Origin: Bacteroidota bacterium
GTDB taxonomy: Bacteria; Bacteroidota; Bacteroidia; B-17B0; Aurantibacillaceae
Assembly (NCBI GenBank): GCA_013697245.1
Contig: JACCXH010000054.1
Coordinates: 1 to 64,000, forward strand
Length of the DNA: 64,000 bases
Direction: 5' to 3'
The translations under genes were made by a program, and so were the position numbers. Positions 1-64,000 of this stretch are shown piece after piece. How positions within the stretch are numbered: the stretch's first letter is position 1; every line of letters starts with the position of its first letter. The notes beneath the pieces were generated by a model, which saw only the letters and a program-made list of their open reading frames with translations, was not told where the DNA came from and did not search any database.

Positions 1-55
1 GTTATTAACAGCAAAAATAACTGAAATGAATTTTTGACCCCTTACTTGACCCCGA

Positions 56-86
56 AAACAAAAAGCCCCAGTATTTACTGGGGCTT
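56..86 (-). terminator. Intrinsic terminator of tRNA-Ser
   Basis: On the minus strand an 11-bp stem (AAAGCCCCAGT / ACTGGGGCTTT) with a 4-nt loop is followed by a T-rich tract (TTTTTGTTTT). It lies just past the 3' end of the tRNA-Ser gene on the same strand, as expected for its Rho-independent terminator. Confidence 0.85.
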
Positions 87-97
87 TGAGATTAATA

Positions 98-185
98 TGG
101 CGGAGAAATAGGGATTCGAACCCCAGGAACCTCGCGGTTCAACAGTTTTCAAGACTGCCGCAATCGACCACTCTGCCATTTCTCC
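98..185 (-). tRNA. tRNA-Ser (anticodon UGA)
   Basis: An 88-nt type II tRNA with an encoded CCA end. The acceptor stem GGAGAAA pairs with TTTCTCC, followed by discriminator G and CCA. The D-arm contains GCAGAGTGGTCGATTGC, the anticodon loop is CTTGAAA with TGA at plus-strand 149-151, there is a long variable arm (GAACCGCGAGGTTC), and the T-loop is GGTTCGAATCC. The long variable arm plus UGA anticodon identify serine (UCA codons). A strong terminator follows directly, so it is transcribed as a single-gene unit. Confidence 0.97.
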
Positions 186-265
186 GTCGGTAAAATTACA
201 ATTTTTTTCAACGTCGCAAAGTAATTTTGCGAAAAAAATTCAATAACTTTAGGTTTTAATCCACT

Positions 266-1768
266 ATGAAGGCTCAATATATTAAAAAACAGCTGCTTAT
301 TCTTCTTATTGCAGTTACAATGCCTTGTTTTGTAGATGCCCAGGTTATTGCCTATTTTAATGTGGGCGCCTTTAATACACCTGCTAACCAACCTTATATA
401 GAAACATATTTAACCATTGTTGGCAATTCCTTATTCTCAAAAAAAATAGATAACAGCTACCAAAATGCCGTAAATATTGAAGTGAAGATCCTTAAGGATT
501 CCAACATTGTAAAAGCCAACAAATATAATTTAATTGGCCCGGGCTTTTCAGATACTTTAAAAGCGCCGTCTTTTATCGATAACCAGCGCTACTCGCTTCC
601 TAACGGCACTTATGTTTTAGAAATGACCTTAAGTGATAAGAACCAGCCCAAAAGAAAACCAACACAGATCAAACAAACAATTATAATTGCTTTTGATCAA
701 ATAAATATACAATCTTCCAGTATTGAAGTATTAGAGAGTTACAAAAAAACCACTATCCCAACATCTATTACAAAAAGCGGTTTCGATCTTGTACCATACA
801 ACGTGAATTATTTTCCCGAAACTACAAATGAACTAAGCTTTTATTTCGAAACCTATAATACTGATACTGTCTTTGGAAAGAATAAACCGTTTATATATAC
901 CTATTATCTTGAGAATAGTGATAACCTTGCCAAGTTAAATACTTATGGCGATTTTAAAAAACAAATAAGCGGAAAAGTAAATCCCATACTCGCAAAAATG
1001 AATATTGCCAAGCTTGGAAGCGGCAATTACAATTTAGTACTTGAAGTAAAAGATGAAAAGAACATTATCCATTTACAAAAAAAATATTTTTTTCAACGCC
1101 TAAACAAAAACGTTGATATTGTTGCATTAACCCAATACAGCAAAAATAAAACAGTAGCAGATTATTTTGGCAAGTGTAATAATACCGATACTTTAAAAAT
1201 GTTTGTTGAATGTTTATGGCCTATTTCAAATAGCACCGATAAAGAACGAGTTATTAATCAGGCAATAAAAAAAGATCCGGTACAAATGAAAAATTTTGTG
1301 ATCGATTTTTGGCAACGTCGCGCTGCCGATACAGGTAATGCTTTAAAAATGTGGGGAGAATATTACAAAAGTGTGCAGGAAGTTATGGTACTTTTTAAAT
1401 GCGGTAAACAAAAAGGTTATTATACCGAACGTGGAAAGGTTTATTTACAATATGGTAAGCCAAGCCAACGCAGTATGCAAAACATGGAGGAAAATACTTT
1501 TCCATACGAGATCTGGCAATATTATACGATATATGATAAAGCCAACGATCAATCATTTAGCAATAGAAAATTTGTTTTCGTTAATAAGAACCTTGGAGAC
1601 GATTGTCACACCCTCGTGCATAGTGATATGAGAGGCGAACTATATAATGATAGGTGGCGCTTTGAAGTAACACGTCGAAACAATAATGGTATTGCCGACC
1701 CTGATAATACAGTACCGGCCGGAACGGAAAACAACCAGTTCGATCAAATCTATAGCAACCCGCGGTAA
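266..1768 (+). CDS. GWxTD domain-containing exported protein
   Basis: A 500-residue protein with a Sec signal peptide (residues 1-26, cleavage near VDA-Q). The C-terminal third (about 350-470) has the pattern of the GWxTD domain: WGEYYKSVQEV, then GYYTERGKVYLQYGKP and the aromatic stretch FPYEIWQYY. This domain is common in Bacteroidota and of unsettled function; the middle part looks like beta-sandwich sequence. The namesake GWxTD residues appear degenerate (around KMWGEY). The gene starts about 80 nt from the divergently transcribed tRNA-Ser. A glycosyltransferase gene follows after 5 nt, so the two are probably co-transcribed. The protein is likely periplasmic or surface exposed. Family assignment is fairly secure; the role is unknown. 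Confidence 0.85.
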   Translation: MKAQYIKKQLLILLIAVTMPCFVDAQVIAYFNVGAFNTPANQPYIETYLTIVGNSLFSKKIDNSYQNAVNIEVKILKDSNIVKANKYNLIGPGFSDTLKAPSFIDNQRYSLPNGTYVLEMTLSDKNQPKRKPTQIKQTIIIAFDQINIQSSSIEVLESYKKTTIPTSITKSGFDLVPYNVNYFPETTNELSFYFETYNTDTVFGKNKPFIYTYYLENSDNLAKLNTYGDFKKQISGKVNPILAKMNIAKLGSGNYNLVLEVKDEKNIIHLQKKYFFQRLNKNVDIVALTQYSKNKTVADYFGKCNNTDTLKMFVECLWPISNSTDKERVINQAIKKDPVQMKNFVIDFWQRRAADTGNALKMWGEYYKSVQEVMVLFKCGKQKGYYTERGKVYLQYGKPSQRSMQNMEENTFPYEIWQYYTIYDKANDQSFSNRKFVFVNKNLGDDCHTLVHSDMRGELYNDRWRFEVTRRNNNGIADPDNTVPAGTENNQFDQIYSNPR

Positions 1769-1773
1769 AACCT

Positions 1774-2817
1774 ATGAACACAGCAGGTGTAGCGATTGTA
1801 ATTTTGAATTTTAACGGCAAATTTTTTCTTGAAAAATTTTTACCCGGAGTTTTAAAAAATTCTTCCGGCCATAAAATTTATGTGGCCGATAACGGAAGCA
1901 GCGACGATTCTGTTAAATTTTTATCTGCAAATTTTCCGCAGGTAACCATTATTTCCATAAAAGATAATTGCGGTTATGCACAAGGCTATAACATTGCTTT
2001 AAAACAAATAACCGCCGATTATTATGTCCTATTAAATAGTGATGTAGAAGTTACACCCAATTGGATAGAGCCGATTATTGAGCTAATGCAGAGGGATATG
2101 AAGGTTGCAGCTTGCCAACCAAAGCTACTTGATTTTAAAGAACGCGCCACTTTTGAGTATGCCGGTGCATCAGGTGGTTTTATTGATACATACGGGTATC
2201 CTTTTTGTAGAGGCAGAATTTTTAATTCGCTCGAAAAAGATAACGGGCAATATAATGATTCTTCAGAAGTTTTTTGGGCAACCGGCGCATGCCTTTTTGT
2301 TAGATCAAAAGCGTTTTGGGAAGTAGGAGGATTAGATAACGATTACTTTGCACACATGGAAGAGATAGATCTTTGCTGGCGTTTAAAGAATATTGGCCAC
2401 ACTATTTTTGTTGAACCAAGGTCGACTGTTTACCATGTTGGTGGTGGTACTTTAAACAAGCTTTCATCGCGCAAAACATTTTTAAATTTCAGGAATAACC
2501 TTATTACACTTACAAAAAACCATTCGCCTAATTTTTTATTCTTTAAACTGTTCTATCGCCTTGCATTAGATGGCATTGCTGCTTTAAAATTTTTATTTAG
2601 CGGGCAGCCAAAACATTTTTGGGCTGTTATAAGAGCTCATTTTGCTTATTATTGGCTGCTTCCTCAAACACTTTTAAAAAGGAAAGAATTAAAAACAATT
2701 TCAAATTTCAAATATTGTAGATCTTTTGTTTACAATGGAAATATTGTTTTTGATCATTTCCTGAAGGGAAAGAAAAAATTCAGCGATCTTGAAAAAGAGC
2801 GCTTCTTTAAACACTAA
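1774..2817 (+). CDS. Glycosyltransferase family 2 protein
   Basis: A 347-residue GT-A fold glycosyltransferase. The N-terminal nucleotide-sugar binding part reads VAIVILNFNGK, then VADNGSSDDS (donor-binding aspartate), and YYVLLNSDVEV supplies the metal-binding DxD-type motif near residue 90. Acceptor-side motifs follow (GACLFVRSKAF, then HMEEIDLCWRL, the catalytic-base region of rhamnosyl-type GT2 enzymes). The C-terminal hydrophobic stretch (about 250-300) may associate with the membrane. These enzymes usually build surface polysaccharide or lipopolysaccharide side chains; the sugar cannot be predicted. It lies 5 nt after the GWxTD gene. Its 3' end overlaps the convergent symporter gene by 11 bp. 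Confidence 0.93.
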   Translation: MNTAGVAIVILNFNGKFFLEKFLPGVLKNSSGHKIYVADNGSSDDSVKFLSANFPQVTIISIKDNCGYAQGYNIALKQITADYYVLLNSDVEVTPNWIEPIIELMQRDMKVAACQPKLLDFKERATFEYAGASGGFIDTYGYPFCRGRIFNSLEKDNGQYNDSSEVFWATGACLFVRSKAFWEVGGLDNDYFAHMEEIDLCWRLKNIGHTIFVEPRSTVYHVGGGTLNKLSSRKTFLNFRNNLITLTKNHSPNFLFFKLFYRLALDGIAALKFLFSGQPKHFWAVIRAHFAYYWLLPQTLLKRKELKTISNFKYCRSFVYNGNIVFDHFLKGKKKFSDLEKERFFKH

Positions 2818-4339
2818 CCGTTTTTTGTTCGGTTGACTTTGAGGTCTTTTCAGAAATAAAGAATAAACCTGCAAAGGTAAGAATACCATTAATTAAGATC
2901 AGTTCATTCCCGATCTTGTAACCATTAAAAATTGTATCGGATAAAGACTTTAACCCTAAAGAAATATGTAATTTTTTTTCGTACCACTCCGGGCTACATA
3001 CCATGTCTATGCTTAAAGCTATTAAAGGCGCAATGATGCAAACCAGCCAGATGAGTTTATCGTTTAAATTTTTATTGGTAAGAATACCAAAAGAAAATAA
3101 CCCTAATAACGGTCCGTAAGTAATACTTGCAAACTTTAAAATAAAATCAATAATAAGTTTATCGTTAATTGCTTTAAATATTAAAACCATAATAAAAAAT
3201 ATAACAGCAAACGAAAAGTGCACTTTTAAACGTGTATTTCTTTTTTGTTTTTCGTTAGCGGCACTTTTATTAAGGCTCAAAATATCAATGCAAAAACAGG
3301 AAGTAATAGACGTAATTGCTCCATCCACACTTGGAAATAGAGCGGAGATCAAAGCAATAATAAAAATTATTCCAATTACTCCACTAAAAGTATCACTTAG
3401 TGCAATGGTTGGAAAAAGATCATCCGGCGGAACTGAAATTGAATTTTTTGCCGCATATAGATACAACATGCCACCTAAGAACAAGAACAATAAATTAACT
3501 ACAACCAGTACAATTGAAAAAGACATAATGTTCTTTTGAGAATCTTTAATATTCTTAACACTTATATTTTTTTGCATCATTTCCTGGTCAAGCCCGGTCA
3601 TAGCAATGGCAATAAACATACCGCCAATAATGTGTTTTAAAAAATATGAACCTGCTTTTACATCGGTATTAAATATTTTTGTAAAACCTTTTTCATTCAT
3701 AAGTGTTAGTGCGCCTGAAAAATCTAATCCCATTGCTTTTACAAGCACAACGATGCACACAACCAGGCCGCATAACATACCCGTAGTTTGTAAAGTATCA
3801 GTGTAGATAATCGTTTTTACGCCGCCCTCAAAAGTGTAAAGCAATATCAATACAAGAATTACAAGCGCAGTTAATTCAAAAGGAATGTTGAGCTTATCAA
3901 AAATAAAAACCTGCAGCACACTTATTACAAGGTACAATCGTGCGGTGGCGCCAACCAAACGAGATAAAATAAAAAAGAAGGCTCCTGCCTTATGCGCATT
4001 TACACCAAAACGTTTTTCTAGGTAAGTATAAATTGAAGTGAGATTTAATTTATAGTACAATGGAATTAGAACGAAAGCAATAACAATGTAACCCAATAAA
4101 TAACCCAAAACGATCTGGAAATAATAAAAATTGCCGCTACCCACTCCACCCGGAACGCTAACAAATGTAACACCACTAAGGCTGGTACCTATCATTCCAA
4201 AGGCCACCAGCATCCAGTTGCTATTCTTATTGCCAATAAAAAAAGATTCGTTCGTTGAGTTTCTGCCTGTTACCCATGCCACCGCAAGCAGGATCAAAAA
4301 ATAAGATATAACGAATATAAAAAGTAAAGTAGGCGACAT
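2807..4339 (-). CDS. Sodium:solute symporter family (SSS) protein
   Basis: A 510-residue polytopic membrane protein with roughly 13 hydrophobic segments and no signal peptide. Features of the SSS family include GTSLSGVTFVSVPGGVG near residues 52-66 and GLDQEMMQKNISVKN near 245-260. The latter matches the conserved GxDQxxxQR-type signature after TM6. These carriers import small solutes (sugars, amino acids, carboxylates, nucleosides) driven by sodium; the substrate is not deducible. The gene is convergent with the GT2 gene and divergent from recR, with a 124-nt AT-rich gap before recR. No regulator is linked. Confidence 0.92.
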   Translation of the reverse strand: MSPTLLFIFVISYFLILLAVAWVTGRNSTNESFFIGNKNSNWMLVAFGMIGTSLSGVTFVSVPGGVGSGNFYYFQIVLGYLLGYIVIAFVLIPLYYKLNLTSIYTYLEKRFGVNAHKAGAFFFILSRLVGATARLYLVISVLQVFIFDKLNIPFELTALVILVLILLYTFEGGVKTIIYTDTLQTTGMLCGLVVCIVVLVKAMGLDFSGALTLMNEKGFTKIFNTDVKAGSYFLKHIIGGMFIAIAMTGLDQEMMQKNISVKNIKDSQKNIMSFSIVLVVVNLLFLFLGGMLYLYAAKNSISVPPDDLFPTIALSDTFSGVIGIIFIIALISALFPSVDGAITSITSCFCIDILSLNKSAANEKQKRNTRLKVHFSFAVIFFIMVLIFKAINDKLIIDFILKFASITYGPLLGLFSFGILTNKNLNDKLIWLVCIIAPLIALSIDMVCSPEWYEKKLHISLGLKSLSDTIFNGYKIGNELILINGILTFAGLFFISEKTSKSTEQKTVSV

Positions 4340-4463
4340 GCTTTAGTTAACACAAAGATTAATTTTTTTGAATGTTAATAGGCTTTTAACCTAAATAGTT
4401 CTAAACAATTATAAAGTGAATAAATAAAGTCTTTATTAGGGATAGAATATTTAATTTTACGGA

Positions 4464-5081
4464 GTGGAATTTAGTTCAAAAATAATAGAACAGGCCGTTG
4501 AAGCATTTAGCCAATTGCCCGGTGTTGGCAAGAAAACAGCCCTGCGTTATGTCTTGTATGTAATTAAACAGGATAAAAGCCAGGTAGATGCTTTAGGGAA
4601 ATTAATTTCGCAATTAAAGACGGATCTTAAATTTTGTCAGAAATGTCATAATATTTCAGAACAAAATACCTGCGATATCTGTTTAAATCCATTGCGTGAC
4701 GAAACAACTATTTGTGTTGTGCAGGATTACAGAGACGTGATGGCTATTGAAAATACCGGACTTTATAAAGGTCATTATCATATTTTAGGGGGGATAATCT
4801 CTCCGTTGGACGGTGTAACACCTTCCAGTTTAAATATAGAAACTTTGATAAATAAAGTTAGTTCAGGTAATATTGCTGAGATCATTCTTGCTTTAAATGC
4901 TACCATGGAAGGAGAAACAACCTCTTTTTATATTTTCAGAAAATTGGCGCCTTATAAAGTGAAGTTAAGTGCAATTGCCCGTGGTATTGCTGTTGGAGAC
5001 GAGCTGGAGTATGCCGATGAAGTTACTCTTGGCCGTTCCATTACCAACAGGATACCATTTGACTCCTTAATGAAAAAATAA
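4464..5081 (+). CDS. recR: Recombination mediator protein RecR
   Basis: A 205-residue protein of normal RecR length. The helix-hairpin-helix near the N-terminus reads [14 protein letters not shown] four-cysteine zinc finger (C58, C61, C70, C73) follows. The Toprim domain spans about 80-165 with [15 protein letters not shown] and [14 protein letters not shown]; a C-terminal Walker-like segment ends the protein. It works with RecF/RecO to load RecA on gapped DNA. The start codon is GTG at 4464: no upstream in-frame ATG fits, and the HHH motif begins at the expected distance. It is transcribed on its own between a divergent symporter gene and the SpoIIE phosphatase gene 41 nt downstream. Confidence 0.96.
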
Positions 5082-5122
5082 TCTCCTTCTTTTTTCTTAA
5101 ATTTCTGTACATTAGTATTTGC

Positions 5123-7324
5123 ATGGTAAGAAAGGCATTTTTCATATTCTTTATTTTCTTTATTTGCCTTTCCGGCCAAGCACAATTCCTAGACAAAAAA
5201 TTCTATTTGGTTGATTCTATTCAAAGAAATGCATCCAACAAAGCAGATTTTGTATTAATCGATTCGAATTTGAAATTATATAGTTTAAGCAGCTCAGATA
5301 CCGTAAAACTTAATCTTTTACATACCATTATTGAAAATTGTAATGATGAACGTATCTGGCCAAAATATAACCGTTATATGTACACCATGGCAGAAAAGCT
5401 TGCTGTGAATGAAAAAAATCAGATATTAAAAAACAAATACCTTTCAAAAAAAGCCACTGCATTAAATAATTATGGCTATTACATACAAAACTATACGAAT
5501 AATCCTAAAAAATCACTTGCGCTTTATAAAATGGCAGCAAAGATCCAGGAAGAAATTGGCGACAAGATAAACCTGATTGTTACAAATAATAATATTGCGA
5601 ACGTATCTTACAGCAATGGAAAAATATTAGACGCGATAGATATTTATCATAAAACCATAAAATTGCAGGAGGAGGTTAAGGATAATAACGGACTAACTCC
5701 TTTATTAAATAACCTGGGCGAAGTGTATTTATTTTTGGGTGATACAACAAAAGCTTACCTATACATAAAAAGGGCCTTATCTACTGCTTTACAAAGTGGT
5801 GATAAACGCATTATCGCACAGGAATTTCAAAATATTGGCATTCTAGCTAATAACAGGGGCCAAAGTGCATATGCTTTTGTTTGTTTGAGAAAAGCATTAG
5901 CGATACGAGAGGAAATTGGTGATGTAATCGGAATTTGTAAATCCAAAATGAACCTTGCAGTATTATGCATGATCGGCAAAAAAAATTATCCGCTGGCAAA
6001 AAAATATTTGGAAGAAGTAAAGCCTTTAGCCGAAAAAACCGAGAACGTGCAGGTAAGAGAGCTATATCATTCAGGCATGGCCCAGTTATATAGCTCACTT
6101 GGAGATGATAAAAATGCGATCGTCGAATTTGAAACCTCTTTAAAGCTGGCGCGTGAGATAAATTCCTTACAAGAAGAGTCTAAGATCGTTGGCGGACTTA
6201 TTATCTTATATACCCGCGTAAAGAATAAAGAAAAAGAGCTGGATATGCACCGACGGGCAATAGTATTGAATAAGATATTAAATACGACCGAATTAAAACG
6301 CGATGCACTTAGAAAAAATTATGAGTTTGAATTTTCAAAAAAAGAACAAGATCTAAAGATAGAACAAGCTTTAAAAGATGGGAAAGCAAAAGAGGAAAAA
6401 CAAAAACAAAAAATAATTACACTTGGTATATCATTTATCTTAGTACTCACACTCATTTTTTCTTTCTTTATTTTTAAGGCTTTTAAGCTTAGTAAACAAA
6501 AAAACGTAATTATTTTCGAACAAAAACTGGAAGTAGAAAAACAAAAACATCTTATAGAAGAAAAACAAAAAGAAATTGTAGATTCGATTAATTATGCCAA
6601 ACGAATTCAAAATACATTACTGGCAAATGAAGAGGTAATAACCCGCAATCTATCAAAACACTTTATTTTATTTAAACCAAAAGACATTATCAGCGGCGAT
6701 TTTTACTGGGCCAATGCGGTTACCTCCCAAAACGCCGATCTCTTTTTCATGGCTGTTTGCGACTCCACAGGCCACGGGGTACCTGGTGCTTTTATGAGTC
6801 TACTTAACACTAATTTTTTGAATGAGGCTATTAACGAAAAAAATATTTATGAGCCGCATAAAGTTTTTAACTACGTGCGTAACCGGCTAATTAATTCCAT
6901 TAGTAAAGAGAATCAAAAAGATGGTTTCGATGGTATTTTGATCTGCATTGATAAACAAAAGAACAAGATCACTTATGCCGCAGCAAATAATGCCCCTATT
7001 TTGATCAATACTAAGAACGAGTTAACCAAATTATCATTTGATAAAATGCCAGTTGGCAAAGGTGAAAGGGATATGGATTTTGTTCTTTACACTTTCGATC
7101 ATCAAAAAGGTGATAAATTGTATCTGTATACCGATGGCTTTGCTGATCAGTTTGGTGGACCCGGCGGCAAAAAATTTAAATATAAACCATTGAACGAATT
7201 ACTTGTTACATTAAATAATGTTCCTTTAAATCAACAATCCGACATTTTAGGGAAGAAGTTTCTTGAGTGGAAAGGTGACCTCGAGCAGGTAGACGATGTT
7301 TGCATTGTAGGGATTGAATTATAG
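5123..7324 (+). CDS. TPR-containing SpoIIE-type serine phosphatase
   Basis: A 733-residue protein: signal-anchor or signal peptide (about 1-21), then tetratricopeptide repeats over about 90-400 (NNNIANVSYSNGK, LLNNLGEVYLFLGD, FQNIGILANNRG). A coiled coil, one transmembrane helix (about 432-450) and a second coiled coil rich in Q/K/E lead to a C-terminal PPM/SpoIIE phosphatase domain (about 510-733). Phosphatase motifs are SGDFYW and VCDSTGHGVPGAF with the metal-binding aspartates, and the end LEQVDDVCIVGIEL. The layout implies that signals sensed by the periplasmic TPRs control cytoplasmic dephosphorylation, as in RsbU-like partner-switch signalling. No anti-sigma or antagonist gene lies nearby. 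It is a paralogue of the gene at 43481-45754. Confidence 0.92.
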   Translation: MVRKAFFIFFIFFICLSGQAQFLDKKFYLVDSIQRNASNKADFVLIDSNLKLYSLSSSDTVKLNLLHTIIENCNDERIWPKYNRYMYTMAEKLAVNEKNQILKNKYLSKKATALNNYGYYIQNYTNNPKKSLALYKMAAKIQEEIGDKINLIVTNNNIANVSYSNGKILDAIDIYHKTIKLQEEVKDNNGLTPLLNNLGEVYLFLGDTTKAYLYIKRALSTALQSGDKRIIAQEFQNIGILANNRGQSAYAFVCLRKALAIREEIGDVIGICKSKMNLAVLCMIGKKNYPLAKKYLEEVKPLAEKTENVQVRELYHSGMAQLYSSLGDDKNAIVEFETSLKLAREINSLQEESKIVGGLIILYTRVKNKEKELDMHRRAIVLNKILNTTELKRDALRKNYEFEFSKKEQDLKIEQALKDGKAKEEKQKQKIITLGISFILVLTLIFSFFIFKAFKLSKQKNVIIFEQKLEVEKQKHLIEEKQKEIVDSINYAKRIQNTLLANEEVITRNLSKHFILFKPKDIISGDFYWANAVTSQNADLFFMAVCDSTGHGVPGAFMSLLNTNFLNEAINEKNIYEPHKVFNYVRNRLINSISKENQKDGFDGILICIDKQKNKITYAAANNAPILINTKNELTKLSFDKMPVGKGERDMDFVLYTFDHQKGDKLYLYTDGFADQFGGPGGKKFKYKPLNELLVTLNNVPLNQQSDILGKKFLEWKGDLEQVDDVCIVGIEL

Positions 7325-7456
7325 ATCCAATAGTAATTCCGTCATGAATTTGATCTTTTAAAGGACAATCCGTCACGTTATTTTCTAAAAACGCGCCTAA
7401 TTTTCATGAATTAAAATTGGAACGTTTTATGCTTCTTTAACTTCAAATTTACTATT

Positions 7457-10051
7457 ATGAACCTAAATAATTACACCATAAAATCCCAGGAAGCCATTCA
7501 ACAGGCTTTGCAGTTGGCCACTATAAGCGGCAATCAGGCAATTGAAACCGGGCATATTTTAAAAGCTATTCTTGAAATAGATGAGAACGTAACACCTTTC
7601 ATCTTAAAAAAATTAAATATAAATCAAACCACTTTTGCAAAACTAATAGATAGTGTTATTAATTCGTATCCAAAAGTAAGCGGCGGACAACCTTATCTTT
7701 CAAACTCAGCTAATCAGGCTTTGGCCAAGGCAGCATCGTTTCTAAAAGATTACAAAGACGAGTATGTTTCGATTGAACATTTATTATTAGGTCTTTTAAG
7801 TGCCAGCGATAGCACTTCTAACCTTATGAAGGACGCGGGTTTGAAGGAAAAAGAATTAAAAGCCGCTATTAATGAATTAAGAAAAGGCGAAAGGGTTACC
7901 AGCCAATCGGCAGAAGAAACCTATAACAGTTTAAATAAATTTGCCGTTAATTTAAATCAACAGGCACGTAACGGCAAGCTCGATCCCGTTATTGGAAGGG
8001 ATGAAGAGATTCGCAGGGTGTTGCAGATACTTTCGCGCCGTTCAAAAAATAATCCTATCCTGGTTGGAGAACCGGGTGTTGGTAAAACTGCCATTGCCGA
8101 GGGCCTAGCACATAGGATCATTAACGGCGATGTGCCTGAGAATTTAAAATCCAAACAAGTTTTTGCTTTAGATATGGGCGCTTTAATCGCCGGTGCAAAA
8201 TTTAAAGGTGAGTTTGAAGAGCGCTTAAAATCAGTTATAAAAGAAGTTACCGGCAGCAATGGTGAGGTGATCTTGTTCATTGATGAGATCCATACCTTAG
8301 TTGGCGCCGGCGGTGGTGGCGAAGGTGCCATGGATGCGGCTAATATTTTAAAACCCGCATTAGCACGTGGCGAACTTAGAGCCATTGGCGCAACTACATT
8401 AAATGAATATCAAAAATATTTTGAAAAAGATAAAGCGTTAGAACGTCGTTTTCAAAAAGTAATGGTGGATGAACCAAGTACCGAAGATGCGATTTCTATC
8501 TTGCGCGGTATTAAAGAAAAATACGAGGCACATCATAAAGTAAGGATAAAGGATGAGGCCATTATTGCTGCTGTTGAACAAAGCCAACGTTATATCAGCG
8601 ATCGTTTTTTACCGGATAAAGCCATTGATCTTATGGATGAGGCTGCTTCGAAATTAAGGATGCAGATCAACTCCATGCCAATTGAATTGGATGAGGCAGA
8701 GCGCAAAATAATGCAGTTGGAAATTGAACGCGAAGCTATTAAACGCGATAACGATGAACCGCGCATTAATGCTTTAAATAAAGAGATCGCCAATTGGCAA
8801 GAGAAAAGAACAATTTTACGCGCCAGGTGGCAATCTGAAAAAGAAGTGATAGAAGGTGTTCAAAAAATTAAATTAGAAATAGAAGAATTAAAACAACAAG
8901 CTACTAATTTTGAGAAACAAGGCGATTACGGCAAAGTAGCCGAGATCCGCTATGGTAAAGTAAAAGAGGCTGAAGCAAAACTGGCAGAATTTGAAACAAA
9001 ATTAGCGGAAGCAAAAGAAAATGGCTCGCAATTATTAAAAGAGGAAGTGGATAGCGAAGATATTGCCGCTGTAATTAGTGCCTGGACAGGAATTCCGGTT
9101 AGCAGGATGCTCCAAAGCGAAAAAGAAAAATTATTATTGCTCGAAGACGAATTACATAAACGTGTGGTTGGTCAGCATGAAGCCATTGAAAGCATTGCCG
9201 ATGCCGTGCGCCGAAGTAAAGCCGGTTTACAGGATAGCAAACGTCCTATTGGTTCCTTTATCTTTCTTGGAACCACCGGTGTTGGTAAAACAGAATTGGC
9301 CAAAGCCTTAGCAGAGTTTTTATTCAACAACGAAAATTCAATGACTCGCATAGACATGAGCGAATACCAGGAACGCCATGCGGTTAGTAGGTTGATAGGT
9401 GCTCCTCCCGGATATGTTGGTTATGATGAAGGTGGGCAGTTGACCGAAGCAGTAAGAAGAAGGCCTTATAGTGTTATTCTATTGGACGAGATAGAAAAAG
9501 CGCATCCGGATGTTTTTAATATTTTATTACAGGTGCTGGATGACGGAAGGCTAACCGATAACAAAGGCCGTGTAGTTAATTTTAAGAACACTATTATTAT
9601 TATGACCAGTAATATTGGCTCTCAAATTATACAAGAAAGTTTTGAAAAGATCAATGAGCTTAATAAAGAAGATGTTCTTGCAAAAACAAAACTGGAAGTA
9701 TTTGAGTTGTTAAAAAGAACTATTCGTCCGGAGTTTTTGAACCGCATCGATGAAGTGATCATGTTTGAACCTTTAACAAGGGAGAATGTAACTGAAATTG
9801 TAAAAATTCAGTTTAACCAGATCCAAAAATTGCTGGCCGAACAGCAGGTGAATATTAAAATAACCGATGAAGCGATAGATTGGTTGGCGCAATTGGGCTA
9901 CGACCCTCAATTTGGTGCAAGACCGGTAAAACGTGTGATACAAAAACAGGTTTTAAATGAGCTTTCAAAACAGATACTTTCGGGTAAAATAAATAAGGAA
10001 AAAGATATAATTCTGGATATGTTTGAGAACAAATTTGTCTTCAGGAACTAA
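7457..10051 (+). CDS. clpB: ATP-dependent disaggregase ClpB
   Basis: An 864-residue Hsp100 chaperone of standard ClpB length. It has an N-domain (1-145), AAA-1 with Walker A GEPGVGKT near residue 202 and Walker B ILFIDEIHT, the coiled-coil M-domain (about 400-525) that marks ClpB rather than ClpA/ClpC, and AAA-2 with Walker A GTTGVGKTE near 604 and the sensor region. The pore loops are present (KFKGEFEERLK; GAPPGYVGYDEGG). It disaggregates proteins together with DnaK in the cytoplasm. It is monocistronic: a 132-nt gap precedes it and a clear terminator follows. The leader contains TTGGAACG about 35 nt before the ATG, but no firm heat-shock element can be assigned. Confidence 0.97.
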   Translation: MNLNNYTIKSQEAIQQALQLATISGNQAIETGHILKAILEIDENVTPFILKKLNINQTTFAKLIDSVINSYPKVSGGQPYLSNSANQALAKAASFLKDYKDEYVSIEHLLLGLLSASDSTSNLMKDAGLKEKELKAAINELRKGERVTSQSAEETYNSLNKFAVNLNQQARNGKLDPVIGRDEEIRRVLQILSRRSKNNPILVGEPGVGKTAIAEGLAHRIINGDVPENLKSKQVFALDMGALIAGAKFKGEFEERLKSVIKEVTGSNGEVILFIDEIHTLVGAGGGGEGAMDAANILKPALARGELRAIGATTLNEYQKYFEKDKALERRFQKVMVDEPSTEDAISILRGIKEKYEAHHKVRIKDEAIIAAVEQSQRYISDRFLPDKAIDLMDEAASKLRMQINSMPIELDEAERKIMQLEIEREAIKRDNDEPRINALNKEIANWQEKRTILRARWQSEKEVIEGVQKIKLEIEELKQQATNFEKQGDYGKVAEIRYGKVKEAEAKLAEFETKLAEAKENGSQLLKEEVDSEDIAAVISAWTGIPVSRMLQSEKEKLLLLEDELHKRVVGQHEAIESIADAVRRSKAGLQDSKRPIGSFIFLGTTGVGKTELAKALAEFLFNNENSMTRIDMSEYQERHAVSRLIGAPPGYVGYDEGGQLTEAVRRRPYSVILLDEIEKAHPDVFNILLQVLDDGRLTDNKGRVVNFKNTIIIMTSNIGSQIIQESFEKINELNKEDVLAKTKLEVFELLKRTIRPEFLNRIDEVIMFEPLTRENVTEIVKIQFNQIQKLLAEQQVNIKITDEAIDWLAQLGYDPQFGARPVKRVIQKQVLNELSKQILSGKINKEKDIILDMFENKFVFRN

Positions 10052-10072
10052 GCTTTTAACAAATTATAATAT

Positions 10073-10119
10073 AAAGAGGATTTATGCCCTAAAATTTGGC
10101 ATCTATCCTCTTTTTTTAT
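10073..10119 (+). terminator. Intrinsic terminator of clpB
   Basis: A 9-bp stem (AAAGAGGAT / ATCCTCTTT) with a short inner GCC/GGC pairing is followed by TTTTTTT, 21 nt after the clpB stop codon. The descending arm overlaps a promoter-like sequence for the next operon. Confidence 0.85.
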
Positions 10120-10126
10120 ATCTTTA
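10095..10126 (+). promoter_or_regulatory. Predicted Bacteroidota-type promoter for the surface-protein operon
   Basis: TTTG at 10095-10098 and TATCTTTA at 10119-10126 are separated by 20 nt, fitting the phylum consensus TTTG-N19-21-TAnnTTTG except for the last base. Transcription would start near 10132, before the short ORF at 10147 and the large cell-surface operon. The spacer contains half of the clpB terminator hairpin. This is inference from consensus only. Confidence 0.5.
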
Positions 10127-10146
10127 GCTATATAATTAATTTTTTT

Positions 10147-10275
10147 ATGGGTAGCTTTTTTACTGTTTTGTTTCTTTCTGTTGTTTTTAATTTAGGCTAC
10201 CAAAATCAGGTGCCAAAAAATTCCAAACATACCCACAACCAAGTAATAAATTCATTTAGCAATTGTTTAAGATAA
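10147..10275 (+). CDS. Possible 42-residue leader ORF
   Basis: An ATG-initiated frame of 42 codons (MGSFFTVLFLSVVFNLGY at its start) ends 5 nt before the ATG of the next gene. It would be the first frame in the predicted transcript from the promoter at 10095-10126. The N-terminal half is hydrophobic, like a signal sequence. No family is recognised. It may be a decayed gene end, a small secreted peptide or chance; coding is not demonstrated. Confidence 0.2.
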   Translation: MGSFFTVLFLSVVFNLGYQNQVPKNSKHTHNQVINSFSNCLR

Positions 10276-10280
10276 TTAAC

Positions 10281-12065
10281 ATGAGAAATCTTTTATTTGT
10301 CCTGTTTTTAACCATTCTTACAACAGCATCTTACTCTCAAGTGCCGCCTGTTATTAATTATCAAGGCGTTGCTCGCGATGCCGCAGGAAATCCTATTCCA
10401 AATCAAAGCATCGCATTAAAATTTAAAATTTCAACCGCTGCCAATTCTAATTTTCATAACGAAGTACAAAATGGAATCACTACTAATGCTTTTGGTCTCT
10501 TCTCAACAAAAATAGGCGTTAGCAATCCATTGCCAATTACAGGCTGGAACAGTTTACCCTGCGTTTTAGCTGTTTCTATTGATGTGAACGGAAGTGGTTT
10601 TGTTGCGTTAGGTACTCAAACACTGGCAAGCGTGCCTTATGCCTTATATGCTTTAAATGCTTCAGGTTTACCAACCGCAACAGTTAACGGAACAACTTTA
10701 AGATACAATGCCACAAACGCGCAATGGCAAATTGATACCAACTTAATTAGTAACGGATCGAGAGTTAGTGTTGGTAGAAGAAACGTTGTGCCAAATAATA
10801 AATTTATTTCTGTTGCAGATAATGGCACGGATAGTGCTGCCGTGTTTGGTTTTAATAAAACAGCAACCGATGGTATGGCAGGTGTAAGAGGATTTGCTTC
10901 GGGAACATCGGTACCAAGCACTACAATTAATTCAACCGGTATTGTTGGTGGACATTTTGTTGGCTATAATTTTTTAGGACAAGGTATTGGTGTGCTTGGA
11001 CAGGGAGCATCCAACTCCGGGAATGGCATAGGTTTAATAGGTGTTGGTTCATCCAGCGGAACAACACTTGGCTCTAACTACGCGGTTGGTGTTTACGCAA
11101 CAGTAGATCCAAATTCGCAGGCACCAAATAAATATTCCGGTATCTTTGATAATGGAGGAGTGATCATAAGAGATTCTCTTATTTTAGGTCCGGTTACAAA
11201 TCCCGGGACCTATGGCGATGTTCTAACAAGAAGTTCTACCGGCCGGGCAAGATGGCAAGCGCCGGGAGCTTCAATCGCAGGTCCGTTCACAAGCTCAGCA
11301 AATTATATTCATGCAGCGCCGAGTTATACTAACAATAAAATTGTTTTTGGTGTTCCCTACCCTGCCGGAGGTTTTCCTTTTGCCGGAAGAGTAACCATTG
11401 TTAATCCACCTATATTTTCGTCAGATACATCTCTTATTGTTTTGCAACAAAATTCTCTCAGGCCGGCATTATATTCTGAAGCGAAGGGAACAGGCTTTGC
11501 TATTAGTGCAAAAAATTCTAATTCTGCACTAAACGCTTATGCTGGTTTTTTTGATGGTGGCATAATAAGCAGGGGCAAAAATAGTTTGAACAATGCCTAC
11601 GGCTTAATAGTTAAAGACCTTTTTAATACTGATCTTTTGTCTGTAAGAAATGACGGTAATGTAGGCATTGGCACTATCAATCCAAGCGTGAATTCACGTT
11701 TGGCAATTAAGGACGGTCACTTACAATCACAACAAAGTGTTGCTCCTACAATATTTGGCAGTAATAATGCCACGGCTCTTTTTTGGAATGGAAACCCAAC
11801 CGATGTTACGGGCATAATTGAAATTACCATGAACGGATCACCGCAGTCCGGGGTACAAGCAACAGTAACATTTAATAAAACCTATAGTTCTACTCCAATA
11901 ATAGTTATCACCCCGGCAAATAATTTTTATGCAGCTAAAGCCATATCTACCAGTGACGTGTTTGTTACCGCATCCAATACCGGTTTTACGATCAGCTTTA
12001 ATAATGCATATCCGATCCCGAGTTGTACGATGTATTTTAATTATGTAGTTATTGAGGGAAATTAA
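10281..12065 (+). CDS. Exported fibre-like surface protein, first gene of T9SS cargo operon
   Basis: A 594-residue protein starting at the ATG at 10281: a longer TTG-initiated reading would put six residues before a perfect signal peptide (MRNLLFVLFLTILTTASYSQ). The segment VINYQGVARDAAGNPI just after cleavage is the conserved opening of a large group of Bacteroidota surface proteins often annotated as tail- or head-fibre-like. The body is rich in G, N, S and T with repeated beta-type segments (VGRRNVVPNNKFISVADNG, GNVGIGTINPSVNS), typical of trimeric fibre or adhesin stalks. The C-terminus (about 490-594) forms a separate beta domain. No T9SS sorting domain is visible. It is the first large gene of a run ending at 19940 with intergenic gaps of 1-17 nt. 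Confidence 0.75.
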   Translation: MRNLLFVLFLTILTTASYSQVPPVINYQGVARDAAGNPIPNQSIALKFKISTAANSNFHNEVQNGITTNAFGLFSTKIGVSNPLPITGWNSLPCVLAVSIDVNGSGFVALGTQTLASVPYALYALNASGLPTATVNGTTLRYNATNAQWQIDTNLISNGSRVSVGRRNVVPNNKFISVADNGTDSAAVFGFNKTATDGMAGVRGFASGTSVPSTTINSTGIVGGHFVGYNFLGQGIGVLGQGASNSGNGIGLIGVGSSSGTTLGSNYAVGVYATVDPNSQAPNKYSGIFDNGGVIIRDSLILGPVTNPGTYGDVLTRSSTGRARWQAPGASIAGPFTSSANYIHAAPSYTNNKIVFGVPYPAGGFPFAGRVTIVNPPIFSSDTSLIVLQQNSLRPALYSEAKGTGFAISAKNSNSALNAYAGFFDGGIISRGKNSLNNAYGLIVKDLFNTDLLSVRNDGNVGIGTINPSVNSRLAIKDGHLQSQQSVAPTIFGSNNATALFWNGNPTDVTGIIEITMNGSPQSGVQATVTFNKTYSSTPIIVITPANNFYAAKAISTSDVFVTASNTGFTISFNNAYPIPSCTMYFNYVVIEGN

Positions 12066-12081
12066 ATTATTGCGTTAAGAA

Positions 12082-12882
12082 ATGATAAGTATTAAAAAAA
12101 TAAATAAAATATCTTTCAAAAAAATAATGACCTTATTTTTATTTATTTCGTTTACTCATAGTAATGCACAAACTATTACGCCCCAGGTAATAAATTCTGC
12201 CGGTAATAATTATACCCTTTCAAATGGCACAACTATTTCGGATAATATAGGTGAACCATTTATTACTACCATTTCAAATTCCAACAATACCATCACACAA
12301 GGTTTTTTACAGAATTTTTCTGTAGTAAATGTATTCTCGGTACAAGTGCAATATGCGGGCCTTACTTGTAAAGATAAAAATGACGGTTTCATTTCAACCG
12401 CTGTATCCACCAACCTATCTTCTTTTAATACAACTTACACCTGGGCGCCACAGGCAATTTGTCCAACCAACAATTGCAGCAGGGTTGATAGTTTAAAGCC
12501 GGGCACTTATACAGTAACTGTTGACATTAGCTATACAGTTGGAACAACACAACGCGATACGATATTTGTTAACCAAATAATTATTGATGATATTAACGGG
12601 CCATGCAAAGTAAATATTTACAATGGTATTACCGCCAACGGAGATGGCCTTAATGATGTTTTTACAATTGACAATATTAATGAATTTCCAAATAATCATA
12701 TTTCTATATATAACCGTTGGGGACTTTTAGTTTATGAAGAGAATGGTTATGATAATGTTACAAAATTCTGGCCAAGAAAAGATGAAGGCGGGAAACTTAC
12801 TACCACGACCTATTTTTATATTTTAACTTTAGGAGATGGAAGTAAGCCCATTAAAGGCTGGATAGAATTAATGAAAGATTAA
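12082..12882 (+). CDS. T9SS type B (CHU_C) sorting-domain protein
   Basis: A 266-residue protein with a signal peptide (residues 1-30, ending SNAQ) and a C-terminal type B sorting domain (about 175-266). The sorting-domain signature is INNGITANGDGLND-like (here YNGITANGDGLNDVFTI), then ISIYNRWGLLVYEENGY and a closing TTYFYILTLGDGSKPIKGW. Such domains send proteins through the type IX secretion system with the help of a PorP/SprF partner, encoded two genes downstream. The middle region (about 100-170) looks like an SprB-type Ig repeat. It resembles the next gene in its last 90 residues. It is probably a short surface protein or adhesin. Confidence 0.9.
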   Translation: MISIKKINKISFKKIMTLFLFISFTHSNAQTITPQVINSAGNNYTLSNGTTISDNIGEPFITTISNSNNTITQGFLQNFSVVNVFSVQVQYAGLTCKDKNDGFISTAVSTNLSSFNTTYTWAPQAICPTNNCSRVDSLKPGTYTVTVDISYTVGTTQRDTIFVNQIIIDDINGPCKVNIYNGITANGDGLNDVFTIDNINEFPNNHISIYNRWGLLVYEENGYDNVTKFWPRKDEGGKLTTTTYFYILTLGDGSKPIKGWIELMKD

Positions 12883-12892
12883 TTATAATACT

Positions 12893-15130
12893 TTGCAGGC
12901 AAAAAAAATAATATTATTTATTCTCTTTTGTGTTTTTACATTATGTATCAACGCACAAAATTTATTGCCCTATACCCAAGACAATATTTGTTTAGACCAA
13001 CTTATTAATGTTAATGCCAATCCACTTTCGAATACAAAAAATTTAGTTGTAAGGGATCTGAATAATGATGGGATTAAAGAGGTGCTTGTTGCCGATGCCA
13101 CCGCCAGCATCATTAAAATTTATAGTTTTATTCCGGCAACAGCCACATTTTCATTTCAAAACTTTATTAACGTTCCCGGAACATTTGGTATTGGAAAACA
13201 AAGAGCGATAGACGCAGGAAAATTTACGGGCGACGCGCTTGATGATATTATATTTACAACAGATAGCACCATTTTTGTTTTTAAGAACAATAATAACTAT
13301 GCTTTTTCACAAATTGATCAAATTCCAATTCCTCCTATTTTTATGGGCCAGGAACATTATTTAAGAGTAGACAATATAAATAACAACGGTTTGGATGAAT
13401 TTTACCTCATCAGCTCAAATACCGCCATCGGCCCGGGAGTAACAGTTGTGCCATTTATTAATACCGGTAGTGGCATTACACCCCTTGCTTTTCATACGAT
13501 CTTTAAAAGTTCCGGCAATTTATTAGGCGCTTCGCTCGACATTAATTTAGGTAACGTTAAAGGTGCTCCCGGTGGTTTAAAAGACCTGATGATAACGTAT
13601 AGCAATGTGCCTGACTCTGTTTTTTTCCTTGAAAATAATTCTCTTGCCACTACGCTTTTATTTAATGACATATACGTTTACCTTCCTCCTACTTTTCCCT
13701 TTACTTCACCCGATTTTACAATTACAAGCTCTGAGCTTGCTGATGTGAACAGTGATTCGAAACTTGATTTTATTTTTGCCGGTCACTCGCCTACAGGCAA
13801 TAGGATGGCCATTTATGCCGGCTTAAATTCTTTTAGTTTACCGCTTCATGTTGATATTCCCATCTCGGCATTTAATATTAATGATTTTAAAATTGCCGAC
13901 ATTAATGATGATAACGTAGACGATTTTATTGCAATTGGTAATTATTTATCTTCCAGTTTTTCAGGCATGGCTATTTTCACGGGTAATGCCACGTCTTCTT
14001 ACTTTGATCCGGGCATTTCAATTACCTTCACCAATAATAGTATGCGGCCGGATGAGCTGCAAATAACAGATGTAGATCAAAATGGTGTTAACGACCTGGT
14101 AATTAAACCATGGAAGCTAAATAATGACAGGACTTATTTAATACCCAACTTTTCATTTAACGTTAACGTGACAGGTTTCCCGCTTACAACCTGCGGAATA
14201 ACGGCCTCAACATTAAATGCGGTAAGTACTTCTTCTTCCACAAATTTTGATTGGGAATGTGTACAGGCCGGAGCCGTTGTAGCAACAAGTTCAAGTTTTA
14301 CCACCATAACTGCGGGCGACTATGTAGCATCGTTACATATACCTATGTATTCAAATTATACCTGTACACAAAAATCTGATACCATAAAAATTATTTCTAA
14401 CGGGCCGGTTATTACTGTTTCTTCTCAAAACACAACTGTTTGTTATGGTAATTATGCGTCTGCAAGCGCTTCAGGTGCTTCAACTTATACATGGTCATCG
14501 CCCTCTGCTTCACCAATTTTCTTTGGGCCAACATTTTCCATCCAGGTTCTATCTCCCGTTGTATTTACAGTTACCGGCCAAATTCCAAGTGGTTGCAAGG
14601 GTACAAATACGGTTGCCTTAAATTTATTTCCTTTAAATACGGATGTTATAAGTTCTTCAAAAAACCCGGCATGTATTGGCGATGTTGTTTCTTTAAGTAT
14701 GCCAACCGCTGTAACATATACCTGGAGTAACGGTACTAACAATGCGGTTGCTAATGTTACGCCAAATGCAACAAGCGTATATTCTCTTACATTTACAGAT
14801 GCCAACGGATGTAGCTCTGCCAAAACTATTACTGTTGACATTGATCCAAAATGCAGTCCAAAGATCTATAATGGCATTACCATAAATGGCGATGGTATTA
14901 ATGATTTTTTTGAGATCGAAAATATTGAAAAATTTAAAGGTAATAGCGTAAAAATTTATAACCGCTGGGGCAAAGAAATATTTACGACAATTAATTACGA
15001 CAATAAAACCAATTACTGGCCAACAGCAGATAACCTTAAAACACTTACCCCATCTACCTATTTTTATTTAATAAATTATGGCGACGGTTCTGAAATACAA
15101 AGAGGCTGGGTTGAACTAATAACAAATTAA
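12893..15130 (+). CDS. FG-GAP/VCBS-repeat T9SS type B cargo protein
   Basis: A 745-residue protein with a signal peptide (about 1-21, ends CINAQ). The N-terminal half contains FG-GAP/VCBS-type propeller repeats with calcium-loop sequences such as VRDLNNDGIKEVLVAD, VDNINNNGLDEFYLI and ADINDDNVDDFIAIG. Ig-like segments follow (about 470-650), then a type B sorting domain (GITINGDGINDFFEI, VKIYNRWGKEIF). The start appears to be TTG at 12893: there is no ATG between the preceding stop and the signal peptide. The last base of its stop codon is the first base of the next gene's ATG (TAATG). It is predicted to be a large calcium-stabilised surface adhesin exported by T9SS. Confidence 0.9.
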   Translation: MQAKKIILFILFCVFTLCINAQNLLPYTQDNICLDQLINVNANPLSNTKNLVVRDLNNDGIKEVLVADATASIIKIYSFIPATATFSFQNFINVPGTFGIGKQRAIDAGKFTGDALDDIIFTTDSTIFVFKNNNNYAFSQIDQIPIPPIFMGQEHYLRVDNINNNGLDEFYLISSNTAIGPGVTVVPFINTGSGITPLAFHTIFKSSGNLLGASLDINLGNVKGAPGGLKDLMITYSNVPDSVFFLENNSLATTLLFNDIYVYLPPTFPFTSPDFTITSSELADVNSDSKLDFIFAGHSPTGNRMAIYAGLNSFSLPLHVDIPISAFNINDFKIADINDDNVDDFIAIGNYLSSSFSGMAIFTGNATSSYFDPGISITFTNNSMRPDELQITDVDQNGVNDLVIKPWKLNNDRTYLIPNFSFNVNVTGFPLTTCGITASTLNAVSTSSSTNFDWECVQAGAVVATSSSFTTITAGDYVASLHIPMYSNYTCTQKSDTIKIISNGPVITVSSQNTTVCYGNYASASASGASTYTWSSPSASPIFFGPTFSIQVLSPVVFTVTGQIPSGCKGTNTVALNLFPLNTDVISSSKNPACIGDVVSLSMPTAVTYTWSNGTNNAVANVTPNATSVYSLTFTDANGCSSAKTITVDIDPKCSPKIYNGITINGDGINDFFEIENIEKFKGNSVKIYNRWGKEIFTTINYDNKTNYWPTADNLKTLTPSTYFYLINYGDGSEIQRGWVELITN

Positions 15131-16077
15131 TGAGTATGAAAAAACAACTATTATTATTTTTGAGTTTTGCTTTTGCATTTATTGCCAAGGCTCAACAAGA
15201 TCCACAGTACAATCTTTACCAGTTCAATCAAATGGTAATTAATCCTGCATATGCGGGTGCAAGAGATGGTTTATCGGTGGTGACATCGGTGCGTAACCAA
15301 TGGGCAGGTTTTAAAGGCGCTCCAAAAACTTCTTGTATGAGCATACATGGGCCGATCCTAAATAAAAATCTGGGGGTTGGCTTAACGGTTATTAGCGATG
15401 CCATGGGTCCGCGAAATATGGTAGGTGTATACGGGAACGTAGCTTACATTTTAAAACTTAATACCAAATGGAAATTATCATTCGGGATTAATGCAGGGTA
15501 TAACCGTTTTCAGTTTGACTTTAGAGATATAAATTTTAAAGTAACAGAGAATAGTTCTTTCAATCTTCAAAACCAATCTTATAATGCTTTAGATATTAAC
15601 TCCGGGCTATACCTTAGATCAAATACTTTTTTTGTCGGCATAAGCTCATCACACCTTCAGAACAAAACCTTATACAGTTATCAATTTGCTGACACATCCG
15701 GCGGAAAAACCAGCACGACCAGTATTAGTTACAGGTTAAGAACCCATACAGTATTTATGATCGGCAAATCGTTTAAGATCAATGATCATTTGATTTTTGC
15801 GCCAACAATTTTAACCAGAAGAGTTGGAGCGCATGGAAACGGCGATCTTAACCTGAACTTTTTCCTTTACAATAAATTATGGTTGGGTGTTTTTATGAAA
15901 GGTGGGTACGGTCCCGGATTTTTATTTCAATATTATATCTCAAATAAATTAAGAGTAGCTTATTCTTATGATACCGGCATGAAAGATGCGAGAAGATTAG
16001 GCCCGAGCCATGAGGTGATGTTAGGCTTTGATTTTTCAGGTACAAAGGCAAAAATGTTAAACCCAAGATTTTTATAG
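15130..16077 (+). CDS. PorP/SprF family type IX secretion membrane protein
   Basis: A 315-residue protein with a signal peptide (ends AKAQ) and the diagnostic opening QQDPQYNLYQFNQMVINPAYAG of PorP/SprF proteins. The rest alternates amphipathic strands, ending in an aromatic residue, as in an outer-membrane beta-barrel. SprF-type proteins are needed for secretion of the type B cargo encoded beside them, which fits the two CHU_C proteins directly upstream. Translation probably begins at the ATG overlapping the previous stop by one base; a second ATG two codons downstream (15136) is equally plausible. It is followed after 6 nt by an OmpA-type gene, the usual partner in these clusters. Confidence 0.94.
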   Translation: MSMKKQLLLFLSFAFAFIAKAQQDPQYNLYQFNQMVINPAYAGARDGLSVVTSVRNQWAGFKGAPKTSCMSIHGPILNKNLGVGLTVISDAMGPRNMVGVYGNVAYILKLNTKWKLSFGINAGYNRFQFDFRDINFKVTENSSFNLQNQSYNALDINSGLYLRSNTFFVGISSSHLQNKTLYSYQFADTSGGKTSTTSISYRLRTHTVFMIGKSFKINDHLIFAPTILTRRVGAHGNGDLNLNFFLYNKLWLGVFMKGGYGPGFLFQYYISNKLRVAYSYDTGMKDARRLGPSHEVMLGFDFSGTKAKMLNPRFL

Positions 16078-16083
16078 TACTGT

Positions 16084-18750
16084 ATGTTAAAGAAAACTTT
16101 TTATTTCCTCTTTTTTGTTCTGTTCACGCTACCTTTATTTTCTCAAATAAATAAGGGCGATAAGTATTATGACAAATATCAATTTATTAAAGCCATTACT
16201 TATTATAAAAAAGCAACCGGCGCGCCTTCACCTATAAAACAACAGGCCTATATTAGATTAGCCGACAGCTATAAAAAAATAAATGATTATAAAAATGCAG
16301 AATTAGCTTATAAGAATGCGTTAGCTGTAAGTTCTGATGTGCCGCCCGAAGTGCACTACAATTACGCGCAGGTTTTAAAAACAAATAATAAATACCAGGA
16401 GGCTGTTGAACAATATACCAGTTACATTAAGCTGAGCCCGAATGATGCCAATGCAAAAAATGCCATTAAGTTTTGTAAAGAAATAAAATATTATACTTCA
16501 AAACCAATTGAGTACGAAGTAAAGAATATTGAAAAAATAAATTCAGCAAAATCAGAATTTTCTCCTTTTATCATTAATAATAAATTAATGTTCGTTGCCG
16601 AAAGAGAAGAATTTAATTTTGTGGATTATACCGTTAACGATTACAATGGCGAACCATACCTGAACATGTATGTAACAGAGATAAAAGGCGCCAATGCCGA
16701 TAAATCAAAATCGTTTTCAAAAAAAATAAATACTGACTACCATGATGGTCCGGCCTGTTTAAGTGCCGATGGTAAAACGCTTTATTTTACGCGTGTAGAT
16801 TATAAAAAGAAAAAAGATTTTGTGAACACCGCAAAGATCTATACCGCAACCGGTGAAGAAAGGAACTGGGGAAATATAAAACCATTTGAATTTAACAGCG
16901 ATAATTATTCTGTGGCACATCCAAGTATTAGCTATGACAATTCAAAATTATTTTTCACAAGCGATATGCCGGGTGGCCTTGGTGGTAAGGACATCTGGAT
17001 GTCGGTAAAAAATGGCGATACTTGGGGCAAACCTGTAAATCTTGGCCCGGATATTAATACAAGTGGTGATGAAATGTTTCCATGTGTGCGCAAAGATGGG
17101 GTACTTTATTTTTCATCAACAGGTTTACCGGGTTTTGGTGGCCTTGATATTTACACGGCAAAAAATGTAGACAATAAATGGCTGTTGATCCGTAACGAAG
17201 GCATGAACTTGAATAGCAATATGGATGATTTTGGGATCACCTTTCTAAATGATACCATTGGTTACTTTTCTTCTAATCGCGAAGGAGGAAAAGGAAAAGA
17301 TGATATTTACTGGTATTCGTTTACAAATAAAGCCATGACCATTTCCGGAACTGTTTTATTAACAGAGAATCCGCTTGATCCCGCTTCAAAAGTAAAAGTT
17401 GTTTTAACCGATGAAAAAGGTGTTGCCATAGATAGTACTAAAACGGATGCCGAAGGGTTTTTTGAATTTAAGAACTTAGATGCCGAAAGAACCTATATGG
17501 CTGTAATAGATGAAGGCAACCCTAATTTTAAAGGCAAGGCGCGTTATTATTTAGCTGATAAAAAAGGTACCATTCATCGCGTTACCAATTCTGCTAACGG
17601 CGATAAATTTGTATTCAAAAACTTACCTGTAGATCCGAATGGTTTACCGGATATGTTTACCGATGATAATTTAACCCTTGCCGGAAATTTATTGTATGGC
17701 GAGAATCCAAGCAAGGCCATTAAAAATACACGCTTAAAATTAGTGAATGATTTTGGTGATGTGATAGAAGAAACCACTACCAATGAATTTGGAGCCTTTG
17801 CCTTCAGAAATATTCCGTCTGATCAAAATTATATGATCTCTATTGTAGAATCCGATATCTCATTGCCTCCAAATACAAAAGTTACACTTACAAATAAAAG
17901 TGGTAAAGAATTAAAAACATTTTATACTGGAAAAGATAAATTTAATTTCAAGATCTTAAGCTCTGAAAAAAATCTTTTACAGGAAATGAATGCCGAAGAT
18001 GTTAACCTTGTAATGGATGTGTATGGTTATATGTATGATCAAAACAAAAAACCTGTAGCAAATGCCAAACTTAAAATTAGAGAAGATATTACCGGTGGGG
18101 AAGTAAAAGAAGTTTCATCATCAGAAAAAGGAAAATTTAATTTCAGGAATTTAAAAGGCGATAAGAATTATCTTTTTGAAGTAGATGAGAACGATCCTAA
18201 TTTTAAAGGGGTAACAAGGATCTATATTGCAGACAGCAAAGGCAGAATTTATAAAGTGTTGGATAAAGACGGTTCAGGTAAGTTCATCTTTAAATTATTA
18301 GATGCTGATAAAGCTGCCATGGGTGAGTTTGTGGTAGATGACCCATGGTTAGCGGTATTGGAAATGAAGAACAAGGAAAAAGCGGAACTGACCATCGTAG
18401 AAAATATTTATTATGCTTTTGGTGATTTTAAATTTGATGATGCCGGGCAAAAAGTAATGGATAAGATCATTACCGTATTGAACAGCAACTCCAAATTAGT
18501 TATCGAAGTTAGTTCGCATACCGATTCGCGTTCGAGCGACGAGTTTAATTTAGCCTTATCAAAAAAACGTGCCGATTACGTTGTAAATTATATGACCGCT
18601 AAAGGCATTAATAAAACACGTTTAAAAGCCATTGGTTACGGCGAGACCAAATTACTTAACAAATGTGCGAATGGCGTTGAATGCACGGATGATGAGCATA
18701 AAATTAACCGCCGTACCGAATTTAAAATTAACGAACAGCCTAACTTATAA
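16084..18750 (+). CDS. TPR-PD40-OmpA family cell envelope protein
   Basis: An 888-residue protein: signal peptide (about 1-21), TPR region (22-135), PD40/WD40-like propeller (about 150-410; motifs SADGKTLYFTR, FTSDMPGGLGGKDIW, YFSSNREGGKGKDD), three carboxypeptidase-regulatory-like repeats (about 415-770) and a C-terminal OmpA peptidoglycan-binding domain (about 780-888; SSHTDSRSSDEFNLALSKKR). The order matches PorE-type proteins that link type IX secretion components to peptidoglycan. The three internal repeats share a DPNFKG...YIADSKGRIYKV-like core, which suggests tandem duplication. It sits directly after the PorP/SprF gene and 2 nt before the GlmU-like gene. Confidence 0.92.
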   Translation: MLKKTFYFLFFVLFTLPLFSQINKGDKYYDKYQFIKAITYYKKATGAPSPIKQQAYIRLADSYKKINDYKNAELAYKNALAVSSDVPPEVHYNYAQVLKTNNKYQEAVEQYTSYIKLSPNDANAKNAIKFCKEIKYYTSKPIEYEVKNIEKINSAKSEFSPFIINNKLMFVAEREEFNFVDYTVNDYNGEPYLNMYVTEIKGANADKSKSFSKKINTDYHDGPACLSADGKTLYFTRVDYKKKKDFVNTAKIYTATGEERNWGNIKPFEFNSDNYSVAHPSISYDNSKLFFTSDMPGGLGGKDIWMSVKNGDTWGKPVNLGPDINTSGDEMFPCVRKDGVLYFSSTGLPGFGGLDIYTAKNVDNKWLLIRNEGMNLNSNMDDFGITFLNDTIGYFSSNREGGKGKDDIYWYSFTNKAMTISGTVLLTENPLDPASKVKVVLTDEKGVAIDSTKTDAEGFFEFKNLDAERTYMAVIDEGNPNFKGKARYYLADKKGTIHRVTNSANGDKFVFKNLPVDPNGLPDMFTDDNLTLAGNLLYGENPSKAIKNTRLKLVNDFGDVIEETTTNEFGAFAFRNIPSDQNYMISIVESDISLPPNTKVTLTNKSGKELKTFYTGKDKFNFKILSSEKNLLQEMNAEDVNLVMDVYGYMYDQNKKPVANAKLKIREDITGGEVKEVSSSEKGKFNFRNLKGDKNYLFEVDENDPNFKGVTRIYIADSKGRIYKVLDKDGSGKFIFKLLDADKAAMGEFVVDDPWLAVLEMKNKEKAELTIVENIYYAFGDFKFDDAGQKVMDKIITVLNSNSKLVIEVSSHTDSRSSDEFNLALSKKRADYVVNYMTAKGINKTRLKAIGYGETKLLNKCANGVECTDDEHKINRRTEFKINEQPNL

Positions 18751-18752
18751 CT

Positions 18753-19940
18753 ATGAACGTTATTTTATTTGATCCCGAACAAACCTGGACCAACTTATTG
18801 CCTTTAACCTATACACGTCCTGTTTCCGAGATCAGGATAGGTATTTTAACCATTAAAGAAAAATGGGATAAAGAATTAAATACTTCCTGCAGTTATTTGA
18901 CTAAAAGTATTTTATCAAAAAAATTTCCTTTAAAAGAGCAGGCCGACTCTCTTTTTATTAATGGTAGCCTATGCCCTACTCCTGCAGTTATTGCTGAAAT
19001 AAAAAAACTAAAACCCTTACAAGCACTTATAAAAAATAATGAAATCTTAGCCCTTGTTGGGGAAGCCAAACATTTAAAGGCTTTATTGGATCTTGAAAAA
19101 ATTGAATTTAAAGAGGCTATTTTAAATGTTGTCAATGTTTGGGATGTTTTTCAAAAAAATGGTGAGGCTTTAAAATTAGATTTTGAATTACTCACAAAAA
19201 ATAAAAAGTCACAAGCACTTAGTAATACAGTAGTGGTGATCGGAAATAAAGATCTTGTTTTTTTAGAAGATGGTGCCAAAGCAGAAGCCTGTAGTTTTAA
19301 TACAACAGCCGGTCCTATTTATTTAGCAAAAGATGCCGAAGTAATGGAAGGCTCTGCTGTGCGCGGCCCCTTTGCATTGGGCGAACACAGCGCTTTAAAA
19401 CTTTGCACCAAGATCTATGGCCCTACAACTATTGGGCCGCATTGCAAAATTGGTGGCGAAGTAAATAATTCCGTAATTTTTGGATACACTAATAAAGCAC
19501 ACGATGGCTTTTTAGGAAATTCTGTATTGGGCGAATGGTGTAATTTAGGTGCTGATAGTAACAATAGTAATTTAAAGAATAATTACGGCAACGTTAAATT
19601 ATTTAATTACCTACAAAATAAAATGGTAGATAGTGGCCTGCAGTTTTGCGGTTTAATAATGGGCGATCATTCTAAATCCGGAATAAATACCATGTTCAAT
19701 ACAGGTACTGTGGTTGGTGTGGGCGCAAATATTTACGGCGGAAGTTTTCCCGTAACACATATTCCAAGCTTTAGTTGGGGCGGCAGCGGCGGCTTTGAAA
19801 CTTACCGATTGGATAAATTATTTGAGACCGCCGAAAAAGTATTCGAACGCCGTGGCTTAAAACTTACCATCATCGAAAAAGAAATGCTTTCAGCTGTTTT
19901 TGAAAAGACCAAAGAGCAAAGGCATAATTATCTTTTTTAA
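18753..19940 (+). CDS. GlmU-like putative sugar nucleotidyltransferase
   Basis: A 395-residue protein: N-terminal region beginning MNVILFDPEQTW (Bacteroidota-specific GlmU-family opening) and a C-terminal left-handed beta-helix acyltransferase-like domain (about 190-340) with hexapeptide-like stretches (IGPHCKIGGEVNNSVIFGY, LGEWCNLGADSNNSNLKN). The nucleotidyltransferase part lacks an obvious G-x-G-T-R-M-type loop near the N-terminus, so its catalytic ability is uncertain. True GlmU makes UDP-GlcNAc; this family is a second, poorly characterised copy widespread in Bacteroidota. It is the last gene of the surface-protein operon. The placement suggests envelope sugar metabolism but may only reflect co-transcription. 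Confidence 0.85.
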   Translation: MNVILFDPEQTWTNLLPLTYTRPVSEIRIGILTIKEKWDKELNTSCSYLTKSILSKKFPLKEQADSLFINGSLCPTPAVIAEIKKLKPLQALIKNNEILALVGEAKHLKALLDLEKIEFKEAILNVVNVWDVFQKNGEALKLDFELLTKNKKSQALSNTVVVIGNKDLVFLEDGAKAEACSFNTTAGPIYLAKDAEVMEGSAVRGPFALGEHSALKLCTKIYGPTTIGPHCKIGGEVNNSVIFGYTNKAHDGFLGNSVLGEWCNLGADSNNSNLKNNYGNVKLFNYLQNKMVDSGLQFCGLIMGDHSKSGINTMFNTGTVVGVGANIYGGSFPVTHIPSFSWGGSGGFETYRLDKLFETAEKVFERRGLKLTIIEKEMLSAVFEKTKEQRHNYLF

Positions 19941-20125
19941 TATCTAAAAGTTCCTTTTGATCCACTAATTTCACCCACCTCTAATTTCCTTATTTCACCT
20001 TCTCGTTTCCTGCTTTCACCGATTTACGGCTTATACGTTGTTATTGACTGTTTATATTTGTTGAAATATGAAAAATAACAGTTAAGCCCGGCAATGTTAA
20101 ATGATCATTACTAAATTAAAAATTA

Positions 20126-20157
20126 TTTGTAAATGAATGTTCATTCATTTATATTTG
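20126..20157 (+). promoter_or_regulatory. TetR promoter with embedded operator palindrome
   Basis: TTTG (20126-20129) and TATATTTG (20150-20157) are 20 nt apart and match the Bacteroidota promoter consensus exactly. The spacer is filled by a perfect inverted repeat: two 10-bp arms (TAAATGAATG / CATTCATTTA, 20130-20151) around a central TT. This fits an operator for the TetR protein encoded directly downstream. The predicted transcription start (about 20162-20165) is within a few bases of the ATG at 20166. Confidence 0.75.
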
Positions 20158-20165
20158 TCCCCGAA

Positions 20166-20753
20166 ATGAGAACCAGGGACGAAAATAAGGAAGCTGCTAT
20201 CCGTGAAAAAGCCATGAAAATGATTGTGGATGAAGGCTTTGACGGCTTGAGTATGCAAAAACTGGCAAAGGCTGCCAATGTTTCTCCGGCTACCATTTAT
20301 ATTTATTATAAAAATCGTGAGGATCTTTTAAACCAATTGTTTAATCACGTTCAACAAACTTTTTACGATGTAGCCTTGGCAGGCTTTGACCCACTTCTTT
20401 CTTTTGAAGAAGGTTTATGGATCCAGTGGAAGAACCGTTTAAAATTTATTTTAAAATACCCTATTCATTTTCAGTTTTACGAACAGTTTCGTAATTCGCC
20501 CTGTATCAATCATACTGATGTTCAGATCTCCACTTTTAAAGAAAGTATGAAGCTATTCGTAATGAATGCTATAAAAAAGGGAGAAATGAAAAAAATGGAA
20601 CCTGAAATATTTTGGTCGGTGGCATATGGTACACTTTACTCGATGGTAAAATTTCACTTACAGGAAATTAAGATGATGGGTAACGATTTTAAACTAACCG
20701 ATGCAAAAATGAAAATAGCATTTGAAATGGTAATTAAAGCACTTAAACCTTAA
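20166..20753 (+). CDS. TetR/AcrR family transcriptional regulator
   Basis: A 195-residue protein starting MRTRDENKEAAIREKAMKM. The frame also opens at an ATG at 20133, but that one lies inside the operator/promoter, so 20166 is preferred. The N-terminal helix-turn-helix (about 14-55) contains GFDGLSMQKLAKAANVSPATIYIYYKNREDLL, split here as the recognition segment VSPATIYIYYKNRE. The C-terminal helical domain would bind a ligand. It probably represses its own promoter and so the downstream small protein and MFS transporter. Residues before MRTRD in the longer reading have no family counterpart. Confidence 0.93.
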   Translation: MRTRDENKEAAIREKAMKMIVDEGFDGLSMQKLAKAANVSPATIYIYYKNREDLLNQLFNHVQQTFYDVALAGFDPLLSFEEGLWIQWKNRLKFILKYPIHFQFYEQFRNSPCINHTDVQISTFKESMKLFVMNAIKKGEMKKMEPEIFWSVAYGTLYSMVKFHLQEIKMMGNDFKLTDAKMKIAFEMVIKALKP

Positions 20754-20770
20754 TTTTTAAAATTTAAAAA

Positions 20771-21043
20771 ATGAGCTTTTATTTAAGTAAAGAACCGGTA
20801 ATGGCTACTTCAAAATATGAAGAGGCCGCTTATGTTTTAGTGTTTAAAACAAATGTAGAATATAAAAAAGACCTTAAGGTAATTGAGCTGTGTTTAAGCG
20901 AGCTTGGTGATATTAATGACTGGCACATCGACCGCGAAGACGTGGATAAAGTATTGCGCATTGAATCCTCCAGCGATGATCCTGAAAAAATAATAAAAGC
21001 ATTAACAAAAGCAGGCTATTTGTGCGAAGAACTTACTAATTAA
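20771..21043 (+). CDS. Small ferredoxin-like (HMA-like) hypothetical protein
   Basis: A 90-residue protein, or 80 residues if the second ATG (20801, MATSKYEEAAY) is used. The beta-alpha-beta-beta-alpha-beta pattern (YVLVFKTNV, DLKVIELCLSELGD, INDWHIDREDVDKVLRIES, DPEKIIKALTKAGYLCEEL) resembles heavy-metal-associated domains, but the CxxC metal motif is absent. Only one cysteine is near the usual first helix. It lies between the tetR and MFS genes (17 and 21 nt gaps) and is surely co-transcribed. The function is unknown; a ligand-sensing or chaperone-like role for the efflux operon is only a guess. Confidence 0.75.
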   Translation: MSFYLSKEPVMATSKYEEAAYVLVFKTNVEYKKDLKVIELCLSELGDINDWHIDREDVDKVLRIESSSDDPEKIIKALTKAGYLCEELTN

Positions 21044-21064
21044 AAAATAAAAAAATAAACCTAC

Positions 21065-22315
21065 ATGGAACAAACAGTTGCCGCACCAAAAGCTAAAATA
21101 AAATTCAATTCTTACCAGGTTTCAGTAATTGTGTTATTGGCGCTTACACAATTTACAGTTGTACTTGATTTTATGGTTATGTCTCCACTCGGCGATATGC
21201 TTATGAAATCTATGAGCCTTAGCCCAAGTCAATTTGGTTTGGTTGTTTCTGCTTACGCTTTTAGCGCAGGTATCTCCGGACTTTTAACTGCAGGTTTTGC
21301 AGATATGTTCGACCGTAAAAAATTACTAACAGTTTTTTATATTGGTTTTATTTTAGGAACCTTATTTTGTGGCCTTTCTACCAACTACTCTATGCTGGTT
21401 GCTGCCCGTATTATTACCGGCATCTTTGGCGGTGTTATCGGTTCTATATCTATGGCTATTGTTGCCGATCTTTTTCCGTTGCAACAACGCGGCCGTGTAA
21501 TGGGTTTTATGCAAATGGGTTTTGGTATCAGCCAGGTACTAGGTATTCCTATCAGCTTATACCTTGCTAACGCCTGGGATTGGAAAGCGCCGTTTTTAAT
21601 GATCGTTGGTTTGGCCACAATTATTTTGGCAGCAATTATCATCAAGTTGGAACCAATTACAAAACATCTTGAAGTAAAAAATGACCGCAATGCTCTAAAC
21701 CATTTGTGGCATACCATTAAACAACGCCATTACCGGATTGGTTTTTTTGCAACGGCTTTACTTTCGCTGGGCGGTTTTATGATGATGCCATGGGGAAGCG
21801 CCTTTGCCGTAAATAATCTACATGTAACACCTCAACAATTACCATTGTTATTTATGGTGGCAGGTATTAGTACTTTATTTATTATGCCACTTGTTGGTAA
21901 ACTAAGCGATAAAATAGATAAAAATATTTTGTTCGCCATTGCTTCTATCTGGATGATATTAGTAGTTCTGGTTTACACTAACCTTACGCCTGTTCCATTA
22001 TGGGTGATTATGATTTTTAATGTTGCCATGATGATAGGGATCATGAGTCGGATGATACCAAGTATGGCGCTTGTTACAGCCTTGCCGGAAATGCACGACC
22101 GTGGCGCCTTTATGAGCATCAATTCTTCTTTGCAACAAATTGCAGGTGGCGTGGCCGCTGGTGTTGGTGGCTTGATAGTTGTACAGAAAGATAAGTTCAG
22201 TCCATTAGAACATTATAATACTTTAGGTATTGTTATCTCGGTTCTTTCTTTAATTGGTATTTATGCTGTGTACCGTGTAAGTACAACGGTTAAAGCAAGA
22301 GCGGCTGCGAAATAA
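21065..22315 (+). CDS. MFS efflux transporter
   Basis: A 416-residue protein with 12 predicted transmembrane helices. The first helix carries QFTVVLDFMVMSPLG, the drug:H+ antiporter-type motif, and the loop between TM2 and TM3 reads GFADMFDRKKLL (MFS motif A, G-x-x-x-D-x-x-x-R-K). Motif C-like glycine-rich sequence appears in TM5 (GFGISQVLGIPISLYLA). It is most like drug or arabinose-type efflux permeases of the major facilitator superfamily in the inner membrane. It is the last gene of the tetR operon, and the TetR operator suggests induction by the exported compound. The substrate is unknown. Confidence 0.93.
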   Translation: MEQTVAAPKAKIKFNSYQVSVIVLLALTQFTVVLDFMVMSPLGDMLMKSMSLSPSQFGLVVSAYAFSAGISGLLTAGFADMFDRKKLLTVFYIGFILGTLFCGLSTNYSMLVAARIITGIFGGVIGSISMAIVADLFPLQQRGRVMGFMQMGFGISQVLGIPISLYLANAWDWKAPFLMIVGLATIILAAIIIKLEPITKHLEVKNDRNALNHLWHTIKQRHYRIGFFATALLSLGGFMMMPWGSAFAVNNLHVTPQQLPLLFMVAGISTLFIMPLVGKLSDKIDKNILFAIASIWMILVVLVYTNLTPVPLWVIMIFNVAMMIGIMSRMIPSMALVTALPEMHDRGAFMSINSSLQQIAGGVAAGVGGLIVVQKDKFSPLEHYNTLGIVISVLSLIGIYAVYRVSTTVKARAAAK

Positions 22316-22330
22316 AAATAATTTTTGTCG

Positions 22331-22534
22331 TCACTTTTTCCTTGATGAAAAAGTGACCAAAAAATCAAGGCTCACAAACAAATTCCTTGATTTATAGTTT
22401 TAATTTCTTTGTGTCGCCCGCAAACTCGCCCTTTCAGGTATTTCTTTTGCATAGGGCTCAAACAGCGTGGGCTCAATAGATTTTAAAAGCATCAAACTGC
22501 TCAAATACTTTGTTTTACGTATGCTTTTAAAATC
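22331..22534. repeat. Structured intergenic element with three inverted repeats
   Basis: The 318-nt gap after the MFS gene holds three separate perfect inverted repeats. They are TCACTTTTTC / GAAAAAGTGA (22331-22340, 22347-22356), AAATCAAGG / CCTTGATTT (22362-22370, 22385-22393) and GATTTTAAAAGCAT / ATGCTTTTAAAATC (22479-22492, 22521-22534). The first may end the MFS transcript. No ORF is supported. The layout looks like a dispersed Bacteroidota intergenic repeat; the rest, to 22633, shows nothing clear. Confidence 0.65.
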
Positions 22535-22633
22535 TGGTAGTTAGATAAAAATTAAAACTCAAATCTTACGGAATTTCTTTAAGGCCATCTCCTTTGTTTG
22601 CTTACGCTGATAAAAAATGATAAGATAATTGTT

Positions 22634-24214
22634 TTATTTTTTTAACGAAGCGGCTTTTTCATTATCGCTCTTGGCATTTTTAAGATCACCTATTTTTTCA
22701 TAGCTTAAAGCGCGATAGCTATAAACATTTGCTAAGTACGGATCTATTTCCAAAGCCTTTGTAAAATCTTCTATAGCACCTGCATAATCTTTTAGCTCGT
22801 GTTTTGCTAAGGCGCGATTATTATAAACAACGGCCGATTTGAGATCTATCTCTAACGCTTTATCATAATCTTTCAGCGCATCTTTTATATCACCTTTATG
22901 ATATTTGCAAAGTCCACGATTACACAAAGACTCCATATCTTTTGGATTCAGTTCTATGCTTTTATTAAAATCTTCTAACGCGCCCTGGTAATCTTTTTTC
23001 TCATCTTTTAAAGTGGCGCGGTTGGCATAAGCTTTTGCATAATCTTTTTTCAGATCAATAGCTTTATTAAGATCTGCAATAGCACCATCTATATCGTTCA
23101 AACGTTTTCTTACAATACCACGATTATTATAGGCTGTAGAATTCTTTCTATCCAGCTCAATAGTTTTAGTAAAATCTTTTAATGCTTCTTTGTTTTCGAA
23201 GGCGCCCATTTTAGCAACACCTCTGTAAAGAAATGCGGTTGTATCTTCCGGATTCTCGATGATGTATTTATCAAGATCAACAATAGCACCTTTAAAATCT
23301 TTCAATTCATTTTTTATGGCACCGGTATATAAATATAACGATGTAAAAGCAGGACGAAGCTCCAACGCTTTATTGAGGTCCTTTAAGGCCCCTTCATAAT
23401 CCCTGATATCTATTTTTATTTTTCCACGGCCGGCAAAGATCATTTCATTTCCGGAAGTTAATTCAACTACTTTATCAAGATCTTTGATAGCGCCTTCAAA
23501 GTCTTTCCGTTCAGCCTTTACAGAAGCTCTGTCTACTAAAGCCGGGTAAAAATAGGGGTTAATCACCAACACGGTATTAAAATCTTTTAGCGCATCTTCC
23601 AGTTTGCCTGATGTTGCCAAAGCATTTGCACGGTTATAATAAGCTTCAAAATAATCGGGTTTAACTTCTAAAGATCTTGTATAATCTTCTATGGCACCTT
23701 TTGTATCGCCAATTAAATTTTTATTAAAAGCGCGGTTGTGATACGCTTTGGCATAGTCGGGTTTTAATTCGATGGCTTTTGTAAGATCGGCGATGGCGCC
23801 TTTGTAATCTCTAAAAGTTGCTTTGCCATACGCAATGTTCAGGTAACCCATGGCCGCCTTAGGATCCAGTTCGATGGCCTTTTTAAAATTTTTAAGCGCG
23901 TTAATAGAGTCACGCAGGCCAACCTGCGCCATCGCAATATTATTGTATGGATCGGATGATTTATCGCCAATTAATTTTATTACTTCCAGGTTATCTTCTA
24001 TAGCACCTTTATAATCTGTTATTTGTAATTTGTAAACGCCGCGTCGTAATAATGCTTCCACATTATTGGGATCCATTTTTATAAAAAAACTTTGACTCTT
24101 TATCCTGCCCCTGATATCGGCATAGTTAGAAGTATCTACATAATCCGATTGCGAAACTGCCAGCTCAGCGAGTAATAACAATAAAAAAAATAAATTATAC
24201 CTTTTATTTTTCAT
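22634..24214 (-). CDS. Tetratricopeptide-repeat protein, exported
   Basis: A 526-residue protein starting at the ATG at 24214 (MKNKRYNLFFLLLLLAE), which opens a clear signal peptide. The frame extends 16 codons upstream but overlaps the preceding gene. The mature part is an almost uninterrupted array of about 14 TPR units of 34 residues. Many contain the consensus D-Y-K-G-A-I-x-D-x-x-K-A-I-E-L-x-P (DYKGAIADLTKAIELKPDY, DYAGAIEDFTKALEIDPY). The repeats are very regular, as in recently amplified arrays. It is probably a periplasmic scaffold. It is the last gene of a five-gene minus-strand run; the TfoX-like stop codon lies 2 nt before it. Confidence 0.9.
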   Translation of the reverse strand: MKNKRYNLFFLLLLLAELAVSQSDYVDTSNYADIRGRIKSQSFFIKMDPNNVEALLRRGVYKLQITDYKGAIEDNLEVIKLIGDKSSDPYNNIAMAQVGLRDSINALKNFKKAIELDPKAAMGYLNIAYGKATFRDYKGAIADLTKAIELKPDYAKAYHNRAFNKNLIGDTKGAIEDYTRSLEVKPDYFEAYYNRANALATSGKLEDALKDFNTVLVINPYFYPALVDRASVKAERKDFEGAIKDLDKVVELTSGNEMIFAGRGKIKIDIRDYEGALKDLNKALELRPAFTSLYLYTGAIKNELKDFKGAIVDLDKYIIENPEDTTAFLYRGVAKMGAFENKEALKDFTKTIELDRKNSTAYNNRGIVRKRLNDIDGAIADLNKAIDLKKDYAKAYANRATLKDEKKDYQGALEDFNKSIELNPKDMESLCNRGLCKYHKGDIKDALKDYDKALEIDLKSAVVYNNRALAKHELKDYAGAIEDFTKALEIDPYLANVYSYRALSYEKIGDLKNAKSDNEKAASLKK

Positions 24215-24216
24215 GC

Positions 24217-24522
24217 TTAACCTTTTACATATTTTAAAGCAGCCTTTGCAAATTTTTCCCAATCCTGACTGTAATCATAAGGCACCTGCACCCATTCCTT
24301 CATGGCACGTCCTTTACCAGAGGGGTCAAATAACTGCGAGCCATCCAGACTTAATGCTTCTTTGTGCACATCGCCGCTTAATTTAAACACCATGTTCTTA
24401 TTAAAAAAACAGGCAAATGCTTTGCCATTTATTTTAAAACAGGGCTTACCAAACATTTGACTTGCCTCTGCCTCTTTTATTTTTTTACCAATGGCAAGAT
24501 AAAGTGTTTCTTCTTTATTCAT
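24217..24522 (-). CDS. TfoX/Sxy N-terminal domain-like protein
   Basis: A 101-residue protein with the small alpha/beta fold of TfoX N-terminal domains: EASQMFGKPCFKINGKAFACF and a C-terminal WVQVPYDYSQDWEKFAKAAL. TfoX/Sxy proteins activate competence genes in Proteobacteria. In Bacteroidota short stand-alone versions like this are common and of unknown role, so a competence function should not be assumed. It lies between MmcQ/YjbR and TPR genes on the same strand (12-nt and 2-nt gaps) and is probably co-transcribed with both. Confidence 0.8.
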   Translation of the reverse strand: MNKEETLYLAIGKKIKEAEASQMFGKPCFKINGKAFACFFNKNMVFKLSGDVHKEALSLDGSQLFDPSGKGRAMKEWVQVPYDYSQDWEKFAKAALKYVKG

Positions 24523-24534
24523 TTTAGTCTTAAC

Positions 24535-24885
24535 TTATTTCAATCCAAATTCTTTTTTCAATTTTACCGGTAATTTACTTCCAATTAGTTCATAAGAAGT
24601 TTTGATAGCATTTTCCCATTGTTTTTTTGATAAACGTTTAATGTCATCCAAATATACCCATTTGTGTTTGGCCAGATAGGGCGCTGGTTTAAAGCCTTTT
24701 TTGCTGCAATACTCATCAAAATCCTCATCTTTTACTTTAAACGTAGCCGAGTGCGGAATAGTATCCGGCGAAGTAACTAAAAACATTTTTTCACCAACAT
24801 TAAAACATAAATGGTCATCCCATTTAATATCTTCGGTAACACCTTTTAATTTTTTACAAATGGTTTGAAGGTCTTCAATTGTCAT
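24535..24885 (-). CDS. MmcQ/YjbR family protein
   Basis: A 116-residue protein of the MmcQ/YjbR (double-wing) family: MTIEDLQTICKKLKGVTEDIKW at the N-terminus, the conserved LCFNVGEKMFLVTSPD strand region, and KHKWVYLDDI / WENAIKTSYELI near the end. Family length is about 115 residues, so it is complete. The fold resembles DNA-binding CyaY-like proteins, but no target is known. The N-terminal strand-turn GVTEDIKWDDHLCF is highly conserved. It shares an operon with GNAT, SRPBCC and TfoX-like genes, all small soluble proteins often found together in this phylum. Confidence 0.85.
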   Translation of the reverse strand: MTIEDLQTICKKLKGVTEDIKWDDHLCFNVGEKMFLVTSPDTIPHSATFKVKDEDFDEYCSKKGFKPAPYLAKHKWVYLDDIKRLSKKQWENAIKTSYELIGSKLPVKLKKEFGLK

Positions 24886-24912
24886 ACTATAAATATAAAA
24901 AGCTTTTGCAAT

Positions 24913-25194
24913 TTATGCTAACACATCCCGCATATCTACGTTCTTTTCAAAAACAGATCTTGTGTAAGCACATTGTGGGTATATTTTAATTTTATGTTCT
25001 CGCGCAAATGCAACAGCTGCCATTACCAATTGTTTGCCAACGCCTTTACCTTCAAAAAGTGGTGCTACAACTGTGTGTTCTACAATTATTTTATCTTTAC
25101 CATCCCATATATAGGTCATAATTCCCGCTTCCAGCTCGTCTTCCATGGCTTTAAAATAGCCTTTTTCGTTACTATTAATATTTCTTATTGTCAT
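24913..25194 (-). CDS. Short GNAT-type N-acetyltransferase
   Basis: A 93-residue protein of the small GNAT group related to YidJ/NATD1. It has a central acetyl-CoA binding segment VVAPLFEGKGVGKQLVMAAVAFA (the x-x-G-x-G-x-G/A loop is GKGVGK) and an IYPQCAYTRSVFEKN end, which closes the fold. The length fits this minimal group. It acetylates an unknown amine, probably on small molecules or proteins. The start lies one nucleotide past the stop of the upstream SRPBCC gene, so translation is likely coupled. Confidence 0.88.
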   Translation of the reverse strand: MTIRNINSNEKGYFKAMEDELEAGIMTYIWDGKDKIIVEHTVVAPLFEGKGVGKQLVMAAVAFAREHKIKIYPQCAYTRSVFEKNVDMRDVLA

Positions 25195-25195
25195 T

Positions 25196-25633
25196 TTATT
25201 TTTTCTCAGCTTCTTGTTTTACTGTGTATAGAACAGAATCCCATTTTACTTTAATGCTGGCAAATGCTTCCTCATTAATAAAATTATATTCAAATACTGT
25301 AAAAATTGTTTCGTTATTTTTTGCTTCAACTTCAAAACGAAATACTTTATAATTTTCCGGAAGATCCTCCTCTTCCCATTCGGGATTAAAATAATTAAAT
25401 AGAATAAATTTTTCTTTCTCTATGTCGAGTATATTTCCTTTGTCCTCAAAATATTGATGATCGTGATCTCCTGAAAAAACAATGGAGCTCCCCTTTTGCC
25501 AATCTGTTTTCCAATCCATACCAAAATAAAATTTTGGTATGCAGATAGGATCAGTTAATACAGCCCATACCCTGGCAACAGGGGCGTTAACGAACGTGCT
25601 TTTTGTATATGTAAAGCGTTTTGACAAGATCAA
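25196..25633 (-). CDS. SRPBCC (START-like) domain protein
   Basis: A 145-residue protein with the AHSA1/START-like fold. The opening strand is FTYTKSTFVNAPVARVWAVLTDP, where VWxxLTDP is the usual helix-start signature. FYFGMDWKTDWQKGSSIVFSG and a C-terminal helix (SIKVKWDSVLYTVKQEAEKK) follow. The domain forms a hydrophobic cavity for lipids or aromatics; no ligand is known. It is the first gene of the five-gene run to 22634. The 169-nt upstream gap contains an imperfect palindromic repeat rather than an obvious promoter. Confidence 0.88.
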   Translation of the reverse strand: MILSKRFTYTKSTFVNAPVARVWAVLTDPICIPKFYFGMDWKTDWQKGSSIVFSGDHDHQYFEDKGNILDIEKEKFILFNYFNPEWEEEDLPENYKVFRFEVEAKNNETIFTVFEYNFINEEAFASIKVKWDSVLYTVKQEAEKK

Positions 25634-25677
25634 AGTATTAGGTAAATATTAAATAAATTAACCATATAATATATACA

Positions 25678-25787
25678 CACAGAAAATTTAGAAGAGTAAG
25701 AGGCAAAGAGCTATTCATAGTTTTTTCTTTGCAAGCGAAGAAAGCTCTGACTTTTTTATTTATGTAGATACCCTTATTTTTTCTGTG
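25678..25787. repeat. Imperfect palindromic dispersed repeat
   Basis: Outer arms CACAGAAAA (25678-25686) and TTTTCTGTG (25779-25787) enclose inner arms AGAGCT / AGCTCT (25707-25712, 25743-25748) and a small CTTTGC-type hairpin. It fills most of the gap between the SRPBCC and membrane-protein genes. The CCACAGAAA...TTTCTGTGG motif resembles dispersed intergenic palindromes common in Bacteroidota. Confidence 0.55.
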
Positions 25788-25802
25788 GTTAAGCATTGAA
25801 TG

Positions 25803-26492
25803 TTACTTCAACAGTTTATTCAGTTCTATTTTTTGCCAGATTTTACTGGATAAATTAGTAGTTAGTATCTCAATATCATTAATGGTATTTAAAACAACTT
25901 CATCTTTATTATTATTGGCATAATTAGCCGCTACCTTTGATGTTAAGGATAACATCTCGCAGCAATAATCTAAATAACGACTAAGGTCATTCTTTGTAAG
26001 ATCCCTTTTAGGAGAATGTTTTGTTTTTTCGGATAAAATATAGGTTGGGTCTTTTGTAAGCTGGTGCATATCTATTACATGTGCAATGGTGCGTAATTCG
26101 TGCAAGGCATTTAAAACATGTTTTTGTTTCATGATATCTTCGAGCTTATATAAAAAATAAAAACAGGCGCCAATGGTAGCGGTTTCGCTAATAAAAGCTT
26201 CACTTACTGTTATTAGGTTAGCAAAACTGCTTAAGGACGGATCGGGTTTAACATGAAAAAAAGTATAATACACAGCAGCCGCGGCCACTAATATTAAAAA
26301 ATAAAACGCAATCCGGAAAAAGATATAAGGTTTATTAATGCTCTCAATATTTGCTTTGCTTGCAATGGACAAAGCCTTTAATTCATTACAAACATTTAAA
26401 AGGCCGGCCTCCGGAAAACGATCGTTGATCCTTAACGAAAGAATATCAATTGCTTCAGTAATTTTATCAATATTTAGATTTTTATAAGCCAT
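25803..26492 (-). CDS. Hypothetical membrane protein
   Basis: A 229-residue protein of no recognised family. The N-terminal 80 residues form a soluble helical segment (ITEAIDILSLRINDRFPEAG). Two hydrophobic segments follow (FRIAFYFLILVAAAAVYYTFF near 76-98 and ATIGACFYFLYKLEDIM near 118-135). The C-terminal part is helical (YLDYCCEMLSLTSKVAANYA) and ends in a charged tail. With both ends on the same side it may be a small membrane-anchored signalling or scaffold protein. It has a 110-nt gap to the MarR gene and stands alone between repeats. Confidence 0.7.
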   Translation of the reverse strand: MAYKNLNIDKITEAIDILSLRINDRFPEAGLLNVCNELKALSIASKANIESINKPYIFFRIAFYFLILVAAAAVYYTFFHVKPDPSLSSFANLITVSEAFISETATIGACFYFLYKLEDIMKQKHVLNALHELRTIAHVIDMHQLTKDPTYILSEKTKHSPKRDLTKNDLSRYLDYCCEMLSLTSKVAANYANNNKDEVVLNTINDIEILTTNLSSKIWQKIELNKLLK

Positions 26493-26602
26493 AATAATTT
26501 AAACTATTCCCGGTATGAGTACTTCGGTAGACTATAAAAATAACTATTTATTATTAATTTTTCTTTTTATGTAAAGCCGCATAATAAAACCTACTTTCGT
26601 TT

Positions 26603-27061
26603 TTATTTTTTCTGTCCGAGTAAAGTTAGTAATTGATCGTTAAATGTTTTTGTCTTATTGCATAATGTTGCAAAAAAAATAGTGTCAAAAGACTCGACCG
26701 TTTGCACCGCTTCTTTGATAATTTTTTTCCCGGCGTCGGTAAGGCCAACCGTTTTGGCCCTTGTATCCGTTAAATGTTCTTTTCGCTGTAAAAGCCCTTT
26801 CGTTTGCAGAGTTCTAAGAACAGTTGAAGTTGTCATTGGATCAATTTTTGTATGCGAAGACAATAGAATTTGTGTTACGTTTTGCTTCTGCAAAGTTAAC
26901 CAATGAATACTTGCCATTAAAACAAATTGCGAATGTGTCAAATCGTATGGTACTAAAGCCTTTTTAATTTCTCTTTGCCATAGGTTTGTTACTTGCCATA
27001 ATAAAAATCCGGAGCTATCTTCTGCCTTTTTTACAGTAAATGTGTTGTCTTTAGATCTCAT
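26603..27061 (-). CDS. MarR family transcriptional regulator
   Basis: A 152-residue protein starting at the ATG at 27061 (MRSKDNTFTVKKAEDSSGF). The longer reading adds 27 residues without family counterpart and lies in the preceding gene. The winged helix-turn-helix is visible: LTHSQFVLMASIHWL, then SSHTKIDPMTTSTVLRTLQTKGLLQR (recognition helix) and the wing EHLTDTRAKTVGLTDAGKK. The ATG overlaps the stop of the upstream SRPBCC gene in an ATGA arrangement, so the two are translationally coupled. It likely regulates this operon through the operator-like repeats at 27507-27538. Confidence 0.93.
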   Translation of the reverse strand: MRSKDNTFTVKKAEDSSGFLLWQVTNLWQREIKKALVPYDLTHSQFVLMASIHWLTLQKQNVTQILLSSHTKIDPMTTSTVLRTLQTKGLLQRKEHLTDTRAKTVGLTDAGKKIIKEAVQTVESFDTIFFATLCNKTKTFNDQLLTLLGQKK

Positions 27062-27477
27062 AAGTTTTTTGCTGTTTTGATCTGTTGTTGCATATCTTGC
27101 GGCAAAGCATCTACTATTTTTTGTGCTACAATTTTGCGCCACACAAACCCTAAAATTCCTTCAACTTTCATTCTTGTTGTAAGTTTTAGACCATTTGGCG
27201 TTTCTTCAAAAGTATGTTCGCCATACATTTTTGCTAAGGGAAACTTTGTAAAGTCAGTAAAACTTTTGTTTTCTGTTGCTTCAACAATTCTAATTTTCAG
27301 TTTTGGTCCTCCTTTAGGTTGAAACATAAAATAATTTCCTTTTTCAAATTTGCCTTCCAACTTAGCAAATTCAACGCCATTGTCCCAAGTATGCCAATTA
27401 TCTACATCAGCAAAGAGTTTCCACATTTGTTCTTTTGTAACTTCTTTTGTTACGATCGAGTGAGATCTTATCCACAT
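27058..27477 (-). CDS. SRPBCC family protein coupled to MarR
   Basis: A 139-residue START-like protein from the ATG at 27477 (MWIRSHSIVTKEVTKEQMWKLFADV). A longer reading to 27537 runs into the promoter. The pattern is typical of polyketide-cyclase/dehydrase-like SRPBCC proteins: QMWKLFADVDNWHTWDNGVEFAKLEG, then GNYFMFQPKGGPKLKIRIVEA and GLKLTTRMKVEGILGFVWRKIVA, ending in a long C-terminal helix. It may bind or detoxify a hydrophobic compound sensed by the MarR protein encoded just downstream; this link is inference from overlap and shared promoter. Confidence 0.88.
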   Translation of the reverse strand: MWIRSHSIVTKEVTKEQMWKLFADVDNWHTWDNGVEFAKLEGKFEKGNYFMFQPKGGPKLKIRIVEATENKSFTDFTKFPLAKMYGEHTFEETPNGLKLTTRMKVEGILGFVWRKIVAQKIVDALPQDMQQQIKTAKNL

Positions 27478-27506
27478 ATTATTTAAAATTAAATGATTAA
27501 TAAGTG

Positions 27507-27538
27507 TAAATATAGTAAGTGTACTTATTATATGCAAA
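27507..27538 (-). promoter_or_regulatory. Promoter with operator-like repeats for SRPBCC-marR
   Basis: On the minus strand TTTG (27538-27535) and TATATTTA (27514-27507) are 20 nt apart, fitting the phylum promoter consensus. The spacer holds an inverted repeat TAAGT-GT-ACTTA (plus 27516-27527). TAAGTGTA occurs twice on the plus strand (27501-27508 and 27516-27523, 15 nt apart). This suits a MarR dimer site overlapping the promoter. Confidence 0.6.
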
Positions 27539-27781
27539 TTTATTTTTTATGGCATTTTTATCGATTTTTTGAAATATCCGGCCAACGTTTGTTTGTGCTT
27601 TTGCCAAACAATAAGTAATTCTTCCTGGGCCTAATACTATTTAGTCGAACATGAAATTCTCTGTAATGCTTATCATTATTGATTAAAGCATTAAGGTATA
27701 TATAGACTGGAAATAACTATAATAGGCTGATTTTTTTGGTAATTTTTTTTCACTTTTGGCGCGCAAAAATAACCAAAACGC

Positions 27782-27925
27782 TTTTGATCTTTTGGTAGGA
27801 GATTTTTTTTTTTCGCAACGTAGTTTCAGCGAAAGAAAAACCGCTGCCTGGCTAAGCTCTTTTCTTTATGCCTAACCTACTATCCACTTAGCTTAGCCAG
27901 CTTCTATCTCTGCAAAAGATCAAAA
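27782..27925. repeat. Nested inverted-repeat element in a gene-free stretch
   Basis: Outer arms TTTTGATCTTTT / AAAAGATCAAAA (27782-27793, 27914-27925) enclose inner arms CTGGCTAAGCT / AGCTTAGCCAG (27848-27858, 27890-27900). A third small hairpin TTTCGC / GCGAAA lies between (about 27812-27834). It could fold into a three-stem structure or be a small non-autonomous dispersed element. The rest of 27538-28080 shows no ORF or RNA gene I can support. Confidence 0.65.
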
Positions 27926-28080
27926 TAACATTACCGCTAAAAACTAAACGCATATAAAATATGTTTTATTAAAAGACTTTTTGAGGGCTGACTATTTATT
28001 TGTTCAAAAAATAAAAGTTGTCCTATTAATTTAACGACGGATATTATCCCTTCAATACGCGACAAAAGATAATTTAATGC

Positions 28081-28803
28081 TTAAGCGTTCAATTTGTTAA
28101 ACATTCCATTTATAACGTCCGGTGTTGCTTTTGCAAGCATGGCGCTAAAGCCAAAGGTTAGCTCTGTTTTGCCTTCTTTTAGTTGCTGGAATATTGCGTC
28201 AATAAAATCACTTACGGCTGGATGTTCATCGTGTAAACCTTTTCCACCAAGGTCGGTGTTTAATGCCGGCGGGATCACTTCAATTACTTCAATATTTTTT
28301 GACTTGAGTAAATGTCTCAAAGAAAGAGTAAAGGAATGAAAGAATGCCTTTGTAGCACAATAAACGGGCACTTTTGTGAGTTGAACGAAAGCCAGACCCG
28401 ATGTTACATTCATAATGGTGTTTAACGCCGGCAGGTTTGTAAACAACGTTGTTAAATGAATTGGCGCTAAAATGTTTGTGGTAATCTCGGCACTTGCTTT
28501 TTCATAAAAGTCATTGTCAGAAACCTCCATCCAGTTTTGAATACCGGCATTGTTTACAAGCACATTCAGGTCGGCGTGGTTTTTAGATACCCAATTATAA
28601 AGGTCAATTCTTTCGGCTTCACTTGTTAGATCGCATACTTTTATTATCACAGAAGGAAATTTATCGGCAACTTCTTTTAGGACCTCTTGTCGTCGGCCAC
28701 AAATAATAACCGTATTATTTTCCTGAATAAATCTTTCGGTTAAGCCTAAGCCAATTCCTGAGGCTCCGCCGGTAATTAAAATTTTGTTGTTTGTTAGTTT
28801 CAT
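28081..28803 (-). CDS. Short-chain dehydrogenase/reductase (DltE-like)
   Basis: A 240-residue classical SDR: cofactor motif TGGASGIGLGL near residues 11-20 (TGxxxGxG), NNAG at about 87-90, catalytic Tyr/Lys in VYCATKAFFHS (YxxxK near 155-159) and Ser in NVTSG. The arginine pair in ICGRRQEV suggests NADP(H) preference. It is most like DltE-type SDRs of unknown substrate. It is followed by no close minus-strand gene before the repeat element; the DUF347 gene is 33 nt upstream and probably co-transcribed. Confidence 0.93.
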   Translation of the reverse strand: MKLTNNKILITGGASGIGLGLTERFIQENNTVIICGRRQEVLKEVADKFPSVIIKVCDLTSEAERIDLYNWVSKNHADLNVLVNNAGIQNWMEVSDNDFYEKASAEITTNILAPIHLTTLFTNLPALNTIMNVTSGLAFVQLTKVPVYCATKAFFHSFTLSLRHLLKSKNIEVIEVIPPALNTDLGGKGLHDEHPAVSDFIDAIFQQLKEGKTELTFGFSAMLAKATPDVINGMFNKLNA

Positions 28804-28836
28804 TTTATGTTTTATTTATTGTGTAATATAAGAGTT

Positions 28837-30060
28837 TTATTGGTTAAGAACTTTTAACAAAGCATCTAAGGCTGATTGACAATCCTTTTGAACCGGATCT
28901 ATTCCACGAAGTTGTCGTAGTACTTTATCAATTGCATCGTCAACTTCAATCCATTTTTTACTGTTCATTGCTTTAAGTTTAGCTTGAGCAATGTCCCATT
29001 CATGTTCCAGATCAGCGATCCTGGTTTTAGCCCCTTCAATATTATTTGATATAACCAGATCTTTGGTGTCTTTCGTTATTTTTTTGAATTCAGAAAGATC
29101 TCCAAGCCCTGTTACCGGCAAAGTATTATTGGGTGATCCGTTTGAAATTGCAGGTTGAGCAGTTTCATTTTGCAATTGATCTTGCCGTAAAAAATACGCG
29201 GATAGACCAACAATTACAAATAATACTACAGTAATTAAGCTTTGTACAACAAGCCCTTTATTTTCGTTAGTTTGTTTTTCTTTACTAACTGTATTTGCAA
29301 TAACATCGCGTTTAGTAAACGTGAAATAAAGTATAATTGCTAAAATTCCAAGTAGAAATATTATACTTGTGAGAGTAGCTCCCCAGCCTAACCCGCCAAA
29401 TTTAGCAGGTTGAGAGAGATAGTCTCCTATCGATGCTCCTAAAGGCCTTGTCATTATATAAATGATCCAAAAGGAAAGAACAGAATTTAGTTTTAGTTTT
29501 TGAGCTACACTAAAAATTACAATAATGGCCGCAACAATAATACCTGTTTTTAAGTACCCAAGCCCTAATCCTTCTGCCATTAGGTCTCCCGATGCAGTAC
29601 CTAATGCAAAAGTAAATAAAATGGTAAGCCAATAAAACGCTTCTCTTCTTTTAGTAAAAATAGAATGTATTGAAAGTGTTTTTTCTTTTGTGTACCATAA
29701 ACAAAAAGTTAAAAGCAAGAGAATGCTAAAAATAATAGTACTTGTTTCTAAGTGGATGCCCATTTTATCGGTTAGGTTATCGGTAACTAAGGTGCCAAAA
29801 ACACTGATAAAAACTACCGAGATCCAATAAACAAAAGGAATATATTTTTTTGTTTTGAATTGGAAAAATAAAGCGATAACTAATAATATGCCCATTATTA
29901 TTGAAGTTCCCGTTAATCCAAAATTTAAGTTTACGTTTATAAAATCGGCAAAAGTTTCTCCTACTGTTGTGCACAATACTTTTATGATCCAAAAGAATAG
30001 CGTTACCTGGGGAACTTTATTGAGTAATTGTTTTCCTGAATTTTTTATTTCGGCATCCAT
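28837..30060 (-). CDS. DUF347 repeat membrane protein (COG4705-like) with C-terminal extension
   Basis: A 407-residue protein. The first 255 residues carry the four-fold internal repeat of DUF347 proteins: TTVGETFADFINV, GTLVTDNLTDKMGI, GTASGDLMAEGLGLGY and RPLGASIGDYLSQP, each with an acidic pair at the start of a helix, over about eight to ten membrane segments. One further membrane helix (about 272-295) leads to an unusual C-terminal extension (about 300-407), mostly alpha-helical and coiled-coil-like (TRIADLEHEWDIAQAKLKAM). The acidic repeat motifs suggest cation handling, but no function is established. The stop lies upstream of the SDR gene. Confidence 0.85.
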   Translation of the reverse strand: MDAEIKNSGKQLLNKVPQVTLFFWIIKVLCTTVGETFADFINVNLNFGLTGTSIIMGILLVIALFFQFKTKKYIPFVYWISVVFISVFGTLVTDNLTDKMGIHLETSTIIFSILLLLTFCLWYTKEKTLSIHSIFTKRREAFYWLTILFTFALGTASGDLMAEGLGLGYLKTGIIVAAIIVIFSVAQKLKLNSVLSFWIIYIMTRPLGASIGDYLSQPAKFGGLGWGATLTSIIFLLGILAIILYFTFTKRDVIANTVSKEKQTNENKGLVVQSLITVVLFVIVGLSAYFLRQDQLQNETAQPAISNGSPNNTLPVTGLGDLSEFKKITKDTKDLVISNNIEGAKTRIADLEHEWDIAQAKLKAMNSKKWIEVDDAIDKVLRQLRGIDPVQKDCQSALDALLKVLNQ

Positions 30061-30127
30061 TTTATTGCATGGTTGTTATAAGGATTTATATCAATTTTTG
30101 TTAACGAATAGCCCGACAATCTTTTTT

Positions 30128-30496
30128 TTAAATGTCTTTGGAATAAGCACCGTTTGTACATTTTTCTATATGTGAAAGAGTGCCGTCTTTTTTGTAGACG
30201 TGCTTTGTTCCATTAATCTGTTCTCCGGCGTGAAACATGCCTTTCTTTGTTATTTTATTTTCCTCATTGAATAACTCGTGAAACCCATCCGGAATTTTAG
30301 TCGAGTTGTCCACAGGTTTATTAATGTGAAGAAAAACAGAGAAAAGTATAAAAGAACCTAGGGTCCATATTGTAAAATCAGTAATCGTTGGAAACTCAAT
30401 TGGTTTATCGAACTTTAAAAAATTAGGCATTATAAAAGCCACGAGCATTGAAATTGCCAGGGTAATTAGAGATTCTGTCAAATATTTTTTCATCAT
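30128..30496 (-). CDS. Small membrane protein with MORN-like tail
   Basis: A 122-residue protein with two hydrophobic segments (LITLAISMLVAFIMPNFL, about 9-27, and FTIWTLGSFILFSVFLHI, about 42-60). A soluble tail follows in which GTKHVYKKDGTLSHIEKC resembles a single MORN/YwqK-type repeat. No family is recognised with certainty. It lies at the right-hand edge of the cassette-like island: its stop is followed by a 67-nt gap to the DUF347 gene, and repeat A lies upstream. Confidence 0.6.
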   Translation of the reverse strand: MMKKYLTESLITLAISMLVAFIMPNFLKFDKPIEFPTITDFTIWTLGSFILFSVFLHINKPVDNSTKIPDGFHELFNEENKITKKGMFHAGEQINGTKHVYKKDGTLSHIEKCTNGAYSKDI

Positions 30497-30565
30497 CTGT
30501 TTTTAGGTTGAATCGAAATTATTTTTGCCATCGTAATTTGTCAGTCACATGCTGCTGGCGTTTTG

Positions 30566-30712
30566 CGTTTATTAAATGTACAAATGTTTATTAGCAAAGC
30601 CAAATGAAAAAAGTTCCGGCAAGTTTACACTGAGCTTGCCGAAGTGGCCTGACAATAAATTGGCTTTGCGATGCTCTGAAAGCCGCATTGCGCAATTACT
30701 TACTATTAGTAT
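30566..30712. repeat. Cassette-boundary repeat A
   Basis: The first copy of a repeat family. Positions 30566-30611 match 31488-31533 in 45 of 46 bases (core AATGTACAAATGTTT, then TAGCAAAGCCAAATG), and GCAATTACTT at 30691-30700 matches repeat B. Between these, 30616-30640 carries CGGCAAG / CTTGCCG. The segment CACTGAGCTTGCCGAAGTGG is a version of the dispersed CACTTCGACAAGCTCAGTG-type repeat, apparently inserted into this copy. It sits 14 nt past the lipoprotein stop. Confidence 0.7.
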
Positions 30713-30725
30713 CTAGTGGTTTTAT

Positions 30726-31283
30726 TTAAATCATTATATAAAGAGAGTCGCCTTTACTGATATACATACCGACGGTGTCTGGGACGAAGTTGTTTGTTGT
30801 AATAATTATTTGATGATGTCCTACGGAAAAGCGACCTGTCAAATGTCCTGGAGGATAATTATGTAAAATAGAATCGTATTGTGTCGTAAAACTTCCTATG
30901 AAAATATTATCCACGTAAATGTTACGTTGAACGCCTCCGTATCCAGTTGTCCATATAGCTGCTTGTCCAGATGCTTTAACAGTTACAGATTTTAAACAAA
31001 TTGAAGATTTTTTTCCGTTTTTTGAAAAAGTCTCAAGTTTAAATGTTATTGTTGCATCGTCTAAATTAGCGGCTAATTTATATTCTGGATTCATCGTCGT
31101 GAGTGATTGTCCATTTGGCATTGTCCATTTATAACTAATAGCGTCACCTGAGATGTTTGTTAATTTCACAGTTTCTCCTGCAAGATAAACATCCTTGTCC
31201 GTCGAAAAGTCTGCCTTTACGGGCTTTTTACAAGCCGAAAATAAAAGTCCGAAAACTGTTATCAAGAAGAAGATTTTATTCAT
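30726..31283 (-). CDS. Lipoprotein with PKD-like domain
   Basis: A 185-residue protein with a lipoprotein signal peptide (MNKIFFLITVFGLLFSAC, lipobox cysteine at 18). An Ig/PKD-like domain (about 24-108; VYLAGETVKLTNISGDAISY, KWTMPNGQS) follows. A second beta domain (about 110-185; NIYVDNIFIGSFTTQYDS, FSVGHHQIIITTNNF) resembles PEGA-like or receptor-binding segments. It is presumably anchored at the outer face of the cell or in the periplasm. It lies between repeats A and B as a single-gene cassette. Its codon use has more GTC/TCG codons than the surrounding genes, which fits acquisition. Confidence 0.8.
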   Translation of the reverse strand: MNKIFFLITVFGLLFSACKKPVKADFSTDKDVYLAGETVKLTNISGDAISYKWTMPNGQSLTTMNPEYKLAANLDDATITFKLETFSKNGKKSSICLKSVTVKASGQAAIWTTGYGGVQRNIYVDNIFIGSFTTQYDSILHNYPPGHLTGRFSVGHHQIIITTNNFVPDTVGMYISKGDSLYIMI

Positions 31284-31487
31284 AGCTATATTTTATTTAA
31301 ATATACTAAATCAACGGCATTTAATAATTCATAGTTTATAACTGGTCAATTTTTATTTGTAATAATTGTTAATTTATGAATGTCAAATAAAATTACTTCG
31401 TTCTATTGTCTTTGTAGCCATTGGCACTATAGTTTCGCATCTAGGCGCAGGGTGCTTATGAAATCTCCTGTATCTACCCGCCGAAAT
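31284..31487. other. Gene-free leader of the lipoprotein cassette
   Basis: With repeat B this belongs to the 348-nt gap 31284-31631. Upstream of the lipoprotein ATG the minus strand has CCAGTTATAAACT near 31335-31347, which resembles the GTTATAGG end of repeat C. Otherwise I see no ORF and no clear promoter. Confidence 0.4.
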
Positions 31488-31612
31488 GTTTATTAAATGT
31501 ACAAATGTTTGTTAGCAAAGCCAAATGAAAAAAAGAATCTGGCGTTGGCCACGCAAAAATTTTGATTTGCGATGACCACGTCCGCGCCAATTACTTGTAG
31601 TTGCTGTTATAG
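31488..31612. repeat. Cassette-boundary repeat B
   Basis: Shares a 46-bp block with repeat A (one difference) at 31488-31533. The opposite end (31583-31612, GCGCCAATTACTTGTAG then TTGCTGTTATAGG) matches the end of repeat C next to the upstream gene. A hairpin CGCAAA / TTTGCG lies in the middle (about 31552-31571). It directly follows the stop codon of the frameshifted gene on the minus strand. Confidence 0.7.
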
Positions 31613-31631
31613 GTTGGCTGTGGCACACAGT

Positions 31632-32194
31632 TTAATTTCCTTTTATTATTTTCCAACCAATTCTGTCTGCAAGCACAATTTTTTCACCAGTTGCTTTATA
31701 TGAGTAAACAATGTCAAGAATAATGTAGGAATTCGGCGGACATTTTTTAATGAAATTAGTGATGTCCTTAGAAGAGGACATTTTATTTGAGAATATTTGT
31801 CGCCTTGTAAATATACCGTCAGGTCGAAATGCCTCTACCGTAATTTCGTCAACTTTAATTTTTTTGCCATTACAAAATAACTCAACTTCAGTGTCTATGA
31901 ATTTAGGAACTGCCTTTAATTGTATGCTGTCTATGAGTCTGCTTAATACAAAGCCATTTGTTGTGTCAGAGGATGGTTTCTCGTTTCATTTGCGTCAACA
32001 GATACACCACGTCGAATATATTGAGGCATTGGAACATTAACCGTAAAAGTTTTTTTTAGCTCGAAATAGTCTTGGTCGATTGTCTTTATGGAATATTTGT
32101 CGATTTTTATTTCGTAAATGTCCGCTTTATTTTGTCCGCGAAGAACAAAAGTCAGAAGAAGCAAAGTCGTAAATATGTGAATGCTTTTTTTCAT
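31632..32194 (-). pseudogene. Frameshifted GldM C-terminal-domain-like exported protein
   Basis: The minus strand begins with a signal peptide (MKKSIHIFTTLLLLTFVLRG) and stays open for 83 codons to a stop at 31943. After a single-base shift near 31977-31983, a second frame continues without a stop for about 115 codons to TAA at 31632-31634. It reads KPSSDTTNGFVLSRLIDSI, then KAVPKFIDTEVELFCNGKK, DITNFIKKCPPNSYIILDI and ends DRIGWKIIKGN. The joined product of about 187 residues resembles the C-terminal beta domains of the gliding/T9SS protein GldM, present as small stand-alone exported proteins in this phylum. One lost base (or a sequencing error) explains the break. It is bounded by repeats B and C. 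Confidence 0.75.
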
Positions 32195-32215
32195 GATCGT
32201 CGTCCCACAGCTTAC

Positions 32216-32310
32216 CTATAACGTTTTGCAGCTACTGGTAGTTTTTTGCTAAGTCCAAGTTACACATTTTGAGCGTTAACCCGCAAAAAATTACCAGTAG
32301 CTGCTGTTAT
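32216..32310. repeat. Cassette-boundary repeat C, attC-like palindrome
   Basis: Two 22-nt arms (32228-32249 and 32283-32304) are complementary with a single mismatch. A 33-nt loop separates them. The outer ends are CTATAAC (32216-32222) and GTTAT (32306-32310), themselves complementary. The whole forms an extended imperfect hairpin with short conserved ends, the general architecture of integron attC sites. It lies 22 nt past the S41 protease stop and 22 nt before the start of the next cassette gene. Confidence 0.75.
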
Positions 32311-32332
32311 GTTTTGCCAGCCGCACACAGTT

Positions 32333-33670
32333 TTATTCGTCTCTGCTTGAGTGTTCTTTTCTACCGTCCTCGTAATATGTTATTATTTCTTTGATGTCGC
32401 CTTTTGAATTTGAGATAAATTCAACTATAAACGAGTCATTACCGAGAAGTCGCATTTTGTTTTCTGTCATTGAAACCAAAGGAAATTTTGTTCTGCCGAC
32501 CCTTTCATAATACAAGTTGTTGCCTGAAAAAGAAATATCAATATAACTATATGTTCCTATTCGCTTTTTAAGCTTGATTGAGTCTATTTGCGGGCGATTG
32601 TTTTTAGCTTTCAAGAGTTCAAGTTGCCATTTCAAATTATTTTTTTCAATGGAGTCTTTTGCGACTTCAAAGTAATTTTCAAATATTTTTATTTCCGCAA
32701 CTTCTAAGGCATTGTCTGCCGTTGCTTTGATGTCAGGTGAAATGCCAACGCTTTCCCAATTCGTTTTCGTTGTCCTAGAATACGCTTTACCATGTGGCAA
32801 AGCAATAATAAAGTCTTTATATAGAAATGATTTAGGCGCATTATGAGCGCCACCTCTTGTTTGTTCACCAACAATTACAGCACGATGTTCGGTTTTGAGA
32901 AAATAGGTTAGCATTTCTGCCGCGGAAAAAGTTTTATAACTTGTTAAGATGTATAAAGGCGTTTCGTATAGTCCAGCATACTCGGAGTCAGGCTCGCAAT
33001 ACAAGTTATAATTATTCTCACGATTACGAAGCGTTAATTCAAACATATGTTTCCTTTCTTTTATAAAATGTTTCGCTATACAGGCAACTATTTCTGGTTG
33101 TCCGCCCATACCATAACGCAGGTCGATAATTATTGCTTTACAATTTGAAAGGACTTGAAATGAAGCATTAGCAACTTTTTCTGATTCTGGATTTAAATAG
33201 GCAAAATAACTTAGGTCAACATAGCCAATGTTTCCATTTAGAACTTCGATGTTTTTAAAACCATGATTTTTAGCTCTGTCAGTTTTTAATTGCTCAGCCC
33301 AATAAACTGAGTCTCGAGGTAAAGCAAGTTGCTCAGCTAATTTTGGATTATACTCAATAAAAAAATGCTCGTCATTGTGAACGCTTAAAACATCCTTAGT
33401 TAATATGTCTGCAAGAGTGCTTGGGTTTGTGACTTTGTTGTAAAGTCCGTCTTTATATTTTTTGTTGATAAACGTACTCATTTCCTTCCCCTTGTCTGGA
33501 AGCACATAATTTTGTTCAAGTTTATAGGTCAGCGTGTCAATAATTTCTTTTAGAATTTTTTGATTAAGAATTAATGAGGTATTTGTCTGCGCACTTAAAC
33601 TTAATACGAATATAATTTGAAAAACGAAGAAAAGTCGGAACGTTTTTAACTGAAGTGTCATAGAAGTCAT
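32333..33670 (-). CDS. S41 family (C-terminal processing) peptidase
   Basis: A 445-residue protein with a signal peptide (to LSLSAQ, about 27). Helical N-terminal domain (about 30-115), then the S41 protease core: NIGYVDLSYFAYL, IIDLRYGMGGQ, and the nucleophile segment TSYKTFSAAEMLTYFL with Ser in the S-A-A-E context. GEQTRGGAHNAP is the other active-site strand. A PDZ domain is not evident between them, as in the retinol-binding-protein-like S41 subgroup. The last 85 residues form a separate beta domain. The start may be the second ATG at 33661. It is the first cassette of the repeat-bounded island, followed by repeat C, and its codon use differs from the genes to its left. Confidence 0.9.
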   Translation of the reverse strand: MTSMTLQLKTFRLFFVFQIIFVLSLSAQTNTSLILNQKILKEIIDTLTYKLEQNYVLPDKGKEMSTFINKKYKDGLYNKVTNPSTLADILTKDVLSVHNDEHFFIEYNPKLAEQLALPRDSVYWAEQLKTDRAKNHGFKNIEVLNGNIGYVDLSYFAYLNPESEKVANASFQVLSNCKAIIIDLRYGMGGQPEIVACIAKHFIKERKHMFELTLRNRENNYNLYCEPDSEYAGLYETPLYILTSYKTFSAAEMLTYFLKTEHRAVIVGEQTRGGAHNAPKSFLYKDFIIALPHGKAYSRTTKTNWESVGISPDIKATADNALEVAEIKIFENYFEVAKDSIEKNNLKWQLELLKAKNNRPQIDSIKLKKRIGTYSYIDISFSGNNLYYERVGRTKFPLVSMTENKMRLLGNDSFIVEFISNSKGDIKEIITYYEDGRKEHSSRDE

Positions 33671-33821
33671 TGAATGAATGTCGTCATAATTTAGTAGAAT
33701 GTCTTTACCGGTCTACGTCCGGCTGGTTGAACATAACTACTCGCTAAGCGCCATAAAAACCGTTCACAAATAATTACAAACGTTTACAAGTACTTAGTTT
33801 CGCTTACCAAATATAAAAAGA

Positions 33822-33850
33822 AAAACACACATTTTTTGGATGTGTGTTTT
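33822..33850 (-). terminator. Intrinsic terminator downstream of rny
   Basis: An 11-bp perfect stem (AAAACACACAT / ATGTGTGTTTT) with a 7-nt loop; on the minus strand it runs into TTTTTCTTTTT. It lies about 95 nt past the rny stop and before the S41 cassette. Confidence 0.7.
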
Positions 33851-33861
33851 GAAGATGTTTT

Positions 33862-33933
33862 CCCTTCGACAAGCTCAGGGTGACAAAATGTTGTTCTCCT
33901 CCCCGCCCTTCGACTGCTTCGACAGGCTCAGCG
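33862..33933. repeat. Two CCTTCGACAAGCTCAGG-type repeat copies
   Basis: CCCTTCGACAAGCTCAGGG (33862-33880) and a longer variant CCCTTCGACTGCTTCGACA...GGCTCAGCG (33905-33933) lie close together after rny. This small palindromic unit is a common dispersed intergenic element of Bacteroidota. Another version is embedded in cassette repeat A at 30627-30646. Confidence 0.7.
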
Positions 33934-33943
33934 TCCGATCCTT

Positions 33944-35494
33944 TTACTTCGCGTAACCGGTTGCGCGGGTTTCGCGAATTACTGTAACTTTTACCTGGCC
34001 CGGGTAAGTCATTTCTGTTTGGATGCGTTGCGAAATTTCAAATGCTAATTCCTCTGCTCTGCCATCGGTTACTTTTTCGCTTGATACAATTACACGTACT
34101 TCACGGCCTGCTTGTATGGCATATGTTTTTTCTACGCCATCATAACTTAAAGCCAATGCTTCCAGATCTTTTAAACGCTTCATGTATTGTTCTGCAATTT
34201 CACGGCGCGCACCCGGGCGGGCACCGCTTATCGCATCACACACTTGTATAATTGGTGCATACAAGGTATTCATTTCAATTTCATCGTGATGGGCCCCAAT
34301 AGCATTACACACTTCGGGTTTTTCTTTGTATTGTTCTGCCAGTTTCATACCTAATAAAGCATGAGGCAGTTCAGGTTCGTTATCGGGTACTTTACCAATA
34401 TCGTGTAATAAGCCTGCGCGCTTGGCAACCTTAGGGTTTAAGCCCATTTCAGAGGCCATAATCGCACAAAGGTTGGCAACCTCACGGCTATGTTGTAGTA
34501 AATTTTGTCCGTAAGACGAGCGGTATTTCATACGGCCCACCATACGAATTAACTCAGGGTGCAAACCATGAATACCCAAATCGATACAAGTACGTTTACC
34601 TGTTTCGATAATTTCTTCTTCCAGCATTTTTTTGGTCTTCTCAACCACCTCTTCAATACGCGCCGGGTGGATCCGTCCATCCGTTACCAATTGATGTAAT
34701 GCCAAACGGCAAATTTCTCTACGAATAGAATCAAAACAAGATAAAGTAATAGCATCGGGTGTATCATCCACAATGATCTCAACCCCCGTGGCAGCTTCTA
34801 ATGCACGAATGTTGCGGCCCTCACGGCCAATGATACGTCCTTTGGTTTCGTCACCTTCAATATGAAAAACAGAGATAGAATTTTCTATTGCTGTTTCTGT
34901 AGCCACACGTTGTATGGTTTGTAGTACAATTTTTTTAGCTTCTTTATTGGCAGTTAATTTGGCCTCATCCATAATGTCTTTTACAAAACTCATAGATTGT
35001 GTTTTTGCTTCGGCCTTAATAGATTCTACCAATTGTAATTTGGCATCATCGGCTTTTAACCCGCTAATTTTTTCGAGCAATTCTACTTGTTTGCGGTGAC
35101 CTTTTTCTACTTCCTCCAAACGGTGTTTGTAAAGATCTATTTGCTGTTGTGCCTGATTCTTTAAAGTTTCAGCCTCTTTATCTTTACGGTTAAGGTCTTC
35201 TATCTTTTTATTTAACTCGCCGTCTTTTTGTTTTATTTTATTCTCGGTCTGTAAAATATGGGCATTCTTTTCCTGGATAGATTTATCGTGCTCTGCCTTT
35301 AATTGTAAGAATTTTTCTTTGGCCTGTAAGATCTTTTCCTGTTTAGTTGCCTCGGCCTTTACTTCAGCCTCTTTTATTAAATTCTCTTTTTCTTTTTTAG
35401 CGGTGGCATTAATTTTACTGCCTGCTAATATAAACCCTGCCACTATCCCAAGTATAAGGGCCCCTGCTATAAATCCAATTGTTATTATATCCAT
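33944..35494 (-). CDS. rny: Ribonuclease Y
   Basis: A 516-residue protein of standard RNase Y length, taken from [20 protein letters not shown], a single N-terminal membrane anchor. A 16-codon TTG-initiated extension overlaps the zapA terminator and is rejected. A long coiled coil (about 30-200) is followed by a KH domain ([19 protein letters not shown]) and an HD domain ([10 protein letters not shown], then GAHHDEIE), the endonuclease site. It starts mRNA turnover at the membrane. It follows zapA on the same strand, separated by a terminator hairpin, so it probably has its own promoter or depends on read-through. Confidence 0.96.
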
Positions 35495-35535
35495 CTTTCC
35501 TGCTTTTTTTAATTGTAATTCTATAAAATAAAAAA

Positions 35536-35572
35536 CGCACAAAAATTTAAGACTAGTCTCAAATTTTGTGCG
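35536..35572 (-). terminator. Terminator between zapA and rny
   Basis: Arms CGCACAAAATTT / AAATTTTGTGCG (one bulge) enclose a second palindrome AGACTAGTCT, giving one long hairpin. On the minus strand it is followed by TTTTTTATTTT, as expected for a Rho-independent terminator of the zapA transcript. Confidence 0.8.
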
Positions 35573-35597
35573 TGTAAGTTTGTAAACTTTCGTTTAC

Positions 35598-35906
35598 TTA
35601 TTCGTTAATATTTTTAATGTCTTGGGTATGTTGCTGTAACATCTCCTCCACACTTGAAAATAGCTGTTTTAAATGACTTAATTCTCCCTCGGCTGTGTTG
35701 GCTTTTTTGTAAAGTTCTGCTACTAATTGTAACATCACCATGGTCAACACATCTTTTCTATCTTTAACTGCGTAGTTCTTTTCGAACTCTGCAATTTTTG
35801 TATTTATTAGTTTAACGGCCTCTTTAATGTTTACTTCGTCATCAGCGTTTACCTTTAAGGGAAAAACACTTCCGGCAATTTCAACTTTTATATTTACTTC
35901 GCTCAT
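35598..35906 (-). CDS. zapA: Cell division protein ZapA
   Basis: A 102-residue protein of the ZapA family: N-terminal beta domain VNIKVEIAGSVFPLKVNADDE, the conserved block EAVKLINTKIAEFEKNYAVKDRKDVLTMVMLQLVAELY and a C-terminal coiled coil (ELSHLKQLFSSVEEMLQQHTQ), split by helix breaks. ZapA binds FtsZ and bundles filaments at the division site. It lies 18 nt after a large coiled-coil gene (35925-38249), in the position where many Bacteroidota have a short coiled-coil gene, and upstream of rny, a common local order. Confidence 0.95.
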   Translation of the reverse strand: MSEVNIKVEIAGSVFPLKVNADDEVNIKEAVKLINTKIAEFEKNYAVKDRKDVLTMVMLQLVAELYKKANTAEGELSHLKQLFSSVEEMLQQHTQDIKNINE

Positions 35907-35924
35907 TTAAAGAGGGCGTTAACA

Positions 35925-38249
35925 TTAAGCACTTAATAACGTAATGCACTTATCAATTTCACGCACCAAATCGTTTATTTGTTTTTTCATTTGGGATTTT
36001 TCACTCTTCCCACCTGAATTATTGGCTAAGATAATATTCTTTCTGTGATTATTCAAGTCTGTTACATCAATACTTTGACTATCAATATTTTGAGATAGTT
36101 CACCGATAACGTCGTTCATTTTTAAAAGCTGTGTGGCCATTTGTTCTTTTTCGTCTAAAAGCACTAAACGTTGGTCGTTCAGCACATCTATTTGCTTGAA
36201 CAGCTTATCCACAAAGGCTTCCTGCTCTTCTGTTACCGAAGTGCTTGTTGCTGCTGATAAAGCAGCGATCTCTGTTTCGTACCCTGAAATTTTTTCATTT
36301 AAGGTAGAAACTGTGGAATTGAGATCAGAGATACACGATTGTAAACCTGTTAATTGGGTTAAAAGATCCAGTTTTTCTGAGTTTAAAGTATCAAATCCCG
36401 CTTGTATAGTAGAAACCTCTGCTTTTAATTGCGCTATTTCTTCTGTTAATGCTGCATTTTGGCCTTCCAAATTGGTAACATTAAAATTCTTAATCGATAA
36501 GATCTCGTTAAACTCTACAGTTTTTGCAGAACTTAAGATCTTAATTTCTTCTAATTCTGCTTTCACCAAGGTTAACTCCGCTTCCTGCGCTTCTACTTTA
36601 TCTTGCGCGGCGTCTATCTCTACAATAAGGCTTGTATTTTCTACCAATAATTTTTGAAACTCAATTTCTTTATCTAAAATTTGTTGTTTAACAGTTTCTT
36701 CGATCTCAGCTTTAAAGCCTTCTAACTCTTGCTCTTTAGTTGAAATAACATTTACCAAAGTGGCAATTTGCTCGTTAAGGCTTTCAATTTGTTGCGAAGC
36801 ATTTTCTAATTCCTGGTTCTTTAATTCTAACGAAACTTCGGTTTGACCAAGCGTGTTAGAAGTAGTTTCAACAAGAGAAGTTAAGTTAGATAACTCTGTA
36901 TTTAAATTCTCAATTTGAGAAGTAAGTTCAGTAACCTGCTCGCTGTTTGATAAAGATGAAGTTTGTTTAAAAGCTTCGAACTCAGTTGTCAATTCCAAGA
37001 ATTTTTCAGCTTCTGATTTTAACTGGAATTGATAATTATTTAATTGTCCCGTTAAATTTTCGAATTCTGAATTTTGAGAATCTATATGTATAACTAATTC
37101 TCTTATTTTTTCATTTGACTGGTCGTTCTCTAATTGCGCTTTTGTTAATTCCTCGCTAAGCCTTGTGTTTTGACCGTTTGAGTGAATTAAAGCGTTGGCT
37201 AATTTTTCTTCGTAACCATTTGTGATCTCCTCAATTTGTGAAGTATGTGAGTTTGTTAATTCTGCAACAAATGTTTCATGCTCAGATCTTAATGTACTAA
37301 TTTGGTTTTGGAAAGAAGTGGTTAATTCTTCACTCGAAGAACCTGCGGTTGCTTTTAGATCTTCGATCTGTTTTTCGTAACCGGCAATTAATTCAGCTTC
37401 TTTAGTAGCGTATTCTGATGTTAAGCTTTCTAATTTAGAAGTAAAATCGTGTGTTAATGTATTGCGCTGTTCTTCCAGTTCTAATTTTAATCCCGAAATT
37501 TCAGTCTTATATGAGAACTCTAAACTTTCTATTTTTTGAGTGTAATTAGTTTCTAAAGTTTCGATGGCAAATTGACTCGATATCTTTAAAGCGTTGATAT
37601 CGCTTGTACTTGTTGAAGTTAATTTGGAGATCTGTGAATTGTAATCGTTCTTTAAAAAAGTAATTTGTTGCTCGTAAGAGATCTTAATATTCGAAATTTC
37701 TTCCTGGTGATTGATTGTTAAAGATTGCTCTTTATCAGACCAGTTAGCGGCAAGCTCGTTCACCCTGTTCTCAAATTCTTCTTTAATCCCCGACTCTTTG
37801 TAATAAGAATTGGTGCGAAGCTCTTCAATTTGAGTCCTGTATTCGTTCTTAACGGCTTCTAAGTTGGTATTTGCTTCGGCTTTAATACCTTCAATTTTTA
37901 ATTCGTAGTCGGCTGAAATGGTGTTGAGATCGCTTTTTAAACTTTCTATTTCAGCTAAACGTTGCTCTATCTCCTCTTGTTTGGCGTGTAATTGTTCTTT
38001 TATGGAGCCGCGTAATTCTTTAAAAGAGGCTAGTTCTCCTTTGTAATTGGTATTGTCGCGCTCCATCACAACCAATTTGGTGTTTAAAACATCAATGGTT
38101 ACTTGTAGGCGCTTGCAATCCTCATCGCGCATTATTAGCTGGTTGCGGTAGTCGCTTAACGAGCGTTTTAGCTCATTAAATTCTTTGCGCAATACTAAAT
38201 CGTTTTCTAAAACTTGTTGTAATTCGGTTTTTAAACTTTCTGCGTTCAT
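35925..38249 (-). CDS. Large coiled-coil protein upstream of zapA
   Basis: A 774-residue protein, acidic and almost entirely helical, with no signal peptide or membrane segment. The N-terminal 100 residues (LKTELQQVLENDLVLRKEF) and the C-terminal tail (MKKQINDLVREIDKCITLL) look like the two ends of the short ZapB-like coiled-coil gene that usually precedes zapA in this phylum. Between them lies a long insertion with tyrosine spaced about every 11 residues (ISYEQQITFLKNDYNSQI, NYTQKIESLEFSYKTEI), a hendecad coiled coil. It is probably a structural partner of ZapA at the divisome, greatly expanded. It is likely co-transcribed with zapA. The function is inferred from position and ends only. Confidence 0.8.
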   Translation of the reverse strand: MNAESLKTELQQVLENDLVLRKEFNELKRSLSDYRNQLIMRDEDCKRLQVTIDVLNTKLVVMERDNTNYKGELASFKELRGSIKEQLHAKQEEIEQRLAEIESLKSDLNTISADYELKIEGIKAEANTNLEAVKNEYRTQIEELRTNSYYKESGIKEEFENRVNELAANWSDKEQSLTINHQEEISNIKISYEQQITFLKNDYNSQISKLTSTSTSDINALKISSQFAIETLETNYTQKIESLEFSYKTEISGLKLELEEQRNTLTHDFTSKLESLTSEYATKEAELIAGYEKQIEDLKATAGSSSEELTTSFQNQISTLRSEHETFVAELTNSHTSQIEEITNGYEEKLANALIHSNGQNTRLSEELTKAQLENDQSNEKIRELVIHIDSQNSEFENLTGQLNNYQFQLKSEAEKFLELTTEFEAFKQTSSLSNSEQVTELTSQIENLNTELSNLTSLVETTSNTLGQTEVSLELKNQELENASQQIESLNEQIATLVNVISTKEQELEGFKAEIEETVKQQILDKEIEFQKLLVENTSLIVEIDAAQDKVEAQEAELTLVKAELEEIKILSSAKTVEFNEILSIKNFNVTNLEGQNAALTEEIAQLKAEVSTIQAGFDTLNSEKLDLLTQLTGLQSCISDLNSTVSTLNEKISGYETEIAALSAATSTSVTEEQEAFVDKLFKQIDVLNDQRLVLLDEKEQMATQLLKMNDVIGELSQNIDSQSIDVTDLNNHRKNIILANNSGGKSEKSQMKKQINDLVREIDKCITLLSA

Positions 38250-38869
38250 TAATTCGTGTTTTGATTTTTATAAAAATAGACAACTAATGAACCACTAAAA
38301 CCGCGCTATGCCATTATGATTAAACACAATAATGTTAATTAACCTCAACGTTATTAAGATTGGATTGTTAATTACGGAATTGGCAAAAAGCCTTATTTCG
38401 TTGGCTTGCCAGCCTTTTAGATTTTATATTGATGGAATATGGCAAAAAATTCAAAGGCGAAAACTTTGAGTTTTGAACATAACAACGAAAAATATTTTTT
38501 GTGTGAACGTTTATTGTGAAAACAATTTGTTTACAAGCAACCGCAAATAGATTTACTTTCTAACGCAGATTATGAATTAGAAATTCTATTCCTTACCAAA
38601 TACCCATCAAAACATGCAGCGCTGCAACTTTTACTCTTTCACAATAGAAGTTACGATGCTTCATTCGCAAAAGTTTATATTTTATTGGGCTTTTGATATT
38701 CATAACGAACCCTAATGCATCAGCCGGGTTACAGCTGTTTTAGGAAAAATTGTCAGTTTTTTAACAAAAAAGAGAAACTTTTTAGTTTTTAATGCGTTAT
38801 ACTAGCATAAATACTTTAATTATTGCCCTTTTTTATATAACTTTACCCTCTTAATCCCAACACAAACCC
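38250..38869. other. Gene-free stretch before the primary sigma factor gene
   Basis: A 620-nt gap. Positions 38520-38696 (plus) hold 58 open codons without a start codon (KQPQIDLLSNADYEL, then LFLTKYPSKHAALQLLLF) that could be the end of a decayed gene. The last 60 nt carry AT-rich promoter-like sequence (TAACTTTA about 38836) for the sigma factor, without a good upstream element. No RNA gene was recognised. Confidence 0.35.
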
Positions 38870-39736
38870 ATGAGACAACTTAAAATTACCAAGTCCATCA
38901 CAAATCGTGAAAGTGCATCCTTAGATAAATACTTACAGGAAATTGGCCGTGAAGAATTAATCACCGCTGAAGAAGAAGTAATATTAGCTAAGAAAATTAA
39001 GGACGGTGATCAAAGTGCTCTTGAGAAATTAACCCGCGCTAACTTGCGTTTCGTGGTTTCGGTGGCAAAACAATACCAAAATCAGGGTTTAAGTTTACCC
39101 GATCTTATTAACGAAGGAAACTTAGGTTTGATAAAAGCAGCTCGTCGTTTTGATGAGACCCGTGGATTTAAATTTATCTCTTACGCCGTTTGGTGGATTC
39201 GCCAAAGTATATTACAGGCTTTAGCAGAACAAAGCCGTATTGTACGTTTGCCGTTAAATCAAGTAGGTTCATTAAATAAAATTAATAAAGCATACAGCAA
39301 ATTAGAGCAGGAATTTGAGCGTGAGCCGAGTGCTGAAGAATTAGCGGATGTTTTAGATCTGCCAATTGACAAGGTTTCTGATACTATGAAAGTGTCGGGT
39401 CGCCACGTGAGTATGGATGCTCCTTTCGCTAATGGCGAAGAAAGCAGCTTATTAGATGTATTGGTAAATTTAGATTCGCCAAAAGCGGATAGCGGTTTAA
39501 TGAACGAATCGTTAAGCAAAGAAATTGATCGCGCTTTAAGCACATTAACTGAAAGAGAACGCGATGTTGTAAAATTATTTTTTGGAATTGGTTTAAACCA
39601 CGGTTTAACCTTAGAAGAAATTGGTGATAAATTTGATCTTACCCGCGAACGTGTTCGCCAGATCAAAGAAAAAGCTATTCGTCGTTTACGTCATAGCAGC
39701 CGTAGTAAATTACTACAACAATATTTAGGACAATAA
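38870..39736 (+). CDS. rpoD: Primary RNA polymerase sigma factor (RpoD/SigA type)
   Basis: A 288-residue group 1 sigma factor of the short form typical of Bacteroidota, which lacks most of region 1.1. Region 1.2: [20 protein letters not shown]. Region 2: [20 protein letters not shown], then [19 protein letters not shown] (core binding, -10 recognition and melting). Region 3: [21 protein letters not shown]. Region 4.2: [23 protein letters not shown], the -35 recognition helix-turn-helix. It directs recognition of the TTTG / TAnnTTTG promoters seen elsewhere in the window. It is monocistronic, with a terminator 22 nt downstream. Confidence 0.96.
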
Positions 39737-39758
39737 TCTCCGGTTTATATTTTTAATG

Positions 39759-39788
39759 AGCCCTTTCAGAAATGTTAGGGCTTTTTTG
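39759..39788 (+). terminator. Terminator of rpoD
   Basis: AGCCCT / AGGGCT stem (39759-39764, 39777-39782) with a 12-nt loop is followed by TTTTTTG, 22 nt after the sigma factor stop codon. Confidence 0.75.
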
Positions 39789-39796
39789 TTTGGCGT

Positions 39797-39901
39797 AACC
39801 ACTAAGGGCACAAAGTTTCACTAAGATTTAATGCTGTATTAATTTTCTTAGTAAAGCTTAGTGTTCTCTGTGTCTTAGTGGTAAAAATTGTGACTTAGTG
39901 G
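39797..39901. repeat. Imperfect long palindrome of CACTAAG units
   Basis: CCACTAAG (39799-39806) and TCACTAAGA (39818-39826) are mirrored by TCTTAGT (39846-39852), GCTTAGTG and CTTAGTGG (39874-39881), with one more CTTAGTGG at 39894-39901. This is a palindromic version of a CACTAAG-type dispersed repeat frequent in Bacteroidota intergenic regions. It ends 4 nt before the next ORF's first ATG. Confidence 0.65.
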
Positions 39902-39905
39902 TTAA

Positions 39906-40883
39906 ATGCTTAGCTTTACTCCTTCAAAAATGCAACTCGTAAAAAAAATACTGGCAATACTTATTTCTGTTGGGCTTGGCTTGGTTTTTATCTATTCGGG
40001 CTACACCAAATTATTACCGGTAATTGAAACTTTTGAATTTACGTTTGTAGATATTGGTGTTGCTAATTGGTATGCCGCCCCTATTATTGCACGTTTATTA
40101 ATTGGCCTGGAATTTTTTCTGGGTTTACTTTTAATAATGAATTATAATCTTAAAAAATTCACACTACCATTTACCATTGGTTTATTATTATTTTTTATTA
40201 TTTATTTAATTATTCAGATCTCAACTACCGGTAACCATGGCAACTGCGGCTGCTTTGGCGAGCATATAAAAATGACACCTTTACAGGCCGTTATTAAAAA
40301 TGTAATAATGATTGCTGCTTGTGTTTTAGTTTATTTCTTATTCGACGGCTGGAAAATAAAGTTCAATAAATTATTATTAAGTTTTGTTGGCGTAACAGCA
40401 GTGCTTACCCCATTTGTTGTTAACCCAATTGATTATGCCTACACGTCTAATAACCTGGATGAAAAAATAAATTATCCTTTAGAATTAAACTTATTATATC
40501 AACCCGAGGATACCAGTAAAGTAGAAATCCCTAAAATAAATCTTCAAAAGGGTAAACATGTTATTGCTTTTATGAGCTTAACCTGTCCGCACTGCCGTAT
40601 TGCCGCTAAAAAATTTAAGGTCATTAAAAAGAATAATCCCGATTTGCCAATTTATTTTATTTTAAATGGCGACAAGCCCAAATACAAAGATTTTATTGAA
40701 GATACACAGGCCAGCAATATTCCATCCAGCTTTTGCTTAGGTAAAACATTTATTAACCTTGCAGGCACCAATCTGCCAAGGATCTATTATATTGATAATA
40801 GTATGGTGCTTAAAAAAGTAGATTATTACGAGTTAAGCCAATATAATATTGAAGATTGGATTAAGACCGGCAAGTTAAAATAG
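39906..40883 (+). CDS. MauE/DoxX-type membrane protein fused to a thioredoxin-like domain
   Basis: A 325-residue protein, or 317 if translation begins at the ATG at 39930, which has a better A-rich leader and avoids the repeat. Four to five membrane helices (about 10-150) form the MauE/DoxX redox-associated domain, with FIYSGYTKLLPVIETF in the first and HGNCGCFGEHIKMTP after the third: a conserved cysteine pair in the loop. A C-terminal domain (about 205-325) has the thioredoxin-fold motif CPHCRIA. Together this resembles periplasmic disulfide-relay modules of Bacteroidota (BT_3928-type). It is transcribed alone, with a terminator 68 nt downstream. Confidence 0.9.
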   Translation: MLSFTPSKMQLVKKILAILISVGLGLVFIYSGYTKLLPVIETFEFTFVDIGVANWYAAPIIARLLIGLEFFLGLLLIMNYNLKKFTLPFTIGLLLFFIIYLIIQISTTGNHGNCGCFGEHIKMTPLQAVIKNVIMIAACVLVYFLFDGWKIKFNKLLLSFVGVTAVLTPFVVNPIDYAYTSNNLDEKINYPLELNLLYQPEDTSKVEIPKINLQKGKHVIAFMSLTCPHCRIAAKKFKVIKKNNPDLPIYFILNGDKPKYKDFIEDTQASNIPSSFCLGKTFINLAGTNLPRIYYIDNSMVLKKVDYYELSQYNIEDWIKTGKLK

Positions 40884-40951
40884 CCATTGCTAAAGGCTTT
40901 GGCATTGTTTTAGCCCTGATTTTACCCCTGTAAATCTTTTTTTAACAAATA

Positions 40952-40980
40952 ATTGCTTCCTCAAGCAATATTTTTTATTT
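40952..40980 (+). terminator. Terminator after the MauE/DoxX gene
   Basis: ATTGCTT / AAGCAAT stem with CCTC loop (40952-40969) is followed by ATTTTTTATTTT. Its presence argues that translation of the next gene begins downstream at 41001, not at the earlier ATG at 40953. Confidence 0.75.
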
Positions 40981-41000
40981 TACGGTCTCAAAATCCGTTT

Positions 41001-43394
41001 ATGAAACGTTTTCTTTTCTTTTTAATTATTTCGTTTTTGTCGTTGAACTCTTTTTCGCAAGTTTCTTCAACCAAAGCGGCTATGGGAGAAACGAATTTTA
41101 AGATTGAGGATCTGCCCCGCGTACTTTTAAAAGAATTGAACCGCTTTAGGGTAAGCAAAGGCCTTGATACTTTAGAGATGAGCGAGATGCTCCAGTTCTC
41201 GGCCCAACTTAGCGCCGATAAAATGGCCGGTTCCGGAAAAGACAAGATCGAATTTAAGACCACGCAAAAAAATCTAAAAAAATCGGGTGCTACGAAACGC
41301 GGCGAAGAGCTTACCATGAAAGCCGCCGTTAGTAAAGGCCGCGAAGATTATAAAACAGAAGATATTGCCAAAACCATTTATAACCGTTGGGAAAGTTATC
41401 AAAAGACCTTACCCATTGTCATGAATCCAAAGTATACACTGGTTGGTATTTCCTGCGAAACAAGCGATGATGGTAAAAAGGTTTTTGCCAGCGCCGTTTT
41501 TGGAGGTTATGATATTACCAATGGCGGTGTTATTTATAAAAAACAATTAGCCATTCCTTTTAATACAAAATCAAAAAGCTTAAAGGGCCCCGAAACAAAA
41601 TTTTGTAAGAACTGCGACAGATGGCGCAACTATGATGTTTTAGAAAAAGGCGTTTACGTTGAGAATGGAAAGGTTTGGCTAAAATATCCTAACGCTAAAG
41701 ACTTACGACGCTTGTTAAAGAAAAGTAAAGATGGCGTTGCTTTTGATATTGTGCAACGCGAACAATACATTAATGCTGATTATAATATTGTAGACAATAA
41801 TCTTTACAATAAAGGGATCATGAGCAAGGTGATCTACAAAGACAAATTATTTAAAAAAAATATTTTAGTAAGTAAAGATCCAAAAGTAAACCGTAAGAAC
41901 AGAGCAAAAGGTATTGAAGTAGAACTTGGAAAATTCAATCCAAAGATCACCGGACCCTATGAAGTAAATTTAATTATTGTGCAGGATGGCCGCGTTTGCA
42001 AAACGGTTACACGAGGTTATTACGAAAGCGGGAAAATTGATAGTAAAACACCCATCGGTTTATTACCTTTTAATAATACCACTGGTTTAAAACCACCATT
42101 TGAACCAAAATCAGAAAGTTCTATCATTAATTTTACCATTCCTTTCGAAAAAAATAAGTTCGACTATAAAACAGAAGATATTCAGCCTTTTATAAAAGCG
42201 TTGAACGAGCCTGATTTTATTATTGATGGTTTATACATCTACGCTTATTCTTCAATTGAAGGAGATTCGGCTGCAAATGCCAAACTACAGCGCAAACGAG
42301 GCGAAAGTGTTTTAGGCGTTCTGCAAAGTTTTCAAAAAAATAAAATTACTCCAACTATTGAGACCAAAGACAGTTGGGGATTATTTTTATTGGAGAACGA
42401 AGATGGAAAATATGCCAGCCTTGTAGCACAAGGAAAACATAAAGCTATTAAGACCATTAACAGCGATAAAAAATTAGAGGAAGAACTGGAACCTATTTTA
42501 GCAAAAGAACGTTTTGCGCAAATGATCATGGATATTACTTATGATGTGAGCGGCCCAAAAGAAGAGAAATTTTCTAAAGTAAGTTTTGAGCGTGCTTTAA
42601 AAGCCAATAATTATAACCAGGCTTATAAGATCATGGAGTTTATGAATAAGCGTGTAGCAGAAAATAAATACCCGGTAAGCATTTATGATAGTTTAAAGAT
42701 CGAAGAAAATACTAAAACTGTTCCCTTAATAAACAACCGCGTGTATTACCAATACCAGGCAAATAATACGGTGGATGAAGATGATGAGAGTACTTTTGAT
42801 CGTTTATTAAAATTTGAATCGGCAAACCCGATCTTACAATACAATAAAGTGTATTGCCAATTAAAATTAGATAGTAATGCCGGAAATCAGGAGCACCAAT
42901 CAAAAGTGCAACAAACCATTGATGGCTTGTATGGTAAGTTAGATAGTAATTTAGTAAATGGTTTAAATATTGAGTGGCAATTTAAGATCATGGAAAGTCT
43001 TGATACAATGGAAAATGCCGATGCGTTAATTGATGCTTGTATTGCAAGGATCAAATCATTTTATAACATTAAAGATGCCAGCTGGCAAAACGCTTTAAAA
43101 CTATCTTATGTGTTTTCTCGTGCAAAAGATTTTAGGTATTCTTCTACTGTGCTAGAACCTTATTTAAGTGAGCCGGATGTAAATGAAAATTTGGTGTTCA
43201 TGTATATTGCATCGGCCAGCAGGTTGCAGGAAAAATATTACTCGCGCACATTTGCCAGGGCATTAGAAATTGCCAAGAGCAAGAACCAGGAACGTTATTG
43301 TAAATTATTTGGCGAACCGTTTATGACCTTTCAGGTATTAGAAAATCCTGAAGTGAAGAAAGATTACCGCGGCACATGTCCCGACGCTAAGTGA
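41001..43394 (+). CDS. CAP-domain protein with OmpA-like region
   Basis: A 797-residue protein from the ATG at 41001, where a signal peptide begins (MKRFLFFLIISFLSLNSFSQ); the longer frame would run through the preceding terminator. Residues about 30-170 form a CAP/SCP-type domain (LLKELNRFRVSKGLDTLEMSE, then LQFSAQLSADKMAG). The middle (about 360-500) has an OmpA-like beta-alpha pattern (IDGLYIYAYSSIEGDSAANAKL, RKRGESVLGVLQSF). The C-terminal 280 residues are helical, TPR-like (ASWQNALKLSYVFSRAKDF). Domain order suggests an envelope protein that binds peptidoglycan. It is convergent with the SpoIIE phosphatase gene. Confidence 0.82.
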   Translation: MKRFLFFLIISFLSLNSFSQVSSTKAAMGETNFKIEDLPRVLLKELNRFRVSKGLDTLEMSEMLQFSAQLSADKMAGSGKDKIEFKTTQKNLKKSGATKRGEELTMKAAVSKGREDYKTEDIAKTIYNRWESYQKTLPIVMNPKYTLVGISCETSDDGKKVFASAVFGGYDITNGGVIYKKQLAIPFNTKSKSLKGPETKFCKNCDRWRNYDVLEKGVYVENGKVWLKYPNAKDLRRLLKKSKDGVAFDIVQREQYINADYNIVDNNLYNKGIMSKVIYKDKLFKKNILVSKDPKVNRKNRAKGIEVELGKFNPKITGPYEVNLIIVQDGRVCKTVTRGYYESGKIDSKTPIGLLPFNNTTGLKPPFEPKSESSIINFTIPFEKNKFDYKTEDIQPFIKALNEPDFIIDGLYIYAYSSIEGDSAANAKLQRKRGESVLGVLQSFQKNKITPTIETKDSWGLFLLENEDGKYASLVAQGKHKAIKTINSDKKLEEELEPILAKERFAQMIMDITYDVSGPKEEKFSKVSFERALKANNYNQAYKIMEFMNKRVAENKYPVSIYDSLKIEENTKTVPLINNRVYYQYQANNTVDEDDESTFDRLLKFESANPILQYNKVYCQLKLDSNAGNQEHQSKVQQTIDGLYGKLDSNLVNGLNIEWQFKIMESLDTMENADALIDACIARIKSFYNIKDASWQNALKLSYVFSRAKDFRYSSTVLEPYLSEPDVNENLVFMYIASASRLQEKYYSRTFARALEIAKSKNQERYCKLFGEPFMTFQVLENPEVKKDYRGTCPDAK

Positions 43395-43480
43395 ATGGAT
43401 ATTGTGCCTATTAAGGCTCTGTTGAAAGAAGAGAAAAAGAATAAGTAGATCTCTTTTAAACGGTGGCACCGTAAATAAAG

Positions 43481-45754
43481 TTATACTTTAATACCGATGA
43501 TGCAAACATCGTCAACCTGTTCAAGTTCTCCCTTCCAGTTATTAAAAGCATTAAGCAATTCCACTTCCTGTTTAGCAAGCGGTAATTTATAAATATCAAG
43601 TAATAAATTTTCTAATTGTTTATACTTGAATTTCTTTCCTTTTTCACCGCCAAACTGATCTGCAAAACCATCAGTAAATAAGTAAAAAATACTTCCTGGT
43701 TTAAATTCCAGTACACGTGTATTAAAGTTAAAAGCATTATCGCTTTTACCTATAGGTTGCTTATCTCCTTTAATTTCTTTCACTTCATGATCATCAATAT
43801 ACCATAAAGGATTGTTTGCACCGCTCCACTGTATTTGTTTTTTATTTTTATCAATGCACATTAACGAAACATCCATACCATCTTTTACATCGCTTTGACT
43901 CTTTGCAAAAGTTTCTATCACAATTTCGCGTGTTTTATCAAGGATCATACCTGTATCATTTATACCAAATTCATTTACAGTTCTATTCAATGCGTTTGCA
44001 CAAACAATAGAAACAAGCGCGCCTGGCACTCCATGGCCGGTGGAATCTGCAGCAGCAATAAAGATCTTGTCACCCGAAATATGCATCCAGTAAAAATCAC
44101 CGGCTACAATATCTTTAGGTTGATAAAGAATAAAACTTTCAGGCAAATATTCTTTTACATAATTAATTGGCGGTAAAATAGCGGACTGTATTCGTAATGC
44201 ATAATTAATGCTATCTGTGATTTCTTTATTCTTTTCTTCCACCACTTCTTTTTGATGCATTACCTCATTTTTTTGTTTCTCTACTTCATCTTTTTGTACT
44301 TCGATGATACGACTGTAGCGTTTGTTTTTTTGTAAATTACGATAAACAATAACCGATAATACCAACGTAATTAAAAATCCAATTGCAAAGGCTATCAATT
44401 GAAAATTGCGTTGTTTTGCTTCTTCATTCTTTCTTGTCAACTCAGTTTGTTGAAGCGTTTTTTCGGTATTTAAAGTTTTTATCTCTAGTTTTCTTTTTTC
44501 GGTTTGATACTTTGTATCCATTTCGGCTATTTGTTTAGCTGACTCTGCATTTAAAGAACTGTCTTTTAAAATAGATTGTTGTTCAAGGTAAATGAATGCA
44601 TTTTTATAATCTTTCTTTGCGGCATAAACCCTATACATTTCGTCATATCCGTGCATTAAAGCATCGGCATTATTTATTTTATCGGCAACGGCCATTGCCA
44701 GATTAAGTTCTTTTAATGCAAGGTCATTTTTTCCAAGCTGCCTGTATGCTTTTCCTAATCCAAAATGTAAAGACATATAATTAGCAGGCTTCAGGGCAGA
44801 AATAAACGGCACTAGCTTATTTCCAAGATCAATAATTTTTTGGTTCTCGTTTAGTTTATCATATAAAGGAAGCTCTTGTACTTTCACAGAAATATAACCT
44901 ATCGAATCTTTAAGCGCTATAAAAATTTTTTCGGCTTTGGCGTATTCTTCAAACGCCTGTGTAATTCTTTTTGTATGCGAGTATAGCTTGGCAAGATTTC
45001 CCAATGCTTTTCCTGTTTCGGCGGGCTGCTTAAGTTGTGTTCTTAACGCTATTACTTTTAAAATATATTCTTCTGCTTTTTTGTAATTTTTTTGATTATA
45101 ATAAACACCCCCTAAACTGTTTAAACAATTTGCTTCAAATAATTTATCTTTTATCCTTATAGAAATATCGAGTGATCTTAAATAAAGTGCTGTAGCTGCG
45201 GAGTAATCGAACATTTTGCTATACAAGCCGGCTTTATCGTGATAGATGGCAGAAAGACGGGAACTATCTTTTAATTTAAACGTAATTTTTTCAGCAACAT
45301 CATAAAAGTAAAACGCCGAATCAAAATTGCCTTCATCCCTGTAAAAATTCGCAATACTTGTATTTATTTCAGACAAGCCTTTTTCATCTTTGGCTTCTTT
45401 ATAATTTTTTAATGAGTTTTTATATAATTCAATTATAATTTCGGGTTGTTCTCTTTCTTTTAAAATAAGTCCTTTAATACGAAAAGCCTTTCCTAATCCG
45501 GACTTATAATTTATTTTTTTTGCCAACACCATTGCTTTAGAGACATTCTCTAAAGCTTCATCAATAGCTTTGCGCCTGATCTCAAAAGCTAGTGCGCAAA
45601 GCGAATTTACTTTTGTAGTATCGTATTTTGTAGTACCAATTATCTGTTTTAAAGAATCGGTATTTAATTTTTTATTTTGTCCAGATAGAAATAATGAAAA
45701 AAAACACAGTATAAAAAACCAAACGTATTTTAAAACGAAATTAAATCTTTTCAT
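43481..45754 (-). CDS. TPR-containing SpoIIE-type serine phosphatase, second copy
   Basis: A 757-residue protein with the same architecture as the gene at 5123-7324: N-terminal signal anchor (to FLSG), TPR array over about 30-390 (ALNNLAKLYSHTKRITQAFEEY-type units), a transmembrane helix near 445-465, a coiled coil and a PPM/SpoIIE domain (about 530-757; DFYWMHISGDKIFIAAADS, DSTGHGVPGALVSIVC). The last 60 residues are nearly the same as in the first copy (GFADQFGG, then EQVDDVCIIGIKV). It begins 3 nt after the stop of an NtrC-like regulator, so the two are one operon and probably one pathway. Confidence 0.92.
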   Translation of the reverse strand: MKRFNFVLKYVWFFILCFFSLFLSGQNKKLNTDSLKQIIGTTKYDTTKVNSLCALAFEIRRKAIDEALENVSKAMVLAKKINYKSGLGKAFRIKGLILKEREQPEIIIELYKNSLKNYKEAKDEKGLSEINTSIANFYRDEGNFDSAFYFYDVAEKITFKLKDSSRLSAIYHDKAGLYSKMFDYSAATALYLRSLDISIRIKDKLFEANCLNSLGGVYYNQKNYKKAEEYILKVIALRTQLKQPAETGKALGNLAKLYSHTKRITQAFEEYAKAEKIFIALKDSIGYISVKVQELPLYDKLNENQKIIDLGNKLVPFISALKPANYMSLHFGLGKAYRQLGKNDLALKELNLAMAVADKINNADALMHGYDEMYRVYAAKKDYKNAFIYLEQQSILKDSSLNAESAKQIAEMDTKYQTEKRKLEIKTLNTEKTLQQTELTRKNEEAKQRNFQLIAFAIGFLITLVLSVIVYRNLQKNKRYSRIIEVQKDEVEKQKNEVMHQKEVVEEKNKEITDSINYALRIQSAILPPINYVKEYLPESFILYQPKDIVAGDFYWMHISGDKIFIAAADSTGHGVPGALVSIVCANALNRTVNEFGINDTGMILDKTREIVIETFAKSQSDVKDGMDVSLMCIDKNKKQIQWSGANNPLWYIDDHEVKEIKGDKQPIGKSDNAFNFNTRVLEFKPGSIFYLFTDGFADQFGGEKGKKFKYKQLENLLLDIYKLPLAKQEVELLNAFNNWKGELEQVDDVCIIGIKV

Positions 45755-45757
45755 ATA

Positions 45758-46909
45758 TCACCCAAATTGTTTTATATCTAGCGGTGTAATTTCTTTTCCA
45801 CCTAAAATAATTAATCGCTCAATTACATTTCTAAATTCTCGAATATTACCCGGCCAATTTCTTTCTTGCATAGCTTTTAACGCATCTTTTGAAATTGTTT
45901 TTTTAGCGATGCCCATTTCGGTACAGATCAAATCTAAAAAATAATCGGTGAGTAACGGAATGTCTTCTTTACGTTCATCTAAAGAAGGAACGTGAATTGG
46001 AATAACGCTTAAGCGATGAAAAAGATCTTGGCGAAATGTTTCTTTCTCTATTTCTTTTTCAAGATTTTTATTGGTGGCGGCAATAACTCTTACATTCACT
46101 TTAATTTCCTTATCGCCCCCTACCCTTGTAATTTTATTTTCCTGTAACGCGCGCAACACTTTTGCCTGTGCGCTTAAGCTCATATCGCCTATCTCATCTA
46201 AAAATAAAGTACCGCCCTCGGCCAATTCAAATTTACCTTTACGTTGTGCTACAGCGCTGGTAAAAGATCCTTTTTCGTGTCCGAACAATTCGCTCTCAAT
46301 TAATTCAGATGGAATGGCCGCACAATTCACTTCAATAAGCGGGCCGTTAGCGCGGTTGCTTTTTTCGTGCAACCACTTTGCCACTAATTCTTTTCCGCTA
46401 CCGTTACTGCCGGTTATTAAAACCTTTGCATCGGTTGGCGCTACTTTTTCAATAATATCTTTTATGTTTTGTATTGCTTTTGAATCACCGATCATATCCA
46501 CACTTTTAGTGATCTTCTTTTTAAGCACTTTTGTTTCTGTAACAAGATCGCTTTTTTCAAGCGCGTTCCTAACCGAGACTAATAAGCGATTAAGATCAAT
46601 GGGTTTTGCCAAATAATCGTACGCGCCATTTTTAACAGCATCAACAGCGGTCTCAATGGTGCCATGTCCACTCATCATAATGATAGAGCTGTTCACTTTT
46701 TGTTCTACCAGTTTTTGAAGTAATTCAATCCCATCCAGCTTTGGCATTTTAATATCGCTTAAAATAATATCATAATTATTTTTTAAGGCCATTTCAAGTG
46801 CCATGTGTCCATCTTCGGCCTCATCAATACTATGCTTTTCAAATTCGAGGATCTCTTTTATTGATCGGCGAATTGCTTTTTCATCATCTATCACTAATAT
46901 TTTTGCCAT
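45758..46909 (-). CDS. NtrC-family response regulator without DNA-binding domain
   Basis: A 383-residue protein: receiver domain (1-120; ILVIDDEKAIRRSI, phospho-acceptor in DIILSDIKMPKLDG, then PIDLNRLL), AAA+ domain (about 140-370; Walker A GSNGSGKE near 166, ELFGHEKGSFTSA near 205-217, Walker B LFLDEIGDM). The C-terminal Fis-type helix-turn-helix is missing: the protein ends ITPLDIKQFG just after the AAA+ lid. The sigma-54 contact loop is GSFTSA in place of GAFTGA. It may act on sigma-54 without specific DNA binding, or not at all. It precedes the SpoIIE phosphatase by 3 nt; no histidine kinase lies nearby. Confidence 0.92.
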   Translation of the reverse strand: MAKILVIDDEKAIRRSIKEILEFEKHSIDEAEDGHMALEMALKNNYDIILSDIKMPKLDGIELLQKLVEQKVNSSIIMMSGHGTIETAVDAVKNGAYDYLAKPIDLNRLLVSVRNALEKSDLVTETKVLKKKITKSVDMIGDSKAIQNIKDIIEKVAPTDAKVLITGSNGSGKELVAKWLHEKSNRANGPLIEVNCAAIPSELIESELFGHEKGSFTSAVAQRKGKFELAEGGTLFLDEIGDMSLSAQAKVLRALQENKITRVGGDKEIKVNVRVIAATNKNLEKEIEKETFRQDLFHRLSVIPIHVPSLDERKEDIPLLTDYFLDLICTEMGIAKKTISKDALKAMQERNWPGNIREFRNVIERLIILGGKEITPLDIKQFG

Positions 46910-46955
46910 AATTCTATTTTATATTATGAATTGAAGCTTTGCTTCCACTTTATAG

Positions 46956-47897
46956 TTATTTTATTTTTCCAACCTGTATGATATGATCGATCAACGCACC
47001 TTCTTTTAATGAAAATGTAGATACCCGCATTTGAGGAATGTTGAATGCTTTTATAACAACATCTATCATTAAACAGGAGATCACGATCATGTCAAAACGC
47101 ATTGCTACCAAACCCTTAATTTTTTTGCGTTCATCGAGCGTAGAATGTTTTATGAGTTTTGAAACATAAAGATAATCAGCCATCTTAATATCATAACAGG
47201 TTTTTGATTCAACAATAGGTTCGCCATTCAATTCGCCGTTAATTATTTCTACTATTGAATCAAAAGCGCCGGAAGAACCTATTAGTTCCATTGGCAGGAA
47301 TTCTTTTGCCGCTTCTATCAATGGTGCAAGTTGTACTTTCAGAAATTCTTTTATATCCGCTATTTCTTTAATGGTAATAGGGTCGGAGGGCGAAAATTTA
47401 TCGAGCATGCGGGCAGCGCCTATCGGAAAACTTTGTTTCCATAATAAACCTTTGCTGTTTGCCAATATAAATTCGTTGCTTCCGCCACCAATATCCATAA
47501 TTAAAGACACAGAATCTTTAAGCTCAACCGCTGCTTTATTTCCAATATAAATTAGTTCGGCTTCACGATCGCCATTAATTATTTCCACATCAATATTTGT
47601 TTGTCTTTTTACTTCTTCAACAAATTGCTTGCCGTTTTCAGCATCACGAATGGCCGAAGTGGCAAAAGCTAAAATTTTAGATACATTATATTTCGATATT
47701 TCTTGGTTCAGTACTTTCATAGCATCTATTCCTCTTTTAAAAGGTTCGTCAGCAATAAAACCTTCGTTAATTGAGCCCTGGCCTAGCTTTACAGCAATAC
47801 GCGAATTAAAGACCTTTGAATATTTTTTTTGACTGTCGAACGCTACAATTAATAAATTAAAGGTATTTGTTCCGCAATCTATTACAGCCAATCTCAT
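46956..47897 (-). CDS. Ppx/GppA family phosphatase
   Basis: A 313-residue protein of the sugar kinase/Hsp70 fold: AVIDCGTNTFNLLIVAFDS (phosphate loop 1), AFATSAIRDAENG, LIMDIGGGSNEFILA (phosphate loop 2) and GSSGAFDSIVEI. The length matches the short exopolyphosphatase/guanosine pentaphosphatase form that lacks the C-terminal HD-like domain. It removes terminal phosphate from polyphosphate or pppGpp; which one cannot be told. It lies 46 nt upstream of the NtrC-like regulator on the same strand and may share its transcript. It is divergent from the large subtilase gene. Confidence 0.93.
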   Translation of the reverse strand: MRLAVIDCGTNTFNLLIVAFDSQKKYSKVFNSRIAVKLGQGSINEGFIADEPFKRGIDAMKVLNQEISKYNVSKILAFATSAIRDAENGKQFVEEVKRQTNIDVEIINGDREAELIYIGNKAAVELKDSVSLIMDIGGGSNEFILANSKGLLWKQSFPIGAARMLDKFSPSDPITIKEIADIKEFLKVQLAPLIEAAKEFLPMELIGSSGAFDSIVEIINGELNGEPIVESKTCYDIKMADYLYVSKLIKHSTLDERKKIKGLVAMRFDMIVISCLMIDVVIKAFNIPQMRVSTFSLKEGALIDHIIQVGKIK

Positions 47898-47929
47898 TTG
47901 TTAAAAATAACGTTTTTTTAATACAAATT

Positions 47930-47960
47930 TTTGGATTTTTCGTTCATTTCACTATATTTA
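47930..47960 (+). promoter_or_regulatory. Predicted promoter of the subtilase gene
   Basis: TTTG (47930-47933) and TATATTTA (47953-47960) are separated by 19 nt, matching the Bacteroidota consensus but for the last base. The predicted start is about 25 nt before the ATG at 47989. Confidence 0.55.
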
Positions 47961-47988
47961 TAATATCTAACTAACCCAAATTAACGAA

Positions 47989-50900
47989 ATGAAAAAAATT
48001 TTATCAGCAATTATTATTTGTCTGTGTTTGAACAATACGTTTGCACAAACTGTTTATAAGAACCAGACGGATGGCGAGATCTATGTAAAGTTTACCAAAG
48101 GTGCTTTAAAAGAAATAGCTAATGAAAACCCAAATAACATACCACTTTCAAAATTGGTATCGGTTAAAGAAATTTTAACAAAGTATGGTGTTACCAGGGC
48201 TTACAAACCATTTTACCAGGCTGATGACGATGCTAAATTACCTTATATATTAAAATTTGAATTCTCTCAAATAAATAAGGTAGATAATTTTATTGCTGAA
48301 ATAATAAATGTTGCGGGTGTTGAATATGCGGAGTTAGTTAGTTTAAATACCGCATTTGTTACACCTAACGATCCAACATTTGGTGTGCATTTAACACAAA
48401 TAAATGCTCAAAATGCATGGAACGTATTTAATAGCACCGCTAACGGAAACTCTAATATTACTGTTGCTATTTGTGATAATGCTATTTCATGGACACATAG
48501 TGATCTTGTTGCCAACACTTTTACAAATACACTTGAAATTCCTGCGAATTTAATTGATGATGACGGTAATGGTTATATAGATGATGTAAATGGTTTTGAT
48601 GTTGCGGATGGCGATAATAACACCATTCCATCTAACCTAGGCATGAACCATGGAACGCATTGTGCCGGTATTGCAGGTGCAAGAACTGATAATGCTACAG
48701 GTATTGCTTCTATTGGCTGGAATATTAAAATTGTACCGGTTAAATGCCAACAAAATACCGGAAGTACAACCGGAATTTCTGCGGGTTACCAGGGTATTAT
48801 TTATGCTGCGAAAATAAAAGCTCGTGTCATCTCTTGTTCATGGGGTGGCGTAAGTGCCTACTCTGCATCTGAACAATCAGTTATTGATTATGCCTGGAAC
48901 AGAGGTTGTATCGTAATCTGCGCTGCAGGTAACGATGGAGGAAGCGCGAACGAAACTGTACTTCATTACCCGGCAGCTTATAACAATGTGTATTGTGTAG
49001 CATCTGTAGCTACAACAAATGTAAAATCGGGTTTTTCCTGTCGTGGTACATGGGTTGATATTGCCGCTCCGGGAGAAAACATTACAAGCACAGGTACAAG
49101 CAACAATTATTTTAGTCAATCAGGAACTTCAATGGCTACGCCATTAGTAGCCGGTCTTGCTGGTTTAATGTTATCTAAATGTCCTTTTATGTCGCAAACA
49201 GATGTTTTAAATTGTATCTCATCAACTGCCGCAAATATTTATACTATTGCAGCTAATTCTACTTACGCGCCCAATCAATTAGGTGCCGGTCGAATTGAAG
49301 CTTTTCAAGCGATGAACTGTGCTGCTGCATTTTTAACCTATGCACCAATTGCAAACTTCTTTACCTTAACACAAAATATTTGTCCAAACATACCGGTTTC
49401 ATTTATTGATAGTTCATTATATGCACCTACAAATTTTACATGGACATTTCAGGGTGGAACTCCGGCTACTTCTACTTCTTCTAACCCAACGGTGCAATGG
49501 ACATTACCGGGAACTTATTCAGTTTCTGAAATTGCCGCCAATGCTAACGGCAGTAATACAAAAGTAAAAACATCTTATATCACTGTATTAGGTCCAATTG
49601 CTTTACCATTAAGCGAAGGATTTCAGGCTACACAATTTTTACCACCTAACTGGACACCATATAATGTAAATAACGATGCAAATTATTATGCCCGTATTAC
49701 AGGTTTTGGAGGTTATGGTACAAGCACGGTTTGTGCAACCTATGACAACTACAATATTGACGCAGCCCCTGACAGAGATGAAATGCGAACGCCGAAATAT
49801 GTTTTTAGTAATGTGGCCAGTGCACGATTAAGGTTTGATGTAGCTTACAAACAATTCGACAATCAATTTTCAGATACATTAGAAGTAAAACTTTCAACCA
49901 ACTGCGGTTTAAGCTGGACAAGCATCTATTCTAAAGGAGGCTCTGTATTATCAACTTCTGCAGGAACATTACAGGCCAATACATTTACACCAACAGCAGC
50001 GCAATGGCGCACAGATACAATAGACGTTTCTGCTCTAACAGCAGGACAAGGAAATGTCATGTTCAGTTTTGTAAATCACGGACATTATGGCCAGGCTTTA
50101 TATTTAGATAATATTAATTTGGTTTTTCCAACACCTACTGTAAACTTTAGTGCACCGGTTTCTGCCTGCGTTGGGTCGGCAATTACGCTTACCAATACAA
50201 CAATAAGTGCAGGCCCTGCAACTTACACATGGACAATGGCAGGTGCTGCGCCGCCAACATCTACACTTGTAAACCCAACAGTTTCTTATGCCGCTCCGGG
50301 TATTTATACAATAACTTTAGTAGGAGCAAATGGTACATCTACTGCATCTGCTACAAAAACGATAAGCATTGTTAACGGACCAACCATTACAGTTAACACG
50401 CCAACTGTTTGTTCGGGTGCAACTGCAACATTAACTGCAAGCGGTGCTACCAATTATACATGGACAGCTGGTCCTTTTACAGCCAGTATGACCGCAGCGC
50501 CATTAGTAACAACAGTATATACTGTTACAGGTAGTAACGGAGGTTGTTCTTCTATTAAAACTGCAACTATTGTTGTTACACCAAACCCAACGGTAAGTGT
50601 TAACAATCAAACTATTTGCTCGGGTGGTACAGCAACCATTGTAGCAAGCGGTGCAACCACTTACTCTTGGAGCACGGGCTTTAATGGTAATCCGTTAATC
50701 GTATCACCACCTGTAAATACGACTTACACAGTAATTGGAACCACAACAGGTTGCACCAACACCAAAACCGTTAGTATAACAATTGGAAGTTCACTTTCGG
50801 TTCTCATTGCAACGAATCCTTCGTCCATTTGCGCAGGTGGTTCTTCCACCCTTACAGGAAGTGGCGCACTTAACTATACATGGATGCCGGGATCACTGAC

Positions 50901-51945
50901 AGGATCAATAATTGTTGTTTCTCCTATTGCAACTACTTTCTATACGTTAGTTGGAACGAACGGTGCTTGCAACGGTTCTACAGTTACTTCGGTTAGTGTC
51001 ATATCAACACCAACAATTGCTATTACTACTTCACCGTCATCAACTGTTTGCGCAGGTAAAACTGTTACTATGACGGCTAGCGGCTCGTACACATCTTACA
51101 CATGGGTAACACCAACAGTTACTGCAGCTACTTACACTGCAGCTCCGGGCACAACAACTTCTTATACTGTTTTTGCAGCAGGTAGTGGTGGTTGTAATAC
51201 AAGTAGTGTGGTAACAATTACCATTAAGACCAATCCACTTACTGCTTTATCATCAACCAATGCCAATTGTACCAATCCTTGTTCAGGTATTGCCAATGGT
51301 ATTACATCATTAGGCTCTGCCCCATATTCTTATAGTTTAACAGGTGGTTCTTGTACATCATTACCTTGTTCGAATTTATGTGCAGGTAATTATACATTGG
51401 TTACCAGCGATGCATTTGGTTGTACTTCGGCTAACAGCTTCTCGATATTTGCACCAACAAATAATATCATTGCAAATATAACTTCTACCAATTCTGCTTG
51501 CGGAACTTGCTCAACAGGTATTGTTAACCTAAATGTTAGCGGTGGCGTTGGACCTTATACCTACTCATGGTCACCTAGCGTTAGTACAACTAGCACCGCT
51601 ACTAATTTAGGGCCTGCCTGTTACACGGTTGCTGTTACTGATGCAAACGGTTGTTCTGTTGCTACATCAACCTGTGTTGGATTTAGTACCGGTTTACAAA
51701 ATGTACTTAATAACAACGCAACGTTATTAGTATATCCTAATCCTGCACAAAGCAATGTTACTATCGAATACCAAGGAGCTTTATTTAACTATACCTTATA
51801 TAACAATTTAGGACAATTAATTGCAGCCGACAATAACATGCAAAACAAAGCGGTAATTAATTTAAATGAATTTGCAAAAGGCATTTATTTAATTGAAGTT
51901 GAAATTGGAAAAGATAAGATCAGGAAAAAATTAATTATTGAATAA
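47989..51945 (+). CDS. T9SS-secreted S8 subtilase with PKD, Ig and SprB-type repeats
   Basis: A 1318-residue protein: signal peptide (1-20), propeptide-like segment, subtilisin domain (about 150-440) with Asp in VAICDNAISWTHSDL (about 162), His in MNHGTHCAGIAG (about 221) and Ser in GTSMATPLVAG (about 380). A PKD domain (about 450-540), a choice-of-anchor/MAM-like jelly roll (about 545-715), a second PKD, four Ig-like repeats and two SprB-type repeats (GGVGPYTYSW) follow. A type A sorting domain closes it (VYPNPAQSNVTIEY, then NEFAKGIYLIEVE). The full catalytic triad predicts an active surface or extracellular protease. The C-terminal repeats suggest retention on the cell surface. Confidence 0.95.
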   Translation: MKKILSAIIICLCLNNTFAQTVYKNQTDGEIYVKFTKGALKEIANENPNNIPLSKLVSVKEILTKYGVTRAYKPFYQADDDAKLPYILKFEFSQINKVDNFIAEIINVAGVEYAELVSLNTAFVTPNDPTFGVHLTQINAQNAWNVFNSTANGNSNITVAICDNAISWTHSDLVANTFTNTLEIPANLIDDDGNGYIDDVNGFDVADGDNNTIPSNLGMNHGTHCAGIAGARTDNATGIASIGWNIKIVPVKCQQNTGSTTGISAGYQGIIYAAKIKARVISCSWGGVSAYSASEQSVIDYAWNRGCIVICAAGNDGGSANETVLHYPAAYNNVYCVASVATTNVKSGFSCRGTWVDIAAPGENITSTGTSNNYFSQSGTSMATPLVAGLAGLMLSKCPFMSQTDVLNCISSTAANIYTIAANSTYAPNQLGAGRIEAFQAMNCAAAFLTYAPIANFFTLTQNICPNIPVSFIDSSLYAPTNFTWTFQGGTPATSTSSNPTVQWTLPGTYSVSEIAANANGSNTKVKTSYITVLGPIALPLSEGFQATQFLPPNWTPYNVNNDANYYARITGFGGYGTSTVCATYDNYNIDAAPDRDEMRTPKYVFSNVASARLRFDVAYKQFDNQFSDTLEVKLSTNCGLSWTSIYSKGGSVLSTSAGTLQANTFTPTAAQWRTDTIDVSALTAGQGNVMFSFVNHGHYGQALYLDNINLVFPTPTVNFSAPVSACVGSAITLTNTTISAGPATYTWTMAGAAPPTSTLVNPTVSYAAPGIYTITLVGANGTSTASATKTISIVNGPTITVNTPTVCSGATATLTASGATNYTWTAGPFTASMTAAPLVTTVYTVTGSNGGCSSIKTATIVVTPNPTVSVNNQTICSGGTATIVASGATTYSWSTGFNGNPLIVSPPVNTTYTVIGTTTGCTNTKTVSITIGSSLSVLIATNPSSICAGGSSTLTGSGALNYTWMPGSLTGSIIVVSPIATTFYTLVGTNGACNGSTVTSVSVISTPTIAITTSPSSTVCAGKTVTMTASGSYTSYTWVTPTVTAATYTAAPGTTTSYTVFAAGSGGCNTSSVVTITIKTNPLTALSSTNANCTNPCSGIANGITSLGSAPYSYSLTGGSCTSLPCSNLCAGNYTLVTSDAFGCTSANSFSIFAPTNNIIANITSTNSACGTCSTGIVNLNVSGGVGPYTYSWSPSVSTTSTATNLGPACYTVAVTDANGCSVATSTCVGFSTGLQNVLNNNATLLVYPNPAQSNVTIEYQGALFNYTLYNNLGQLIAADNNMQNKAVINLNEFAKGIYLIEVEIGKDKIRKKLIIE

Positions 51946-51970
51946 TACAAATTAAACAATAAAGAAAAGA

Positions 51971-52003
51971 AAAGCCGCTCCTTTTAATTGGAGCGGCTTT
52001 TTT
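51971..52003. terminator. Bidirectional terminator between subtilase and GT9 genes
   Basis: An 11-bp perfect GC-rich stem (AAAGCCGCTCC / GGAGCGGCTTT) with an 8-nt loop is flanked by A- and T-runs on both sides. It serves the two convergent genes; the GT9 stop codon begins at its edge. Confidence 0.9.
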
Positions 52004-52979
52004 ATTTAAGTTCTTTTATCACAGAAAGATCGATCTCGTTCATACATTTAAAATGTCCTTTAGGACAAGCTTTAAAACCTAACTTTGAACAAGGGCGACA
52101 ACTTAGCCCTTTTAATTCTATGATCGTATTTTCAATGTTTGGCAAATAAGGTGCCATGCCAAATTCGGGAATGGTATTTCCCCAGATAGAAATTATTTTT
52201 TTGTTATAAGCAGAAGCAATGTGCATCAAACCTGTATCGGAAGTTATTACCCACTCTGCCTGCTTAATAATAGAAGCGCTTTGGTTGATGGAATATTGTC
52301 CGCAGGTATTAATTAATTGAGGGATTTGTTTTTGTAATTCATCCGCAATAAGTTTATCCTCTTTGCCACCCAAAAGTATTACTGGTAATGGTGCAGATTG
52401 ACAAATTTGAACCAACTTATTAAGAGGGATCTTTTTTGTATAATAAGAACCGCCAACAACAAGTGCAATAAATTTTTTTTGTGATTGTTTTAAAAGCAAA
52501 ATAGTTGTATCCACCTCATCGTTTGAATGAATAAAATAATCCAGTCCTTTAGAATCATTCTTTACACCTAGAGGTTTTATAGTTTCAAAATACCGATCAA
52601 CAATATGTTTGGCGGGCAATTTATTAATCTGTTTAAATCTTACAGCTAAAAATTTTTCTACATTTAATTTATTGAATGAAAAACTCTTTACTTTTAATTT
52701 TTGTTTTAAACGTAAGCTGCGAAGGTTCTTATGCAGATCAATTAACACATCGTATTTTTCTGCCTTTAATTGCTCGTATAGTTCAGAAATATCTTCTTTA
52801 AAAGTATAAAGCTTACTAATATTGGGATTATGCACTAAAACACTTTTAAAAGCTTCCTTGGTAACAAAATGGATCTCAGTACTACTCAATTGCTTTTTAG
52901 CGCAACGAATAATTGGTGTAGTTAAAACAATATCACCAATTGAGCTAAAACGAATTATGAGGATCTTTTTTAATTGCAC
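52002..52979 (-). CDS. Glycosyltransferase family 9 (heptosyltransferase-like)
   Basis: A 325-residue GT-B protein: ILIIRFSSIGDIVLTTPII at the N-terminus is the GT9 signature, followed by DVLIDLHKNLRSLRLK and the donor domain segments IALVVGGSYYTKKIP, VILLGGKEDKL and WVITSDTGLMHIASAYN. A cysteine-rich end (CRPCSKLGFKACPKGHFKCMN) is also usual in this group. The family adds heptose or similar sugars to lipopolysaccharide core. It acts at the inner membrane face. It begins 17 nt after the EamA gene stop and is probably co-transcribed with it. Confidence 0.94.
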   Translation of the reverse strand: MQLKKILIIRFSSIGDIVLTTPIIRCAKKQLSSTEIHFVTKEAFKSVLVHNPNISKLYTFKEDISELYEQLKAEKYDVLIDLHKNLRSLRLKQKLKVKSFSFNKLNVEKFLAVRFKQINKLPAKHIVDRYFETIKPLGVKNDSKGLDYFIHSNDEVDTTILLLKQSQKKFIALVVGGSYYTKKIPLNKLVQICQSAPLPVILLGGKEDKLIADELQKQIPQLINTCGQYSINQSASIIKQAEWVITSDTGLMHIASAYNKKIISIWGNTIPEFGMAPYLPNIENTIIELKGLSCRPCSKLGFKACPKGHFKCMNEIDLSVIKELK

Positions 52980-52995
52980 TCTTAAATATAATTAT

Positions 52996-53889
52996 TTATT
53001 CTGAAACAGCTTTTTTATCATTAATACGCTTTAGATACGAGTTTAAAAAGATAGCCATCAAAATGATCAAAACACCTAAATAGAACGTAGGTTTTACTTC
53101 TTTATTCTCGTTATAAAATAATATTGCCCAAATAATACCATAAACGGTTTCGAGGTTAACAGTAAGCACAATGGTATAAGGACTGATATATTTGGAAAGA
53201 TCTACCGAGGCTATGAATGGAAATACCGTGCACACCAGGCTTAATAACAATAAACCAATAATTGAAGAATTATTCAACATAAAAAATTCCGGCGTAAAAT
53301 TTCCATTCACTGCTAAAAATAATGTTAAACAAACAAGTGCAGCACTTAATTCATAAAAACTAATAATACCCGGTTTTAGTTTATGCGCCATTATGCCATT
53401 AAAAACACCAAATAAAGACGAGGTGAAGGCCGCGCCAATTCCTAATAATATACCCAGCCAGTATTGTGTTTCAATTGAAAAGATAAGAGCAATTGCGCCC
53501 ATAATGATCAACCCAATAATTACTTCATAGAAACGGATCTTCCTTTTAAAAAGAATAGGCTCAATGATGGAACTAAATAAAGTGCCAGTACTAAAAGCCA
53601 CCATGGTAACACTAATGTTTGATTCTTTTATGGCACCGTAGAACATTAACCAGTGGATCATAATGATAAGCCCTATTCCACTTAACTGCCAAAAGTGCCG
53701 CATAGATATTTTTAGATCATGCTTGGTGATTTTTAAATACAGAAACATAACGGCAACCGTTATTAAAATACGGAACCAAACCAACTGATAGGCGTCAGTG
53801 TCTATAAAACGTCCTAAAACAGGAGAAAAACCCCAAATAAATACAATTATATGAAGTAGGAAATAATGTTTATTTATATCTTTAAACAC
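52996..53889 (-). CDS. EamA/DMT family transporter
   Basis: A 297-residue protein with ten membrane helices in two EamA repeats (about 10-140 and 150-285). Landmarks are HIIVFIWGFSPVLGRFID at the start, AFSTGTLFSSIIEPILF near the end of the first repeat and NLETVYGIIWAILFYNE in the second. The start is GTG at 53889; no ATG stands close. It exports an unknown metabolite. It is divergent from the cysteine desulfurase gene with a gap of about 30 nt, so promoters must overlap, and it is upstream of the GT9 gene. Confidence 0.9.
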   Translation of the reverse strand: MFKDINKHYFLLHIIVFIWGFSPVLGRFIDTDAYQLVWFRILITVAVMFLYLKITKHDLKISMRHFWQLSGIGLIIMIHWLMFYGAIKESNISVTMVAFSTGTLFSSIIEPILFKRKIRFYEVIIGLIIMGAIALIFSIETQYWLGILLGIGAAFTSSLFGVFNGIMAHKLKPGIISFYELSAALVCLTLFLAVNGNFTPEFFMLNNSSIIGLLLLSLVCTVFPFIASVDLSKYISPYTIVLTVNLETVYGIIWAILFYNENKEVKPTFYLGVLIILMAIFLNSYLKRINDKKAVSE

Positions 53890-53919
53890 CGGGAGAATAA
53901 ATGCAAAGATACTTTATTG

Positions 53920-55047
53920 ATGATGATAAACAATTTAATTTATTTTGATAATAATGCTACTACAAAAGTAGATAAAGAAGTTATTGAAACCATTGTTCCT
54001 TTTTTTGATCAAAATTATGGCAATTCTGCCAGTAAGCTGCACGCCCTTGGATGGGTAGCCCAGGCTGCTATTGAAAAAGCCACGCAGCAAATTGCACATC
54101 TAATAAATTGCGAGGATTCGGAAATAATATTTACATCAGGCGCTACAGAATCTGTTAACCTTGCCTTAAAAGGCATTTACGAAGCCTATGCTACAAAAGG
54201 AAACCACATTATTACCTGCAAAACAGAGCACAAAGCAGTTTTAGATACCTGCAATTATTTAGAAAATAAAGGGGCTAAAATCACTTATTTGGATGTTGAC
54301 AAAGAAGGTTTGATAGATCTTGATGAATTAAAAGCCAACATACAACCAACAACAATCCTGATAAGCATAATGGCTGCAAATAATGAAACCGGTGTTATAC
54401 AACCACTTGAAAAAATTGCAGAGATCTGTAATGAAAAAAATGTATTATTTTTTAGCGATGCTACACAATTTGTTGGCAAAGAGCGTTGCGATATAACGGA
54501 GCTCGGCATGCATTGCATGGCCTTTAGCGCTCATAAAATGTATGGACCAAAAGGAATTGGCGCTTTGTATGTAAAACGAAAAGAACCCAGAGTAAATTTA
54601 ATTGAACAAATAAATGGTGGCGGACATCAAAGCGGCAAACGTTCCGGAACTTTAAATGTGCCTTTAATTGCAGGTTTTGGAAAAGCAGCAGAGATCTTTG
54701 GTCAAAATTTTTGGGAAATAGGCACACATGTTTCTAAATTAAAAAATTATTTTGAGCATCAGTTGTTAGACATTGAAGGCTTAAGAATTAATGGAAGCAC
54801 AAGGCACCGGCTTTATAATACCAGTAATCTTACATTTCCTAAAACAAAAAAAATAACTTCTTTATTAAATAAATTCGCTTTCTCCAGTGGCTCGGCTTGT
54901 GCGTCAGCAAACCTGGAACCTTCGCATGTTTTAAAAGCAATGGGTTTATCGGATGAAGATGTAAAAAACTCTTTCCGTTTTTCTTTTGGAAAAAATAATA
55001 CTTTGGAAGAAGTGAAATTATTTGTTGAAGAGATACAGAAACTGTAA
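53920..55047 (+). CDS. Cysteine desulfurase (NifS/IscS family)
   Basis: A 375-residue PLP enzyme. It is taken from MMINNLIYFDNNATTKVDKE at 53920, since the longer frame begins inside the EamA coding region. Motifs: YGNSASKLHALG, GATESVNLALKG, the PLP lysine in MAFSAHKMYGPKGIGAL (S-A-H-K), and the active-site cysteine loop SSGSACASANLEPS. The loop is the short type II-like arrangement of the NifS/IscS group. It releases sulfur from cysteine for Fe-S clusters or tRNA thiolation. No isc/suf genes lie nearby, so its partner is unknown. Confidence 0.94.
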   Translation: MMINNLIYFDNNATTKVDKEVIETIVPFFDQNYGNSASKLHALGWVAQAAIEKATQQIAHLINCEDSEIIFTSGATESVNLALKGIYEAYATKGNHIITCKTEHKAVLDTCNYLENKGAKITYLDVDKEGLIDLDELKANIQPTTILISIMAANNETGVIQPLEKIAEICNEKNVLFFSDATQFVGKERCDITELGMHCMAFSAHKMYGPKGIGALYVKRKEPRVNLIEQINGGGHQSGKRSGTLNVPLIAGFGKAAEIFGQNFWEIGTHVSKLKNYFEHQLLDIEGLRINGSTRHRLYNTSNLTFPKTKKITSLLNKFAFSSGSACASANLEPSHVLKAMGLSDEDVKNSFRFSFGKNNTLEEVKLFVEEIQKL

Positions 55048-55057
55048 TAAAAACCAA

Positions 55058-57685
55058 TTAATTTTTAATTATTTTTTGAATATCATTACCACATTTTATA
55101 AAATATATACCGTTAGGTAAACTTTTTAAGGATATTATTTTAGATTGTTCTTTGCATTCAACTTTATCAATAACTCTTCCGGTCATGTCTGATATTTCAA
55201 TTATTCGATCTGCGCCCTGCATATTAAACATTATCGTTATTACATCATTCGTGGGATTTGGATAAACAGATATATGTGATTGCAAAGTGTTTTTAGAAAG
55301 ATCTGTTAAGGTTCCTGTAGTAAAATTAAACGTATTCGACCATGCCCCAACTCCCAGATTGTTTACGCCATATACACGCCAGTAATACATTGTATTTGGA
55401 TTTAAAATGGATGCAGGGATCGAATAATTGTTCGCAATAACATTTGCCTGGTTAATAATTGTATTTGAGAAATTAGAAACTGTTGAAACCTGTATCTTAA
55501 AACTATCTGCAATGCATAACGTATTCCATATTAATGATGGAGTTAACGAAACACCTGTTGCATTATTAGCAGGAAGTGATAATACAGATTGCGCGGGTGT
55601 ATTTACATGCCCGTTAGAAATCGAGATTCCTCCGTTTGGCGATAAGCCATATAAATAACCGCATTTATCAATATATAACGATGTAAAATAATATGACAAT
55701 GTTCCTGTGCTGATCGCTTTTGTAAATATAGAATTTGTATTGAATGGCCCTTGGGTTTCATAAAACCCCACCTGGTAAAACTGACTGGATTGTATAAGCG
55801 TAAACATTTTACCGGTATTAGAAAATGCTACATCTGCAACTGCCGTCCATGTTGGGGGAAAATTAACGAAGGGGAACATATTAGTGCCATTATTTGTATT
55901 GGTAGAACCATAATATCTAATTCCGGCAGTAGTGCCGTTCGTTCCCGTACCAAATACATATTGAGAATATGGATCAACAAAAACACCAGCGTTGCCAAGT
56001 GGACATGGGGTGCTGGCAGTAAATGTTGCGCCTGTTGTAATTGAAGCGAATGATCCAGGCGCGCCATTATTTGTGGATCGCATGATACCATTGATCTCTG
56101 TTCCTTGAAAAACATCATTGGCACTGTTAACGGCTAAACCATAACTATGATATCCATTATTTGGAGGTAGATTAAGCGTATTATCAAATGTATTATAATC
56201 TATTGTTGAAGAAATATTTGTTTGTCCTGTTCCAAATGAACTTGCCACATATAACTTTCCGTTACTAGCTTCTTTTATGTAATCATAGCTTGCAGATGCG
56301 CCAACGATGGATGTGTTTTGTACCCAAGTTGTGCCGGCATTAATTGATTTATATAATTCGGGAGTACCCCAAATAGTACCCGTACCATTTGCATTGGATT
56401 TAAGAACGCCACCACTCAACCAAATATTATCCTGGCTATCAACAAAGATCTCATTTAAGCCTTGTGCTTTAATACCATTAACAATTTGTTGCCATGTAAC
56501 GCCATTATCTGTAGATTTAAACACGCCTCCATAAGGTAAACGTGTGCCTAAAAGATTATTTCTGCATAAGACAAAAATATCACCGGCCGAATTTTTTACC
56601 AGCTTAGCGGTTTGATTTACGATTTTTACTCCAGTCATAGAATAAGCCCAGGATGCACCATTATTAAGTGATTTCCAGATACCTGCCGAGCCAACAAATA
56701 AATTACCCGATGAATGAGAACACATAGAATAAATAACACCACCCACATAACCTGTTGATGTGTTAACCCATGAAATGCCATTGTTTGTGCTCGAATAAAT
56801 ATCGCCTATCATATTACCATTTTGATAATGATAAAATCCTAAACCTGCAAACCAGTTACCTGCGCTATTTATTGCTATTGCACGAACCGGTTTATTAGAA
56901 GGTAGTCCGGAGTTAACGGCAGACCATGCACCGGCTGAATTAGTAACTACGCTAACACCAGCGTCTGTGCCTGCCAATAAATTACCGCTTGATGTTAACG
57001 CTAATGTATTTACATAATTATTTGACAAACCCGTTCCATAATTACTCCAACTTGTACCGTTATATTGTAATACACCATTACCATAAGTAGCGGCTATAAC
57101 TGAACCACTTGTTGTTTTCAATAAGTTTTTAATAAAAGGGAAAACGGTATACGTTGCCACGATGGGCAAGCCTGTATTAATAGAACTCCATGTACTTGTA
57201 GCTACATTATAATAATACATACCTGAGCTTTTATTGATAGGGTTTGTTGCGCCGTAATTACCTGTAGTACCTGTTCCTAAAATTAAATTGCCGCTATTAT
57301 CTTCAACAATTGCAGTAATATCCTGCGGAGACCCTGCAACAGCTGTCCATGTATTAGAAGCGCTTATATATTTAATTAAACCAAGATTCGTACCGTTGGT
57401 TTTATCAACGCCGGCGTATAGTTGTCCTCCGGGTGTAAAATAAATAACATTAATATTTTGCGCACCTGTGTTTGCAGTAAGTGTCCAAGTTACACCAGCA
57501 TCTGTTGATTTAATAACCTTTATTGAGCTGGCTGCGTAAATATCTGATGACGTTGGATCATTGATGATCGAAATAATATTATCAGGTGGTTGATTTAATA
57601 AATTAGTAAAGCTTACCTGCCCAAAACCTATTTGCGTAATCGTTATAAAAGACGCTGCAATAATTATATGTTTGAAATTTTTCAT
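55058..57685 (-). CDS. T9SS type A cargo protein with BNR/propeller repeats and Fn3 domain
   Basis: An 875-residue protein from the ATG at 57685 (MKNFKHIIIAASFITITQIG), which opens a signal peptide; 15 upstream codons are rejected. Residues about 30-700 form repeated propeller blades like sialidase/VPS10 repeats (IKSTDAGVTWTLTANTG, VFKSTDNGVTWQQIVNG, YKSINAGTTWVQNTS: Asp-box-like S-x-D-x-G-x-T-W). A fibronectin III-like domain (about 705-800; PASILNPNTMYYWRVYGVNN) and a type A sorting domain (VYPNPTNDVITI, then SLPNGIYFIKCG) follow. It is predicted to be a cell-surface or secreted binding protein; no catalytic residues are apparent. It is convergent with the cysteine desulfurase gene. Confidence 0.93.
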   Translation of the reverse strand: MKNFKHIIIAASFITITQIGFGQVSFTNLLNQPPDNIISIINDPTSSDIYAASSIKVIKSTDAGVTWTLTANTGAQNINVIYFTPGGQLYAGVDKTNGTNLGLIKYISASNTWTAVAGSPQDITAIVEDNSGNLILGTGTTGNYGATNPINKSSGMYYYNVATSTWSSINTGLPIVATYTVFPFIKNLLKTTSGSVIAATYGNGVLQYNGTSWSNYGTGLSNNYVNTLALTSSGNLLAGTDAGVSVVTNSAGAWSAVNSGLPSNKPVRAIAINSAGNWFAGLGFYHYQNGNMIGDIYSSTNNGISWVNTSTGYVGGVIYSMCSHSSGNLFVGSAGIWKSLNNGASWAYSMTGVKIVNQTAKLVKNSAGDIFVLCRNNLLGTRLPYGGVFKSTDNGVTWQQIVNGIKAQGLNEIFVDSQDNIWLSGGVLKSNANGTGTIWGTPELYKSINAGTTWVQNTSIVGASASYDYIKEASNGKLYVASSFGTGQTNISSTIDYNTFDNTLNLPPNNGYHSYGLAVNSANDVFQGTEINGIMRSTNNGAPGSFASITTGATFTASTPCPLGNAGVFVDPYSQYVFGTGTNGTTAGIRYYGSTNTNNGTNMFPFVNFPPTWTAVADVAFSNTGKMFTLIQSSQFYQVGFYETQGPFNTNSIFTKAISTGTLSYYFTSLYIDKCGYLYGLSPNGGISISNGHVNTPAQSVLSLPANNATGVSLTPSLIWNTLCIADSFKIQVSTVSNFSNTIINQANVIANNYSIPASILNPNTMYYWRVYGVNNLGVGAWSNTFNFTTGTLTDLSKNTLQSHISVYPNPTNDVITIMFNMQGADRIIEISDMTGRVIDKVECKEQSKIISLKSLPNGIYFIKCGNDIQKIIKN

Positions 57686-57881
57686 TATGCTGTTTATTAG
57701 ATATAAAATAAAACTATAACAAATAAACATTATCTAAACATCCGTTTACAATACGGTTAAAACGAGTTACAATTTGGTTTTTTAAAACACAATAAAGGGC
57801 GGGTTTTTGTATTCTCTATAAGAAAACGAAATGCGATGAAGCGATCATGTTACAATCATGCGGTAACACTTATTTTTCGTA

Positions 57882-58460
57882 TTAATCTTCTAATCCTTTT
57901 CCGTTAAGAATTTGTTTCAAACATTTTTCAATTCTTACTTCACGGGTTTTAACTTGTTTCGCCGAAGAAAAATAAAGCAGATATCCTCTTTGTCTACCGG
58001 GAGTTAGGGCATGAAAAGCTTTTTTCAAAGCTGCATTCTTATTTAATTTTGTTTGAAACTCTTCCGGAACATCATATTCTTTGGTTGTTTTCATTGGCAC
58101 TTTTAACCCCGCCTCTTCTATTTCGCAGGCCTCAAAAATATAGGCTTTCAAGATTTTTTCCAACTTAGTAATTTCTCCGATACTTGTAAACCTTATCTGG
58201 CGGGCCGCTTGCACATTTTCAGTTTGTTGAATAAGAATCCCTTTTGGATCTTTTAATAATACGCCCTTGTGAAACAGAACGGCACAATAGTCTTTAAACG
58301 TATGTATTAAAACAACGTTACTATTTTGAAATGTGTAACAAGGTACACCCCATTTTAATTCTTCTTTGAGATGACAATCAAGAATAAATGTTCTTAATTT
58401 TTTAATTTCCTCCTGCCATTTTTTGGCTTTGGTAAAATAAAAATCAACTTTTGGGTTCAT
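57882..58460 (-). CDS. DUF1801/YdeI (OmpD-associated-like) family protein
   Basis: A 192-residue protein: an N-terminal DUF1801-like domain (about 10-115; KKWQEEIKKLRTFILDC, EELKWGVPCYTF, VLIHTFKDYCAVLF) and a C-terminal YdeI/OmpD-associated segment (about 130-190; VPEEFQTKLNKNAALKKAFHAL, then TPGRQRGYLLYF and AKQVKTREVRIEKCL). The pair is a frequent combination in Bacteroidota and Firmicutes; its function is not established. It stands alone, 38 nt upstream of a decayed SpoIIE-type gene. Confidence 0.88.
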   Translation of the reverse strand: MNPKVDFYFTKAKKWQEEIKKLRTFILDCHLKEELKWGVPCYTFQNSNVVLIHTFKDYCAVLFHKGVLLKDPKGILIQQTENVQAARQIRFTSIGEITKLEKILKAYIFEACEIEEAGLKVPMKTTKEYDVPEEFQTKLNKNAALKKAFHALTPGRQRGYLLYFSSAKQVKTREVRIEKCLKQILNGKGLED

Positions 58461-58498
58461 ATGGTTTATTATTAATACTATAAATAAAGTGATGAGTT

Positions 58499-59126
58499 TT
58501 ATGAAATGCTATTTGGTAAAAATTTTCTCATATATTTCTCTGTTGGTAAAAGAGAAGTTTGTATTCGTTTAGCATAATTAAGGCTATCTAAAATATCCTT
58601 TTGTTTATCCTCCACTAATTGCTTTTGTTTTTCAATTATTTTTTTTTGTTTTTGAATTATTCTGAACCGATTAAAAAGTAAAAGAGAAAAGATCATTACT
58701 ATTAGCAAGCAGGAGCTAACCGATAAAATAATAATGCTTTGTTTTTGTTTCTCTTTAATGGCTATCTCATCCCGTTTGGATTGTTCGGCCTTTGCAATTT
58801 CTTCCTTTTTATTAAAATCAAATTGTAACGCAGCCTTTTCGCTTTCCTGGCTAGTAATTTTGTTTGTTACTTCCAGATACCTATCCATCATTTTCAAAGC
58901 TTCTTCCAACCTATTCTCTTTTCTATAAATAGTACATAATTTTTGACTAGCGCTTTTTATTACTTTTAAATTCCCTATTTCTATACTAATAGTTAGTGCC
59001 CTTTTACCATATTCTTCGGCTTTACTGTAGTTCTTATCATCCAAATAAATTTCCGAGATATTATTAAGGGTTTGAGATAAACCTCTTTTAAAATCTATTT
59101 CTTCTCCAATTGCATCTGCTGATTCT
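58499..59126 (-). pseudogene. Doubly truncated TPR-SpoIIE-type sensor gene
   Basis: On the minus strand an open frame begins without a start near 59126 (ESADAIGEEIDFKRGL, LSQTLNNISEIYLDD). It continues through a TPR, a transmembrane helix and the coiled coil that precedes SpoIIE domains (IIEKQKQLVEDKQKDILDS, NYAKRIQTSLLP), then stops at 58499 where the phosphatase domain should begin. It closely resembles the corresponding parts of the paralogues at 5123 and 43481. Both the N-terminal TPRs and the catalytic domain are gone. The 5' truncation coincides with the junction to a SusD fragment. Confidence 0.85.
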
Positions 59127-59534
59127 AAAATACAGATTGTTACATATACCGAAGTAAAATTAGTAGAAGCAGAGGCAGCTTTGCGTATCGGAAATAATGC
59201 TCGTGCCGCAACGGCTTATAACCTGGCAATATTAGCAAGCTTAGACAAGTTAGGAATTGTTAGTAGTGGCTTTATAGCAGCGTATGGAAACGAAACTGCG
59301 GCAAGCATTACTTTAGAAAAAATAATTACTCAAAAATACATTACGCTCTATACGCAGGCAGAAGCATGGAGCGATTGGAGAAGAACAGGCTACCCAAATA
59401 TTAAACCCGCTTACTTAAATGTAACAGGAAGCATTCCACGGCGCTTAATTTATCCTTTGGATGAAAGCAATTATAACATCAGTAATGTACCCGGAGGATT
59501 AACTTTGATGGATCGTGTTTGGTGGGATAAGTGA
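59127..59534 (+). pseudogene. C-terminal fragment of a SusD/RagB family gene
   Basis: The plus strand is open from about 59127 to the stop at 59534: IQIVTYTEVKLVEAEAALR, then ITQKYITLYTQAEAWSDWRR, GSIPRRLIYPLDESNYN and the end TLMDRVWWDK. This is the C-terminal quarter of a SusD-like nutrient-binding lipoprotein, which in this phylum recruits glycans to a SusC TonB-dependent channel. The first 350 or so residues and any susC partner are missing. The fragment is joined head-to-head to the truncated SpoIIE-type gene; the breakpoint lies within about 59120-59135. It is surely non-functional. Confidence 0.88.
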
Positions 59535-59663
59535 AATAGCACAAAGTACCAAAGACAAAAGCGAACTATGTCAATCGGCTATTGCTAATACTTTAATAAG
59601 TTTTACGCGGAGTAAGACGGAATTTAAACTTATGTTATATGTCGCTTTGTTTCGATTTTTTAA

Positions 59664-60680
59664 TTAAAAGTTTTCTTCAGTGAGTTCTTTGTTTGTCATT
59701 GCACCGGCAATACCACCCATTGCAATTGCATAAGAGACTGAACGCAGCATCGTGGTACTATCTTCACAAGCAAATATCCCATGTGTTGAAGTCTTTTGAA
59801 ACGCATCAACTTTTACATAATTTTGCTCTGTTATTTCGCAATCTAATTGTTGTGGAATATTGCAATGTTGCTCAAATGCAGGTCTTGCATACAAGGCTTT
59901 GATTAATTCAACTTCTCCATTTTTGAAGACGATGCTTTCTATGTGGCCGTTGATATGATTAAAATTGTCAATTTCTGTTTCGTTTATTTTAATAGTGTGT
60001 TTTGTGAGTTTTTCTGATTGTTCCATTGTCAGCGTAGATGTTCCGTTTGTAAAAACTGTTAAATCTTTTGTCCAATTATTTATTAGTTTACCCATTTCAA
60101 AAGCCATATCTCCATTGGCTAGTATTCCTGTTTTTTCATTTTTGTATTCGTAACCGTGGCAATAGGGGCAATGAATAATGGAAATACCCCAACAGTCAGC
60201 AAAACCATTTATGTTTGGCATAATGTCTTTTACACCAGTTGCAAAAATTAATTTTTCAGCACTAAAAACATCGCCTTTCTCTGTTGTGATTTTAAAACCT
60301 TTTTCTATTTTCGTGCCGCTTATTGCAAGCCCACTATAAAATTTAACTGTGTCATACCTTTCTACTTGCTGTTTTGCAAGCGCTGATATTTCTTTTGGTG
60401 TTTTGCCGTCTTGCGTTAAAAAATTATGAGAATTAGGTGTTTGAATATTGCAAGGTTTTCCAGAGTCTATAATCAAGGTTTTTCTTAATGCCCTGCCTAA
60501 AGCCATTCCTGCTGAAAGTCCTGAATAACTTCCTCCAATTATTATTACTTCATATTTTTTGTCGTTTGTCATTTTCTTTAATTTTGTAAATGCTGTTAAC
60601 GGAAAAGGTACGGCCAATAAAGTTAAAGCAAGGCAGCCTTGTTTAATAATTTCTCTTCTGTTAATGACTTTTTCTGTCAT
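59664..60680 (-). CDS. NAD(P)/FAD-dependent oxidoreductase with Tat-like leader
   Basis: A 338-residue flavoprotein of the thioredoxin reductase-like fold. FAD-binding VIIIGGSYSGLSAGM near residue 45, CPYCHGYE near 172 (redox-type CxxC), a second nucleotide-binding region (GILANGDMAFEMGKL) and GIFACEDSTTMLRSVSYAIAMG near the end. The N-terminus NRREIIKQGCLALTLLAV matches a twin-arginine leader. An internal ATG at codon 37 (MTNDKKYEVIIIGG) would give the usual cytosolic form, so two products are possible. The FAD motif AAGD-type is CEDS here. The substrate is unknown. Confidence 0.88.
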   Translation of the reverse strand: MTEKVINRREIIKQGCLALTLLAVPFPLTAFTKLKKMTNDKKYEVIIIGGSYSGLSAGMALGRALRKTLIIDSGKPCNIQTPNSHNFLTQDGKTPKEISALAKQQVERYDTVKFYSGLAISGTKIEKGFKITTEKGDVFSAEKLIFATGVKDIMPNINGFADCWGISIIHCPYCHGYEYKNEKTGILANGDMAFEMGKLINNWTKDLTVFTNGTSTLTMEQSEKLTKHTIKINETEIDNFNHINGHIESIVFKNGEVELIKALYARPAFEQHCNIPQQLDCEITEQNYVKVDAFQKTSTHGIFACEDSTTMLRSVSYAIAMGGIAGAMTNKELTEENF

Positions 60681-60773
60681 TAACTTATAACTGCAAAATT
60701 ATCTTCAAACTCAACTCTTGTTTTATACTGCATTATCTCTTCAACCGTTAAAGGGCATTACTTATGCTATTTG

Positions 60774-60843
60774 AGGCCAAGGATGGATTCGAACCACCGT
60801 ATAACTTTATTAGAGTTTAACTTAACCACTCAGTCACAAAGCC
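60774..60843 (-). pseudogene. Degenerate tRNA-Cys-like gene
   Basis: A tRNA-like fold with D-arm ACTGAGTGGTTAAGT, T-arm GGTGGTTCGAATCCATC and acceptor ends GGCTTTG / CTTGGCC (two T-T mismatches). The D- and T-arms match Bacteroidota tRNA-Cys, but the anticodon loop reads CTAATAA (AAT instead of GCA) with a 4-bp stem, and no CCA is encoded. It is probably a relic of a duplicated tRNA-Cys, for instance left by a past integration. Confidence 0.6.
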
Positions 60844-60893
60844 TTTATGTTTTTTAAATTAGATCTGACTAACTATTAGTTTTTATATATTAA

Positions 60894-62192
60894 TTATTTC
60901 CATTTAGGCATTTTCTGATAATAGGTTAAATCCATTTTATCATCAGTAAATGCTTTTTTAAAATAAAACAGTTTTAATTCCTTATTAAATCGTTGAAGCC
61001 TTTTAAGATAATCTACATAATCTATAAGATTTGTTTCCGTTAAATCAGCGTATTTATTTTGCAAGTACATACAGGGATCTAAATACGAGATACGTTTTAA
61101 GAATTTTTGCTTCAACAACATTTTTTCGCAAATACCGTTTAACAAGCTATCGCCTTCTAAATCTGATAGCTGCCCTTGTGCTAAGTAGGCTAAAGAAAAT
61201 AAAGTTGTTTCGCTCGTATCGTTATTATAATATTGAGGATACTTTGAATAGAATTTTTTTAATACATTACTATACTCTTTATTGTCTCCATTTAATTGTA
61301 CCCGCCTAATATTTTTGCTAATTTCTTCTGTGTTAATTGGATATTTATAAGCAGCCACTTGATTTGCAACTGATGGAATGAGAATGGAAAAACATAACCA
61401 TAATGATATTAAAAAAGAGATATTGAAAACAGAGGTTTTATTTAATTTATTTACGCCAAAACAAATTACAATCCAAAACAAACTATAAAATATACTATAT
61501 ATAAAGATTTTTAGAAATAAAATTCCACTTACATCTTTAAAAAATAAAAAGTAAGCCATACTAAATAAGAGTAAAAGAATGGCGACAATTATAAGAATAT
61601 AAAATGCCAAACGGCAATACAAATAATTAGAAAAAGAAGTTGCATTTGTTTCTAAAAATGATTGTATGCCTTTCTCTTTATTTTCTGAAATAAAATTAAA
61701 TAATAGCGATATAATAAATAATGGCATTAAAAATAAGATCACGTATGAAAAATCAATATTGCCTATCAGTAAACTATTCGGGTTAGAAATTTCATTTTTA
61801 AACAAACGCATATAAAGGCTTACAGGCATTATTTCCTGGTAATAAGGGTAAACATCTCTATTGCCAATATTAATAACGGATATGGGCTTTGGTTGCCAAA
61901 ACACATTAAAACGATTATCGAAAATCGCCCAGCTTGCTCGCTGCAAATTTTTGTATTTCCATTTAGCATCTGCTGTTAATGTATCTCCGGCCTTAAAGTT
62001 TTGAATAATAGTTTGAAATGCCGTACTATCTTTTACCTTCAGTTTTTCAATTACCGAAGTTTGTTTTTTATAAAAAGTACTTCCGTTATATAGGGCATAA
62101 AATGTAATAGCTATTAATACTGCAAATAATACACTTATAATTTTGTTGCGTAAAAAATATTTTAATTCGTATTTAAGTATAGTAGTAAACAT
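60894..62192 (-). CDS. ABC-2 type transporter permease (DUF3526-like), second
   Basis: A 432-residue membrane protein. An N-terminal membrane helix (MFTTILKYELKYFLRNK, IISVLFAVLIAITFYAL) precedes a large extracytoplasmic loop (about 35-150). A block of five helices (about 155-300; VILFLMPLFIISLLFNFIS, GIQSFLETNATSFSNYLYCR) and a second hydrophilic part follow. The DE-K-x-G-I-x-S-x-L motif at the start of the coupling helix is typical of ABC-2 permeases. It is the last gene of an export operon; the other permease gene ends 1 nt upstream. The two paralogues probably form a heterodimer. Confidence 0.87.
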   Translation of the reverse strand: MFTTILKYELKYFLRNKIISVLFAVLIAITFYALYNGSTFYKKQTSVIEKLKVKDSTAFQTIIQNFKAGDTLTADAKWKYKNLQRASWAIFDNRFNVFWQPKPISVINIGNRDVYPYYQEIMPVSLYMRLFKNEISNPNSLLIGNIDFSYVILFLMPLFIISLLFNFISENKEKGIQSFLETNATSFSNYLYCRLAFYILIIVAILLLLFSMAYFLFFKDVSGILFLKIFIYSIFYSLFWIVICFGVNKLNKTSVFNISFLISLWLCFSILIPSVANQVAAYKYPINTEEISKNIRRVQLNGDNKEYSNVLKKFYSKYPQYYNNDTSETTLFSLAYLAQGQLSDLEGDSLLNGICEKMLLKQKFLKRISYLDPCMYLQNKYADLTETNLIDYVDYLKRLQRFNKELKLFYFKKAFTDDKMDLTYYQKMPKWK

Positions 62193-62193
62193 A

Positions 62194-63591
62194 TTATGCT
62201 TTTAATTTTACCATGATTAATAAAAAAGACAGTAAACCCATTATTAAAATAATTTCTAGCCAAGAGTGTTTAATGACGTCATAAAAATGATCCGCCTGAT
62301 AATGAAAATCTTTAATGGCTAAAAAATCAGATTTATGAATTTTATAGGTGTTAAATTCGTTTTCTTTTGATTTAAGTTTCATATTGTTGTTTAACTCCTG
62401 CACAAAGTAATAACGGTAGTTTTCAGCCTGCTCTCTAAAATTAAATTCGCTTCTTAAATCGGTTTTACAAATAGACATGCTTAAATTTTTAATTAAAAGG
62501 TAAGGACTAAAAAGACTAATGACTTCCGCAGTTTGTTGTTGTTTTAAGATTACATTTTTAAGATCGGAAAAATGTTTATTATAAACTATTGAACTGTATT
62601 CTTCCCCTTTAAACAACATAATGCCATCAATATTTACTGGCAGTTTATATGTTGAATCAACATGGTTTGCTTTTAAAACACTATCAATTACTAACTTTTC
62701 CCGGTCACCCTTGCCGTGACCGTTAATGCCATTATCAATATCTTTTTTAATCTCTTCTTTAAAAGCAAGATTAGAAGGTAAAGGATAAAGTGTATTACAA
62801 ACATTTACAGCAATGCGTGGTAATATAAAAAATAGCAATATCCAAACCGATAAGGAGACAATAGTGGCCTGTTTAATATCTTTAGCTTTTAAAGCAATCA
62901 ACAAAAATAAAAGAATAAGTATATAACTAAATACCAATTGTGAAAATAACAAGCCGGTTAACGATAATAAATCTGCTAGAGCCCACTGCACACCCATAAT
63001 AGATGTTAGTATAACGGTAAGTGCATATAAGCCAACATAAATGGCCGAATTGATTAACAAGAGCGCGTAACTTTTATAAAGCAACAATTTTTTTGTTGAA
63101 AAACTATTTACGGATATAAATGAAATTAAGTCTGATGATTTTTCGGTATTAAACATACCAACACACAATGATAAAATAAGCAAAGGGATTGCTATTTGAA
63201 ACAGGAACGATAAATTAAGCTCCCCTAATCGTAAAAAAATGGATGAGTTTTGAGCAGGAGAACATATAAAATCATTTTGCCGATGCGCTTCTAAATATAT
63301 AAAAGAGCCGCTGTAGGAATTAATACCATTATCAAAAATACTCAAAGAGTTAGCGGGTTTAAAAGCAAAACTGCCATAGTGCGCGGCCATGTGAGGGTTT
63401 TTTGGATCTTGGTTTTCCCATAACTGGCGGTGGTAATTATTAAATTGATTACGAACCGCTTCTTCACCTTTATATTGTTTAAAACTTATAGTGGTAGCTA
63501 CTACCCAAAGTGAAATAATGGCTATTAAATAACCAACAAAAATCTTTTGATTTTTAATTATTTTTAATTCATTAATTATAATTTTTTTCAT
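62194..63591 (-). CDS. ABC-2 type transporter permease (DUF3526-like), first
   Basis: A 465-residue membrane protein with the same plan as its neighbour: MKKIIINELKIIKNQKIFVG, one helix, a large external loop (about 40-140; SGSFIYLEAHRQNDFICS), six helices (LNLSFLFQIAIPLLILSLCV, MFNTEKSSDLISFISVNS) with a second external loop of about 150 residues and a final helix. Together with the ATPase it forms an ABC exporter at the inner membrane, with external loops that may hold a substrate or partner. Similar DUF3526 pairs accompany copper or antibiotic-type exporters, but the substrate here is not shown. Confidence 0.87.
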   Translation of the reverse strand: MKKIIINELKIIKNQKIFVGYLIAIISLWVVATTISFKQYKGEEAVRNQFNNYHRQLWENQDPKNPHMAAHYGSFAFKPANSLSIFDNGINSYSGSFIYLEAHRQNDFICSPAQNSSIFLRLGELNLSFLFQIAIPLLILSLCVGMFNTEKSSDLISFISVNSFSTKKLLLYKSYALLLINSAIYVGLYALTVILTSIMGVQWALADLLSLTGLLFSQLVFSYILILLFLLIALKAKDIKQATIVSLSVWILLFFILPRIAVNVCNTLYPLPSNLAFKEEIKKDIDNGINGHGKGDREKLVIDSVLKANHVDSTYKLPVNIDGIMLFKGEEYSSIVYNKHFSDLKNVILKQQQTAEVISLFSPYLLIKNLSMSICKTDLRSEFNFREQAENYRYYFVQELNNNMKLKSKENEFNTYKIHKSDFLAIKDFHYQADHFYDVIKHSWLEIILIMGLLSFLLIMVKLKA

Positions 63592-63603
63592 TTTTAATTA
63601 CAA

Positions 63604-64000
63604 TTAATTTATCATGTAGTTCATATACTTTTCTTCTAGTTCGCTATGTGTGTAATCGTCAGTTTCAATCACTTCCAGTAAATTACCATCTTTCATAATG
63701 CCAATTTTATCAGCATCGTTAATGCTTCGGTGTAAATCGTGCGAAGTCATTAAAATAGTAATACCAGTTTTACTTAACTGTTTTATAATTTCCGAAAACT
63801 CGATAATGCTTTTTGGATCTAATCCGGAAGTAGGTTCATCTAAAAATAAATACTCTGCTTTTTTTGCCAGGGCGTAAGCAATACCTACTTTTTGACGCAT
63901 ACCTTTTGAATAGTTTTCTAAACGTTTGCTGTAATGCACTTCGTTTAGACCCGCTTGCCGTAAAAATAAACTTAGCTCGTTTGTTGTATATTTTAGGTTT
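63604..64000 (-). CDS. ABC transporter ATP-binding protein (5' part beyond window)
   Basis: The frame is open to the window edge. A GTG at 63939 is an internal codon, since in-frame sequence upstream continues the family (NELSLFLRQAGLNE). What is visible: the signature region NYSKGMRQKVGIAYALA (the LSGGQ motif is YSKGM here), Walker B YLFLDEPTSGLDP and the H-loop TSHD. Walker A must lie outside. The subunit powers the two DUF3526 permeases encoded 12 nt downstream. Signature variants of this kind occur in ABC-2 exporter ATPases. Confidence 0.93.
   Translation of the reverse strand, partial: NLKYTTNELSLFLRQAGLNEVHYSKRLENYSKGMRQKVGIAYALAKKAEYLFLDEPTSGLDPKSIIEFSEIIKQLSKTGITILMTSHDLHRSINDADKIGIMKDGNLLEVIETDDYTHSELEEKYMNYMIN

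Follow-up and report, generated by a model that had tools for sequence, protein, structure and literature searches.

The 64,000-nucleotide stretch of Bacteroidota DNA analysed here (the window) carries, before zapA, a gene for a very long coiled-coil protein, in a position that other Bacteroidia appear to reserve for a coiled coil of about 96 residues. This raises the question of whether the giant protein arose from the short one by elongation, and of what such a molecule could do beside ZapA. The first-pass annotation of this DNA had proposed that the giant stands in for the short partner of ZapA, that both of its ends resemble that protein, that its body consists of tyrosine-centred repeats of 11 residues, and that, as a rod of about 100 nm anchored to ZapA, it could space or position the Z-ring or link it to the membrane.

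The giant gene and its neighbours

The coiled-coil reading frame described by the first-pass annotation was recovered at the same position (Table 1), with 18 bp between its stop and the start of zapA and with the gene order giant, zapA, rny. The rny frame is open from 35542, and the ATG at 35494 corresponds to the start of the alignment in many relatives. Upstream of the giant, a divergent gene starting at 38870 encodes what we take to be a sigma-70-like factor. Elsewhere in the window, the region 43481-46909 (reverse strand) presumably codes for a protein with TPR repeats and a SpoIIE-type phosphatase domain, adjoining what we assume to be a sigma-54-type response regulator.

Table 1. Positions in the window of the giant gene, its downstream neighbours and the segments distinguished within its product.
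Feature	Position	Strand	Remarks
Giant coiled-coil gene, elongated homologue of the short zapA-5' protein	35925..38249	-	774 aa, ATG start
zapA, 102 aa	35598..35906	-	Pfam PF05164, 56.7 bits (cut-off 23.8)
rny (RNase Y)	33944..35494	-	Downstream of zapA
Conserved N-terminal tip, residues 1-116	37902..38249	-	Includes the most conserved stretch
Hendecad arm, residues 111-352	37194..37919	-	22 hendecads; positions 1 and 9 hydrophobic, position 5 aromatic
Heptad-like arm, residues 378-719	36093..37118	-	Predicted breaks at 432-434 and 665-678
KIRELVIHIDSQN island in the heptad-like arm, from residue 381		-	
Linker ahead of the terminal helix, residues 741-752	35994..36029	-	AlphaFold2
C-terminal helix, residues 753-774, motif KxQINDLVREIDKCIxLLS	35928..35993	-	Proposed ZapA docking site

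Comparison with six near relatives returned dN/dS values of 0.07-0.11 for the whole gene, of 0.05-0.18 for its last 98 residues and, lowest of all, of 0.013-0.022 for the N-terminal tip. These low ratios, together with an uninterrupted copy of 784 aa in a relative with a one-contig genome, indicate that the giant is a real gene. Its product is devoid of proline. Searches against Pfam and NCBIfam yielded weak generic coiled-coil matches alone, all of them under the curated cut-offs; no match to ZapB (PF06005) was obtained at an E-value of 0.001, and a sequence search of the PDB returned nothing other than unspecific helical chains. With regard to a membrane-fit hydrophobic segment, no 19-residue stretch exceeds 1.6 on the Kyte-Doolittle scale in any of 53 giants; judging from these sequences, the membrane link put forward in the first-pass annotation is unlikely as far as it would run through a hydrophobic segment of the giant itself.

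Conservation of the giant and of its C-terminal helix

Giants of this kind were found in an order of uncultured Bacteroidia that we infer to be AKYH767 of GTDB, sampled here with 87 genomes, all metagenome assemblies, from one family and ten genera. A search for ZapA produced a match in 56 of 60 genomes, that of the window among them. Within the window's genus, zapA was matched in 36 of 37 genomes, and in all 36 the giant lies directly 5' of it on the same strand, being cut by a contig end in three and full length in 33 (540-885 aa when trimmed to the shared start). In the other genera of the order the giant precedes zapA in 18 of 20 loci, both exceptions being loci without zapA, and rny follows in all 20. 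Across relatives, all 53 full-length genes from the order encode 415-910 aa, whereas the gene in this position has 89-108 aa in 18 genomes from other families.

A profile of the C-terminal motif, built on 18 rows combining long and short proteins, found matches in 80 of the order's 87 genomes; those lacking one are the four genomes of genus g26 and three of 56-78% completeness. Motif-bearing open frames in the order measure 434-911 aa, except for five short ones that are cut by contig ends (G010, G020, G032), located at a contig start (G088) or split between contigs (G099). No second short copy of the motif was detected in the 87 genomes with this profile, which a short gene devoid of the motif would escape, and the single genome presenting two matches has both inside one 911-aa frame. 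Great length thus extends across the order and was not seen outside it among the matches listed.

Compared with a profile built from 18 short proteins, the C-terminal 100 residues of all 33 full-length giants of the genus reach 45-59 bits; shuffled C-termini attain no more than 5.3 bits, and for 167 pieces of the rod the median is 5.7 and the highest score 29. The N-terminal 100 residues of the same giants score 5-11.5 bits (median 7.8), within the range of the rod pieces, and a profile of the tip gave at most 7.2 bits with the 18 short proteins. This difference indicates that the C-terminal end was inherited, the N-terminal end bearing no such sign; of the proposed resemblance at both ends, the C-terminal part was upheld and N-terminal homology was rejected. 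Across the 53 full-length proteins of the order the C-terminal 100 residues score 44-71 bits in 51, as opposed to 1.4 and 1.7 bits in two from g26, and the four top scores belong to genera g27 and g29 (489-543 aa), with C-termini nearest to the form seen in the class. Within the genus, identity to the window over residues 676-774 is 69-89%.

The profile comparisons hence provide good support for homology of the giant's C-terminal 100 or so residues with the short zapA-5' coiled coil, and the pairing of the gene with zapA is likewise well supported. Occupying the same slot, bearing the same C-terminal motif and found with no separate short copy beside it, the giant can be regarded as the stand-in for the short partner that had been proposed, and its C-terminal helix is likely to dock on ZapA.

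Among other families of the class, 20 loci were taken and two without zapA in tblastn were dropped, and each of the 18 readable ones contains an unnamed coiled coil of the length given above 5' of zapA. In the class sample the motif profile matched 300 of 395 genomes, in open frames that, among the matches listed, measure 66-182 aa outside the order. ZapA was found in all 60 motif-positive genomes tested outside the order and in 63 of 95 genomes without a detected motif (Fisher P 1.7e-8), a pairing that receives little weight because relatedness, genome completeness and gene adjacency confound it. When 20 of these 63 motif-negative loci were read, one proved to be at the edge of a contig, and the remaining 19 each presented a gene of 88-144 aa, 11-57 bp ahead of the ZapA match; the ends of all 19 resemble the motif by eye, loosely in at least G225, G260, G297 and G387. 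Every readable locus inspected outside the order (18 and 19, among L066-L085 and L171-L189) therefore has a short coiled coil of 88-144 aa before zapA, which seemingly constitutes the rule in Bacteroidia.

Gene neighbourhoods do differ, since in one other family pheT stands just before the short gene (L080 3134-5545, reverse strand), in place of the divergent gene seen in the window. The short proteins obtained no match over cut-off among the tables listed for the curated families; ZapB (PF06005) matched weakly in three of 12, the best score remaining under the cut-off. The literature matches listed, mostly open-access, include no ZapA partner or zapA-adjacent coiled coil from the Bacteroidota. 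As the likely ZapA partner of Bacteroidia, the short coiled coil deserves a name, and the analysis marks this candidate partner and its likely docking helix for other members of the class too.

The tip and the two arms of the rod

Identity to the window within the genus is 76-96% over residues 1-75. Judged by sequence comparison, the N-terminal tip is a separate conserved module, new in the giants. Its homology across the order is clear for g31, g26 and g25 (22-85 bits) and weak for g27 and g29 (12-14 bits, with a best control of 10.6), where it relies on LK..L..LL.ED, a pattern visible in the sequences; in g32 the scores present among the best 25 rows (10.1, 7.6, 6.9 and 6.6) are not above that control. 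The tip had no PDB match at an E-value of 0.01 and scattered single-member matches alone in Pfam, and no match naming DivIVA in either.

Two exact tip peptide patterns searched in named genomes located 64 loci, of which 62 carry Bacteroidota names, one is named 'bacterium' only and one is in a WOR-3 MAG. The first 63 show 65-100% identity, their names giving no order. With these patterns no clear relative of the tip was found outside Bacteroidota MAGs. The match in the WOR-3 MAG (L169 4892-4951) covers 20 residues with an E-value of 4e-4 and is probably due to chance.

The hydrophobic pattern of residues 111-352 has a power of 32.3 at a period of 11/3, and 500 shuffles gave at most 12.7 at any period. 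Position 1 of the hendecad is hydrophobic in all 22 repeats and position 9 in 17, position 5 is Phe, Tyr, Trp or His in 16 of the 22, mostly Tyr, and identity at lag 11 amounts to 0.195 against a maximum of 0.156 in 2000 shuffles. The stretches flanking the arm have a period of about 3.5-3.6; most of the giant is accordingly heptad-like, and the hendecads account for about one third of it. The tyrosine-centred repeats of the first-pass annotation were thus found beyond chance in this arm, with a core that also admits Phe, His and Trp, and do not extend to the rest of the protein.

AlphaFold2, run on a single chain with 40 sequences (mean pLDDT 74.6; pTM 0.23, which is low), predicted helices at residues 3-144, 149-348, 378-431, 435-664, 679-719, 730-740 and 753-773. 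The five predicted rod helices add up to 667 residues and, at 0.15 nm each, to 100 nm if straight, in agreement with the length first suggested. Under this model the two coiled-coil arms, hendecad then heptad, most likely build a jointed rod of up to about 100 nm.

Between the conserved ends, mid-rod identity to the window within the genus is 39-78%, mostly 40-60%. Alignment gaps were counted in 19 disjoint sister pairs, three of them below 50% identity. In the hendecad arm 13 of 22 gaps have a length divisible by 11 (P 6.5e-9 for an expected 1 in 11), whereas the heptad arm shows no comparable pattern (of 25 gaps, 4 are multiples of 7 and 2 are multiples of 11); two gaps fall in the N-terminal 110 residues and three in the C-terminus. 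As read from these alignments, the hendecad arm grows or shrinks mostly in steps of 11, which preserve its register.

A KIRE[LM] island is present in 22 of the 53 giants and in none of the 18 short proteins. Among the examples listed it lies at residue 106-135 in shorter and at 348-502 in longer giants, a shift that places the hendecad arm between the tip and the island. In an RNase Y tree of 48 rows the order groups together (support 100/99); the genera with a hendecad arm (g1, g26, g28, g30, g31 and g33; 540-910 aa) make up one firm group (100/99), and those with shorter rods (g25, g27, g29 and g32; 415-665 aa) group weakly (88/69).

A candidate Z-ring tether, its alternatives and known systems

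The reading that we favour, with a probability of roughly 60%, is that the giant is an elongated homologue of the short protein and would form, like ZapB or ZauP, a ZapA-bound layer of the Z-ring, acting as a single long tether. Its C-terminal helix, carried on the linker, would dock on ZapA and hence on FtsZ; the jointed rod would span away from the Z-ring over up to about 100 nm, and the N-terminal tip would hold a second partner, be it the nucleoid, another protein at the cell pole or in the membrane, or the tips of further rods. ZapA binding, oligomeric state and orientation in the cell are what we infer in this scheme, as are, from conservation alone, which way the rod points and that its far end has a partner. 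Conservation of the tip argues for a second holding point; with lengths that range between 415 and 910 aa, a tether is a better fit than a ruler, and a precise ruler is doubtful. On sequence grounds the tether function is plausible.

ZapB and ZauP both link ZapA to proteins bound to DNA (PMC4388696 and PMC7858052). In Escherichia coli, ZapB sits some 47.5 nm inward of FtsZ, with MatP roughly 30 nm deeper still (PMC4388696). A 100 nm rod held at one end by ZapA could alone bridge the distance from Z-ring to nucleoid, and in one order the partner would have become a rod long enough for a distance that E. coli spans with several proteins. We consider more tentatively, as a possibility somewhat short of even odds, a Z-ring architecture of which we know no description, in which one molecule of about 60-135 nm (if straight) would join ZapA-bound FtsZ to a second fixed site, such as the nucleoid, fulfilling as one chain the role of the ZapB polymers and MatP of E. 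coli, and would in one genus act by itself, detached from ZapA. The conserved free tip provides a defined bait for whatever sits at the other end.

The genus in question is g26, in which the giant was found in three of four genomes, partial in one, and FtsZ in three. The Pfam ZapA profile passed its cut-off in none of the four, its single weak match lying within a 1064-aa frame. This profile is not exhaustive, since it passes in 4 of 14 well-known control genomes, and the ZapA of g26 may be too diverged for it instead of lost. In both complete loci (G065 and G066) giants of 672 and 727 aa are followed, after 254 and 268 bp, by rny, and the intervening slots hold no zapA-like ORF (L086 4198-4451, L087 4548-4815). 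Their C-termini, which gave the two low scores reported above, keep the upstream island as LDADRKNTIFA or LDAHRKSTIFA (for LNNHRKNIILA) and have lost the EIDKCI helix. G067, in which both FtsZ and the giant are missing, is probably an incomplete assembly. The g26 genomes are drafts of 78-96% completeness; with two complete loci from one lineage, the case represents one evolutionary event at most.

By comparison only, the decay of the motif in a genus without detected ZapA supports the anchoring to ZapA that had been put forward. It also suggests that the rod or the tip has a use of its own in g26, without a detectable ZapA, and the genus thus offers a natural experiment on the functions that depend on ZapA.

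The same persistence of the giant where ZapA was not found would suit an alternative that we regard as unlikely, in which the giant is mainly a filament-forming cytoskeletal rod in the manner of FilP, Scy or crescentin, with tips joining head to tail and the ZapA contact positioning or nucleating it. Conservation of both ends is what assembly end to end would require, and long rods of heptads and hendecads are known in FilP and Scy (PMC9858780). Nonetheless, inspection by eye of the N-terminal 60 residues of 16 proteins did not show the DivIVA-like motif GYDxxEVD given in that paper, the tip lacks a PDB match at the threshold used, and the giant keeps the zapA slot and descends from the short neighbour of ZapA.

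It is improbable, to a degree beyond the filament alternative, that the C-terminal motif binds a target other than ZapA, such as FtsZ or RNase Y, the link to zapA reflecting operon inheritance only. The presence of rny downstream in all 20 loci read from other genera would fit such a target, yet g26 keeps both rny and FtsZ while ZapA was not found and the motif has decayed; since rny stays as the motif decays, the motif does not track rny. That the length of the giant is neutral repeat slippage, its function being the same as that of the short protein, is very improbable in spite of the frequent shifts by whole 11-residue units and the wide range of total length, given arm dN/dS values of 0.07-0.11 in the 11 comparisons, out of 12, that were computable (rough, with dS near or above 1), the new conserved tip, the KIRE[LM] island confined to giants and reversion to the short form in none of the 53 full-length genes.

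As a candidate tether, the giant shares with the short coiled coil of Bacteroidia the slot before zapA, the coiled-coil character and the C-terminal helix I.ELVREIDKCI..L, and differs from it in being 4 to 9 times longer and in presenting a new tip, joined by a hendecad arm in the clade of long rods. It would resemble E. coli ZapB as a coiled coil reaching FtsZ through ZapA (PMC4388696; the ZapA contact of the giant is putative), although ZapB is no single long chain but a polymer of short units. Its proposed role is like that of ZauP in Caulobacter crescentus, which joins ZapA to the DNA-binding ZapT (PMC7858052); the giant is far larger, SUMO-tagged recombinant ZauP being 26 kDa.

With ZapJ of Streptococcus pneumoniae the giant would have in common being a lineage-specific (in its case putative) partner of ZapA without homology to ZapB, whereas ZapJ is small (24 kDa) and encoded in a single-gene operon beside murC (PMC8687745). 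Finally, like the actinobacterial FilP and Scy, described as division-related in PMC9858780, the giant is a long rod in which heptads are extended by hendecads; their hendecad core is described there as Ala-rich, whereas position 5 of the giant is mostly aromatic and no DivIVA-like motif was seen in its N-terminal region.
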